Positions 1 through 64,000 of a stretch of 64,000 nt of DNA are shown here, piece by piece. Position 1 is the stretch's first letter; every line of letters starts with the position of its first letter. The DNA is taken from contig NC_089442.1 in assembly GCF_026210795.1 (NCBI RefSeq), forward strand, positions 558,001 to 622,000. The letters are read 5' to 3'. Source of the stretch: Rhizophagus irregularis. Lineage: Eukaryota; Glomeromycota; Glomeromycetes; Glomerales; Glomeraceae. Position numbers and translations under genes: made by a program. Below the pieces are notes generated by a model that was not told where the DNA came from, made no database searches, and saw nothing but the letters and a program-made list of their open reading frames with translations.

Positions 1-879
1 TATGCTTGAAAAATGGCAATACCGTCATAATCTGCAAGATCTTGTATTTTAACCGAATAAATAACTTAACCAGTTAAATTAACCATTTTAACCGGTCTTA
101 ACAGTCCTATTTGAAAGCAAAAGTTAAAACGAAATATACATTTTTAATATGACATAAGTATAATTTGAAAAGAATATATGATGAGAAAATTTTGTGTTAA
201 AAAATTTATGTATAATACATAATATTGTCTATTGCTTTTTTTTTTTACTATATTATTCACCATTAAAACTGAATCTCATATAAGTTATTGAAATTTTGTA
301 TGTTAATTTTATTTCTAGAGTTACTGTTTATTAATAATAAAACAATTTTATGGTAAGTAAGAAAATTTTAATAGTCTAAGAATTTGCATGGATAAAAATG
401 TGATTATTTTCCCTTATTTGGTTGTGTAACTACATGATCCTTTCGTACCAACAGCCCGATTATGCAGCATAAACGCGCGGGAAAACTATATTGTCAATCT
501 AAAAGTCATGCATTTTATTGATGGTTTTATTTTAATGTATGTAATCACTATAAATTAAATACAGTACACTATAAAACTATGTCATGATAATTCTTCGATA
601 AAAATTTATAAAATTTAATTTTTTATAAGTTGGTACATTTAATAAAGATTGTATTTTGTTTATTGCTCAATTACAAACTGACTTTATTTATGTAAAAAAA
701 AAAAATTTACATATACTCTATAATCAGTGTTGAACAAAATACTGTGTATTTAATATAAAATATAAAAATAATATAAATTAAGTTCAATTATATTCTTCCG
801 ATGATGTCTCATTAATAATTTAAATTTAATACATAATTCCTTTGTTAAATCATCAAAATTTGAATAATGGTGCTATGAC
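1..879. other. AT-rich intergenic DNA, no gene seen
   Basis: No open frame with recognisable motifs and no RNA gene was found. This is the 3' flank of the minus-strand kinase locus that ends at 880. It contains homopolymer A/T runs and one slightly GC-richer patch near 420-480 without coding character. Confidence 0.5.
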
Positions 880-1716
880 TTACTCTGTAAAATCAACAAC
901 TTCTACTGAATTATTGCTAATATTATCATACCTTGGGAGATCATTTGTAAATGGATTAAGTAACCGAGAAGTATAACAAGCCTTTGGATGAGTAGTTAAT
1001 TGGATATTATATGGAAATTTTATATTGTTTTTTCTTGCTTCTTCAAATTGTTTATTAATTTCCTCTTTAATTTTAGTAGCATTTGGTCTATTATTTGGAT
1101 TTGGATCCCAACACTTCTTTATCAACTCAATGTAACTTTCGGGTATTTCTTGCTCATTAATTTCAGGTCTAATTCCATTGCATATCTTCAATGCTAAAAT
1201 ATTATCATGAGCACAATTGTCAAAAGGCTGTCTTCTAGTTGCTATAAAATACATAATCATACCAAAACTATATATATCTGCTGCTTGAGTATAAGGATTT
1301 CCTTTTAATACTTCAGGAGCTACATAAGGCATAACTCCATAAATTTTTGTCTCATCTGTATTTTTTATATCACCAACTTCTCTACATAATCCCATATCTG
1401 AAATACATATTTTGTCTAATACATCAGGAATATAATCATCATTAATACATATAACATTATTAGGTAATATTAATATATTTCCTGTGTGCAAATCATGATG
1501 GACCATTTGTTTGTCATGAATAATTTTAAGACAGTCAATAATTTGATCTAATATATATAATTTCTTAAACCAATACCAAGAATTTTTAATATATTCATGA
1601 TTAACAAAATTTCCAGTTGCAAATTGAAGAACTATGATATAATCTTTTGTATATGGATCTTGAGATATTCCATATATTTGAAGAATTCCATTATCACAAA
1701 TAGAATAATTTTTAAC
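880..1716 (-). CDS. Exon 10: catalytic C-lobe and tail of the kinase
   Basis: 279 codons including the stop at 880-882. In order it shows beta4-beta5 (YGISQDPYTKDYIIVLQ), a helical stretch ending KIIHDKQ, the catalytic loop VHHDLHTGN (Asp kept, HRD Arg to His), ISDMGLC in place of DFG, YGVMPYVAPEVL, ADIYSFGMIMYFIATRRQPF, and CWDPNPNNRPNA. The tail has CYTSRLLNPF, also seen as AIYTSRLLNFNNL in the 42 kb kinase. All residues needed for a protein kinase C-lobe are present. Confidence 0.85.
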   Translation of the reverse strand, partial: VKNYSICDNGILQIYGISQDPYTKDYIIVLQFATGNFVNHEYIKNSWYWFKKLYILDQIIDCLKIIHDKQMVHHDLHTGNILILPNNVICINDDYIPDVLDKICISDMGLCREVGDIKNTDETKIYGVMPYVAPEVLKGNPYTQAADIYSFGMIMYFIATRRQPFDNCAHDNILALKICNGIRPEINEQEIPESYIELIKKCWDPNPNNRPNATKIKEEINKQFEEARKNNIKFPYNIQLTTHPKACYTSRLLNPFTNDLPRYDNISNNSVEVVDFTE

Positions 1717-4700
1717 CTAATAAATTTTTAAAAAAAATTGTTATATTAAAAGATATTGATTAGCTTCATTAATTTAAAGGAAATTATACCTCATTTAATA
1801 ATCCATTTGAAATATCTTGTGAATTGTTTAAACATTTTAAAGCAACTTCTATACTATGTTCTCTTTCCAACTTTTCATAATTTGTATTACATCGTAATAG
1901 GCCATTCTTCCATAATGCCGAATATACTGTAGAAAACCCACCTTTACCTATTTTTTTGATATTACTAAACTGGTAGTATGGTATCCATTCAACTATTATA
2001 TCACCACAATTTTCAATTTTTAATTGCATTTCTTGAATTAGTTCATCAATTTTTTTATTTCCACTAGTCCAGTTTGCAAAATTATTTTTCAAATACAGTA
2101 ATTAATCTGGCATGATTTGCACCACTCATTTTCCATATCTGTATATTGATTTCCACATTTTTTGCAATAACAATCTCCAAGAATTATGATATAATCTTTT
2201 GTATTTGGATTTTGAGATATTCCATATATTTCAGGTACAATGTTAATACTATCATGTGATGTACTTTTTGTTGAATATGAAAGATTGCTACTATCTTCGT
2301 TTTGCATATTAATAGAATATGATCTAACCTGTTGAAAATACATAAAAAAAAATCATTAAAATAAAAATATTTAAATTAAATTACAAAGGATCAAAATTTC
2401 ATACCTCATTTAAAAATTCATCAGTAATAATATTATTTCGCGCATTACTTACATATTTTAAAGTAACTTTTTTATTGGGCATTCTATTCCATTCTCCTTG
2501 ATTATATTTTAATGGACCATTCATCCATATCGTTGAATATAACATAGTGAAATCATTTTTACCTATTTTTTCAATATCATTAAACTGGTCGAATGGTATC
2601 CATTCAATTATTATATCATCATAATTTTTAATTTTTAATTGCATTTCTTGAATTAATTCATCAATTATTTTATTTTCACTGGTCCAATTCGCAAAATTTT
2701 CCTTTAAACTATTTATCTGGCATGCTTTACACCAATTATCATAAATTAAATCTTTATAATCTTTATACATTTTACCACAATTTTCACAATGTTTTCCATT
2801 TTCACAAACTAAAATATAATCTTTTGTATTTGGATTTTGAGATATTCCATATATTTTAATATTATTATATTCAATAAAATAAGATTCAACCTGTTAAAAA
2901 AATATAAAGAAATTATTAACAATAATACAATAAGTTAGAAGAACAAGAAGATCTCAAATTAAATTATAAGAAATTAGAAATTCATACCTTATTTACTAGA
3001 AATTCATTGGTAATATTATTATTTTGTAAATTACTTAAATATTTTAGAGTAACTTTATTTGGTTTCATATTATTTTGAGACGTAAAACCATGTTTCACTT
3101 TATTACAATCAAATGAATCATTTATCCTTATTGCTGAATACAATATATTGGCAGAATCATCTTTTCCTATCTCTTTGATTTCACTAAACTGATTAAATGG
3201 TATCCATTCGACTATATTATCATAGTGTCTGTTAATTTTTAATTGCATTTTTTGAATTAATTCATCAATTTGATTATTTCCACTAGTCCAATTCGCGAAA
3301 TTTTTCTTTAAATTATTTATCTGGCATGTTTTACACAATTTTCTATTAGTGTCAGTATATATATTAGCACATTCTCCACAAAAACTTCCATCTTGAATAA
3401 CTAAAATATAATCCTTTGTATTAGGATTTTGAGATATTCCATATATTTTAAGAGTAGATCTTTTAATAGAATAGAATTTAGTTTCCTAAAGTATATTAAA
3501 AATCATTATATTAAAAAATTTATTTAAATTAAATAAACAACTGAAAGAGATTACAAAGAAATCAAAATTTTATACCTCATTTAATATCTTATTGGTGATA
3601 TTTTGTGAATTATATAAACATTTTAGAGCAACTTCTTTATTAGGTATCCTTTTCCATTCATTTTGTATATATCCTAATGGGCCATCTATCCATATTGCTG
3701 AATATAGTAAGGCGGAATCACTTTTACACATTTTTATAATATTATTAAACTGGTTATATGGTATCCATTCAAATATTATATCACTAAAATTTTCAAATTC
3801 TAATTGCATTCCTTGACTAAATTTATCAATTATTTCATTTCCACTAGTCCAATTTGCAAAATTTGATTTTAAATTATTTATTTGACATGATTCACACCAA
3901 TTAAAGTATATTGATGTGTATATTTCACCACACTTTATACAATGACTTCCATTTTCAAGAACCAAAACATAATTTTTTGTATTTGGGTTTTGTGATATTC
4001 CAATTATTCTAGGAGAATTAGAAGTAAAATCGTCTTCATATATTACAATATCATATGGTTTAATTTGCTAAAATATAAGAGATTTTTATTATATATATAA
4101 AGCATTAAAATTGAATTATAAATAAATTTGAAATTTCATACCTCATTTAAAAACTCTTCAGTAATATCTTGTGAATTATGTAAATATTTTAAAGCAACTT
4201 TAATATTGGGTATTCTTTTCCATTTATAATAATCATAATCCAATGGACCATTCATCCAATTTGCTGAATATAATGTAGCAAAATCACCTTGAACTATTTC
4301 TTTAATATTATTAAATTGATTATATGGTATCCATTCGACTATTGTATTATTATACTTTTTAATTCTTAATTGCATATCTTGAATAACTTCATCAATTATT
4401 TCATTTCCACTAGTCCAATTTACAAAATTTTGTTTTAAATTATTTATTTGACATGAATTGCACCATTTATAACTTAAATCTTTATACATTTTACCACAAT
4501 TTTCACAACACCAATCTTGAAGTACTATTATATAATCTTTCGAATCTTGATTTTGAGATATTCCATATACTTTAACAACATTATTGTTAAAATGACTTTC
4601 TCCATAATTATTTGAAAAACGTTTAGATATTTCAATGACACAATCCTTTGTACGTTTTTCATCAATATATGTTTTAATCTGTAAAATATAAGAAGAATCA

Positions 4701-6800
4701 TTAACACTAAGTACTTAAATTGAATTATAAAGAAACCAGAAATTCATACTTCATTTAAAAATTCATCAGTAGTACACTGTAAATTATCTAAGCAAATTAA
4801 AGTAACTTTTTCATTAGGCTTTCTTTCCCATTCCATTTTATCATAATTATAATATAATGGACCATTTACAAATGTTGCTGAATTACTTTCATATAATTCT
4901 TTGATATTATTAAACTGGTTTAATGGTATCCATTCTATTATTGTATCATTTAGTTTATCAACTTCTAGTTGCATTTGTTGTATAAATTCGTCAATTTTTT
5001 CATTTTCACTAGTCCAATTTGTAAAATTTTGCTTTAAATTATTTATTAAACATTGCTTGCACCATTTATACTTCATATTTTTATATATATTATTACAGAT
5101 TTCACAATAACCATTTTGAAGCACTATAATATAAACTTTTGTAGCTGGATTTTGAGATATTCCATATATTTTAATAATTTTATCATATTCAGCGAAATAT
5201 GATTTAATCTGTTATGATATAAAAATTATTTTAATAAAAGCACTTAAATTACAAAAAAAAATCAAAAATTTCATACCTCATTTAGAAATTCATTAGTAAT
5301 ATCATTATTTTGTGAATTACTCAAAAATTTTAAAGCCACTTCTTTATTAGGTATTCTTTTCTGTTCCATTGTATCACAATTATATTCTAATAAACCATCT
5401 GTCCAAATTGCTGAATATAATGGAGTAGAATCATCTTTGCCTATTTTATTGATATTAATAAACTGATTAAATGGTACCCATTCAACTATTACATCATTAT
5501 GTTTATCAATTTTTAATTGCATTTCATGAATTAATTCATCAATCTTTTCATTTCCACTAGTCCAATTTGCAAAATTTTGTTTTAAATTATTTATTTGACA
5601 TGGGTTACACCATTTATACTTTACATCTGTATAAATTTTACCACAGTATTCACAATAACAATCTTGAAGTATTGAGATATAATTCTTTGTATCTGGGTTT
5701 TGGGATATTCCATATAATTTAATAATATAATCTTCAAAAAATTTATCTGTAAAATATAAAAAAATAAATTATTATAATAAATAAAGTATTTAAAATGACA
5801 GTATAGTAATAAAAAATTCATACCCCTTTATAATTTAAAAATTCCTTATTGGTTAGTTTAAAAGAATTATCATTATCATGATATATTAAATTAATTTTTT
5901 CATTAAGATTCCTTTTCCATTCCATTTTATCATAATTATAAAATAATGGTCCATCCATCCAAATTGCTGAATATAATGATGTGCCTATTTCTTTGATATA
6001 ATTAAACTGATTATATGGTATCCATTCAAATATTGTATCGTCTAATTTATCAATTTTTAATTGCATTTTTTGAATTAATTTATCAAATTTTTCGTTTCTA
6101 CTAGTCCAATTTGCAAAATTTTGTTTTAAATTATTTATTTGACATGGTTACACCATTTGTACCTTTTATCTGTATATATTTTACCACAGTTTTCACAATA
6201 ACAATCTTGAAGTATCATAATATAATTTTTTGTATCTATATTTTGAGATATTCCGTACATTGTAATAATATTACTATGATCATCATTTTCAATAGTATAT
6301 GATTTAGCCTGTTAAAATATAAAATAGTTATTTTAATTAAATTAGATCAAATTAGATTAAATTAGATTATATTTTGGAAGATTCAAAAAAAAATTTCAGA
6401 CCTCATTTAAAAATTCATTGATAATATTATTTTGTGAATTAACTAAATATTTTAAAGCAACTTTTTTATTAGGCATCTTTTTCCGTTCTATTTTATCATA
6501 ATTATATTTTAATGGACCATCTGTCCATATTGCTGAACATATTATACTATAATCATCTTTGTCTATTTCTTTAATATCATTAAGCTGATTATATGGTATC
6601 CATTCAACTATCATATCATCGTAATTTTTAATTTTTAGTTGCATTTCTTGAATTAATTCATCAATTTTGTTGTTATCGCTGGTCCAGTTTGTAAAATTTT
6701 GTTTTAAATCATTTATTTGACATGGTTCACACCATTTATAATCAATTTTTGTGTATATTTCACCACATGTTTTACATGTAATATCATCTTGAAATGACAT
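880..6800 (-). CDS. TKL-type protein kinase with a tandem array of Zn-ribbon/N-lobe exons (three exons frameshifted)
   Basis: Ten exons can be placed on the minus strand: 6800-6402, 6308-5824, 5746-5277, 5208-4750, 4678-4142, 4067-3576, 3485-2988, 2890-2405, 2328-1790 and 1716-880. The nine introns are 68-97 nt, nearly all with donor GTATGA or similar and acceptor ACAG or TAG. The first exon has a CxxC...WCxxC Zn-ribbon, the WTSxN linker and a kinase N-lobe. The eight internal exons each begin with kinase beta4-beta5 (YGISQNPxTKxYI), then repeat ribbon, linker and N-lobe. The last exon carries the C-lobe: HHDLHTGN catalytic loop, SDMG in place of DFG, YVAPEVL, and a C-terminal tail. Seven exon lengths divide by three; exons 2, 3 and 9 leave remainder 2, which matches visible indels. 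ATG at 6800 is preferred over one 66 nt upstream because related kinases here start just before the first CxxC. It could be a living, alternatively spliced gene or a decaying one. Confidence 0.75.
1790..2328 (-). pseudogene. Exon 9 (unit I): best-preserved N-lobe, but frameshifted
   Basis: This unit, next to the catalytic exon, has the only intact glycine-rich loop of the array (IGKGGFSTVYSALW), together with EVALKCL. Between WCKSCQIN and LKNNFANW there are eight bases where sister units have three (near 2093-2101), a net +5 shift that creates a TGA. The 539-nt length (remainder 2) agrees. A start inside the unit cannot be excluded. Confidence 0.65.
2405..2890 (-). CDS. Exon 8 (unit H) of the array
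   Basis: 162 in-frame codons, phase 0. It reads VESYFIEYNN, YGISQNPNTKDYIL, CENCGKMY, WCKAC, WTSEN, IGKNDFTMLYSTIW (glycine loop partly lost) and KVTLKYV, ending NE before GTATGA. Confidence 0.7.
2988..3485 (-). CDS. Exon 7 (unit G) of the array
   Basis: 166 in-frame codons, phase 0. The ribbon reads CGECANIY and LCKTC: all four cysteines are present, but the otherwise invariant Trp is replaced by Leu. WTSGN and KVTLKYL are kept and the glycine loop is lost (IGKDDSANILYSAI). The exon ends NKV..AAG|GTATGA rather than GAG. Confidence 0.7.
3576..4067 (-). CDS. Exon 6 (unit F) of the array
   Basis: 164 in-frame codons. The usual ACAG acceptor is mutated to GCAA, but a TTTTAG three bases upstream gives an in-frame replacement acceptor that adds one codon (CAA). 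The beta4 tyrosine of YGIS is changed (IIGISQNP). CIKCGEIY, WCESC and WTSGN are kept. The glycine loop is degenerate (MCKSDSALLYSAIW), while EVALKCL keeps the lysine. Confidence 0.7.
4142..4678 (-). CDS. Exon 5 (unit E) of the array
   Basis: 179 in-frame codons, phase 0 at both ends. It is the longest intact internal unit because its first segment, before VYGISQNQDSK, is extended to about 38 residues. CENCGKMY, WCNSC, WTSGN, a partly degenerate glycine loop (IVQGDFATLYSANW) and KVALKYL are all present. It ends GAG|GTATGA. Confidence 0.7.
4750..5208 (-). CDS. Exon 4 (unit D) of the array
   Basis: 153 in-frame codons, phase 0 at both ends. CEICNNIY and WCKQC keep all four ribbon cysteines, and WTSEN is present. 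The kinase part is the most eroded of the array: the glycine loop is largely deleted (LYESNSATFVNG) and the beta3 lysine position reads KVTLICL, so lysine has become isoleucine. The donor follows GAA (GAA|GTATGA) where other units have GAG. Confidence 0.7.
5277..5746 (-). pseudogene. Exon 3 (unit C) of the array, frameshifted at its 5' edge
   Basis: The body is in good order: YGISQNPDTK, CEYCGKIY, WCNPC, WTSGN, then EVALKFL and FLNE before GTATGA. The first bases after the acceptor read ATAAATTT where unit D reads ATTAAATC, so one T is missing and the exon is out of phase with a phase-0 junction. Its length, 470 nt, leaves remainder 2, matching that loss. Confidence 0.65.
5824..6308 (-). pseudogene. 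Exon 2 (unit B) of the array, frameshifted
   Basis: The exon starts AKSYTIEND, then YGISQN and CENCGKIY. In the second cysteine pair one base is missing near 6147-6151: unit C reads WCNPCQ where unit B loses a C and runs into a stop at the following TAA. The 485-nt length (remainder 2) agrees with the single deletion. The N-lobe further on is also shortened around the glycine loop (KEIGTSLYSAIW), and three residues are inserted before the donor (FLNYKG). Confidence 0.7.
6402..6800 (-). CDS. Exon 1 (unit A): start, Zn-ribbon, kinase N-lobe
   Basis: 133 codons starting MSFQDDITCKTCGEIY. The ribbon cysteines are CKTC and WCEPC, followed by the WTSDN linker, helix IDELIQEMQLKI, the WIPYNQ strand and KVALKYL, which holds the beta3 lysine. 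The glycine-rich loop is degenerate (IDKDDYSIICSAIW). The exon ends on GAG in phase 0 before GTCTGA. Joined directly to the last exon (1716-880) it would encode a complete kinase of about 411 residues. Confidence 0.75.
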
Positions 6801-6835
6801 TGTGATTTCAAGTTGTTTTTTTCGGAAGAGTAATA

Positions 6836-6891
6836 TTATGATCGGCACAAAAAATGCATCATACAAATTACGTTTGATGTGCGACCGATCA
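6836..6891 (-). promoter_or_regulatory. Shared upstream block containing GATCGGCACAAA (plus-strand reading)
   Basis: Plus-strand GATCGGCACAAA followed by CATACAAATTACGTTTGATG lies about 40 nt upstream of the ATG at 6800. A near-identical block lies upstream of the Sel1 gene (23765), and the first nine bases recur upstream of the kinase-Sel1 pseudogene (46667). All three genes are on the minus strand, with the block in the same orientation relative to the gene. A core promoter or 5'UTR function is inferred. Confidence 0.45.
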
Positions 6892-7379
6892 ACAAATTAA
6901 TGACTAATAAACTTTGTTAACGTGACTTTAAATTTACACCAACTTTATTTGTGTGACAAATATAAATCTTGATATGCAATTATGATTTTTTTTTAACACC
7001 CAAGTAGGATTTTAAGGCGATTTTTTACTTTAAATGGCAAAAATTTTGGTTGATCATTTCATTTCAGTCAGATTTTCACCAAAATTTTCTATTCCGTTTT
7101 TGAAAATCATCCACATGCATAGTTGCCATGGATACAAAAAAAATTTCCTTTTTCGTAAAAAACTCTCAGTTTAATCTTAAATATTAGTACAGTACTGTAC
7201 ATGTACATGTACAAGTACAAGAGCAAGAACATGAACATGTACTGTACATGTACATGTACAGAGAAAGTGAACATTCACTATGGAAACTTTTTGCGCTGAG
7301 TTTAACTGTGCTGCTCAAAAAGAATGTTAACTTGACAGATCATGAAATAGTATGTTGATCATTTTTTATTAAAATGTGA
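6892..7379. repeat. Intergenic DNA with a GTACAT-rich palindromic tract
   Basis: No gene is seen. At about 7184-7262 there is an imperfect palindrome made of GTACATGTACAT blocks on both sides of a short AAGAGCAAGAACATGA spacer. It can fold into a long hairpin. Confidence 0.6.
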
Positions 7380-7429
7380 AATTTTTTTTTTTTTTAATTA
7401 AAAATGTCAAAAACTTGATTAAAAAACAA

Positions 7430-7990
7430 AAAAAAATTAAATTTTTTAATTAAAAAAGTCAGACTTGACGTTTTTTGTTATTAAAAATCAAAAAAAATAT
7501 TTTTTTAATTAAAAACGTCAGACTTGACGTTTTTTGTTATTAAAAATCAAAAAAAATATTTTTTTAATTATAAACGTCAGACTTGACGTTTTTTGTTATT
7601 AAAAATCAAAAAAAAATATTTTTTTTAATTATAAACGTCAGACTTGACGTTTTTTGTTATTAAAAATCAAAAAAAATATATTTTTTAATTAAAAACGTCA
7701 GACTTGACGTTTTTTGTTATTAAAAATCAAAAAAAATATATTTTTTAATTAAAAACGTCAGACTTGACGTTTTTTGTTATTAAAAATCAAAAAAAATATA
7801 TTTTTTAATTAAAAACGTCAGACTTGACGTTTTTTGTTGTTAAAAATCAAAAAAAATATTTTTTTTAATTAAAAACGTCAGACTTGACGTTTTTTGTTAT
7901 TAAAAATCAAAAAAAGTGATTTTTTTAATTAAAAACGTCAGACTTGACGTTTTTTGTTATTAAAAATTAAAAAAAAAATGATTTTTTTTT
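7430..7990. repeat. Nine-copy ~60-nt minisatellite with a palindromic core
   Basis: GTCAGACTTGACG occurs nine times at a spacing of 59-61 nt. Each unit is TTTTTTAATTAAAAACG, the core, then TTTTTTGTTATTAAAAATCA and an A-run. The core ACGTCAGACTTGACGT is an inverted repeat (ACGTCA...TGACGT), and the flanks are A/T mirror-like. The array stops a few bases before the left end of the foldback element at 8001. Confidence 0.9.
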
Positions 7991-8000
7991 AATTATATTA

Positions 8001-10245
8001 GTGTACTTTTGGATATAATGGGTGAGTTTATTTTAAAAGCATACTAATACTACTAATAAATTAATAAAAGATTTTTTTATAACAATAGATTGTGTTTAGT
8101 GAGATTTATGAAAAAATTTTATGAAATTTTTTTTAATAAGAATAGCTTTGTATAAAAAATTTTCTAGAATTTTTTTTTAATAACGATATATCAGCATAGT
8201 AGTAATAGTACAATAGGGTTAACTATACAATAAATAGATGTAATAAATTTTTTAGAATTTTTTTTAATAACAGTAAATTGGTATCATATAATAGATGATA
8301 TAATAATTTTTTTTTGGAATTCTTCCTTAATAACAATATATTGGTATAGCACAATAGATAGATATAATAAAAATTTTCTGTGATTTATTGTTTAATTACA
8401 ATAGATTGGTAACTTATTAACGGAAGTTAATAATTTTTTTACAGTTCACAGTAACACTAATATTACTTTTTTTTTTTTTTAATCACAGCGCATTTGCAGT
8501 TTTATTAAAGTAGAAAAATAAAAGAATATGTATACATAGTATGATTCTAAAAGCTACTCTAATATAATTAAACTACAAACCACTCGTCATACGTATAGTA
8601 CCCCACGTGTGCACTGTTGAGTGATCGTTAGACTCAGTAGGTAGACAACATTTGTAATGCGTTATCTTAGCCAGACAGCCCTATCTTCAACATAGTAACA
8701 CTAATATTACTAATAAGTAATGATAATAAAAGATTTTAATTACATTTAATAAGGTTAATAAAAAAATTTTTTGAGATATAATAGAATGGTTTAGTACAAT
8801 AGATAGATATAATAAAATTTTCTGGGATCTATTTTAATAATAACAGATTGGTATAATACAATGTATAGATATAAAAAAATATTTCTGAATTCTTTTTTTT
8901 AATAATAGATTGATATGAATATATTTTCTGGGATTTTTTTTTAGCAATAAGTCATTATATCAGTATAAAATTTTCTGGATTTTTTTTAATAACAATAGAT
9001 CAGTATGGTATAATGGATAGAAATAAAAAATTTTAAGGATTTTTTTTTTAATAACAATACTAGATTGGTATAGTACAATAGTTACTAGATATAAAATTTT
9101 CTGGGATTATTTTAATAACAATAGATAGGTATAGTACAATGGACTAATTTAATAAATTTTTTTGTGATTTTTTTTAATAACAATAGATTGGTAATAGACA
9201 ACTGATTATTAATTTGTTCAATTAATAATTGTTTTTTAGTAAGATTTTTTCCAGTAATACTACTACTAATAGGTATTAATAGTTAGTTTAATGAGTTAAT
9301 AAAAGATTTTTTATAAATAGATTATATTTAATGACATATAAAAAAAATTTTGGGAGATTTTTTTTAATAACAATAGATCAATACAAAAAATTTACTGAGA
9401 CTTTTTTTAATAACAATAGATTGGTATAGTACAATGAATAGATATAAAAAAATTTTAACTTTTTTTTTAATAATAGATTGATATAAATATATTTTCTGAA
9501 TTTTTTTTTAACAATAGAGTCAATAAATCAATATAAAAAATTTTTTTGATAACAACAGATCAGTACTATATTATAATGGAGAGATATAAAAAATTTTTTA
9601 GATTTTTTATTAATATAATAGATCAGTTTCTGGAATTTTTTTATGACAAATTAGTATAGTACAATATATAAAATTTTCTGGGATTTATTTAAATAACAAT
9701 AGATATGATAAAATTTTTGGTGATTTTTTTTTTAGTAGCAATAGATTGGTAATAGACAATTATTACTGTGACCAAAACTGATCTGATTTACCAATTCATT
9801 ATCAGTTCAGTTTTTAATGTTTTCACACCATTTTTTATTGTCTATTACCAATCTATTGTTACTAAAAAAAATAATCACCAAAAATTTATCATACCTATTG
9901 TTATTAAAATAAATCTCAGAAAATTTTTTTATTAACCTTATTAAATGTAATCTATTGTTATAAAAATCTTTCATTTATATTACTTACTAGTAATATTAGT
10001 GTTACTGTGAACTATAAAAAAATCTTACTAAAAAACAATTATTAACAAGTTAATTGTCTACTATCAACATATTGTTATTAAAAAAAAATCCCAGAAAATT
10101 TTTTTATACCAAACTATTACTAAAAAGAAATCTCATTAAATTTTTTATAAATCTCACTAAACACAATCTATTGTTATAAAAAAATCTTTTATTAATTTAT
10201 TAGTAGTATTAGTATAAAACTCACTCACTATATCCAAAAGTACAC
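8001..10245. mobile_element. 2.2 kb foldback transposon, TA-flanked inverted ends
   Basis: The left end GTGTACTTTTGGATATA and the right end (reverse complement) match, followed on both sides by more than 100 nt of inverted similarity, including ATACTAATACTACTAATAAA and ATAACAATAGATTGTGTTT. Both ends abut TA (7999-8000 and 10246-10247), as expected of Tc1/mariner-type insertion. The interior is a series of degenerate 60-70 nt units (TTTTTTTTAATAACAATAGA, TTGGTATAGTACAAT). The inverted pairing continues to a centre near 9770-9838, so the whole element folds back, with a long left and a shortened right arm. No transposase is present; it is non-autonomous. Confidence 0.75.
8467..8693 (-). mobile_element. 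227-bp poly(A)-tailed retroposon (SINE-like) with perfect 17-bp target duplication
   Basis: AGTAACACTAATATTAC occurs at 8450-8466 and again at 8694-8710, directly flanking this insert. The insert begins on the plus strand with a run of T (8467-8480), which is a poly(A) tail on the minus strand. It is visibly more GC-rich than the host foldback element, especially 8580-8690. A target duplication of this length with a poly(A) end is the mark of LINE-mediated retroposition. The minus-strand head (from 8693, starting ATGTTGAAGATAGGGC) may derive from a structured RNA; I could not identify which. Confidence 0.7.
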
Positions 10246-10247
10246 TA

Positions 10248-11566
10248 GTTTTTAGAAAAAATATTAGTTGATTATATAACAAAGAATTTAAATTTATCTA
10301 ATAATGTAAAAATAAGAACTTTTCTGAATTTTATTTTCGATCCGGATAGAAACCGTTGTCCGTCTAAACTAAAAAAAAATTGTACGGTTTTTTATTCGGA
10401 TTATCCGACTTAGAGGATAGATACCGAATCTGGACAGAACATATATATATATATTCTTTTTTGTAGATCGGTTTCAATAAATAAAATTGGTATCATTAAC
10501 TTAATCAAATTCTAATCTTTATTTAATTAAATTCATGGCATTTTTTTTATTTATATTACTAATATAACGTGTGAAAAAAAATAAATTTTAATTTCTTTCA
10601 GTACTATGAATTTTATCTGAATTTTATAAGAAGTTTTAATTTTTGAAATCTTAAAAATATAAATATTTTTGGCACTTGCACAAAATGTTAATACATTATT
10701 ATAATATAAAAATATGTATATATAAAATAACATGAATATAAAGATAAAACACAAAATAAAAAATTGTACAAAAAGATATAAAATCCGGCCATCAAGATTG
10801 CTGCGCCACGAATATGTCAGAGAATCGTTTGTTTGCACCCGGTTTTGCGGGCGTGGTTTTTTGTGTTACAGGGGTGACAAATTGGCACTAAAATAATTCT
10901 GTCCCTCAGATACTTAGTATTTTGAACTCGTGGCTACACGTGATCAGTGACACTTAAATGCCACACGTTCCTTATATGGTGATGACCGACACAAACTTGG
11001 GTGCCGAAATTTTATAATCAATATAATAAAATTATTAATATATTTTCATTTTTTCAAATTTTAATCCAAAATAGTTATAGTTCGTCAATCAAAGTAATCA
11101 AACCATAGAATTGATTCCCTTTTTCCCCTAATATAGAGCGAATAATTTCTTTTTCTATTAACCTCAGCATACGTATGATCTTCATCTTGTATTATAATAA
11201 AACGAATTCATGAATCAATCCGTCCTTCGTTTTGGATTTCGCGTAAAAAATGGCAATGAAGCTAAAGTTTTCACAGAACTTGTTCGCTCAGAATTTTTCT
11301 ACACCCATATAACACTTTTTTTGATAAACGTGTTTTAATATACATTATACCTAGCGGTCAAACTTAACTTTCCATAAAAATAATAATAACACGTAGTAAG
11401 TCTGTAATAATTACGGTGCCTTAATTTACTCGTAAGGTAATATACTGTACATTATGTTATGTTACTGGAAATTATTTGAATAATTCATGTTTTCTTTCTT
11501 GATTCACGTTAATAAAAATTCACCAAAATTATTATTTTTTACTTATTAACATATGAAATGGTTATA
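10248..11566. other. Intergenic DNA, no supported gene
   Basis: A GC-richer patch at about 10790-10990 is open in short frames on both strands (for example 25 codons from the ATG at 10813), but neither shows a recognisable motif. Near 10330-10430 there are short inverted CCGGAT/ATCCG words. Nothing else was recognised. Confidence 0.4.
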
Positions 11567-11890
11567 GAAGAAGAGATAAAGTAAACCGCACAGAATCTTA
11601 CCGACCCCAGAACGCCGCTGTGCATAGTAAATCTATCTTAGAATCCTGGTCCAGAAGTTTTACTTCTCTTGATGAATCAATGGATGGATATCGATTAATA
11701 TCAAATGTTTGAAATAGATAATACTCAACCTCAAAGTCCTTTGAACGCGGTTAGCTTAAAAAAAATCGATATTATTAGTATAAAATATTTTACATGTCGA
11801 ATCAATTCTTCTTGTTACCATGAAACTAGAAAAGAAAAAATTTGTTATACTTATTTAGAAGAATTTTCCATCATCGTAGATATTTTTTAA
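11567..11890 (+). pseudogene. Coding relic or exon of an unknown protein, one frameshift
   Basis: After a TTATAG acceptor-like site, one frame reads RRDKVNRTESYRPQNAAVHS and continues LESWSRSFTSLDESMDGYRL to a TGA at about 11711. The +1 frame continues at once from 11705 with FEIDNTQPQSPLNAVSLKKI to a stop at 11888. Codon choice is less A/T-biased than in the surroundings, which favours real former coding. No family was recognised. It could also be two exons of a gene whose other exons I cannot find. Confidence 0.35.
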
Positions 11891-14132
11891 AGGACAACAA
11901 TACCTATAAAAAATTTTATCCGTTATTTCTGTAAAAACTCCGTAAAAATGAACCTTTCATGGATCCATTCACGGAAAATGTAAATAATTTGATAAATTCC
12001 GTGATATAAGGTTATTAATTCCGGAAATATGAACCTTTTACGGAAAAAGGATGGAATGTAAAAAACGGATCGACTTTTTTTACAGGGCAACATATCACGT
12101 TATGTACAACATTGGCAAAAAAACCTTTCAGTATAAAACAAGAATTTATCAATCAGAATTGTACATCAACAGATTATTTTTTTTGTAATACAAAACAATT
12201 CAAATGAAAAAGTGACCATAAATCTTAATCACACTATATAGCTGCTTCAACATAAAACGTGATTTAACTGTTGGTATATTATTTATTAAATAAACAAAAA
12301 AGTATTGAACCGAACGATAAGGACAATTGTTTTACACATATACAGTAACGTGCTTTTTTTAGTAAAATTATTTATTAAATAACGAAAACTTGGATTTATT
12401 TGTGCAAAAAAAAAAGAAAAGAATTAGTGAAAAAATAATTGATGCCCTCAATCAAAAGATATCAGTTGATTGATCTAGTTGTGTATAATGAATGTTCAAC
12501 AATAGTAGTAATAGTTGCGAACGATCATCGAAAATAATTGTATTTCTTATTCATATGGTGAATAAAATTTAGGTCTTTAATTATCGTTTATATCCACATT
12601 CATTGTAATGTATTGTAACGTTGTTAAAATTATGGATCACGAAATATTAGATCTGGTTGTTAGATGACGTATCAAAGAATTTTCTGTTTTGTAATCAACA
12701 TCATAATGAACGTTGCTATAACTTTTTAAAAATAGAGGTTGATTATTGAAGAATATGTGGAATAATATGAAACACAGGTTCTTCAATTTTTAATTATTCT
12801 ACTTCTATTGTTGTTCTTGGTTGAAATACACGGTTAAATGTGACTGTACAAAACGAGAAATATGGAATAAAAAATTTAATAAACGTGTTCTCATACAATT
12901 AATTATATAACTATATTGCTTGTTCTGTATTGACAGGAGGCAGGATAGGCAAGGTCCTTCTGAGTTTCTACCCTCCAGTCTTTGGCCAACTTACCTAAGG
13001 CTTTCTAAATTTATCCAGTAAAAAGTAATTGCGATTGTTGACATCGTGCTATTTTCTCAGGATACAAAATATTAATATTCTGTAATATTATCGATAATCA
13101 AGTATAATTACGCGTTCTAAGAAGCAGGCACAAACGTAATTTTTCCCAAAAAAGAGTTCCTAGGCAATAGATAACATCATCGTTGCCTTGTTTTATGCGG
13201 CCAATCAACAATATTCTTGTACTACCAATCTGCTACTACTGGACTACGTAATTTTTCGGTAAAATGGTAATTCAACAAAATGGAGTCGGGTAATTTTCAT
13301 GTACGTCATTGGATGTCGGTAAAATGGATACCCGTAATTCACGGGATCCCTCAAAAATCCGACAGATAAATGCAAATCCTATTGAATGACTAAGATTCGA
13401 TCGGATGAATTTGAAAACAGCAAATTTTAATACATTTATTTATTCGTTATATAATTTACCAAACTTCCGGATAATTTAGGGCAAATTTCTGATGCTGGCC
13501 AGAATTATAACTAATATATGGGAGCTGGTTAAAGTTCAGTTAGGATGCATTATATAGTGTTTTATTATAAAAGTTCATTATATCCGGTGAAATTATTTAT
13601 AAAAAGTCGGTTATGGAAATTCTAGTTCGGTACGCTTATAACGAGATTTCGGTACAAATAGGTTCGTTAACCAATGGTGACTGTAATCTAATACGTAGTT
13701 CTTCCAATTAAAATAAAAATTTTTCTTTTATTTAGTTAATTAGAAATTGATGGACAGTTCAATTTGTTTTGTCATAACGTTTAAGTAGTTAAATAAAAAT
13801 TTAACCTTCTAAAAATGCTTATTTGAATAAAAAGATTAAAATTATAGTTAAACACGGTCCTATTTCTTAAAGATTTTGATAATCATCAAAAAAAAAAAAA
13901 AAAAATCATCCCGTTAAAATACTGTGGAAGTCTCATCAACTTTACCAATAGTATTTTAAAAAAAAATTATTATCATTAAATATTTGATGATTTTGATCCT
14001 TTGATAATACGTAAAATTTATAATATAATTAATATGTTTAATCTTTTTTATTCAATAATAAATTTAAAAATAATCTGTAAACTAAAAAAAAAAAAAATGT
14101 ATCGTGTATATATTTTTATATTTAAAGCGAAA
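11891..14132. other. Intergenic DNA, no gene seen
   Basis: 11900-12070 holds two diverged copies of TCCGTAAAAATGAACCTTT-like sequence. 12935-13010 is a GC-richer patch without coding signs. 13478-13512 is one copy of the dispersed GGCCAGAATTA repeat. Long A-runs lie at 13889-13905 and 14082-14097. Confidence 0.45.
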
Positions 14133-16194
14133 CTATGCTTGCTTTGATTTTTTTCTATCAGATAAAGGATTTGAAATATATTTAATCAATATGAATACAA
14201 TTCCAATAAGTACAAGAATGATAATTAATAATAAAACTCCATAAACGTCAAGATTATTTGCTTTAATAAATCCCATTCTAGACTCAGCAGGAATCCATTC
14301 TTTGAAAAAGTCATCATCCAAATATTCATCTAAACTAATACTATATAACATATATTCAATTAAATCGGCTGCTCTATATTTTCTATTACTATTAATTCTG
14401 GCTAAATATTTCATTCTCTTTGAATTCTTCTTTATATGCTCATCTTTTAATAAGAAATCGATTTTATTCAAAATATCATTGACATCCAAAGTATTTTTAT
14501 TTACTGTTAATGCTACACCGGCTGATTTTAATCTTTGAGCGTTACCCATCTGATCAACACTAAAAGGCAATATTAACATAGGAGTACCAGTATAAAGGGA
14601 TTCATGAGAACTTAATGCGCCTCCATGGCTAAAAAATAATTTCGTATTGGTGTGACTAAGTACAGCGAATTGTGGTGCAAACTTTGTAATATGAATATGT
14701 GGATGTATATTATTTAAGATTGGTAAAGTTTGAACTTGTGTACCATCAGCAAAGTTTAATGATGGACTGAAGTCATCTTTTGATGTCTCAGATAATGCCC
14801 AAATTACACCATCAAATATTTTATTGTTGATTGTTTCAACAATTGATTGTAAAATTTTGTTGTTATTTTCGATAGTTGCGTAAAAACGTGTACCAAAAGC
14901 TATGTATAAAACTCGTTTGTGTCCATTTATAAAATCCGAGAGTTCAGGCGTAAGTGAGGGATATTCTTCTGATAATACTGGTCCAATTACCTATTAATTT
15001 GAAGAATGAAGAAAATTAATCTTTTATAATTTTTGTTAAACTTCATATATTGTACAATCCGTCGTGGAAGTATCTACCGTCAGTTTAAGATAAGTCCAAG
15101 GAATTTAGTGAATCATTATCCATCGAACGGATTTAACGTACGGATCATTAATTACCTGAACATTTGGTGCCAAAGATTGTGGTAACTTTAAGATAAAAAA
15201 AAAAAGGTTATTATTTTTATGAGATAATTTTATCTAGTTTGTTTAACTAATTATTAAAATATAAAATACCTCAAAACCGAAGAAAATATTAATCAAAGCT
15301 AAGGTAACTTTTGGCACTTTTCCCGATACCGATTTTATATTCATTTGTTCTCTTATGTCATTTAATTGACGCGTAAAAGGTCTATAAGCATAAGTTATTT
15401 GTAAAGGTTGTATTAAAGTACACCTAAACCTCTCAAAAAATGATTCATTTTCTAATGAAATATTACAGCCGAACATCGGATCAGATTTATATGGTTTAGG
15501 ATCCATCACTAAACAAAAGATTTTTTTTCGTTAAGTGAGTTTTGTTATTAAAAAAAAATAAGAGGAATATGATTATTTATAATTACTTTGCATAAATGAG
15601 GAAGTAAAACCAACAACAGGTTTATTTAGATTATTAGCAGCATCTATGCAAACATGGTTTGCAATAGGGTCACAAATGAATAAATCAATATTGTTTTCTT
15701 TAGCAGCATTCTTAAATTTTTCATAAGTTACATTGTAGGAAGCCGTAGTTATTTCCATAAGATGTGCCAATGATCTATAATCGACGTCTTTATGAATATT
15801 TCTACTTTTGGCAGTCACATACTGAGGTCCCGATGAGATTTGTTTTAGACCTGGATATTCCGATGACGGTTCATATTTTCCTGATGTTAATAATATTACC
15901 TATGAATCGAGAATATAAATAGGAGAAACTTAGACCGACGATCAAACCAGTATCACGTAGAATAAAAGAAAAAACTCTTACGTTGTGACCTCTTTCAATC
16001 AATATAATAGCGACATCTAACATTGGTTTAAGATGGCTTCTTCCTCCAATGTAAGAACCGATCAAAATATTTTTAGGCGAACGTTCTATATCAATATTTC
16101 TAAGAAAATAATCTTGTGCCACAGCATTAACGTGGACTTGATTTAATAATAGGACGGGTATCAGTAATAAGAAAATAAGATTTTTATTGATCAT
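14133..16194 (-). CDS. UDP-glycosyltransferase (GT1 family), membrane-anchored, five exons
   Basis: The exons are 16194-15982, 15899-15587, 15508-15270, 15185-15156 (30 nt, LPQSLAPNVQ) and 14990-14133. All junctions are GT-AG and phase-consistent, giving 1653 nt or 550 residues, a normal UGT length. A signal peptide runs from residue 1 (MINKNLIFLLLIPVLLLNQV). GHNVILLTSG and the Asp-rich acceptor-side motif LFICDPIANHV follow. The donor-binding UGT signature FSHGGALSSHESLYTGTP...DQMGNA lies in the last exon. A C-terminal transmembrane helix (YGVLLLIIILVLIGIVFILI) precedes a short basic tail, so the enzyme is probably lumenal in the ER with a small cytosolic tail, transferring sugar from a UDP-sugar to a small lipophilic acceptor. 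The ATG at 16194 is chosen over one at 16239 because it starts the signal peptide. The gene appears intact. Confidence 0.9.
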
Positions 16195-16648
16195 TTTGAT
16201 GTTTAATTTATATTGAATCGAATCAATAAAGGGAAACATCGCTTATTTATATTGATTTTAAAATGCAAAATAATTTATTCGGTTAATCAACATCCCGAAT
16301 TATTATAATACTTTCCTGTCAAACTGAGAATAATTTTAAGCTCAACCCGAAAAATTTAATAATGCCGATTTACGCCAAAAATGGCTATTGAGTGACGATC
16401 TATCCCTGATCTTTAAGTATACAAAAAAAAAATGTGAGAATATTTTATCAAGTCGATAATAACGAGAATTGCAAGGATCTTTTTTTTTTTATTTTTAAAG
16501 CGTACAAATTTTTAAATTTTGAAGTTTTATTATTGTAATATTTTCCTATCTTGTATCAAAATTCAAAAAATAAATTTTTGAAAACAGCAAATTTTGTGAT
16601 AAATTATGTGACAACTTTCCTATAATCAAAATTCGTATACTAATAAGT

Positions 16649-16795
16649 ATGAAAATTCGATTTGTCGATCATCTGTATCTGAGTCCTGAACCCCTGATGC
16701 AAAGAACACGATTGTTTATCTTATTGCGAAGCGCCAATAACGAAGTACAACAAACAAACGGTAACCTTACCAATTTTAGAACTTACAAAGATTAA
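16649..16795 (+). CDS. Small ORF (48 aa), unknown
   Basis: ATG-to-TAA frame beginning MKIRFVDHLYLSPEPLMQRT, followed by a hydrophobic FILL and a hydrophilic end. Base composition across 16665-16775 is more balanced than in the flanks, which is the main reason to list it. No family was recognised; it may be an exon relic rather than a gene. Confidence 0.25.
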   Translation: MKIRFVDHLYLSPEPLMQRTRLFILLRSANNEVQQTNGNLTNFRTYKD

Positions 16796-19658
16796 AAAGT
16801 TTTTTTAATTATATCAGATTTATCGTACAAATTTTCAGTTTTTCAATAAATAAATATACGTGTTTTTTTTTTAAAAAAAAAAAAAAAAATATTGTTAAAA
16901 ATGAATAATTTGTTAATTGGACTACTTTCCACTAATAAGAGTTAATCACAATAGAACATAATAAACTAAATTAAATAAAGGGACGGATACATGTCCGATA
17001 TATTATAATATAATTTATGATAGTAAATAATTTGTACAATTTCAAATAAACATAAAAACTTGTTCTGAAGTTTCAAATTTAAGAATTTTGGAACGTAAAA
17101 TCTATAATTTTTTTTTTATAAAACTTACCTAATAAAGAAAATCACTTCTTTAATAGAAATTCATAAAAATCTGAGTGATGTACAGTATATCAAGTCATTT
17201 AGTCAATTCCTATTCGGATCGACAATATGCGTCAGATATGATTTAGAGTCTTACCAAAAGCGGTACGTAATTCGGATTCACCGAAATGACTAAATAATTG
17301 TAAAAATTCTATTATTCAATGATTCGAAAAACTGTGATACAATTACATTTTACATAGATAAGCTAATTCTATGCATAAAAAAAAAGTAACAATAGAATTT
17401 TTAAGTAAAGAATGCTTTATAAAATATTTTTTTCTTCCGTATCAATAAATAAATCAAATGCCAATTTTAGCACATATGAAATTGTAAAAAGTTAGCTACA
17501 GTAAATCGGCAAATAGTCGGTTAAAGTTCCGATTAATAAGGATCTATATTGCATAATATTATAAACAAATAATTATTAATTATATATCAAAGATATTTTA
17601 TTAAAATGACGACGACATACTAGTTCATTCTTGGTGGTGCAGCAAAATTTATAGGGCTTAGGATTAGTGTTGTTAAGAATAGGGTTGTTAGGATAGTTAG
17701 AGAATTTTACTCATTTTATAAGATCATCATCATTTTCATATATTTTGAATTGGTTTCAAAAAACAACTCGATAAATTGCGGCAGTCATTTACTAGTAAAA
17801 ACTTTGATAGTTTAATAATTTGATCTAAGTGCATTTCATTTGCCAAATTATCAAAAAATTAGTTTTTTTAAAAAAAAGTTTTAATTATTTTTCCGAAATT
17901 TTAAATATTTTTAAAAAATGATTTAAGACATCAAACACCAATCATGAATCGAAAGATGAAGTTACTAATAAAAAAAAAGTCATACAATATTGTACTACTT
18001 ATATCTTGTCATGACTATGAATGCCATGACGTTTTTTGTATTATGTGTTAACCGTAGTTTTAAATCAGAAAATAAAAAAATTTTTATTTTTAGTCTGAAG
18101 TTTAATGAAGGACTATATACTTATACGTTTGACGACGCCATATCCGGATGTCCGATTATTCTGCTCATCCCAGAAACTGAACCTATATTTCTTATATACT
18201 AGATTTTGTAATTTAACCACTACTTTTCAATGATATCATTTGGCCATTTTGAAATGAACCCTGAATGACCTTCGAATGACTTAGTCATTCGAGTCATTTG
18301 TCATTTGAGTCATTTAGAATTAATTCAGGCCAAATTTATGATGCCGGCTAGAATTACAAATTCATATTATCACGTGATATAATTTTATCCTGAAAATACA
18401 TAGCTAATTTTGGCCAGAATTATGATGGTCATTTGTCATTTAATGCTAGCGTCCGCCTCCAAAAAATGGCAACCGGATTCACTAGTAGCAAATAGTCTTT
18501 GTAAATTCAAATGTTTTAAAACAATGTTATAATTGTTATTAATAAATAAATCATTATTTTTTCCATCAATAATTTGTACGCAGTGTTTTAGTTTGTTTCA
18601 TTACACGCTGTTTATAGTAAATATGTAAACGAAATTGAACATTCTTTTATAGTTTTTGAGACAATGTGATTACTAATAATATGTAATTCGCGTCAATAAT
18701 TTCGAAATTTTTTTATCGAAATTTAAATTTAGGGGCGGAATTAAAATTTTTAAATCTCGAGGTATAGGATCTAACCGTCTTGAAAAAAATTTATTTTCGA
18801 CCAGGCTAACTTACATGGTTATGAGATTGTACTGCTAATTCTAGCCAATTATAAAGCATATTCTGGGCAAAATCTAGCATAATTCTAGCTGTACTTTTGA
18901 CAAACAATTTCTTAATTCTGTCCTGTATAAAACTGGTCGATAAGATAATAAATATAAAATTTTTAAATTTTTATATTAATTCTGGACTAATTCTAATGTT
19001 GTACTAACTTAATTTTTGACTGAAAATTTAATAAATATGTTCTTTTACAAGAGTAAAGTTGCAAAATAAAAAATTAAAACAAATTTTATTAGTTTGATTA
19101 AGAACTTATCTGTGCAATATTTTTGAAAACTTAAAAAATATGATTTTTCTATTATAATATGATGTAATTTTCTTTGTTTTAACATATGTGTTAAGCGAAC
19201 ATGCCAGTATGTATATATATATATTTGATTACAAATATTTCAGCAATAATAATAAATTGTGTATGTTAACGTGACACTTTTACATATTATTTAATATACG
19301 AAAAAATATCAATAATAATCATGATCCTATTTGTACTATAAAGATTGTTTATAATATTATAATTAAAGCAGTTAGCTTATGAAATTAAATTTATAGGCTA
19401 CACTTTAGCCGTAGGCCGTAGCCTTTAAAGGAAAGTCTTAAAAAAATTAGTTATTTCATAAGATATCATTGATCATTGCACAGTTCCGCCAATCCGCCGT
19501 GATTATCAATAATATCTGCGGCTTCCGTGAAATAACTAGTTTATACCACGAAAGACTGATAAACTATTTAGACTATTTGGCACTAAATATGAAGTGTAGC
19601 ATAAAAAAATGTATCATAAACGTTATACTGTACTCTATTATCTATATTACTTTGTAGT
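16796..19658. other. AT-rich intergenic DNA with a dispersed-repeat copy
   Basis: No gene is supported. 18275-18315 carries GAATGACTTAGTCATTC and related GTCATT words. 18326-18425 holds a dispersed-repeat copy with ATCACGTGAT at 18369-18378. 18840-19010 contains several AATTCTAGC/AATTCTGG words. Confidence 0.45.
18326..18425. repeat. Dispersed repeat with GGCC(A/T)GAATTA and ATCACGTGAT
   Basis: AGGCCAAATTTATGATGCCG, then GCTAGAATTAC, resembles 13478-13512 (GGGCAAATTTCTGATGCTGG, then CCAGAATTA) and 25891-25922 (TGGCAAAAATTATAACTTGG, then CCGGAATTAC). The palindrome ATCACGTGAT follows here, with GATCATGTGATG near 25936. GATCACGTGATT at 53924 precedes TTCTGGCCAGCATTATG. This looks like a small family of old MITE-like repeats. 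Confidence 0.4.
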
Positions 19659-19770
19659 ACCGTACTACCACGACGTACATCATTACATCATTATGTCGCA
19701 AATCAAGCTTTTTAATAAATTTAAATAGTTACATCATTACATCTTTATGTCGCTTTACATTAAACCTAAA
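19659..19770. repeat. Two-copy direct repeat ACATCATTACATC(A/T)TTATGTCGC
   Basis: ACATCATTACATCATTATGT followed by CGC at about 19677-19699 recurs as ACATCATTACATCTTTATGT followed by CGC at about 19732-19754. Their starts are about 55 nt apart. Confidence 0.6.
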
Positions 19771-19808
19771 CATTTTCAGAATTTTTTCGTTTATAAAACG
19801 AGTTAAAA

Positions 19809-20075
19809 ATGTCAAAATATAGAAAGAGTTGGGAGAGGCGGTATCAAGCGTCGTAAGGTCTTTCAAGATAACAAAGTAAACATCAGAAGTCTCGCGAGAA
19901 AGGGTGGACTAGTGTCAACTCAAATAAAATATAATGGTAAGTTCGGTATGACTTTAAAAGTGAGTTTATTCCATTTCTAACTAAATACTGTATTTAATTT
20001 ATTGCCGTAGAACTCGTTACGTACTTAAAAATTCAGAGTAATAAGTCATATCGAGGTTTCTTGAAATTAAACAGA
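19809..20075 (+). pseudogene. Histone H4 pseudogene that keeps its intron
   Basis: From ATG at 19809 the sequence follows histone H4 in order: a Gly/Lys-rich N-terminus, then VGRGGIKRRKVFQDN (H4: GKGGAKRHRKVLRDN), IRSLARKGG (H4: IRRLARRGG), and a segment ending IKYN where H4 has LIYE. An intron follows at 19937-20010, with GTAAGT donor, TTCTAACTAAAT branch region and CCGTAG acceptor. Exon 2 has CTCGTTACGTACTTAAA, readable as TRYVLK (H4: TRGVLK). At least two frameshifts and several internal deletions, including the Ile-Gln-Gly loop, disable it. The retained intron argues for a duplicated gene, not a retrocopy. H4 is normally near-invariant, so this copy cannot be functional. Confidence 0.7.
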
Positions 20076-20380
20076 AACATGATATTTTTTACAACAAAAG
20101 AAATAAAGAATTGGGAGTATTTCGATCGACTTTGGTCCAATAGATTCTGAAAAGAAGCAACGAGACTTACCGGCATGAAAAACAAAGTGCTTTTTTTTTA
20201 TTTTTTGCAAAGTGGGGTAACTCCCTAGGTTTTTGATACTAGTAACCACTCCAGGTGTTCTTAACCCAGTCGCCCAAACTTAGACATTGATAAAGGACTA
20301 TTGATTTTAAACGAGGGACCAATTATGTACCTTCTTTATCAATAAAAATAAAAAATTTGCATTACTGTATATTACAATAG

Positions 20381-20482
20381 ATAAAAATTGAACGAAGAGG
20401 ACAAGGACTAAAAACATACTGGGAAAAATTAATTAGGGTAAATGAAAAAGTTTTGTCTGACTTATGTAAAGCTTTAAAATAG
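20381..20482 (+). other. Possible terminal exon of an unknown gene
   Basis: After TTACAATAG an open frame of 33 codons reads IKIERRGQGLKTYWEKLIRV and continues to a TAG. It is charged and helical in character. The upstream partner exon was not found, and it ends about 80 nt before the next candidate gene. Confidence 0.25.
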
Positions 20483-20560
20483 AATATTAATAGTAAATAT
20501 TCTGTATATTGTTATAAAGGAATATTCTTCGGTAACTGAAAATCAACAAAAAAACGCGCA

Positions 20561-21006
20561 ATGGATAACGATTTTACATCACCTTCACACCAAGAAGGAA
20601 TTTGTACAAAATGAGGACGACGGTGATGTAATCCTCGAACTAGAAATGTAATTAATCAAAATAAAATTTTACGAGAAGCTGTAGCAAGACTCGAGAATGA
20701 AAACATTTCATTAAATAACCGAATACCTACTCTTGAGAGAATAATACTAGGTAGAAGAGATGAATTTTCAATGAATAATAAAGTTGAGAAGACAATTCTA
20801 GGTAAAAGTGATGAGTTTTCAATGAATAATAAAGGTGTCAGCCATAATTGGTGTAAGTATCTTTAAACTTTTTTACTTTTGTGATTTATTAAATATATAT
20901 ACTTATTGAATATACTGAATACTTTTTATGATCAATGTTTCTAGATGGAAAAGACATCGGAATTCGACCATGTCCGAATGAACTTTTAAAACTATATAAT
21001 GTATAA
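20561..21006 (+). pseudogene. Small two-exon coiled-coil gene with two in-frame TGA codons
   Basis: ATG at 20561 gives MDNDFTSPSHQEGICTK, then TGA, GRR, TGA, then CNPRTRNVINQNKILREAVA in the same frame without an indel. The context (ICTK-stop-GRR-stop-CNPR) suggests Cys and Arg codons mutated to TGA. The following segment is heptad-like (ARLENENISLNNRI). A short block is then duplicated: ILGRRDEFSMNNK and ILGKSDEFSMNNK. Exon 1 ends at 20852 (GTAAGT donor) and exon 2 starts at 20945 after TTTCTAG, continuing in phase as GKDIGIRPCPNELLKLYNV to TAA at 21004. Most likely a recently inactivated gene of unknown function. Confidence 0.45.
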
Positions 21007-22150
21007 TTATAATATAATAATGTATAAACTATAATGTGCTTTGATTATTTATAAATAATACATAGTAAATACAGTATACATACTAGTTTTTTCATGATCT
21101 GTTAACATAAACAAATTGCAATGTTCTTCAGAGTCACATAATGTAACTTAAACTATCAATTAATTATTTTTATTTCGGTCCTGCTGATAAATCAACAGAA
21201 AGAATATATGGTAAATGCACAAAAAAATAAATATTAGCATATATTATTAGAATCATCCTTTAAATACTTTATTAAAAATATAAAATCAGTGTTTCTTTAC
21301 AAAATATATTAATTTCATATGAGATGAGTTATTAATTGTTGAGAAACTAAATTAAACTCACTTGAAAATCCGGTGCTCACAATAAAACTGATTTCCCTAT
21401 AAAAAAGGGGAAACCCGTTAAAAAAAAAAATTGTTTACTCTATAGTTTTTGAATTCCATTTTTTTTTCGAAACTCAGGTATCTGGGATTCTGGTTTTTCC
21501 AAGTCAGATCCTATTTCTTTACAAAAGGAAAAAAAGTTATAAAAACTTTTTTTTTATAGTTTCAAATTCCTTTTCGAAATTCACTTGGGAAACTGGTACT
21601 CACATCAGCAGAGCTGATTTCCTACAAAAAAAGAATTAAAAAAGGTAAAAAGCTTTTTTATTAAAAGTTTCGAATTCATGTTTTTGAAACTTACCGTCAG
21701 TTTTTCCAAGCCAGAGCCAATTTTCCTACAAAAATGGAAAAAAAACTTATTGAAGTTTCGAATTTCTCCTGCGCCGCTGCGCGTCCAGACTTGCCGATTT
21801 ACGTGTCCAATCCGTCTAAAAAAAAAAGAAAAAAAAGTATTTCTCACAAATTTCAATTCCGTGTATGTACGAATCTTGAATTGCATAAAGAAGACTCACT
21901 ATATAACGTGATACAATTCAATTTTGAAAATGACTTTAAGTTATATTTTTATTTATTAATCACATCTATAATATTAATAATAATTTAATGATATTTTACT
22001 TTATTAAGTACGAAAATTTGGAAAAATGGTATATTATACAAAATAACTAAAAGTTTTATAAAGTAAAAAAAAACAATAGAATGTTCAAATGTTTTGTTGA
22101 TTTTCATGACTAGACTGATTAAAGAATGTAAATAATGTAAATTATGAGCT
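21007..22150. repeat. Intergenic DNA with a degenerate ~110-nt tandem repeat
   Basis: Between about 21360 and 21790 four diverged copies of a motif follow one another: a polar word (GATTTCC or CCAAGYCAGA), TACAAAAA/TATAAAAA, an A-run, then AGTTTTTGAATTCC or AGTTTCGAATTTC. Frames open across 21605-21988 are low-complexity by-products of this repeat. No gene was recognised. Confidence 0.45.
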
Positions 22151-23542
22151 TTATGAGCTAATCATTTCTAGTCTTATTTGTGCATCTCTATTTCCTCCTT
22201 TAGCAGCATCTTTATACAATTCAACCGCCTTTTCTTTATCAATTTCGGTTCCAATTCCACTCTCATAACAGTATCCAAGATTATATAATCCATTTAAATA
22301 ACCTTTTTCAGCAGATTTTTTATAATGTCCAAATGCTTTAACTTCATTTTTTTCAATACCAATTCCATCTTGATAACATTTACCCAAACAGTAATACGCG
22401 GCAACATGACCATTTTTAGCTGCTTTTTTATACAAATCAATGGCTTTTCCTAAATCTTGATCAATCCCTATGCCATTTTCGTATAAATATCCTAGACGAC
22501 ATTGTGCTTTACCATAATCTTGTTTAGCTGATTTTTCATACCATTCAATTGCCTTTTTCATATCTTTTTGCGTTCCTCTACCATTTTCATAAAAATATCC
22601 TAAATTTAATTGCGCGAATTTATTTCCATTCATCGCTGCTTTTTTGTACCAATAATATGATTTTTCTAAATCTTGATCAGTTCCTTTTCCTACTTCATAT
22701 AATAATCCCAGATAACATTGAGCTGAACTATGTCCTTGCTCAGCTGCAAATTTACTTTCTTGTATGGCAGATTTTATATACCATTCAAATGATTTACTAT
22801 AATCTTTTTTAACCCTTTTACCATTGTAATAATATCCACCTAATCTTAATTGTGCGTATTTATTTCCACTTCTTGCTGCTTTCTCATAAAATTCAAAAGC
22901 TTTAAAACAATCCTTTTCAACACCTTTTCCATTTTCATAACATATGCCCAAATAAAATTGTGCAAGCTTATTTCCATTTTCTGCTGATTTTTGATACCAA
23001 TAAAAGGCTCTTTTAGGAACTTTGTACAGTTTACCTAAATAAACTTGTGCCATAAAATAATTGTCTTTTGATGCTTTTGAAAATAATGCAAATGCTTTAT
23101 CTCCATTTCTCTTTACAATAATTCCATTAAAATAAAGAAAACCACGAAAGAAAATATATTTAGATGATGTTTGATTTTTAATAAGCCAATCAAGAATGTC
23201 GTCTAGTAAAGGTTGATTGATATCTTGAATATTTTGTTCAATAATTTGTTTTACTCCTGCAAAACCATAACCAAATTCATCATGTAATTTGATTAAATGA
23301 TCTATTAATTTATCAATAATTTTTTCAATGTCATCCGAATCCGTTATATTAATTAATAAATTATTTTGTATAATATTCCAATTTGTTCTAAATATTTTTT
23401 CAATAGAACTGACATTATTTTCGAATTCTTGTTTATTTGTAAACTCATCATAATTAAAATGTGTTATATAATTCTTCTCAATTACTTTTTCTATCCAATC
23501 AACATGATCGGAATTGTTAGTTTGTTCTTTAATAGTTGACAT
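22151..23542 (-). CDS. Sel1-repeat (TPR-like) protein, 463 aa, intact
   Basis: Single-exon gene. Residues 1-140 form a helical, acidic N-terminal region without obvious catalytic motifs. From about residue 150 there are nine Sel1-like repeats of about 36 residues with the usual A-x2-LGxxYxxGxGxxxDxxKAxxxYxKAAxxG pattern, for example AQFYLGICYENGKGVEKD and AQCRLGYLYENGIGIDQD. Repeat 2 is shortened (LGKLYKVPKRAF) and repeat 4 carries about eight extra residues (QESKFAAEQGHSS). Sel1 repeats form a superhelix for protein-protein binding, often as adaptors in signalling or ER quality control. In this genome type they are often fused to TKL kinases, as in the relic at 44.8-46.6 kb. There is no signal peptide or membrane helix, so it is presumably cytosolic. 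ATG at 23542 is preceded by an A-rich leader. Confidence 0.9.
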   Translation of the reverse strand: MSTIKEQTNNSDHVDWIEKVIEKNYITHFNYDEFTNKQEFENNVSSIEKIFRTNWNIIQNNLLINITDSDDIEKIIDKLIDHLIKLHDEFGYGFAGVKQIIEQNIQDINQPLLDDILDWLIKNQTSSKYIFFRGFLYFNGIIVKRNGDKAFALFSKASKDNYFMAQVYLGKLYKVPKRAFYWYQKSAENGNKLAQFYLGICYENGKGVEKDCFKAFEFYEKAARSGNKYAQLRLGGYYYNGKRVKKDYSKSFEWYIKSAIQESKFAAEQGHSSAQCYLGLLYEVGKGTDQDLEKSYYWYKKAAMNGNKFAQLNLGYFYENGRGTQKDMKKAIEWYEKSAKQDYGKAQCRLGYLYENGIGIDQDLGKAIDLYKKAAKNGHVAAYYCLGKCYQDGIGIEKNEVKAFGHYKKSAEKGYLNGLYNLGYCYESGIGTEIDKEKAVELYKDAAKGGNRDAQIRLEMISS

Positions 23543-23762
23543 ATTGATTACGAAAAAAAAAATGAGTTTTTGTTTAATATGTTTAATATCGAAAAAAAAG
23601 TATTTTTTTTTATAAAGAATTTTTTTTTGGAGTTTGTAAATAGGTTCATGTTTGCAGCGAGAGTTTAAATAGTTAATTGAAAAGATAGTCTTTTGTTAGG
23701 CGTTTTATGCATCCTTTTGAAAACAAAAGCTTTTTTTTTTTCTTTTTTTTCTCGTTTTGATT

Positions 23763-23815
23763 GTGATCGGCACAAAGGCATGTTGCGCCATGCAAATTTT
23801 GTGTGATGTAATTAC
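23763..23815 (-). promoter_or_regulatory. Second copy of the GATCGGCACAAA upstream block
   Basis: Plus-strand GTGATCGGCACAAAGGCATG then CATGCAAATTTTGTGTGATG aligns with 6838-6880 upstream of the array kinase. It lies about 220 nt upstream of the Sel1 ATG. The shared 12-nt core plus the spaced CAAATT..GT.TGATG words make chance unlikely. Function is inferred. Confidence 0.45.
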
Positions 23816-24435
23816 TGCGCAAATTCAATTTGTAACAATTGAAATTTTCAAATTTTCACATGATTGATTCGCGCAGTTGGCGCAGCGCACTGTACAGCGC
23901 ATGTGATATAGGCGATAATGGCGCATATGACTTCATAGGTTACGCACAAAACTTTTATGAACAATGTTCTTATAAAAATAATCTAAATTTCCAACACTGA
24001 TGAAAACTAGAAATCCGAAAAATGAATGAATACCATAATTAAATGAACACAAAAAAGAATAGGAAATTGTAGAAGTGTAATGATATAATTGTTTTTTTTA
24101 AAAAAAAATAAATTACCAACAAAGCAAAATAGGATCATGCTTTTTCCATCGTGCTGAAATAAACTACAATTGCATAATTATTATTGATATTATTTCATAT
24201 ACTAAAATAACATGTACTAAAATATCGTACTATTATATCATGTACTAAATATTATATCGTAGATATTGATATCATTTTTATAATAAAATTTCTATGATAA
24301 ATTAATCTTTCCTTTAAGTTGTGGAATTAAACTGCAATTAAATAACTCTTTACATTCATCGAAATTTCTTACATAAGTTAATGGTAACGGTTTTTTTAAA
24401 GAATTTTGATGATCTTCGTGAAATACTAAAAAAAA

Positions 24436-25094
24436 TAAACATACTTATCCACATTTAATAGATATGAGATGTATTAGATGTATTGCACATGCAATTAATT
24501 TAATTGCATCTGATTTTACTAAAATTTCAAGCGTGGCCGCATTCATTAGTGAATTAAATAAGGTGATTGAATTTTTTAATATATCAGTGAATTAGAGGAA
24601 GGGCTAAGAAATATGAGAATCAGTGGAGGCAAAACACAATGGGATCTTTATTTAGCTCTGTTGACTCTATTTTACGTACACGACCAGTTTTTGATTGGGT
24701 ATTTATTTTATTCATTTATAAATAATTTTTAAATATTATAGATTATGCGTGAAAACCAGAAATTATATCAAATACTCAAAAATCTGTTAAAAAATGATGA
24801 ATTATTTTTTATGAGTTATAAACTATTCCTCATATTATGAACCAAATTAAGGATTGTATATTAAGACTAGAAGCAAGAACAGCAACCTTAGCAGATTGCT
24901 ATATTCAAATGGTAAAATTTGCTGCCACTATTAATCGCCTTCCTTCAAGCAATACTTTAAAAACAGCTATTATAGGTATCTACAATCGCCGTTACCAAAA
25001 ATTCGATCATGAAGCATATTATTTACATCCAGAATATCGTGGTATGATTAATTTAATTTATTCTAATTTAATTTATTATAAATTCAGTTACTAA
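24436..25094 (+). pseudogene. hAT-superfamily transposase relic
   Basis: Frames carry motifs typical of hAT/DUF659 transposase-like proteins: RCIAHAINLIASDFTKISSV at 24467, then, after a stop and a frameshift, GSLFSSVDSILRTRPVFDW near 24640-24698, then LEARTATLADCYIQMVKFAA, and finally AYYLHPEYRG at about 25014-25043. Multiple stops and shifts make it non-functional. No terminal inverted repeats were identified. Confidence 0.65.
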
Positions 25095-28000
25095 TTAATT
25101 TTACTTATTTGATTAGAAGAAATAATTTTTTTTTTTCAAAATCCCCATATTTAGGTTTTGTCATTTCGCCCATTTGCCAATTTTGTCATTTTACCATATT
25201 GAATTGCACCTATAGTTTGGATTTTACTTTTATGTTTGGCAGTAACTGCTATACTAAACCTAGTTTCGTCTGAATTTTGGACGAAACCTTTTAGTATTGT
25301 TTGCATCATTTTTCAAAAGATGAAACAGCATCCGTAAATATCATAATTTGATAAAAACAAAGTTCATCAAGTGTCTTTAACTTTGAACTTCGAAGAACAG
25401 AACTCGTATTAGCATTAGATTTAAATACGTATAAAATATAAATTATCATTTATTTTATAATTAATAAAATTTCTACATTTCCGCTTTATATAATATAGCT
25501 GAAATTTTTTTATTTAATTCTATAATATTCTTGTTCTCTATAATCTATATACAGGATTCAAAACAGATTGCAGACTCTTTAAAATAGGATACAACTCCTA
25601 ATATTTTATAGATCACAGATTCAAACCTCTCCACTGTACCAGGGCTCAATTTAGGGCTTAATCACCACATATGATGTTTATTTAATTTCAATAAATTTCA
25701 GCTTTCTTTAAAAAATATATATATATATTTTTACTCAAATTATGTATAATCATGCGTTGACATTGTTATGCTTAATAAAATATAGTCTATAAAAATCTGC
25801 AAAACTATATTTTCCAAATATAGCCTAGAGATTTTTCCTATCAGAAAGTTAGTTTATAATACTTAACCCCTAAACAAATGAGAATTAATTCTGGCAAAAA
25901 TTATAACTTGGCCGGAATTACTGCCGATCAATTACGATCATGTGATGACTGCGTATGACTGTGTATAAAGAGTAAAAATGAATTGGGTGGTCCATTATTT
26001 TTGCAATGTTCAGGTTTTTCCGAATATGTGTATTTTCTGGAGTATATAGTAAACTAATACAGTACAGCTGAATATTATGAAAATAATCATATTATTAATT
26101 ATCATCACTAGGATGGATTTTTGAAGGGATAATGCATTTAAAAGATTTTAATTTACCGGTTAATATCCTTTATATTCTCATTATATTCTCATATAATTAT
26201 GTGATTTATGTCACAACCCATGATTTTTTTTATCAATATTATTCTTAAAGCCTGTTAGTAGTTTTAAAAAATTGTATACAAGACGTGATACAAACAGATC
26301 AGCCTCAACATCATGGCTCTTCATGATAATAATCAATAATATTTATGGCTTTTTATAACAACAATTGCTTTTTTTATCCAAATTGTTTTATAATAATTAT
26401 CTTGATAATATACCCTAATTCTATAAACTTCTCTGAATAAAAAATTTTTATGCAAAATATTAAAATATTAAATTTTGTAAAAATAGATAGACATTCCAAA
26501 CATTTCAAATTGTATCATTATAATATAAAAAACTTGCAGGCTTAAACAATAATATCTGTTACATTCTATTATATAATAAATGATTATCAGTGGCTGTACT
26601 GATATTACATAAAAAAAATATAGCAAAGCCAATAAAATGATTATGTAAAAAAAATTTTTACTAAGCCAATAAAATGAGGCTTATAAAATAATTTTAATAT
26701 AAATAATTGCTTTTTTGTTTAATCTTTTTTTCATCTTTCCTCTTTTTACCTTTTTTTTTGCTTACAAAATACTTATTTATCTATATGGTCAACTGTATAA
26801 TGTTTTACATATATTATATATTCTAATTTAAAAACAACTAATAAAACAAAACTAACTTTTATAATGTTCACTTTATTAAATAAATATAATTATCAATAAC
26901 ATTAATATAAACAAAGAATTGTTTAATATGCAAAGCAAGGCCCAAGAATAATAATGGATGTTGTCAGGAACAATTATGACTATAAATAGTATTAATTAAT
27001 CAGATAATTGTGTTTAATGCTTTGATTTCTTTAATTTCAATAGCAAGGACTGAATGCAAGGAAATAAAGTTTCATATTTAATTTGGATATGCTATAATGC
27101 CATACACTAGTTCCAACATAGCTAGTTCTCATAATGTTGAACATTGAGAATTTGTTAACAATTTACTTTATACCCTTCAGCCATCATTAAATATTATAAA
27201 TGAATTTTTTAAAGAATATTATCCCTATTGAGCATAATAATCTTCAAATTTTGAGGTTATTTGTTGATATTTATTATAGTAACATTCAAATTTTATTAAA
27301 CATTATCATAACGTCTGGAATGTTTTTTATCTAAAACTGATGTCAGGAATATTCTGATAAAATAATAGTGTTTTACCTAATATTTATATATTAAAAAATT
27401 ATGTTATTTATACCCTTAGCAAACTTACTAAATCTAGCTTTGGAACTTTCCAGTATTACTTAAAATCAACATGTCTTTCTTTGCCAAAATGTCGATTGAA
27501 CAATTGGATCAAAAGACAAGGCAGAACAAAAATCAATAGATTACTTGAAGGATAGCAATATAGACTCTATATTTACAAAATAAAACTTCTTCACTCTAAT
27601 TCCATGTGATCATTTTATTATTTTTCTTAAATGGAAATCCAAGAGTAAAACATTTAACAGTATAGATTTATGTCTTGATGATGATAATTTGAGAATCTTT
27701 TCAACAAAAAATTGATTTATCATGCAGGATTGTATGAATTAAATATGACTAATAATAATTTATTTTAATATTATAAACTTTATTTACTCAAGGTAATACA
27801 AGAAACTATCTGATAATAACATAAAATAAATTCATTTAGAAATTACAGTACAAGATGTATTCCACAATATCTTTTATTTTCATTTGGTACTATATATTTT
27901 TTTAAATGATGGATATGCAAACACTTATCATATATATATTTCAGTAGGAAGGCTATAATATAGAAAAACTCATAGATTTATTTCAAAAGATAATTATTTA

Positions 28001-29756
28001 TAAATTATATTTAAAAATCTTAATTATACATATACGAGTAGAAAACATAGCACCTGATAGAATGCATCATCCCGATTTATACTTCAAATGAGTATATAAA
28101 AAGACTTTTAGGAATTAGTGCAGAAAATCTTTGGAGATAAAATAGATCATATGGCTTCATACATTTTAATGATGTGCAAAAAAGGGAGGATTTTTACAAA
28201 AACGTAAAAGGAACAAGATTTACAATTGATAAAGAGAAAGAGGGCAAAAACTAAGATTTTATGGATTAAGAATCATTACAAACGTGATTCAATAAATAGC
28301 CAGACTAACAGACAATGAATATCAAAACTTAATGAAAGTAATGATTTTTGTAATTAAATTAATTTTTTAATGAAATCTATCTAATGCAAGAAAAAAAAGA
28401 ACTATAATTCCTAATCCAAGATATATCCAAAGCTTATGATAGAAAGATGATTATATAATGCTCATTGTTAATTTAATATTACTACTTAATCATCAACTTT
28501 TATAATAATTCTTATTAGCTTACAGAAATACATACATTGAAAAATATTTAGTTCACCTTACTTGAAATGAAGCAGGCTTAAAAAATTCCATTCACTCATG
28601 AAGTTCATTTGAAGCTAAATATTCCACTGAATATTAATCAACTTTAAATTATATACAAGATTCAATACAATCTCATCATTAACAGGGCTGATCTTATTTT
28701 CTTTGTATTTTTAGATCAATCAACATTCAAAAATATTATTAAGGGCTCTGAGGCAACAATATTCTTAATTATAATGTTTTTAGTTGACTCTCATTATCGG
28801 ATAACAATAAGGAAAGAGAAGGAAAGAAAAAAGAACCTTCCTAACTAACTATGTGAATTAAATATTGGGGCAGACTTCAATCACAAATAATATATCAAGT
28901 TTAGAGCTTCCAATATTATTAAGAAAGTAATGAGAGCATTATTTGTATCTAGAAATTCAAAAAAAGGAAGTTGGCAATTACTGGAAGGATATTAGTATAG
29001 AAAATTTGACGAATTAAGAAATTCAATTAATCATACTAACTAATCTAATTAATTATATGATAATTATTTCTGTATTTAGATATTTTTAAATTCAAAATGA
29101 TGTGTATAGATTTCTCACTCAATGTATTTAAGATTCTGGAGCTTACTGTCCAACAGGAATCAATTCATTCATTCAAAGAATTAAGTAGAGAATCAAATTT
29201 TATAATTAACCCTAAAATTGTTACAAATAATAACTGATATATATATATAATGGTAAAATTTGGGAAGCTTTCCAAAATAACCAAATATACCAATTTCATA
29301 CCCTTATATTTTTAATTTTTTTTTCATTTATATGATTTCCACCCATATAACAATTTTTCCATACATATTATTTTAAATGAAGACAATTTTAAAAGTCAGC
29401 CAGCCAAAGTCTAAATAGTTTTGACAGGTGAAATGAATTTGTTCATTACTTTTATATTTATTTAAGAGAAATTGTAAAAATTCATGGATTATTTATAAAC
29501 AAAATGTCAAACTATTGTTATAATAGTGTTAACAAAGAGGTTATTATTCAAAGAACTGAAAAGCAATCATAGGAATACTGTACATTATACACATCTTATT
29601 GAATGCTCAACTGCATTATCTATTGACCATTCTTGCACTATTTGTTATTCTCAACCATAAGTAATTACTATTCCTACTCAAAACTTTTGGAATTGGATAA
29701 AAACTTATTACAGAGGGAAAGTTACACTTTAAATACTGTTCAAGCTTTACCTACTT
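25095..29756. other. Very AT-rich transposon graveyard, no intact gene
   Basis: From about 26.1 kb the composition becomes even more A/T-rich and stop-dense in all frames. Short fragments resemble decayed transposon coding sequence, but none can be assigned securely except those listed separately. A dispersed-repeat copy lies at 25891-25945. Confidence 0.5.
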
Positions 29757-30206
29757 ATGGTCAAATCTCTAATATTACTTATTAAATATAAAAGAAGCTA
29801 TTTATTGATGAACCCAGAAAAAGAAGTAATTAATCACTTTCAAAATGTTACTAGTTCATTAAATCAAGATAAAATATTGACAGGAAAATGGGTTAAACAA
29901 TATATGCCTAAAGATTATATTAATTCAAATATTTATGATGGATTAATGGATGAAATTACACAAGAAGTAGTTGATTATCATATTTCCTTATTGACTAATG
30001 GAAAAGTCTCAGGACCATCAAAGATGTCTTATGAAATGCTTAAACATGGTCTTGAGATGAAACAATTTATTAGGAATTTTTTGAATGAATGTTTATCACT
30101 TAAGAAAATACCTATGGAATGGAAATTACCAGCTCTTTATCCCATTCCAAAACATAAAACTTGGTGTTGTAAATTGGTTAATACACGTCCTACCCAATAT
30201 ATGTGA
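29757..30206 (+). pseudogene. LINE-type reverse transcriptase fragment (N-terminal RT blocks)
   Basis: The open frame contains NGKVSGPSKMSYEMLKH, matching the N-terminal RT block of non-LTR retrotransposons (NKAPGPSxIPYE), then FLNECLSLKKIPMEWK, LYPIPKHKTW and KLVNTRP, the block before RT motif A. The frame stops right after NTRP; the YADD-containing half is absent. Earlier residues (MNPEKEVINHFQNV onward) fit the endonuclease-RT linker. A truncated, old LINE copy. Confidence 0.7.
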
Positions 30207-30574
30207 CACTCTTCTCAACCATCTTAATGATACTATGGTACCTGATTCCTTACCACCTGTGATTAAAGAAATATGCGAAAATTTTGTGACAAATTTGAAG
30301 AATCACAGACGGAAGGCATTCCACAAAAACTCAACTACGATAAAAACTGGAAAAAACTCTTGCAGATGTCACAACGGGAATCCTTGCCACTTTGAATAAT
30401 GTATGGAATAATCCCAGAATGGTGTACTTTAGCACTGCTTTATATAAGTAGTTCACAAAATAAGATTCTTTTGACTTATATTCACAACCTAAGTAAAACT
30501 CATAAGAGACAGACTTCAAATATGAAATTAAAAATCGTCATCTAAGTCCAGTATTTTGGAGTTAATACACTTTA

Positions 30575-30786
30575 AATTCTCATAATGCAACTATATATAA
30601 ATATGGGAATTGCAAAGGAGATTTTGTATTCGGGTTGAGAAACAATAAAAAGAACTTTTTCTATACCATTATTAGTGATATTGGAACTTGTGGTTGTCCT
30701 ATTGGAATAACTGGTACACCATGTAAGCACCAGGGTGCAGTTAAAAATTCATTAATACCTAATAATTGTAATTTTCTCATTTATTG
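30575..30786 (+). pseudogene. SWIM zinc-finger fragment, MULE-transposase type
   Basis: An open frame ends with ISDIGTCGCPIGITGTPCKH followed by QGAV, a SWIM finger (CxCx-n-CxH) like those at the C-terminus of MULE-type transposases. Upstream coding similarity breaks down into several frames between 30230 and 30530. No start and no intact DDE domain were found. Confidence 0.55.
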
Positions 30787-31780
30787 AAATGATAATTATA
30801 ATTTATTTAGAAAATATAATATATATATGTATACAATATATTAAAATGGAAGTAATTTAAATCTCAAAGATTAATAATGAAAGATGATAATAATAAATAT
30901 ACTTTGATGGTTAATACTAAATATTGAAATAGATTTTTCCTGATCAAGACTAGCCAATTGCAATATTAGAATTACTGGCAATGGAACCTTATTACTGCTA
31001 GAGAAAAAAATAAAAAAAATGTTTTTTTTTTTTGACAAAAAAAATTGTTTGTAAATAATGTCATCAAAAAAGTTAATATAAATGATCAAAAGGTCCATTC
31101 TGGATAAAATTCTTCTCAAATCTTTAACTATACCCAGCAACACCAATCTGTAGTATGTTGATTGTTTATTGGCAAAATTATAGTAATTAGTGTTGAATAC
31201 AAAAACATTAATATAGAAAAAGGGATTTCTCTCATGAAGATAATCTACCATACTAGCCTAACTGCAAAATGAATAATATATTGATTTTTATTTGATACTT
31301 TGAGCTATATTGCTATAATCAATTCCTTTAAATTTCATATAAATAGATTACAATAATAAAACAGGAAAAATCAATCTACTAGATTTTTACTTCTTGAGTT
31401 TCTGTCATTTCAAGGAAGAAGTTCGTAAAGAGCTGTTAGATTTATTTAAAGATGGACATTCAAATTCTTCCACTTTATATATATATGAAGATACACTATA
31501 TATACTAATTTGATAAATGATATATATAGTAAAACATTCACAATACTCTATCCATATGGATGTGTAAGAGAAGTCAAACCAGCCGAATATTTCAGGCATA
31601 AAGTAACCCCCATTTTTTGGAGGGATATATTAAACCCAATGAATTAATCAAAAAAATTTTAATCTTAAATAATTAGGAAATTCATTTTTTTCCCTTTTAA
31701 TTCATTTTTTTTTTGTTTAAAATTTCTTAATTGATAACCATTTTAAAGACTGGTATACAGCCAACTACTTGTGATTCGTT
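30787..31780. other. AT-rich DNA, no gene supported
   Basis: The open stretch on the minus strand at 30871-31251 is rich in Phe/Ile/Tyr runs, as expected of random A/T-rich sequence, and has no motif. Nothing else was recognised. Confidence 0.4.
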
Positions 31781-31784
31781 AGAG

Positions 31785-31870
31785 ATTTACATGCCGCTCA
31801 ACTTAAAGAATTTATTAATTGGACGTCCGGAAATGAGACTAACCCGTAATAATTTATAAAAATTATAGAT
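31785..31870 (+). pseudogene. Relic of the kinase Zn-ribbon/WTSGN module
   Basis: One frame reads RDLHAAQLKEFINWTSGNET followed by stops. It matches the segment after the second CxxC in the TKL kinases of this window (ATRLQKNFKYWTSGN at 42 kb). Only about 25 codons remain, with no kinase domain after it. Confidence 0.5.
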
Positions 31871-34800
31871 ATTTAGATTTTTATAAAGAAATGTATATCA
31901 GAAATTTTAAGAATGGAGGAGGTCTAGATGAAGATATTTTGCATTAACATTTATAACTAAATCACTACTAAGATATACCTTATAATATAAAACAATAAGT
32001 ATTTTAATTTAATGCAGCAAAATATTTTAGATATGTCATACATGATGTGTTGAGATTTTCATCATTATTATATAGCAAACTCTGAAATCATTATTATTTA
32101 TTTAATAATATTGTATAATTTCTTTTACTTTAGGATTTGCACCTTAATTCACTTAGAATAGCTCTAGCATTTTTTCAAACAATTATTAATACTCATGGAT
32201 ACTGAATCTTTTATGAATTCATCAATAATACTGGACAGAATAGCATTTTTCACAGATTTACAATGGAATAGACTTAAAATACTTTTAATGATATTTATGA
32301 AAGTATAAAAGTGAAGAAATTCCCAACAATTTCTTTGAACCCAGCCCTTAATGCCAGCTTAAATTTAAAATTTTATATTCATGTCAGAAGGGGTAGCTCT
32401 ATTGAGCAAAACAAATTGGACTGCACTGGTCAGCTCATATAAAGATCCATGTCATTTAAGTTGTAAGAATGTTAAAATAAAAGAGCCTTGGCTCTAAAAA
32501 TTTTTTATATTTTGTGGGTAAAATTTTTTTAGTACTAATGGCTTAGAATTTAAACTAATTACAAAAATTTAGTATCTGGAATTGGTATAATTCAATTAGT
32601 ATCAGAGTATCTGGGTTGGTTGTGAATATTATGGATATGGACTTAATAGTTGCCCAAATATACAGCAAAATTACTGGGGAAATGCTGAAATACTGTTAGA
32701 ATTTAATTACAAGATTTCAATAATGTTTAATAAGTCTAATTATAAAATGTAAAATCAGTACAGACTATGATACTGATAATGTTCAAGATAATAATGAATT
32801 GATTGATTGTGATGTAAATCATGATCATCTTAATTATTCCTTTGCCATTTTATAATATAATATTTAATATTTATCAAACTACTATTGGTATTTTTAAATA
32901 TTACTCGTCTTCATAGACAGAAGATGAAATCATGAATGTATAGAAGTGGAGCCACAATAATATACCTAAAGAATGAATTAAAGAATTGATTAACATGTAG
33001 AGTTATATACTACAACAGATTTCTTGAGAATACAATAAAGAACCAAAGATTATGCAATAGAAGATTTTAACAGATCATCAAAATAAAGATCTGAAAGAGG
33101 TCACTGCTAGGCTGTCCATTTAAAATAATAAGAAAGAATAAGAAATGTGTAGTGGGTGGACTTTTACAATTTGGAGCAGGTATTAGAGGATATATAAGGG
33201 GTATGGACAAGTAAAAATTTTTATTATATATAAAACATACATATATTTGGAAATGATTATAGGAAATTTTTTGCATCAAATGCCAATAATATAAGCCATC
33301 ATTATCACAATCAAATCCATCACTATTGCCAATCAAATCTGTCATTGCAATCAAATCCATCATAGTTGCAATCATTGCCACTATATAACATTTTTTGAAA
33401 TTAAGGAACTCTCTCCTTCCTTTTCATAGCCACTAGTTCAAGCAACATCAGAATATCATATAAATGGCAAATAATAGCAAAATAAAAAAGAAAACAATAG
33501 TATGATCCAGCTGCAATATGTGCTGATGAAAACTCATGCTCAATTTTTGTGTTTGTCACCATTAGACAAATTTGTGGTGCTTTCTCTATATATGGTAATC
33601 AAATAAATTTTACCAAAATGCAATAATTACTTTTTGATATAATTAATAAGTAAAAAAGAAGTAAATTAAATTAATAATTATGCCACTCCTATTTGAATCT
33701 TTTTGCAGATTTTAAAATTGGAGATTCTACTGTAGTACATCCAATTTATTACACAAATCTAAACTTTATCTATGATTTTAAATATTACCTAGCTACAGGC
33801 AGGCTACAGCAAAACCTATATCAGGATAAAGTATAAAGAATCATTAATATGTACAGATATGCTAAATACAAAAATGCAAATGAAATAATCAAGAAACTAG
33901 CCTTTAGTAATAAATATAATTGCATACTATTTTAAAAAGATCACTTTAATATCAAAAATACTTATAGTAGATCTCAAAATCTATTATGACATGAATATTG
34001 TGAAATCTATCAAAACAACAATGATATTTAGTAATATAGATAAATTTCCTAAAATAATGATTAATTTCAATAATTTTAACTGAAACTTTTTTATTTCTCT
34101 TTTAAAAAAGAAATGATTTAAATCTGCACTTGGTAACCACAATGGCAAGCCAATGTTTGAGCAATTGAAAGCAATAGTTGAAGAATATAATGGGTCAGGT
34201 CAAGGTAGAGTGAAGTGAAATGCATTCATTTTATGCATTATAACAAACTTGATGGCTTGAGTACATGAAAAAATTTGTCAGTTATAGAGTTGATAAATTT
34301 GAATGAAAATAGATTCTAATTAGCACCAAGTCTTACATTTATCATATAAATAAGAATTTACTAGTAATAATTCCTACTCTCATTCACAAAAGCTGAATCT
34401 TAAAATAATGTTTTTAGCAGAAGTCCTGTTATTTTGACATCAAACTTCAAGTTATGATAAATGAAGTTACTATCAATACATAATAACAGTTCTTTTATTT
34501 AACCTGCATAGATCAGGGTGAAATAATTTTCCTTAACTACCCTAGTATCCTTTAGCACCACACTGGTAGTATCATATCAGAAAGTTAATTACTATAGTGT
34601 ATCCATTATGATCCACTTTTATGTCTAAATATTAGTTATAAATTAACAGGAAAAAGAATATTAAATATATACAATAATATAGAAAAAGTTTTTGAAATAG
34701 CTTATATATGTGGATGATAAATAATATCATACAAACATTTATGATTATAAATATGAAACAAAAAAGCAAGCAATATTCAAGATTGTTGAAAGTGTGAATA

Positions 34801-36780
34801 TATTGTAAACTAATCATATTTTAAATAATTATATTTAATATAATTCTATCTCTTACCTTTTCCCAAAAACAATGGGAGATTGGGCAATTAAGGAATTATT
34901 TCAGCACTCCTAGTTTCTGCTAATCTTTCAATTACAACTTCCCATAAAATTAAAAACCAAAATCAAGTCTTACAATGAAAGCACTAGTAATGATACTGTA
35001 ATTTTACCATTCACTTGGGATGAAACAGCTTTTCAAAAGCACAAAAGTTATTTTTATGGAAAGCAAAAAGTGATGAAATTAATTGTGAAGATATTGATTA
35101 TCATTATGAAAAAAGTTTTGAAGCTGAATCAACAATTTCAAAGTTAACAGAAGAAGAAATTAAATACCACTTTTTTATTTGGCTTTTATACCCTTCTTTT
35201 TCATACACATTATTTTTTTACAACTTATGAAATTTAGAGGAAAGTTTTTACTTCAGATACACAATTACTATAATGCATTAAGCAAAATATTTTTAATTCG
35301 AGAAAAAACTCATTCAGCATTCTGTATTATTCAAAAACTTATATTACTTATTATAATAGCACAATTATGGCTAAAAAATACTTGGTTTTAAATAATAATT
35401 ATTTAAATGACATGAAACAGCAACCATGTACTGCACATACATTACAAATTGGACAAATTAAATGGTCTAATCATTTGGTTCTATTATTCCAAAGTAACAT
35501 ATTCAAACAAGACATAGTTGAACATGCTAAATATTTCTAATGAATCACTGTATATGACATATTTTGTATTATGTAAAAATAATTTTATTTTATGCAGTAA
35601 TTCAGTATATTATAAAAAAAGTAGTAGTAATATATACTCCTGTTAATATTACTCAAAATCAAGAAAATTCAAAAATTTCCATGCCATTATGGCGATTGAT
35701 TATTATAATTGTGATACAAATAAACAGCCATTATTACCACATTAATAGATAACTAAATTTCAATAAAAATAAATGGGCAAATGTTCCAGCACAATGGAAT
35801 AGTGATAAAGGATTCAATATAGTTAGCACTATGGAGCTGCCAAACAGAGCTACATTATAGTAAAATAACATGACTATAGTTAACCATTAGAAAAAGGGAT
35901 AAAATTAATTTAGCCAAGTATATTTAACCAGAAATCAAAACCTTTCATCAGCTTCAGAAGCAAATTCATACCTTCCAAACTATGCAAAATTACACAACTC
36001 TTTTAACAAAAATTCAAACAAGAAAAATTGAAATAACTGTAGTAAATAAAAAAAAATATAGAAAATATATTTGGAAATGATTCTAAAAAAAAATTACCAA
36101 TCTCTAAAATGATTATAATAATATGGATGGTGTTGAAAAATAAATTTCAATGAATATGAATTCAACCAAGCATATCAAAAAGGACTTACATAATGGGTAA
36201 TTAATTAATATTAATTAATATTATTATGGTTTTATTCATTTTCATACTGTAATATTACAAATTAATATGAGTTCAATAGAATAGAAGAGTTAGAACAAGA
36301 AATAGCTTTTGGAAATGAAATATTTAATCAAACGATATATCTTAACATGACAACATTACCATGATTCCTTTATTTTTTAAATATAGCAATTATCAATTCA
36401 CCCATAATTTATAAAACATGTATATCTAAGATAGTCCAAAATCTAGCAAAAAAAAAATTAATTGGCCAGATTACATATGCAATCAGCATCTGAAAAACAT
36501 TGTTAGATCCACAAAATTCAGGAATTCAAATAAGAATATACTAATGATTAGAAATTTATTTTAAATAAATAGAAAATGCAATTAGTAAAGAATACAATAC
36601 ACTAAATACAAGAATTACAGAAAAGCAAGATAAAAAAATAAAGCAAGTGCATAAAAATTTATTATGTAACTATAGCTCTGAATTAAAGATCAGAAATAAT
36701 TTATTATTTTTATATTCAACGATTCTATTACTACTACAAGATTTCACTTTTATAGACTAAAACCACACAGACATCACATT
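31871..36780. other. Very AT-rich graveyard DNA
   Basis: No gene, RNA or clear transposon domain was recognised. 33305-33377 holds an imperfect CAATCAAATC...(A/G)TTGC tandem motif (about three units). Open stretches such as 33067-33381 are by-products of this repeat. Confidence 0.45.
33305..33377. repeat. Short imperfect tandem repeat around CAATCAAATC
   Basis: CAATCAAATCCATCACTATTGC, CAATCAAATCTGTCATTG and CAATCAAATCCATCATAGTTG follow head to tail (each cited only to show the shared CAATCAAATC core). Confidence 0.55.
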
Positions 36781-37010
36781 AGAAGAGTTAAAAAAATGTA
36801 ATAAAATCATTACCAAACAACAAAGCACCAGGTCAAAAAAATTAGATATGAAGATATCAAACACTTAAGTAATAATTTCTTACAATATATTGCAGATTCT
36901 ACAGCTCATATTTAAAGACTGGGAAGTGGAAAACTTTGGAATGAAGCATTTCCATTTCCTATTCCAAAACCCAAAGATTGGGATTCCAAAATCATCCTAC
37001 ATTCAATTAA
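36781..37010 (+). pseudogene. Second LINE reverse transcriptase relic
   Basis: Across shifting frames the order LPNNKAPG, IRYEDIKHLSNNFLQ, then PFPIPKPKDWDS is the N-terminal LINE RT signature also seen at 29.8-30.2 kb, though the nucleotide sequence is well diverged. Stops and at least two frameshifts interrupt it. A different, older copy. Confidence 0.6.
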
Positions 37011-37914
37011 ATTATTACAAATTGTTTTAATATCACATCTATTTACCCTATTTACAACTTAATAATTATTTTTCTTTTAAGTCATTACTAATGAAAATTC
37101 TGAGACAAATTTACTATTTGGATATTTGTTAGTCCGCCTTTAAATGCACCTAAATGGACAATATCAGGTTATAACAAACAGTCCACTCAAAAAACTTGTG
37201 TCATCAGTTTGTTCTGCTGATGACGAAAATGAGAAAGATACAGACAATGGAAATAAAAAAAGGTCAACCATTCAACATAGTTAAATCATATAAATCCAAA
37301 AAAGTTCAAATTTTTGTTACTAACTGAACTGTAAGATGACTTGCATAATACAGACAAAAGCAACTGAGGTTTCTAGAAGAATCAAAATGCTCAATATCCA
37401 AGATCAAAATTCTAAGAAGAGCACTTTGAAGATTTGATATTAGCAAATCTTTAATTGTAATCTTAATTCAGATGAAGGAGTAATAGAATTTATAATGCAA
37501 AGGCAAAAGTACCTTCTGCTAACATAATTCAAATATTTTAGAAATATGCAAAATAAATTACAAATAATATTTTTTATCTAAACTTTAATTTAAATAAAAG
37601 AACAATATAGAAAAAATTAGGTTTACTATTAAAAGTATTAATTGCTGGACTATACAAAATGCTATTGCATTTCTAATAATAATAATATATTGCAATTCTT
37701 ATTACAATTATATAGTAATTGAATTTTTATTTTCTAATGTTTATCTTGGAATTTCATAGGCAATGATTGGAATCTCAAAAATGTTCACCCACAAAATAAT
37801 TTTCAATATTTTAACAAGGTTAGTAATATACTGTACAATAAAGTTTTTAATAACACACAACAGATTTAATTTTTGCACAATCAATTTTTAATTTATATTA
37901 ATATATTTCTATAT

Positions 37915-38560
37915 TTATTCTAGATTTTTGCAATTACAACTGATAATGCAAAAAACAAAAATAAATTTTCATTTCAAAATTACATCCTACCCTTATTTGG
38001 CTCACATAATGAATTTAACTACATAATGATATTAAAATACATAAAAGCTGGTGAAGCAACCTTTTATAAAGCTTGATGATCCACATTCAGAAGCTAACAT
38101 TAAAGAAGCTTCTTTAAAAAGTTTAAGAAGTTATAATATTGAAGGAGAAAATCAATTATAGAAGTAATTTTTAATAGAAGTGGAGATGTCATTTAGTACT
38201 ATATCAAAGATTGCAATTCAATCTGTGACATTATTAATCAATTAATAGACTCATAATGAAAATGATTTAATCATCAATGTGATCTATATTTTGGTAAACC
38301 TAACAATTCACTTAATCTCATATTAGACGTTAAAACTCGATGGAACAATGTGCATTAAAACTTCAAATAGTAAATTAGTGGATTTTAATATTGCAATTAA
38401 AATATTAATTTAATAAGACATTATTTATACTCTTTTTCATTATTTATTAGCCCATTAAATACTTGATTATACATTTCAGATAATGAATGGAACATAATTA
38501 AAGAACTATGTCATATTTTAGAAATGAGTTTATCATTATAATTCAATAATTATTTAAATC
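37915..38560 (+). pseudogene. hAT transposase relic (second copy)
   Basis: Fragments in order: FAITTDNAKNKNKF (the TxDNAxNN Asp motif of hAT transposases), NSLNLILDVKTRWNNVH (DVKTRWNST-like block) near 38310-38360, and SDNEWNIIKELCHIL near 38480-38525. Stops and frameshifts lie between them. It differs from the 24.5 kb relic in which conserved blocks survive. Confidence 0.6.
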
Positions 38561-38636
38561 TTCTAATTTAGAAATCTCATCAAAGTAATATATTGCCTCA
38601 ATTTCAAAAAATGAGAATATTTCTGTTCTAAATTTC

Positions 38637-38675
38637 TTTAATTATTGCCTTTAATTATTGCCTTTAATTATTGCC
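38637..38675. repeat. TTTAATTATTGCC x3
   Basis: A 13-nt unit is repeated three times in perfect tandem just downstream of the hAT relic. Confidence 0.8.
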
Positions 38676-41600
38676 ATGAAAAAGCTAGTGTTTGCATTTC
38701 AGAAAGAAGAATTTACCATCAAGCTTATAAAGTACTGACTCACATAATGTAATAATAAAATTTGTTAAGTTGAAAATTTAGAATTTCGTCAAAACATCAC
38801 ATGAATATTTTAAAAATAATAATAATCATTTATGGAACATATTATATAGAATTATTTTACAATTAAATTTACATGTAAAATTATTTAAAGCCACAGCACA
38901 TGCAGATGATTTTAATAATAATTATTGAGCTTTTGGATTTTGAGTGGAATCTAAGAATGATGTGAAAGAAAAAAGGGAGAGAGGTGGAGGAAAGGGGATA
39001 GAGGAAATAGGAGAGGTGTTATCCTTATCTATTCCCCTTCCTGATCATCTTGAATATTTTGATGAGGGCAATGATAGTTGTTGTAAATCTTTTGAAATAC
39101 ATAACAGTCGTAACACTAATAAAAATGGGATATGAAAAACTTAAAAGTTACTATTAATTAATATTTTATTTTATAACAGACAATATAAATATCTTTTAAT
39201 TTTCATTTAATTTTATTTAATAGTTTTTATCCACATTTAAAGTTGAATTATTACAAAGGAATTTTACTTTATAATATGTAGGGAAATCAATCGTGACTAA
39301 AGTTAGTTTTATATTTTAGTCAGATTACATTGAAAATTATGTGCATAAAATGTATTATATAAATAAGTAAAGATATCAATGAAAAAAATCTAATGAAAAA
39401 ATGAATAGCAACTATGTGTTAATAATGAAAAAAGATAAGAGGATTAGGATAGATATGAAAGAAAGGGCAGATTGCAAAGAAAAATATAAAAATCAAAAAA
39501 AAAACAAAAAATATTAACGAAAAAAAAGGAAAAAACAAAAATTAGTATTAAAAATACATTAAAATTAGTGACCGAGAAAAAATGAACAGTATCCTAAATT
39601 CATAAAATGGTTCATGTGCGAGAAAATCCACGCCAAAGAATCCAACTTAGCACTAATAAAGATAAAAAAAATCCAAACAAAAAGCAAGAAAAGGTCATCG
39701 GGAGAGACATAATAAATGAAAAACTAATAACAAAAATACACCAGAAGAATGAAGAAAGTATATTTGAAAACAGTTCTATAGTTTTCTTTTTTTCTCAGTT
39801 TAAACGAATTCTAGATAGACGGTTAGTTGTAGGGTTATTAATAATTTATTATTAATACCTCTATGTATTTTATTCTATTTGATTTTATAGTTAATAAAAT
39901 GTGTTACTAATTTTTTCTTTTTTAAAAAAAAAAACTGTTAATATTTAAAATGTTATTGTAGTATAACTTGTACATTTATAAAAACAGTAATATTATATGA
40001 ATCACGTAAAAATTTTTTACCATTTTTGTTATATTTTATTACAATTATTTAAAAATAAAATAAAAGATATAAAAACTAAATTATTTTACACAAAACATTT
40101 CTTTTTTTAAAAAATCCCTTTATTTGATCTTTTCAGATATTTAATGACTTTAAAAAATTTGGTCTCTAATTCTTTTTTCCAGATGGAATATTCATTCTTT
40201 GATCGATCTGTCTATCTTTTTCGTGAAATCAAATTTTATTTTCCATCACCTCCTAGGAATGGCAATGTTTTTTTTTAGAGGTTCTACAGTAAAGTATTAT
40301 TTTTTTCTTTTTTCTTACTAGGAATAAAAATTAAATAAGAGGAGCAGTGTTTTTACAATCAATTAAAATTTTCGTTCTTTTTTGAGAGAATACAACTAAG
40401 CAGCAGTAAATTGAAACGAAGAAATATTCTTCTATTATTTAGGATAGTTTTGTTACGAATGCTTTAAGACTCGGCTAACATAGTCTTTTTTAAACATATT
40501 GACAAAATAAAACAACGGTTCAGTATTTATAAAATATATATAAGCCCTGTTCAATTCTAGATTGGACCGGATTGATCGCAAAATGTGCCCCTAAATGATT
40601 GGTTACAAAAACGATCAGCGGTCAGTCAAACCGATCCACGAAAATAGGTGTTCGCCTCTGATTGATCGATTTTGATAAACTAACGTGACGCGTGTCAGCG
40701 ATCAACCATATTTATTGTTTATGATATGGAACCTAAAAATTGTGCTCAATTTTAACTGCGGTTTGAACGGTTAATTTTTTTTCCGATCTGAGCGATACGA
40801 TCTAAAGGTTATAGTATAGAAGACATTTAATGAATTTTCCAACTAGTAAATAATGATAAGAAACCTCCGTTGGATTTATTGGTAATTTAAAACTAAATAT
40901 CTTTCTCATGTGACCAAACAAGTTCTATAAGCTTGTATGACTTGACATGTATAAATTAGTATAAAGCAATAAATGTATTAATAAACAATTATTACTTTGT
41001 GAAAGAAATAAAAATATTGGATGAAAAAAAAAAAAGATTTAATATGTAAATGGGTAAACCTAATAAGCCTAATAAGCCTAATAAGCTAAGCCAATAAATC
41101 CATTTGTCAAAGCCACTATGAAAGATTTTATTATATCAAAAACGTGATGCAATCTTGCTGGTATTAAGAAACCAGCAATCTTACATACTTTAACATTGGA
41201 AGAATATAAATTTTTATATAATGAAAGATCTTATTTATATTAAAATAAGAACATACGGTATACTTATATACAAAACTATATTGTAAAATTAATTATTGCA
41301 ATTTCTGATATTAATCTTTTTATTCAAAATAAGCATTAATGCAACCATAATTTATATTTGCTGTAATGAATTTTTTTTCGAAAATCATCAAGCCTAGCCT
41401 ACGTAGACATAACGTCCTGCGATATATTCCTATATCTATCTAACTTAGACTAACATAACTGACCTGTATTCTTTTTATTTAACTAAAAAACCCACAAAAA
41501 TATATACGTACATATAGCATAATAAAAAAACAAACAAAACATTGCCTTGTTTAACTATATGTGACATTCAACTGTCTAGGTATACCATCGACGCGAACGA

Positions 41601-41956
41601 GCCGTACCGAAGGAACACCGAAATGATTTTGGATAAATTTGTTCCGAAACTTTTTGTTTACGAAATTCGAAATTCCGAAATCACCTCATTGCTGTAATGA
41701 ATAAAACCATCCCTTAAACTATCATTATTATTGGACAATCTAAACCAAATAACAGTTGATGATCTTATACTAACAGAAACATCGCATTAGTAATCAGAGA
41801 AACTTTGCATTAGTAATCACAAACAATTTAAGTTTCTTGTATTACGGAACGCTCCATAAATTGGAAATAAAATTCCGTTAACTGACTTGCTCCCTCCAAA
41901 TTTAACAATAAATAATTCCCTCTTTTTTATTTAAAACAAAAAAGTTGTTTCGTACT
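38676..41956. other. Intergenic DNA, no supported gene
   Basis: Short plus-strand frames at 38944-39135 (Gly/Glu/Lys-rich) and 39607-39855 (MVHVRENPRQRIQLSTNKDK onward, lysine-rich) lack any recognisable motif. 40540-40800 is a GC-richer non-coding patch with repeated GATC words. CCTAATAAG is repeated three times at 41059-41085. The last few hundred bases are the promoter side of the kinase at 41957. Confidence 0.4.
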
Positions 41957-43292
41957 ATGGGGCTATTCTCCTATGATGAAACTTATGGAAGGTGTGAAGA
42001 ATGCAATCAAATAAATACCGGTCCTGAATGGTGTAACGCTTGTAATGCGACACGTCTCCAAAAAAATTTCAAGTATTGGACGAGCGGTAACGGTGAGATT
42101 GACAAATTTATTCAAGATGCTCAACTATCAGCAAATAAATTCTACAGAATATTAGAATGGATACCATATGAGAGATTTTATGATATTGAATATATTGCAA
42201 AGGGCGGGTTCGGTCTAGTATATAAAGCAAAATGGACTGACGGTTATATACAGAGCTGGAATAATGACAAGCAAAATTGGAATAGATGTCATCCATTAAA
42301 TAAATTTGTAGCTCTGAAAAGTCTAAATAAATCAAAGGATGTCACATTAAAATTTATCGACGAGGTATTATATATAAATTTAATTAAGTTTTGAAATATA
42401 ACTTTTACTAATATATTATTGTTGTTCTTAGGTTACATCTCATCATAAAATATATAATATATCTACTAGATCCATTGTTACATTTTATGGAATAACTCAA
42501 GATCCAGAAACAGAAAATTATATGATGGTTTTGGATTATGCAGAGAATGGAAGTTTACGAAACTATTTAGATAAGAATTATAATAATTTAACATGGAATG
42601 ATAAGATTCTATGTTTATATTGTATAGCAACAGGTCTTCATCATATTCATAGAAATGAGTTAATTCATCGGGATTTACATATTGGTAATATATTAAAATT
42701 TCGTTCAGATATTTGTATAACTGACATGGGATTATGTAGACCAGCTAATTGTGAAAGTACAAAAGATAATACTTATGGTGTTTTACCTTACATGGCCCCT
42801 GAAATTTTGCGAGGACAAAATTATAACAAAGCTGCTGATATTTATAGTTTTGGTATAATTATGTATGAAGTAATTTCTGGATTAAGCCCATTTCATGATA
42901 AAAGTCAGGATGAAGCATTAGCTATAAAGATTTGTCAAGGACTCAGACCAAGTTTTAATATTAAAGTTCCTCAATTAATTATGCATACAATTAAAAGATG
43001 TTTAGATGCAAATCCTTTAACTCGACCAAATGCTCATGAATTAAAGTCTACTATAGAAAAATGGAATGAAAATAACGCAGAATTAAATGAGCAAATTATA
43101 GAAGCAGAAGAAATAAATAATAATTTACCGATCAATACAATAATTTCGATTAGTTTAACTTCATCACATAAAATGAACACACATTCCGAAGCTATTTACA
43201 CAAGTAGATTACTTAATTTTAATAATCTTCCTGAACCAAAAAATTCAGAGGATTATTATAACCAATATGAAAATATATCAGCAGGTATCTAA
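41957..43292 (+). CDS. TKL-type protein kinase with N-terminal Zn-ribbon, intact
   Basis: Exon 1 41957-42364 and exon 2 from 42432, intron 67 nt, phase 0 (GAG|GTATTA ... TTCTTAG). Zn-ribbon CEECNQ...WCNACN (residues 12-34), WTSGN linker, then the kinase: AKGGFGLVYKAKW glycine loop, FVALKSL beta3 lysine, IHRDLHIGN catalytic loop, ITDMGLC in place of DFG, YMAPEIL, ADIYSFGIIMYEVISGLSPF, NPLTRPNA. All catalytic residues are present, so it should phosphorylate Ser/Thr (possibly Tyr) in a signalling role. The frame ends at TAA 43292 (422 aa). Alternatively GCAG|GTATCT to TAATAG splices in phase to 43364-43386 (DLQINIT, stop); the relatives at 54 and 62.6 kb also have a third exon there. It shares one domain plan with the array kinase at 0.9-6.8 kb. 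Confidence 0.9.
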
Positions 43293-44769
43293 TAATTCTA
43301 TAAGTTTAGTAAATATTTTGCTAATGATAAAATATACTAACAATTTTATTTCGTTTATAATAGATTTACAAATTAATATTACTTAATCATACTATTGATC
43401 GCAACAGGTCATTACTCTTATTTTTACAAATTTTTTTAGATAGGCGTTTATTTTTATGTACTATATAAAAATTTAATTTATTTGCCTATGGTTTAGGTCA
43501 TTAAATTTTTCTATTTTTCATTTTTTTTTAAATAAAAAAAAATCGCAAAGTCTGCAGTTGAGCGGCTTGATTCATTTTGACTCGGTTTAATAATTTAGGA
43601 TTCAATATTTCAATATTTTCTAATATGAACTAAGTTGCCTACTTAATAATTGTAATTGTAATTGAAATTTGATATACGGGATATTCAATAAACACTCAAA
43701 CCCTAAACCGGATATATTTGCCGGTATAGTGTCGATATTCGCTACGGGTAAATTTAAGTATTATTTCTGAAGCTGCACCCAAAGTGATTCATTCTTAAAA
43801 GCCAAAAACTTTTTTCTGAAAAATTTTTATAACCACTTTAAGTCTTACTCTAAACAAATAATTTTGTCAATTAAATTCATTAGTTTATTTTTCCTTTATT
43901 TTAAGTTAAAGAGATTTGGAATCAGCTCGAGATCTATCTAAATGTTTTTTTATAGTATCGATTATTCGATCCATTATTATGGAAATATTACCTCAATAGG
44001 ACGATTTCTGTGTTATTTTAAAATTGAACTTTTTCAATCAAAATATTAAATTTAATAGGCAAACATTCTTTTATGTACGAAACATTCAAATTAGATCATA
44101 GCATAAAAAATCACTGAAATATTATACACAAGTACTATGAATATCCAATAATTACTAATATTTAAATTTTGGTACAGTTTATTCATTTAATAAATTTATT
44201 TATAATAATTTAGAAAATTTAAAGTAACCAAATGAAAATTTAAAGTTATTTTAGTTATGGAATATGCAAATGATGGTTTCTTTTTGAAACTATACATCTA
44301 AACTCAGAACTATTACGAAATTTGATGATTATATACTGTATATAGCGTAAACTATCTTTTTGCTATATCAAATGTACAATTTTTTGCTTTATTCTATTTA
44401 TGAATTTTATGATATATAAATGTTTTAGTAATTTAAGTGTTTATCAATCATGAAAAAACGCAATCATGTCTGACGCGAGTACAATGTAAACAACTTTTTT
44501 ACGATACTAAACATACGATTTTTTACATATACGGTATGATTTTTACAATTATAGTATTTGTGTATTTGCAATTTTGCATGCAAAACATTAATTTTTACTC
44601 GATTTTTAATATAATATCTTGGATGGATCAATGATTAAAGAAAACTTTTACTTTACTTTGATAAACAAAACTTGGTATATCAGTTATTATAAAGAGTATG
44701 TTAATTGTAATACATATTACTTTAAATAGTAAATATCAAAACATTAGTTATAATAATCAAAGTATGGAA
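43293..44769. other. Intergenic DNA with a tiny kinase relic
   Basis: At about 44252-44283, after TTTTAG, one frame reads VMEYANDG, the kinase hinge motif (compare LVMEYADNG in the 46 kb relic). The rest is A/T-rich without supported features. Confidence 0.4.
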
Positions 44770-46584
44770 CTAATTAAGATATTTATTAATACTAGTTCCA
44801 TTTCCGACTTCATAACGATAACAATATGCTAAGTTATTTATTCCACTTAAAATACCAAAATCTCCAGCCTTTTGATACAATTCAAATGCTTTTTGTTTAT
44901 CAACATAAGTTCCAGCTCCAACTTCATAACAATTTGACTAAACTACTAATTCCAAATGCATTTCTAATTTTGCAGCCTTTTGATATATCTCATATGACTT
45001 TTCTTTATCAACATTTACTTCAATTCCTAAATTAAGAAAATCTCCTAGTAAAAGAACAGAATTTAAATTAGTCTGATTATATAATAACCAATTATAAATT
45101 TGTCGTGGAGTAATGTCATGATCATTAAGGTAATCAAGAACTTCTTCCTTTCCAGTTTCTTGTTCTAAATTATCAATAAGAGCAACTAAATCATCAACTA
45201 CTATTTGAAAATCATTCTCATACAATGATATTGATGGTTCTATTTCTTTTATACTTATTTTATTAACATTTTAAATAAGTTCATGTAATGAATTATTAAG
45301 TGGTTGTTTACTTGACAATTTATTTAAAATTATTACATTTAATTTAGCAATAACATCACTAATAATCGAACGATTATCTGGTTCATGATTCCAACAATCT
45401 GAAAAAATATAATAAAGTACATATATAAATAATTAATAAATAAAATAAATAATTCAAATTATATTTACCAATATAAATTTTTACATAATCTATAGGAGTA
45501 TTGGCGACGGGTTTTTCTCTAAGACCTTGTAAAATTTTCAAATCCAAACATGTATCAGATGATTCATTGTAAAAAGATGACTGACCACTAGATATTTCCC
45601 ACAAGAATACACCAATGCTATAAATATTACTCTTTTTGTTCAATAAATATAATGGTATTTGGTGATTATTGATTCTTTTTTGTTCAAATAATTTTGGATC
45701 AATAATATAAGCAACCATGTCAAAGAAATTTGATTGAAGATTGGTTGATTCTTCAATTTTTTTTGATAATCCAAAATCTGTTAATTTGATAATCCCTTGA
45801 TGAACTAATTCATTGTTTGAGTGCTATAATTAAATGTGAAAATTTAAAAAAAAGAATAATAAATTATACACTACTTAAGATATAATATAAATTAATTACC
45901 AAATTATGATGCACAATTTCTTTTTCATGTAAAGATGATACAGCACGAGCTAATTGAAGTGCAATATTTAACTTATTGTCCCAATTTAAACTATCAAAAT
46001 GTTCTTTTGAATAGTTTCGTAGAGTACCATTATCAGCATATTCCATTACTAACCAATAATTTTTTGAATCATCATCTTGGTTTTCTACTAAAAAGATAAA
46101 AAAGAATAATATTATTAGAGGTAGTATGAAATAATATCTTTTTTTTTTCTTAAAAAAAGTCAATAACTAATAATTATCATACTTATAGTAATACCACAAA
46201 AACGAATAATATTTTCATGAAAATCCATTTCATATTGACGTTTAAGCTTAATCATGAATAATAAGAATTTTTAAATTAGGCAACGCAATATATCATAAAT
46301 ATAAAAATTAATATTGTAAATAACAGTATAAAAATGATTACTTCATTAACGATTTCTTTGGTTGTGACATTATTGATTAGAAAAAGATTTTAACGCTAAA
46401 TGATTTCGAGAATCTTTCCAGTTTGCACGATAAACTTTTTTAAAATTTCCGAAATCAATTTCTTGGATATTTCTGAAATGGTTGTATTCATAATATTTAA
46501 AATAATTTTTTGAAATAGCATCTTCAATCCAAATACCCGTTCGTCTGAATTTTCAGTGACTTTAATTTCAAAGTTATTAGACAT
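44770..46584 (-). pseudogene. Decayed TKL pseudokinase-Sel1 fusion gene
   Basis: Five exons: 46584-46342, 46246-46183, 46087-45900, 45823-45469, 45398-44770, with GT-AG, phase-consistent junctions. Exon 1 has the N-lobe (FGNFKKVYRANW, HLALKSF) but two single-base shifts, one just before WIEDAISKNYF and one after LALKSF. Exons 2-3 give FHENIIRFCGIT and YWLVMEYADNGTLRNYSKEH. The catalytic loop is VHHNLHSNN, so the HRD aspartate is Asn. DFG is intact (LTDFGLSKK), and the activation segment ends with IDPK in place of APE. The last exon has CWNHEPDNRS, a TAA where a Gln codon fits (HELI-stop-NVNK), then a Sel1-type region with a compensating pair of single-base shifts near 44935-44965 and a truncated end. 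It is probably dead; sequencing error cannot explain the Asn, the stop and four shifts together. Confidence 0.8.
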
Positions 46585-46665
46585 TGTATAGCGCAAAAAA
46601 AAAAAAAATTTATAACGCCATCCCTTATAAACGTAATGTTACATATTCATTGAACACAAGACAGC

Positions 46666-46683
46666 AGATCGGCACTAATGTTA
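46666..46683 (-). promoter_or_regulatory. Third, partial copy of the GATCGGCAC block
   Basis: AGATCGGCACTAATGTTAC lies about 85 nt upstream of the kinase-Sel1 start, in the same orientation relative to the gene as at 6838 and 23765. Only the nine-base core is shared. Confidence 0.3.
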
Positions 46684-47029
46684 CTTTCTTTGTCGAGCCG
46701 GAACTACACAAATAACATAATGAATTTTTAATGATCTAACTAGAAAAAAGAAAAAAAAATAAATGCGTGATATATAATGTTCTTAAATAATTTTCAAATT
46801 AATTATTTACCAAATATTATTCCTTTTAAAATTGAAATTTCTTCATTCTACCAGTGATTGTAAATCTCTGCATTTACCTATTATGAGAAAGAAAAATTAT
46901 TAATAGTGTGCTAAATTTTTATTTAATCATAAAGAAGACATAGCCAATTCCTCCTTTAGAATTAGCAGACTTTACTAACAACAAAGTAGGATGTTATCTG
47001 CTTGAGTTGGTTATCAAGTGAACGAGAGA

Positions 47030-47102
47030 AATAAAAAAAAATAAAAAAAAAAGAAGAAAAAAAGGGAATAAAAAAATAAAATAAAAATAAAATAAAAAAG
47101 AA
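47030..47102. repeat. A/G-only low-complexity tract
   Basis: About 70 nt of A-runs with scattered G and T (AAATAAAATAAAAATAAAAT type). Confidence 0.7.
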
Positions 47103-47117
47103 AAAGCAGGTAATTCT

Positions 47118-47309
47118 CCTAAGTCAACCTTGTGAACTCCCCGACTCAATTGAGTTATCCGTTCTAGATTTTCCTAGGAGTTACCCACTTTGCTCACCCT
47201 TACCCAACCCAAGCAAACAAATCCAGTACCCTCCTAAGTAAAATTTGTGAACTCCCCGACTCAATGAGTTATCCGTTCTAATTTTAGCTTAGGAAGTTAC
47301 TCACTTTGC
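47118..47309. repeat. Two direct copies of a 76-nt repeat, 115 nt apart
   Basis: 47118-47193 and 47233-47309 both run from CCTAAGT, through TGTGAACTCCCCGACTCAAT and GAGTTATCCGTTCTA, to TTACYCACTTTGC. Each copy ends with a CCTAGG/CTTAGG word complementary to its CCTAAG start, so each can form a hairpin. Composition is clearly GC-richer than the surroundings. Origin unknown. Confidence 0.75.
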
Positions 47310-47379
47310 AAATAAAAAAATACACACCTCTTTTAAAGTCTCCTAGCCATTTTACACATGTCTAGTAAACCGGTAATAC

Positions 47380-48136
47380 TCCATTCAGAGAGCTTTCGTC
47401 TGTTGCCTAGTGTTTCAATACTGTAACTGATAAATAATCGCCCATAAATTTTGATCAGATTTAAGTCTTTTGCAAGATGGCTGGTATGCTTGGGATCGTT
47501 GTCTTGTTAGAAGCACCAACGATCACCAAGCATCTGGAAGATCTCAGTAATATGTGTACGAAGAATTTCCACAATCCACATAAAATTTGGCGTTCATAAT
47601 TTGTTTAAAACAAAATAATTTTGTTTTTCCTTTCACGCAAAAACTGCCTCATGCCATAATCTTCGTACAATCTTTAGGCATACACCAAACTGGTCTTACT
47701 CCCTTATACCATCGTTCAATGGTGTTTCTAAAGATTTGAAAAGCAGTTTTATCAGTAAAAACAGTTTTGTCCCATTGGTTATTAATATATTTTTTTGCCC
47801 ACTCCACACTCTTTACCTTGTGTGTTTCGGTCAGCATAGGGTTGCGTTAGGCAGTCTTTTTACATAACCAATACTTGAAAGATGCCTTCCAACGGTTCTA
47901 TACGATACTTCTACGCCTATATTTTCTCCAAAGTTCTTGTGGAAAAAGACGTATCATACCTTACATATTGACCAAGTGCGCGGGAGACATTTGTGGCAAT
48001 CTTTTTGGGTCTCCAGCATGCCATTTTCTTTTATATTATCGTAAATAGTGGACTTTGGGATGTTTGTTAACCTATGTAATTCTTTTACATTATGAATACC
48101 GTTATTCCATAAATGTAATAAGACTTCACAAGACAT
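47380..48136 (-). pseudogene. Tc1/mariner transposase relic
   Basis: From 48136 the frame starts MSCEVLLHLWNNGIHNVKEL with a helix-turn-helix (NIPKSTIYDNI). Two shifts later comes STRTLEKI, then SYRTVGRHLSSIGY, then the open stretch 47837-47649 with VEWAKKYINNQWDKTVFTDK (first catalytic Asp), RNTIERWYKG and MPKDCTKIMA. The second catalytic motif QDNDPKHTS is readable at about 47495-47521, followed by a degenerate NLWAII block. Several frameshifts and stops. The region around 48285-48300 (CCCCTTTTTCAGAACGTTC on the minus strand) may be one terminal repeat; the other end was not found. Confidence 0.75.
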
Positions 48137-49814
48137 TTTTTATTCGAAGAAGACATTACGATGGGAATTTTCTTGCGAAAGGAAGGGTGTAGGTAAACAC
48201 AAAGGTTGTTAAACGTAAAACACAACCATATTATTTATTATTTAGTTGTTATATTCGGACTCTAGGGCATTTTTGGAAAGAACGTTCTGAAAAAGGGGAG
48301 TATTTTTTTTTTTGGAGAAAACTGATGGTATATATATATGTTGAGAGTATATATATACTTGTTTATGTTTACAAGTAAAAAAATCACGACTCGCGACTCG
48401 TGAGTAAAAAATGATCGTATCTCATGTTAATTCTGCAATTGATGATGTGCGGAGCTTGTATATCGCGCCTATCAATTATTATCGATGTATAGTATCAGTT
48501 TTTAATAGTTATAGTTTTATTTATATTAGCTGTTAGTGTATTAATATGTAAATATATTTAAAATTTCCCATTATATATTAAGTGGCTTAGTGATTAAAAT
48601 AGTATAATTTTATGTCCGACATGATTATTTTAGACATATTGTGGGAATAGGTGTGGTGAAAAAAAGATGATGTCAAAATCATTGTACTACATCACTTGAA
48701 ATAATAAAGATCGGAATTTTTGAACGTTTTTTATTTTATTTAGAATTATTTAAACACTAATAATAGAGTAGTTTGTAATTTGAATAATTTCATTTTATTA
48801 ACACTTTAAATAAATTATTATATTATTATACAGTTGATTATTCGTAAAAATTTATTGTTGTATTGCAATTTAGCGACTAGCGAGTAATGAGTAGTACCTT
48901 GAATTGAGAACCAAAATTAAAGTCGTTCAAATTCACAAAGATCTTAAATTTAGACGAAATGCGAATAACAATAAATGAATTAAATGTCATTAAGTCATAT
49001 CTCGGTATCATTTTTTTTTCATATCTAATCATAAGAAGCCAATTTACTTTTTCACCAAATTAATGAAGAAAAATACAATATTGAATCAATGCGAAAATTA
49101 TTTATTCCAATAACTAGTAATATGAATCTTTTTATTAAACTATTAAACTACCATCAAATTAAAAAAAACTTTTTTATTTATAAATTGCGTAATATCACTA
49201 GAATCATTTCTCCTATATTAATCAGTTAAAAGATTTGTTTCATAAAGGAAATAAAATCTTGAATCTTGATAAAAAAAAATCTGATCTTGATAAAATTAAA
49301 TCTCTTTGTTTTAAAAAGCTAGAGGATTCTAATGTGCGGTGACTTTAAGGACTAATCTATATTATAACTAAGGTTCTAACATTCTAAATCGTATATAATC
49401 CACGTCTTTCCCATAAAATCTCACATTCTCAAAATAAATGAAGTAAACCAAAAATCAAAAACAAAAATTAAATTCATATACAAACTAAAATAACTACGAC
49501 CTAAAAGAATTATAGTAAATAAAACTAAGCATCCACCTTCAAATTCGCGATATTTATCTCAAAAATTGCAATCATCCCACGTCACTTTCAGAAATTCAAC
49601 CATTAAAATTTTTACTTAGTTCCATTCTAACCGTCCTATAAAAATAAAAAAATTAATAAATCCATCCATATCTTGCATAAAGTTAAAATCCAAATCCATT
49701 GCGTATACTTCATGTACGCTCGATTTGTATCCAATATCCCACATAACAAACATCATAATCAAATTTTTTACGTAAAATTACGTGACTTCAAAACGGGTTA
49801 TTAGGATTAAGTAT
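48137..49814. other. Intergenic DNA, no gene seen
   Basis: TATATATA runs near 48330-48355; otherwise A/T-rich sequence without recognisable coding or repeat structure. Confidence 0.45.
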
Positions 49815-50103
49815 TTACTCTTTCTCGCCTTCAACCCTCCATATTTTTTTTGCTGGCGGGCTATTTTGTAGAAATTTTTCATTTACATTTTTCTCATCTT
49901 TAACTCTATTCTCATCCTTTAGTCTTTTTGTAAAATCGTCATTAAGCGATGTGAATTTACTTTTTTCCGCTAAACGAGATCTCTTCCCCAATCTTAAGTA
50001 TTCGTCGCCCCATATCACTCCAATTCTTTATTTGTTCAGCTTTTATACCTTTATCAAATGCGACCTCTCCTATAGCTCGTGCTGCCACTTTTTCCCATTC
50101 CAT
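49815..50103 (-). pseudogene. Unknown protein relic in two overlapping frames
   Basis: From ATG 50103 one frame reads MEWEKVAARAIGEVAFDKGI and on to SFSGKK, stop, at about 49950. A second frame open from 50018 to 49815 takes over with SRLAEKSKFTSLNDDFTKRL, then a charged stretch (KDENRVKDEKNV) and PPAKKIWRVEGEKE before the stop. The smooth handover (GEEISF.. to RLAEKSK) suggests one protein broken by a single-base shift near 49960-49990. No family recognised; possibly transposon-derived. Confidence 0.4.
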
Positions 50104-50707
50104 CAATGTTATTTATTTTGCTCGATCGCCACTCGATCATTTTGGGTTTTATTAATTTCATTCTATAGTCTTGGGATGCCAATCATCCAGACCCGCTTAC
50201 CAGCCGAATTTCACATTACAAATATAAGCATCCAGACCAGACTTTAATTGAATTTCAATCAATGATCGATCAATGAACGATCATGAACGACTTTGATCAA
50301 ATTCACGTGGAAAGCTATTTAAGAATGTATAATTAATTGATTATAACGTGATTTATATTAATCTTTTCGCTATCATAACTTGATCCTTCTGGTAAAAGAA
50401 ATCTGATCAAGTGATTTTTATTTGATCATCATCAATTTAAAGAAAAAATGTCTATAGCATCTTTATTAAATTTAATCAATCGAAGCGCTAATGGTATTAC
50501 CTCATTATAGTCACTTAATTCATAAATGATCAAAATTAATTAAATTGATACGTATATATACACATACGTAATATATTACTAATATATTGTACATATAAAG
50601 AAAATGTTTATAGTATATTTTTTCTTTCTTTCTTTCTTTGAGAGATCAAAAATTACAGTGCAATCTTGACGCCTAAATAAAATTTCAGTTACAAATTTGA
50701 ACGAAAT

Positions 50708-51054
50708 ATGTCAGTAAATTGTATTGAAAGCCAAAACACAGCTCGTGTCAAATATTCATTAGGTAAATGTAAAGACTTACATTTAAATTTCCTTCAGAGA
50801 TAATTTGATGGTTCATTTGGCGTGAAGATGTGCCCAGCTTCCCAATTTGAAACTTATCTCAACGAATATGATCAAGATGGTGCGAGATTAGTAAATTATT
50901 ATACGAGATGTGAAATGTCTTTCTCGTCTCCTTTGTTGATTGTTAAAGAGTAAATGACCAATTGGGCGTGCATGCATTTGATTGTGGTCCGCATCATCTG
51001 CTCTTACTTCGAACAGATCGTATGACAATAATTTATGATTTAAAACAGGAATAA
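50708..51054 (+). pseudogene. Coding relic of an unrecognised protein
   Basis: Around the ATG at 50828 an open frame reads FGVKMCPASQFETYLNEYDQ and on to YYTRCEMSFSSPLLIVKE, stop 50951. Two bases later another frame continues DQLGVHAFDCGPHHLLLLRT and DRMTIIYDLKQE to TAA at 51052. An upstream piece from ATG 50708 (MSVNCIESQNTARVKYSL) ends at a GTAAAT...CTTCAG intron-like stretch, but the phase does not fit. Balanced codon use supports former coding; no known family recognised. Confidence 0.35.
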
Positions 51055-51611
51055 AAATAGATGGTGCAAACCGAACCGGTGATAACCCTGATTGATCGGA
51101 ATGATGCGTTGATTTAAATTGATCATATTTTTATATCACAAAGGGAGAGTTATAAGTTCAATTTATTTTGTCATATGTTGAGTTGAGATTAAAAAATTGA
51201 CCAAAAACAATTATTAATTTGAAACAGATACAGGTAAGTAGTAATTTTTGCTTGAAAATTGACTAAAACCTAATGCTCACATCATAATCAGATCGCACAA
51301 CTAATTAAGCGTTAAGAGAATGACTCAAAACTGAAGAAGCTATATTTGAAATATTAAGACACATTTGGAACCTAATAAATCGAAAAAATAACATTATATA
51401 TCAGATATATAGGAGAATTATAATAGACCATATGAAAGAACAAAATAATTTCTACCTCTGAGCCCTTTCTCGACCATCATATACTGTATATATCCTGGTC
51501 CCAATGGTCTGCACCAATTCTAAATATTTGAAGTATCAACCATATGGGGGGCATCAGAATCTCGGTTATTGAGCTAACTTCGCGCACAAGAACATAAATA
51601 AAAAAAAATTT

Positions 51612-51740
51612 TTAATCAAAATTTGGATTTCCTCCTTTTCTGTTAACTCCCGCCATAGGATTAAAATCTGGAGCATATAACATACGGTTCTGTTGGAACT
51701 TACCAGTTACGCCTCCCCTTGCATTAAATATGTTATACAT
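51612..51740 (-). CDS. Small ORF (42 aa), unknown
   Basis: ATG-TAA frame beginning MYNIFNARGGVTGKFQQNRM, ending in a Gly/Asn/Pro-rich tail (MAGVNRKGGNPNFD). GC content is above that of the flanks. No signal peptide or membrane helix. It may be a terminal exon, since a CCAACAG acceptor-like site lies inside it. Unrecognised. Confidence 0.3.
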   Translation of the reverse strand: MYNIFNARGGVTGKFQQNRMLYAPDFNPMAGVNRKGGNPNFD

Positions 51741-54034
51741 ATATATTTTTGTATTGTATTACTCAACTTCGTAATGAAATAAATAAATATAAAAAAATAT
51801 TCTTTTTTCCGATTTTAGCAGATAATACGACTTGAAATTTAAATTATTTGCATTATAGTTTGTACCTTTATGAAAAAATATAAATTACAATGAACGTAGA
51901 ACGGATAAGCACGAAAAACATTTTTCATCCTTTGTTTTTTGACTTCAAGCGTTCATAAAAATCCTTTTCATCTTAGATAAATCCGTAGGCCTAATATAAG
52001 CGATACCCGCCAATCAACATTAACTTTTGAATAAAAGATATGACACAATAACTAAATGGAAATGTTTGGTTATTTTTTAATAAACGAATAATTAGATAAT
52101 TAAAGTTATTAATTTACTAATAAGTTATTTTCATTGTAGAAACATACCTGGTAATTCACATTTAACAGCATAATGGAATTTCTTGTGGTTGCAGAAATGA
52201 GGAATTTAGCGACCAATACGTTCATAATGATAAAAATACACCGAAATTCACATGTTTTGTACAAAAAAAAATGAGGACAGATTTATATTCATTTTTATTT
52301 TTTGAATTATATAATGTAGATCCACAAATCAGATTGCATAGATTGTATTATTAACATATGATTATCGTGTGATCAACTATCTTAAAACGGCAATATCCTT
52401 GTTTTTAGATTTTTAGATCGTCCAAAAATAGTTACAAATTTTTTTTTTATATTTACCGATGTTATACACTAGATAATCAAAAAAAAAAACGTGTTATTTT
52501 GACTTTTTATTACGCATATTACACAATTACGCATGATATAAATAATGTATTTTCGCACAATTTTTTTTTCTTTTTTCTTTTCCTTAAAATATTTAAAATA
52601 TTAATAACGATAATAACAAAATCAATTACTAATTACAAATCAATCCCATATGAGTCAATTATGATTTAAAAATGGCTTTGCTCTTTTGTAATTATCAATA
52701 TGTCTTAAAAATTCGAATATTATTTCTAAATAATTATTTTATGTATGATCACTTATGTACTAGTTTTGTTCGCTATATAAAAAATCGAGTATAGTATAAT
52801 GGTAAGTTCCTACTTATTTGTAGGTATTTATAATGCACCTTACTTTTATGTAAAGGAAATTTATATCAAGTTTTTTTATACCGTTATTTATATTTACTTT
52901 TGACCGCAACTAATTAATGATCCGTTAAAAGTTTTAGGTAGTACACGTCCTGACTTCCTTTAGAGATTATCAATGGTCGAATAGCTTCTGCGCAATTATT
53001 TATGAAGGTAAAGTTTCTTTTAGCAAAATGACACAAGATTAACTTAATTATTCAAGAAGTTGTTCGATTTTATGTTTGAATATTATCAAGTCACTTGTCT
53101 TAAAAAAAACTACATTATCTTAGGATCGAGATCTAAGAATTTTTGGAATTATTTCGTTAAATTCTCTCTTTTTTTTATTTAGAATAGTAATTACCTACCT
53201 AATTATTTACTCATTTAGAGTAGAGAGACGTGTTACCTATTGAGAGAAATATTTAACTCGTTCGAATAGAACATGATTAACACTTAGGAGAAAATGTGAA
53301 AAATCATTATTCAGCAGTTAGATTATCAGTTTATCGTTTAAAAAAAAAACCTTATCAAATAAATTGTCTCAAAAAATTATTATATTTTCGAGTTATATAT
53401 GTAAAATTTATTTACAAATGTTAACTTTCTCTTAATTTTTATTTTATTTTTTTTTTAGAAAGTTTCATTTTAATGTTCAAGCGCTATGATTGTATGACTT
53501 TTCCATTCCTTATCCCAGAGGGCTACTTGTTATGGAATATTGAAGTTTCGTAATAGCGGTAGTTTGGTTTTTTTTTTAATTTTTAATTAATTCATTTTAT
53601 TCTGATTTTAGGAATATTCCTATCTTGAAAGCAAAAGCCGGTACCCACGAGCTTACCAAAAGCAAGCGCCTGCTCCAACCCACGCATAAAACTATACCGC
53701 CCCTCCACCCAACATATCACATTCGATTTCTTTCATTTTTTTCTTTAGGACCATCAAAGATGATGACGAATTTGATGTATACATATCTCTCTTGGAAGTC
53801 TTATAGTGATGGTGTTTTATTTTTAATTTTGAACGGTTCCACTTTGTAACTCGACATTAGGGTGCTCGGAATTGACTCCAACTCGAGTGAGCCACGGAAA
53901 TTTTTAACTCGAGCGAATAGTTGATCACGTGATTAATAGTGACTTTATAATTCTGGCCAGCATTATGTTTCTTCTGGCCCAGGTCGCTTATATAAGTTAA
54001 GAATTTACTAGAAAAGAAATACTTAGTCAAGAAC
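51741..54034. other. Intergenic DNA, no supported gene
   Basis: A GC-richer patch at 53620-53720 opens a 74-codon plus-strand frame (MKAKAGTHELTKSKRLLQPT...) without a recognisable motif. A dispersed-repeat copy (GATCACGTGATT, then TTCTGGCCAGCATTATG) lies at 53924-53970. Confidence 0.4.
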
Positions 54035-55570
54035 ATGGATTTTGTTCAGATTGTTAACCAACCAAACTGGGATAATTGGTGATTATCATTTTTATTTTCG
54101 TTGATTTAGTGGAATTTTATACGTTCAACAGAAAATAGTGAGCGTTTGTCAATTAAATTATATGGGAATTACTCAAGATCCAGAAACATTAAAATATATG
54201 ATTGTAATGGAATATATGGAACTTGGTAGTTTAAAATCCAACTTAATGATAAAAAATGCAATCCAATTAATCCAATTAATCCAATTGATGAATATTATAA
54301 TTTATTTTGGATAGCAAAATCACTTTTAGTTTTTACATAAATGTAATTTAGTTCATTGTGATTTCCATAGTGGTAATTTAATTTTTTCAAATAACTTGAA
54401 CATTTATTTATATAAGTGATTCTGGATTAAGTAAACAAGTAGATAAACTAACGATGTTTATGGAGTATTTCCTTATATTGTTCCGGGAGTATTATGTTAG
54501 TATTGGACGCCATAATGGTTGAAAGGTTGTAACCGTATGTCGATAAAGTTGTAAATTTACACCTCGTTGTAATTGGTGTAATGTCCGAGATGAGTGTAAT
54601 GTCTGATGAATACTAATCGTAAATTAGAATTATTAGATACTTTTAAGAATAAGTTCTAAGTATAGAAGTGAGGTGATATTCACAATTTTTCGAAAAATTA
54701 ATAATAGGACCCGCTTACATTTATGCCTAACTTACAACAAAAACTTAATTCCGGCTGGAAATTAAGCTTTTTATCTGGGCAATTGTGAGACACATATTAC
54801 CTGTGATGTCAATCACAAATTAATTACTGATCACGCTTATTTGAAATACAACCACGGCATAATTTCGTATTACAACTTTAATATGGCATTTTCGTAATTT
54901 TGAGCAGTAATCCGAAACTAGGGTTGCAACCCAGGTTTTAATCTGAAATGCCGTAATTATTACTTACGGCGACCAACATTATATTGCGTGGTAGACCATA
55001 TACAAAAGCTGCAGGCATATATTCCTTCGGTATTATTATATGGGAAATGACTACTAGAATTCCTGCTTTTAATAGTATGCCTCATGATTTTGATCTTTCC
55101 TTGGCTATCTGTAGAAGATCTAGATCAGATATCATTGAAACTTCGAAGATTTTTGATGATACAGATATTCAAAAAGTATATGAAGACACAGAAACTGAAT
55201 ACATAGAATTAATGAAAAAATGTGGGACTCTAATCCTGGTAAAAGACCGAAAGCTGAAGAATTATATGAAAATTTTCGTAAATGGTTTGGAATATTCCTA
55301 GTTGTAAATTAATATCATACCAAGTAAATATTAAATCATTTTATTTTATTTTATTTTATTTTTATTATACTCAAAGAGAGCAGTACATAATATTAAATCA
55401 TTTTAAGAATAATATGTTTTCTTTTTTCTATTATAGAAAATGAGATCTTTATTAAAAACATTCATATCTTGTTATGCAAGTAGAAAATTGATTATGCTGA
55501 AAAGATAAATGAAATTTTAGTTCAAGAAGGACTAATAATTATAAATAATGATAATATGAACAATAGTTAA
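54035..55570 (+). pseudogene. TKL kinase pseudogene, close relative of the gene at 62.6 kb, split by a MITE
   Basis: The first ~40 nt match the Zn-ribbon start of the 62.6 kb gene (TGTTCAGATTGT...CCAACC). Sequence then jumps to that gene's intron end (TTTTCGTTGATTTAG), so most of exon 1 is deleted. Exon 2 follows: MEYMELGSLKSN, a CCAATTAAT x3 expansion, a degraded catalytic loop (HCDFHSGN-like), SDSGLSK (DFG changed), then the MITE at 54497-54980. The C-lobe resumes at 54984 as RGRPYTKAAGIYSFGIIIWE and shifts frame near the end. A third exon 55437-55570 (GLIIINNDNMNNS, TAA) with an in-frame TAG is recognisable. It is clearly dead, but documents the third exon that the window edge cuts off in the intact copy. 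Confidence 0.85.
54497..54980. mobile_element. 484-bp MITE inserted in the kinase pseudogene, hAT-like
   Basis: Comparison with the uninterrupted copy (GTATTACGTGG at about 63570) pinpoints the insertion. It is flanked by GTATTATG (54489-54496) and ATATTGCG (54981-54988), diverged copies of the 8-bp target GTATTACG. Ends are imperfectly inverted: TAGTATTGGACGCCATAA on the left, AATGTTGGTCGCCGTAA when the right end is read in reverse. An 8-bp duplication fits the hAT superfamily. No coding capacity. Confidence 0.7.
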
Positions 55571-55931
55571 GGTAATTATTTTCTACAATTTTTTTTTATT
55601 TTTTTTATTTTTTTTTGTTTTTCAGCCTTTTCTTTTCCCCTTACTATCAAAAATAAATTTTATTTTTAAAATATATATATGTAGGATTTTTAATTAAGAT
55701 ACATGTAAGTGAAAATTATTATTCGAAGATATTAAATATTATTTTAATTTTATTAATTTTGTTGACTAAATGTTGATGAGAGATAACTAATTCTAAATTT
55801 CATCTATTTATTCGTGTATCACAATTAAACATTTACATATAAATTTATGCAATTAACCTTTTTTATGGCTATAGAAAAAACCGATCGGTAATCAAGTAGA
55901 TTAAGTTTGTAATCACTTTCATTTTGTGCAG

Positions 55932-56877
55932 TTCCTCGTGAATTTCGGGACAAGGAAATCCATGTTATGCATTCAATTGTTGAACTAATAATAGAAAACA
56001 TGTAAGCACCCGCCAGCAGAACTTAATTTTTGTAAACCTTTCATGGGAACTGTAATAATAATGTTGTAACACAACGGGCTCGTAAAATTTACTTTAATAA
56101 GAGAATTTTTTTTGCCGAAGGCTGATGTAATAAAAAAAAAGCTGAACACATGCATAATAGACGATAAATGGATAAATGAGTTAAACTCAGAGATGTGAAA
56201 GTTTTAATCTCATTCAAATAATTGGCATATAATAAAAGAAAACTCGACCACGATCAAACTTATTTTATTTTTTATTTCAATGGAGATACCCAATTTTTAC
56301 TTATCTTCATCCTTTTCGTTTATCGTTATTATTTCTATAATGCCTCTTACGTTCTTTATTTGGCTATTATATCAATGTTACTTATTTAGGTATGATTTCA
56401 TTTAACCAAAAAAAAACTGATATCATGCTTAATATAACATCGTATCATATTCTTTACAGTAATATTCAGAAGCGGAATTCATCACTGCTCATTATTGAAT
56501 GGGGGGATGAGGATATACTTCTCCAAAGGAATATTCAGAGAACTACCGTAATAGCTTGTATGTCTAAGATGTTTGTAACAATAATCCTAACAATTGTCCT
56601 TTAAAAAAAGTTTTCTAATATTTTTTTTTTTTTCACTTTCCCTTTTTAATCAGTTATTCGTGAATTTCCGGGTTATTCTCAACTTGTTCAAAACCAGTCA
56701 GACTCTATTTTCTATTTTATCGACACTCCTAGTACTCAAGCATCCTGTATAGTTGATAATATTGTGTTAGCGCTAAAAAGGAAATATCACCAAGTAAATA
56801 TGGTTTCATTTGGTAGGGTATACATTTCCAAAGAGGAAAATCTCTTTAGAGCTAATGAAATTTTAAATGTTTTCTAA
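55932..56877 (+). CDS. 3' part of an unrecognised multi-exon gene
   Basis: Three exons fit in phase. 55932-56001 (acceptor TTTTGTGCAG, donor GTAAGC) encodes PREFRDKEIHVMHSIVELII. 56460-56557 (acceptor TTTACAG, donor GTATGT) encodes INIQKRNSSLLIIEWGDEDI and more. 56654-56877 (acceptor AATCAG) encodes FIREFPGYSQLVQNQSDSIF and a C-terminus ending RANEILNVF before TAA 56875. Phases 2 then 1 match at both junctions, and each exon is open only in this frame, which supports a real gene. The first exon(s) were not found: an ATG frame at 55865-55887 does not join in phase. REF occurs in both the first and last exon (PREFRD, IREFPG). No known family recognised. Confidence 0.45.
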
Positions 56878-57174
56878 GAAGAATTAAAGTAGAATTGGTT
56901 AAATTATTTTTTTTATTTATTTTTTTTTTAAAAAAATTCATAATTTAGTACAATCCATATTTTATTTTATTTTTTAATATTTTGATAAAATCCAATAGAA
57001 TACTAACCGTTTCTTAACAGTTGTTTCATTTTTAATTGCGATTTGTTCTTGCAAACACAAAACGAGATATGAGAGAATCAAAAAAGTTTGGGAATCGAAT
57101 AATCACAAATTTCGACCATTTTTTAAAATGGCAATATTTTTTTCGATCGTTCAATTTATCAACTTTATAAAGAA
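56878..57174. other. A/T-rich spacer between unknown gene and inverted repeat
   Basis: Homopolymer runs only; nothing recognised. Confidence 0.5.
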
Positions 57175-58578
57175 AATATATTTAATTTATAGCCGAGATT
57201 TTCAAAAGCTTCAATAAAAATTATGATTTGATAAAAAATTGATGCAAATATTTATTTATATATAAGATTATTTATTTTAATATAAACATGTTAAAATAAA
57301 GAAATCATCAAATTTAAATTCAAATCATCCCACTTCTTTACTAAATAATATATAGGTAATTTTGTTTATCTACCCGCCTCAATTTGGTTCCTCTAAATAA
57401 ATCTCTACCACTTATTCAAAGTATATTATATCTATTATTGTGATCTAATCGTTAATATATTGTAAATTACTAACTATTTAACCCATTTTAAATATTTTTT
57501 TTTCCTAGTTGAAACGCTAAAAAAATTGTACTTCCAAAATCAAAATGTTATATTATTTTGAGTTCATTATATACTATCCCCATTAATCAATCTACAAAGA
57601 ATTCTATCTTTAAACTTATTTACCAATCACTAGTTCGTTAGTTCAAAATATCTTTCCATATGGTATCCATCCATGACAGTTTTGATTATAAAAGATGAAA
57701 ACTCTGTTCAAAAAGGATGAAATAACATAAAGGCTTTCAGATCATGGAATTATAAGAATATAAGCTATATGTAAAAAATAAGAGAAGTTAAATAAAAATG
57801 ATATTGAATGAGTTAAATGATACAATCTCTTAAGAAAAAAATTAGCATCATGAAATAAACATCTTACTTATGCTCATATAGATGACTCTATTGAACTAAA
57901 ATGATTCAGCCAACATCTGCTCTCCTCATCCAACCTATTCGTTAGCAGGAACGGGTCTCAGTTTAAATCAAATAGATCCGACTGACAAATCGGATGACGG
58001 ATCCATCCTCGGATGAGGCGAACGATGATAATTTGATAAATAATAATATTTTACGATTAAGATCATAATAATCTGTTTCATCCGATCAAATTTAAGGTGT
58101 AAATATTAAGTATACCAGCTCTATGATCAAGAAATATTTTAATTAGCAACCCACTTTTTGTATACCTTCGTTATCATATTCCTTTTAATACATTCATTCA
58201 AACTTACCGTTCTATGACTATTTCTTAGATCTATTCCAAATATTGCAACGATAAAGCCCACATACAGTATATAAATTTCTATAAATCACGTTGATTATTT
58301 TTTCCTGATGCAGGGCGTAATTCTCTGCCGTTAAATTAGATATAGTTGCCACAAAAGAGGGACCATGGTGTACAGTATACCTGACATTAAATTTAAAACT
58401 TTAATTCTCAAATCGGGAATAGTAAAACGGATTGCCCACTCATTTGTCCAAATATTAAATATTTTTATTTTAAATATCGCATGAACAATAGAACAACAGT
58501 AAAATATATTTTGAATTTCTTAAGGACATACAGTATCAGACTTTTGAAGTCGCCTACAGTATCATGTTAATGAATATA
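57175..58578 (+). repeat. Left arm of a large inverted repeat
   Basis: Read in reverse complement this stretch matches 59715-61930 over its whole length, with indels. Landmarks: AATCTCGGCTATAAATTAAA / AATCTCGACTATAAATTAAA at the outer end, CCTAGTTGAAACGCTAAA, CCAACATCTGCTCTCCTCAT, CATCCGATTTGTCAG (reverse), CTTGATCATAGAGCTG (reverse), and TACTGTAGGCGACTTCAAA / TACTGCAGGCGGCTTCAAA at the inner end. No open frame or protein motif was recognised in it. Confidence 0.8.
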
Positions 58579-59714
58579 TTAAATATAAATTAAAAAAAAA
58601 TTAAGAATAACAACCGGAAAAATAAAAAAAAAGGATCATATAATAAATCTAATTGACCATTACAAACCCTGATAAAAATACTGGAACAGTCGTTTCTGTT
58701 TTCCTCACCGAAATACGTATCGTAGAATTCTTTTACTTATCTAATAATATTTTATTCAACTCTTTTTTAAAAATTAGGAGAATCTACGATTGTACAGTCA
58801 ACTCTCTCTAAGTGCACGTATTATATATTTTTTCTCTAAATGCACCCTCTTACTCAGTCTCAAGTATATTATTTCTAAATGCACACACTCTCTAAATGCA
58901 CGTTTTTTCAAATTTTCATTATGGTCCAAGGGGGGTGCACTTAGAGATAGTTGTATCTAAGACTTTTTTAAAAAAAATCAGAATTTGAAGAGTTCAAAAA
59001 TAGAAAATAGATATCATTTAAAGAATATATGAATTTTCGTTGATTTGAATCTTTAAACCTTTTTAGTCATTTATAAATGTATCGTGGCGAAAAAAAAGAT
59101 TAAATTGATCTAGAATGTAACACAAAATCAATAAAATCGGAAGATCTTTTTTTTTTTTTTTTTGAAGTAAATATCAAAAAAAACGTTAATCGTTCTTCAT
59201 TTTATCAATTCATATTAAGAGTATCACAATGATAAAAAATAGTTCAAATAGCAATTTTCAATTTCTGCAATATTATTATACCGAAGAAACGCCTTAAACA
59301 CAAAAAGGTATTCATATCCAATATGTCTTCTTCTATAACGCTTCCAGATTCGATGTCATTTTCTCATTTCTTTATTTCGAGAACTTTTACTCAATTTATC
59401 CAATAGTCATGGATACTGTACATATGGAAAAGTATTCCCAAACATCTAGTACTTAAAGAAAATCAATACGAGAATTGAAAACATATTCAACATCATCAGC
59501 GTAATCAGATGTATAGATATCAAAAAATAATGGTGATAAAAATACCCTTAATTCTACTAACATCCCATAGTATCGATCAGTAAACTGAAAGAATTCTGGT
59601 GGCGTATATTTTGGCGAGAAAAATGAGAAAGGTTGTGTCAATATTATCAAGGTTCGTAACGGTTAATGAAACTGATTACATTATTTTTCAATTTAAATTA
59701 ACATGTTAGTAATT
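58579..59714. other. Loop of the inverted repeat
   Basis: Unpaired spacer of about 1.1 kb. It holds the MITE at 58795-58953 and a 65-codon minus-strand frame at 59453-59650 (MIILTQPFSFFSPKYTPPEF...) without recognisable motif. A T-run lies near 59146-59163. Confidence 0.6.
58795..58953. mobile_element. 159-bp Tc1/mariner-type MITE
   Basis: The left end CAGTCAACTCTCTCTAAGTG then CAC and the right end GTGCACTTAGAGATAGTTG are inverted copies over about 19 bases. TA lies directly outside each end (58793-58794 and 58954-58955), the expected target duplication. Internally the CTCTAAATGCAC word recurs three times. No coding capacity. Confidence 0.75.
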
Positions 59715-61930
59715 AACATAATACTGCAGGCGGCTTCAAAAAACTGGTACCGTATATCTCTCAGGAAATTAAAAGATAATCGTTGTTCCATTGCACAGGC
59801 AAGGATATTTAATATAAAATATTTAATATTTGAATTTTCCCGATTTTGAGAATTAAAAAAATTTTAATTTAATGTTTATTAGGTACACCTCGACTGAAAT
59901 TTATTATAACCAGTTACATATTATAGTCCTTCTTTCGTGGCAACCAAATCTAATACGTTATCATTTGACGGTAGAGGTTTACGTCCTATATCAGGAAAAA
60001 ATAATCAACGTGATATATGGTGCAATTATATAATTTATACAATGTGGCGGCTTTAAAGTTGCAATATTTGGGGTTAACTAGATCTAAGAAATAATTGTGG
60101 AACGGTAAGTTTGAATGAATGTATTAAAAAAAATATGATAATGGAGATAGTTGCTAATTAAAATATTTCTTGATCATAGAGCTGTTAGTATTTACACCTT
60201 AAAATTGATCGTATGATGATCTTAATCGTAAAATATTATCATTAATCAAATTATGATCATTCGCCATCCGATTTGTCAGATCGGATTTTCTACAAACCCA
60301 GGAAACTCCTTGAAATCAATCGACGTATTCTGGATCCGAGGAAGTGGTAAACATTACAAAAGATAACCATTCAATCAATAAACCCATAGATAGGTCTAGG
60401 AGAATGGAGGAAAACTTATCGTAGATGGGATACAAAGACTTCATTAAAGCCATCATTGAAAGTGATTGAAGTATATAGTAATGATATTAACGCAGTTTTG
60501 TGCGGAGAATCTTCGAAAGGATTTAGAAGTAAAACCATATAATAAGCGCGTCAATTCAATCAGTTTCGGGGATGGAAGAAATTCCAATTAAATAATAATT
60601 GGAATTATGGAAAAAAATAGCGGCTCGCGATAAAAGATGAGATTTCTGAGGAACTGGACTGGATTTCGACTTTTGAACCAACGCACCTAGAGTTCTAGAG
60701 TGGTCAAATGCAGAGTTTAATAACGTAGATTTAGTTTATTTTATTTAGGAACACTAATTTTTTATTTTTTGTAGGTAAAGTAGGGTTATGTCTATTTTAC
60801 CGTGGAAAAGGGTATGGTCAAGTGGAGAATTTTTGTCTGGTATCGAATACGTTTCCGTGAACGGAAATTAACGTGACTTTACTTTTCTAGATAGAAGATT
60901 TATTAGATTTTAGTTTTCTTTATTTCAAGTGTTATAGTGTTTTTAGTAAAGTTTAGTTAGCCTATTAGATTAGATCTTTTTTGTTATAGGGTCATATCAT
61001 ATTTGTATGTATGCCTCTAAGTGTTTCTATTTGTAATTGTTAGTACTTTTAACTAGTTACTTTAATTAATGAAAAAATGCGTTACAAAAAAAGAAACATT
61101 TGTCAGACGGATCTATTTGATTTACCTGATGAGCAAGCTGCGTCCAGATCCCGCTAACGAATAGGTTGGATGAGGGGTAAGAACAAGATGTTGGCTGAAT
61201 CTTCTTAGTTCAATGATTCATCTATATGAGAATGTAAGATGTTTATTTTATGATTTAAATTTTTTCTTAAAAATCATTTTTATTTATATAAATTCACTAT
61301 AACTTATATTCCTATAATTTCATTATCTGGAAACCTTTATACTTTTTCATCCTTTTTGAATAGAGCTCTCAACTTTTATAATCACAACTGTGATACCATG
61401 GGTAGCACTTTGAACGAATGAACTAAAAGAGTTAAACAAGTGATTGGTTAGAATTCTAATGATTAATAGGGATAATAGGTAGTGAATTCAAATAATATAA
61501 CATTTTGATTGTGAAAGTATAATTTTAGCGCTTCAACTAGGAAAAAAAATATATTTAATATAGGTTAAATAGTTAGTAATTTTATAATATATTAATAATT
61601 AGATCACAATAATATACCTTGGTGTTCAAGAAGTGATAGAGATTTATTTAAAGGAGCCAAAATGAGGCGGGTAGATAAGCAAAATTTCCTGTATTAATTA
61701 GTAAAAAGGTGTGGTGACTTGAATTTAAGTTAATGATTTCTTTTATTTTAACGTGATTTTATACGAAAATAAATAATTTATATATTTGCATTAATTTCTC
61801 TATTTATCAAATATCAACTTTTTTATTATTTACGTGGACTGTGTGAATTTAAAATAATAATTAAAGAATTCATGACACAAATTGCTTTGAATCTCTTGAA
61901 AATCTCGACTATAAATTAAATATATTTGTT
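59715..61930 (-). repeat. Right arm of the large inverted repeat
   Basis: Inverted counterpart of 57175-58578, with many substitutions and small indels. It is about 0.8 kb longer because of the retroposon at 60286-61097. Removing that insert leaves about 1.4 kb, equal to the left arm. Confidence 0.8.
60286..61097 (+). mobile_element. ~0.8 kb retroposed sequence with A-rich tail and target duplication
   Basis: The left arm gives the empty-site sequence (ATTTGTCAGTCGGATCTATT). In the right arm this word is split and duplicated: ATTTGTCAGATCGGAT at 60271-60286 and ATTTGTCAGACGGAT at 61098-61112. The insert ends AATGCGTTACAAAAAAAGAA then AC, an A-rich tail on the plus strand, and starts TTTCTACAAACCCAGG. 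This is the pattern of target-primed reverse transcription. A short frame near 60390-60530 (GEWRKTYRRWDTKTSLKPSL) is open but unrecognised, so it may be a truncated LINE 3' end or a processed transcript. Confidence 0.6.
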
Positions 61931-62645
61931 TAAACATCATGAAATCTTTAGGTAGATCGGTCCATGCATTATTTCAACGTGGATCCACATCGAATTTTGT
62001 GGACCGAGGAAATATTTGAACTATTCAGATTTGTGGATTTCCATGTGGATTTTAAGTAGAAAAAATTTCCTGAAGAAGGAACTAAGATATTATACACTTC
62101 TTAAAAAAAAAAAGGATCGAATAGAAACCTTGCAGAGTTTTCTAAAATATTTTTTAAAAATAAAATAAAACATAGGTTATACTTAAAAATTAAATTATTA
62201 TTAGTACCTTTTTTTTAAAAAAAAAAATTTTTCGTAATTAAGTCCGATTTTACTTCGATCCATCTTTTCGTTTAATTTTGCAGAATAATCAAAATAATGT
62301 TTTATTGGATTTTTTTTACAAAAAAAACAATTAAATTAGTTACACCTTAATTGTAATTCATTTAGACCGGAAACTACAGCCAAATGCATCAGCATCATTA
62401 TTAAACTTATGTGCATCATTATTAAAAAATCTAACTGCATTTAGTTAAATTCGAATGTTAATGTTCTGCGTATAAAACAAGCTCATAAAATCGATTTGTG
62501 TTTTGTAAATTTCTTATGAAAATTTACGTGAATTTGTGTAAACTTACATAGGATTACACCAACATCGCAGAGCTACGAATTTTTACATCTAAGATAATTT
62601 CCGGTGAAATCATCATTACAAATACTGTAATTCCTTTCTTTGAAC
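61931..62645. other. Upstream region of the terminal kinase gene
   Basis: 61970-62060 has GTGGATCCACAT...GATTTCCATGTGGATT words that can pair imperfectly. The remainder is A/T-rich. The ATG of the kinase at 62646 follows a leader with ATCATCATTACAAATACTG. No other gene. Confidence 0.45.
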
Positions 62646-64000
62646 ATGAGTGAATTTGATGAAATTATATTATGTTCTGATTGTAATCAACCTGAAACTG
62701 GGGTTAAATGGTGTCGAAGTTGCAATTCTAAGCGGTTTCGACAAGATTTCAGTAAATGGACTAGTGGAAATAATTTTGTAGATAAGTTTATACAAGACGC
62801 TCAATCAAAAGCAAGAAACCATTTGGAAGTTATAGAATGGATTCCATATAATCGTTTAAGGAATATACAATATCTTGCTAAAGGTGGATTTAGTATAATT
62901 TATAAGGCCGTTTTGTTAGATGGATTTATCAATAAATGGGATAAAGAAAATAAACAATGGGAGAGATATTATAATGAAATTAAGGATGAAGATTACGAAG
63001 ATGCGAAAAAAGGTAACATTGAGTCACCTCTTAATGAAAATGAAAAACATGGATATAATATTGTATTAAAAAGAATAAATAATTCCTCAAATATCAATGA
63101 TGATTTTTTAAATGAGGTAAATAATTTTATAAATAGATAGATTATTTTATTTATTAATAAATACAAATTAACATATTTATTTTCGTTGATTTAGTTGAAA
63201 AATTATTTGAATTTTGTACGTTCAACAGACAATAATAAACTTCTTTCGATTAAATTACATGGAATTACTCGAGTCCCAGAATCAGATTATATGATTGTAA
63301 TGGAACATATGGAACTTGGTAGTTTAAAATCCAATTTAATGGTAAAAAGATGCAACCCAATTGATAAATATTATAATTTATACTTTATAGCACAATCACT
63401 TTCAAAATTACATAATTGTAATTTGATTCATGGTGATCTCCATAGTGGTAATTTACTTTTGTCAAATAATTTAATTGCTTATATAAGTGATTTTGGATTA
63501 AGTAAACCAGTAGATAAACCTACTAAGCCAAATGTAATTTATGGAGTACTCCCTTATATTGCTCCAGAAGTATTACGTGGTAGACCATATACAAAAGCTG
63601 CGGACATATATTCCTTCGGTATTATTATGTGGGAAATGACTTCTGGAATTCCTGCTTTTAATAAAATGCCTCATGATCTTGATCTTGCCTTAAAGATTTG
63701 TCAAGGATTACGACCAGAACTTGTTGAAGTTCCAAAGATTTTTGATGCTAAAAATGTTCAAAAAAAATATGAAGACACAGAAGCTGAATACATAGAATTG
63801 ATGAAAAAATGTTGGGATTCTAATCCCGATAAAAGACCGAAAGCTGAAAAATTATATGAAAATTTTCGTAAATGGTTTGGAATTATTCCTAATACATCCA
63901 TACCAGGTTAATATTAAAATCATTTTAAGAATAATATGTTTGTTAATTTGTTAATAATTTATTTTCTTTTTTTCTATTATAGAAAATGAAACTTTTATCG
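62646..64000 (+). CDS. TKL-type protein kinase with N-terminal Zn-ribbon (3' end outside the window)
   Basis: Exon 1 62646-63116, exon 2 63195-63906, exon 3 starts 63983 and leaves the window. Junctions are phase 0 (GAG|GTAAAT ... GATTTAG) and phase 1 (CCAG|GTTAAT ... TTATAG). Zn-ribbon CSDCNQ...WCRSCN, WTSGN, AKGGFSIIYKA glycine loop, then an insertion of about 30 acidic residues (starting YYNEIKDEDYEDAKKG) before IVLKRI with the beta3 lysine. Catalytic loop IHGDLHSGN (HRD Arg to Gly, Asp kept), ISDFGLSKP with true DFG, YIAPEVLRGRPYTKAADIYS, and CWDSNPDKRPKA. It should be an active kinase in signalling. Without splicing the frame would stop at 63909; the pseudogene at 54 kb shows the expected third exon. 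ATG 62646 is the first ATG before CSDC. Confidence 0.9.

Follow-up and report, generated by a model that had tools for sequence, protein, structure and literature searches.

Tandem kinases, exon arrays and the kinase expansion of Rhizophagus irregularis

The kinase N-lobe is one half of a two-lobed enzyme. In JAK (JH2-JH1), GCN2 and the plant tandem kinases, a degenerate, whole bilobal kinase domain is located ahead of the active one. Tandem homologous exons with matching phases are known from Dscam. The kinase repertoire of Rhizophagus irregularis is expanded and comprises 2,533 members according to Manley et al. (2023, PMC10234402). A tyrosine kinase-like expansion in the species is described in PMC4219462. 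An array of N-lobes is not mentioned in the available portions of PMC10234402, PMC8647823 and PMC4219462, and literature searches returned no title or opening of an abstract on one.

The locus analyzed here belongs to the same species and family, and in its sister array L011, treated below, the last module together with the C-lobe corresponds to an ordinary PF07714 kinase. Like the tandem pseudokinase-kinases, such arrays are predicted to place a degenerate kinase element before one active domain in a single chain. They differ in that the degenerate element is the N-lobe alone (L037, treated below, apart); the arrays examined have 3 to 12 such copies ahead of the last N-lobe.

Exon layout of the locus

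The window is a stretch of 64,000 nucleotides from contig NC_089442.1 of R. irregularis, and all coordinates refer to it. The array and an ordinary sister kinase are composed as follows.

880..6800, minus strand: whole array of ten exons (first exon, eight internal exons, one C-lobe exon)
6402..6800, minus strand: exon e1, ATG at 6800, Zn-ribbon and N-lobe from beta1 to helix C, without beta4-beta5; donor GTCTGA
5824..6308, minus strand: internal exon u1, beta4-beta5, Zn-ribbon and N-lobe, frame-broken (aligned with L011, L005 and L008)
5277..5746, minus strand: internal exon u2, open body, acceptor phase off by one nucleotide (compared with L011 and L005)
4750..5208, minus strand: internal exon u3, frame open, both ends in phase 0, degenerate Gly-loop and beta3 Lys
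4142..4678, minus strand: internal exon u4, frame open, both ends in phase 0
3576..4067, minus strand: internal exon u5, frame open, both ends in phase 0
2988..3485, minus strand: internal exon u6, frame open, both ends in phase 0
2405..2890, minus strand: internal exon u7, frame open, both ends in phase 0
1790..2328, minus strand: internal exon u8, the last N-lobe, Gly-loop GKGGFSTVYSA and VALK intact, frame-broken
880..1716, minus strand: C-lobe exon with beta4-beta5, hinge, catalytic loop HHDLHTGN, DMG and APE; stop codon at 880-882
41957..43292, plus strand: ordinary two-exon sister kinase outside the array, used for comparison, with an intron at the homologous place in phase 0

The preliminary description had read the locus as eight internal exons between e1 and a single C-lobe exon, and this layout was borne out. 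The nine repeats on the minus strand are spaced 544-615 nt apart. Each internal exon opens, as had been described, with the beta4-beta5 segment, continues with a Zn-ribbon and an N-lobe, and closes with the final codon of helix C; the introns in between are short. Positions 1-12000 were scanned for tRNAs and the full window for Rfam families, both with no match.

The eight exons had also been taken to be in frame, which holds for part of them. An unbroken body was found in six of the eight, five of these with a phase-0 acceptor as well. The frame is broken in u1 by the loss of 1 nt near 6147, in the Zn-ribbon, and in u8 by a gain of 5 nt near 2096-2100. The acceptor of u2 near 5746 lies one nucleotide off phase relative to L011 and L005. 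Given the two indels and the off-phase acceptor, the window copy is probably inactive, and the full product cannot be formed from it as assembled.

A family of arrays

An array on another chromosome, L011, matches the window array exon for exon, 1:1 across the nine N-lobes, and is open throughout. It is predicted to encode an intact protein of 1,701 aa with nine N-lobes and one C-lobe. The gene is located on the minus strand of C20, at about 245,194-250,948 in the numbering of C20. The proposed product of this composition is thus retained as a prediction for the sister locus and lost for the frame-broken window copy. The modules M1-M8 of L011 each match the last module, M9, at E below 1e-45, which excludes a chance resemblance. 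The kinase nature of the upstream modules follows from this identity to the last one. Pfam yielded no kinase match above cut-off in the upstream modules scanned, and a PDB search with a profile built from M1-M8 recovered no solved kinase. M9 and the C-lobe together align to positions 5-257 of the 258 positions of PF07714 (116.5 bits, cut-off 23.1, E 1.6e-33), forming a complete two-lobed domain.

The locus had been presented as a singular case; it belongs instead to a family. The phase-0 chimeric exon is repeated head to tail in 40 of 41 modelled stretches, 20 of which had been picked for having several unit hits. Arrays were present in 19/20 sampled close C-lobe relatives vs 1/12 sampled PF07714 loci. 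Whole units amounted to 252 of 264 in the 41 stretches, a count that omits 7 units truncated at the edge of a stretch. In L010 and L034 the last N-lobe exon is among the 12 broken units; in C3big the C-lobe is fragmented. Genome-wide, 1,735 loops of the HxD[FL]HxGN type (control 1) and 2,230 motifs of the WTSGN type (control 31) were detected; the latter motif misses degenerate units, also catches a seemingly unrelated repeat, and is unfit as an array count. Relatives outside the genome were confirmed neither among 323 pattern stretches from bacterial and archaeal contigs nor among 81 from viral contigs.

Two arrays deserve separate mention. L044, from the 'single' subfamily, looks like an independently arisen array that shares the split between upstream and last N-lobes. 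In L037, a second open frame fuses a degenerate C-lobe (HRN, no DxG) to the next N-lobe, resulting in one upstream unit with both lobes. No upstream C-lobe was found in the other 39 of 40 arrays within the stretches examined. A tandem pseudokinase-kinase has two or more complete domains; L011 has one C-lobe and falls outside this class, while L037 may represent a case of it. The upstream units share the loss of catalytic residues with pseudokinases, and in 39/40 arrays they lack the second lobe that a pseudokinase possesses.

Repeats are the usual source of assembly errors, and a collapse or false multiplication of units was considered. The internal exons of the window share about 74% of their DNA (median identity 0.74, whole exons), and the unit order is found again in sister arrays across several chromosomes. 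In three sister groups, the nearest upstream unit was found at the equal position in 22/24, 15/15 and 23/24 cases. Uniform Nanopore and Illumina coverage as well as Illumina polishing are reported by Manley et al. (PMC10234402), who also describe Nanopore RNA reads. An assembly artefact is hardly credible on this evidence.

Splicing phase and intron length

With no phase imposed, phase 0 was obtained for 256 of the 258 donors found (270 junctions) and for 237 of the 256 first acceptors found. The median intron measures 72 nt with phase 0 imposed and 71 nt with the phase free, so that a promoter or terminator would hardly fit between units. The units have an open frame each, as expected if the locus consisted of separate short genes, one for each unit. 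However, the gaps between units are intron-like in length, and at the start of each internal exon there is an acceptor, followed by the latter portion of an N-lobe, making such an arrangement extremely improbable. GTAT donors occur alike at upstream junctions (179/218) and at the last junction (32/39).

Upstream and last N-lobes

A total of 260 N-lobes was compared; matches stopping short of model position 145 were omitted, as was L008, which has no C-lobe. The second Gly of the Gly-loop is present in 38/40 last N-lobes vs 12/220 upstream ones; of the upstream N-lobes without it, 16 have no residue aligned at this position. The beta3 Lys occurs in 40/40 last and 189/220 upstream N-lobes, and the helix-C Glu in 39/40 last N-lobes. 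Conservation drops upstream by more than 0.4 in six columns, of which four belong to the Gly-loop and the other two are the beta2 Val and the Ala in VALK. Lesser drops (0.2 to 0.36) occur outside the ATP pocket as well. The Zn cysteines, WTS, EWIPY, SAxW and YGISQNP are conserved upstream too, and most fold columns are as conserved there as in the last N-lobe. In a tree without N-lobes under 70 residues, the last N-lobes form a cluster apart from the upstream ones. Judged by these columns, the upstream N-lobes are different in kind from the last one, with the ATP pocket lost and the predicted kinase fold kept.

A CxxC...CxxC pattern was detected in 169/216 internal exons and is missing in the other 47/216. 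The NOB1-like Zn-ribbon PF08772 scored 18.9 bits at best, below its cut-off of 24.9. The catalytic-loop Asp is present in 38/40 C-lobes, 35 of them recognized by pattern and L004, L034 and L036 by eye; Asn occupies the position in L037 and C3big. DMG was found in 19/20 full-length C exons.

These differences bear on the reading of the upstream exons as an alternative-exon pool, in which symmetric exons serve as cassettes or mutually exclusive choices and one or few enter each mRNA. As in Dscam, the exons are homologous, in tandem and matched in phase; phase 0 at both ends nearly everywhere would keep any subset in frame, and exon sequences diverge widely within many arrays, the window included. 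However, N-lobes that can be placed beside the C-lobe should retain the ATP pocket, an expectation contradicted by the near-absence of the second Gly upstream. The last N-lobes also cluster separately, and the upstream donors are as good as those of the last junction. Unlike in Dscam, a separate type of exon, which retains the pocket and differs from the others at the ATP site, stands beside the constant exon. An exon pool is considered unlikely.

Selection on upstream exons

Pooled dN/dS values of upstream units ranged from 0.35 to 0.61 in 15 pairs, those of simulated neutral exons from 0.76 to 1.22. The observed values represent a moderate constraint. They lie under the neutral range, which argues against upstream exons being untranslated relics, either neutral by-products of duplication or silent donor cassettes for recombination. 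This explanation is favored by the broken window copy and the 12 broken units, by upstream exons that are up to 98-100% identical within some arrays, and by a few pairs with single-exon dN/dS values of 0.89-1.23. It is opposed by the conservation of most fold columns and by the neutral simulation: 0/120 exons remained open in each of six settings, at the divergence of the sisters in groups 1 and 3, vs the 252 whole units found. Relics are accordingly regarded as a quite improbable account.

Register and fold of the module

The repeated unit had been called out of register with the kinase domain, joining half-kinases head to tail. The exon boundary is indeed so placed, and its register merely looks odd because the two-exon gene at 41957-43292 carries an intron at the homologous place. 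This gene shares the Zn-ribbon, the N-lobe and the place and phase of the intron with the array; it differs in having one N-lobe, an intact Gly-loop and no chimeric exon. The claim of joined half-kinases was not upheld, as each beta1-helix C core can be completed by the beta4-beta5 segment of the next exon. The predicted product is a row of complete N-lobes, each completed across an exon joint.

In a permuted fold, the leading beta4-beta5 segment of an internal exon would pair with the beta1-helix C core of its own exon, not with the preceding core. The topology of a continuous chain admits either pairing, and a single-exon model has strands in both parts, at low confidence. This AlphaFold2 model of one internal exon, computed with the eight window rows, is poor (pLDDT 49). 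A Foldseek search with it produced no match at or below E 0.001; weak matches above this value included tyrosine-kinase chains aligned across about 65 columns. The permutation would leave the core of e1 and the beta4-beta5 segment of the C-lobe exon unpaired, and the segments of the ordinary two-exon gene follow the standard order. A permuted fold is very unlikely.

Proposed origin and role

The locus is quite likely a damaged member of a 'poly-N-lobe' kinase family of R. irregularis, whose arrays would encode a chain of pocketless N-lobes and one active kinase. The starting point would have been an ordinary two-exon kinase gene, with the Zn-ribbon and the N-lobe to helix C on exon 1, and beta4-beta5 and the C-lobe on exon 2. 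A chimeric exon may then have been gained, which begins like exon 2, breaks off at the hinge and goes on like exon 1. As it has phase 0 at both ends, further tandem copies remain in frame. All exons would be joined in one mRNA, giving a bead chain of Zn-ribbon/N-lobe units devoid of an ATP pocket, followed by a catalytically competent kinase domain.

The pocketless chain would probably serve docking or regulation. The beads could act as multivalent surfaces that engage partners or kinase domains of the family itself, and their number and sequence might change fast with catalysis undisturbed; these two steps are the least certain. A wider proposal, put forward tentatively and at slightly less than even confidence, regards the N-lobe as an autonomous repeat module by now. 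In such long proteins, as many as a dozen N-lobes devoid of an ATP pocket, mostly accompanied by Zn-ribbons, would be attached to one active kinase, an arrangement that would have arisen at least twice in one fungus. Their number would vary as freely as in other fast-evolving recognition repeats, possibly for self/non-self or partner recognition in the fusing hyphal network.

Repeats with neither C-lobe nor ATP pocket seem to retain the N-lobe fold under selection, beside one copy with both. The arrays thereby allow the function of the N-lobe alone to be addressed. Because the upstream modules scanned escape Pfam, the findings suggest that domain annotation misses some of the frequently cited kinase expansion in arbuscular mycorrhizal fungi. 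The phase-0 chimeric exon would offer kinases a frame-safe route to grow regulatory arrays.

Exon layout and predicted splicing of the array

The window array comprises nine repeats on the minus strand, arranged as a first exon, eight internal exons (u1-u8) and a C-lobe exon.

Features of the window (C14:558001-622000)
6800-6402, minus strand: first exon (e1) of the array
1716-880, minus strand: C-lobe exon of the array
41957-43292, plus strand: ordinary two-exon kinase of the array's family, with one N-lobe and an intact Gly-loop
62670-63878, plus strand: kinase of the array's family with one N-lobe
45512-46513, minus strand: fragmentary kinase match
54978-55223, plus strand: fragmentary kinase match
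7418-7995: 60-nt tandem repeat, 9.6 copies, 95% match
about 8100-9420: AT-rich repeats of about 62 nt

Typical exons end in FLNE/GTATG and begin with AG/(I/V)KSY (slash, exon border), so the border lies directly after the helix-C glutamate. The two-exon kinase at 41957-43292 has its intron in the same place and phase, and an internal exon thus resembles an exon 2 truncated at the hinge and joined to exon 1 just past the exon 1 start. Both the beginning of e1 and u2 contain the joint sequence TTCAAGAT, and the C-lobe exon has CTTCAA at its hinge; these sequences suggest a founding duplication across a short shared stretch. The two kinase fragments look like relics. Directly past the 5′ end of the array lie the 60-nt repeat, each unit of which contains an inverted repeat (ACGTCA...TGACGT), and then the AT-rich repeats.

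Across 270 junctions, with no phase imposed, 256 of 258 donors found were in phase 0; a simple scanning rule located 256 first acceptors, of which 237 were also in phase 0. Imposing phase 0 made 264 of the 270 junctions modellable (median intron 72 nt), a few being forced, e.g. window u1-u2. GTAT donors occur at 179/218 upstream and 32/39 last junctions. In the otherwise tight array L013, a 1.2-kb gap separates the units at 2773 and 3975 and may reflect an insertion or the loss of a unit.

Damage in the window copy and an intact sister array

The preliminary description had proposed eight in-frame internal exons. The number is retained and the continuous frame is not: compared with sister arrays, u1 is one nucleotide short near 6147, the acceptor of u2 is off phase by one, and u8 carries five additional nucleotides near 2096-2100. 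As assembled, the reading frame stops within u1. The change in u8 is no homopolymer error, and the assembly is described by its authors as polished with Illumina (Manley et al., 2023, PMC10234402). Judged from its sequence, the window copy of the array is damaged.

In the intact sister array L011 on contig C20, the joined exons encode 1,701 residues with no stop, comprising nine modules (M1-M9) and one C-lobe. M1-M8 are 43-57% identical to M9. M9 and the C-lobe together form a full PF07714 domain, and none of the five scanned among the eight other modules gave a kinase match above the Pfam cut-off (M3 against PF07714, 13.7 bits, E 0.04). Pfam would thus report one ordinary kinase. The last N-lobe piece of the window also scored below cut-off (17.4 bits).

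Last and upstream N-lobes

Aligned N-lobes numbered 260, namely 40 last ones, adjoining the C-lobe exon (including the single N-lobe of L026), and 220 upstream. The nucleotide pocket is kept in the last position and lost upstream. The Gly-loop has its second Gly in 38/40 last but 12/220 upstream N-lobes, and 16 of the 220 have no residue aligned there; both glycines occur in 32/40 and 4/220. The two exceptions among last N-lobes, L010 and L034, have a last exon with a broken frame, which was skipped or read partly. The beta3 Lys is found in 40/40 last and 189/220 upstream N-lobes. The codon of the helix-C Glu belongs to the donor site as well, so its retention (39/40 and 141/220) is not clean evidence. 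At six columns the frequency of the most common residue is more than 0.4 lower upstream: Gly-loop G, G, G and F, the Val of beta2 and the alanine of VALK. These positions line the ATP site in known kinases. Several further columns drop by 0.2 to 0.36. WTS, EWIPY, SAxW and YGISQNP are retained upstream, and the Zn cysteines are conserved in 98-100% of upstream units with a residue there (167-175 of 220). In a tree limited by few columns and many weak forks, last N-lobes cluster (5 label changes; shuffles, 37) but do not make up a single clade.

The upstream units are under moderate constraint. Pooled dN/dS was 0.35-0.61 in 15 pairs from three sister-array groups, compared with 0.30-0.85 for the C-lobe exon; single upstream exons reached 0.89-1.23 in a few pairs. 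These values are estimates rather than independent tests, because some copies are broken and branches are shared between pairs. Neutral simulation under intron-like or AT-rich mutation yielded 0.76-1.22, and 0/120 simulated exons stayed open in each of six settings, at a divergence matching groups 1 and 3 and exceeding group 2.

Distribution and turnover of arrays

Arrays were present in 20/20 genomic stretches picked for several unit hits in the genome search, no surprise given that choice. Twenty further stretches, taken by eye in roughly even steps down the C-lobe match list with those already fetched omitted, contained 19 arrays and one single N-lobe (L026). Twelve loci were picked from 147 PF07714 matches, all of the two-exon kind (match start at profile position 48 or later): ten had one N-lobe (split in L047), one was an array (L044), and in L045 no N-lobe was found. 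Arrays thus prevail among close C-lobe relatives, whereas few of the best-scoring kinases have them.

In 41 modelled stretches (window, L001-L013, L015-L040, and L014 joined with its flanks), 252/264 units were whole, excluding seven more cut by a stretch edge; 31/40 arrays had no broken unit within the stretch examined. Up to 13 N-lobes were seen in one array; unit numbers for L021-L040 are minima, as these stretches span only 4 kb. The Zn motif is missing in 47/216 whole internal exons. In the arrays L023, L028, L033 and L040 (G000), the match pattern suggests many internal exons without a Zn-ribbon, in which beta5 would run directly into the WTS helix.

An upstream unit's nearest relative in sister arrays holds the same position in 22/24 cases for window/L011/L005, 15/15 for L017-L019 and 23/24 for L001-L003 with L012; the order of units has thus mostly survived since the whole locus was duplicated. 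Between the window and L007, of unequal lengths, 9/14 nearest units share position. Overall, 99/215 upstream units have their nearest unit within their own array, as have all in L015, L029-L031, L034 and L036; within-array identity of upstream exon DNA reaches 98-100% in L013, L034 and C3big.

Loci of particular structure
G000 C14:710-725 kb: L007 and L008, adjacent arrays, several of whose unit matches are identical
G000 C2:5077400-5081400: L044, array inside a single-N-lobe subfamily
G000 C5:5254400-5258400, reverse strand: L037, open frame 1559-2636 with a degenerate C-lobe, then an N-lobe

For L007 and L008, a recent local duplication or rearrangement is proposed; no C-lobe was recognised in the L008 stretch examined. 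In L044, the Gly-loop is intact in the last N-lobe and degenerate upstream, the upstream units form their own group in the tree (support 94), and the last N-lobe sits nearest single-N-lobe kinases. This suggests a second, independent array origin with the same split between last and upstream N-lobes. In L037, the degenerate C-lobe has HRN in place of HRD, lacks DxG and keeps APE; two further N-lobes and a C-lobe exon follow the fused frame. The arrangement resembles the fusion of a whole pseudokinase to the front of a short array. It shows that an 'N-lobes only' rule is not absolute.

Predicted product

The sequence analysis shows the exon grammar, the loss of the pocket, its dependence on position in the array, and constraint. 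In the most likely mechanism, a single pre-mRNA would be spliced exon by exon, and we infer that all exons are joined. The product would be a chain of pocket-less N-lobes ahead of one active kinase, in which the chain may have a docking or regulatory role.
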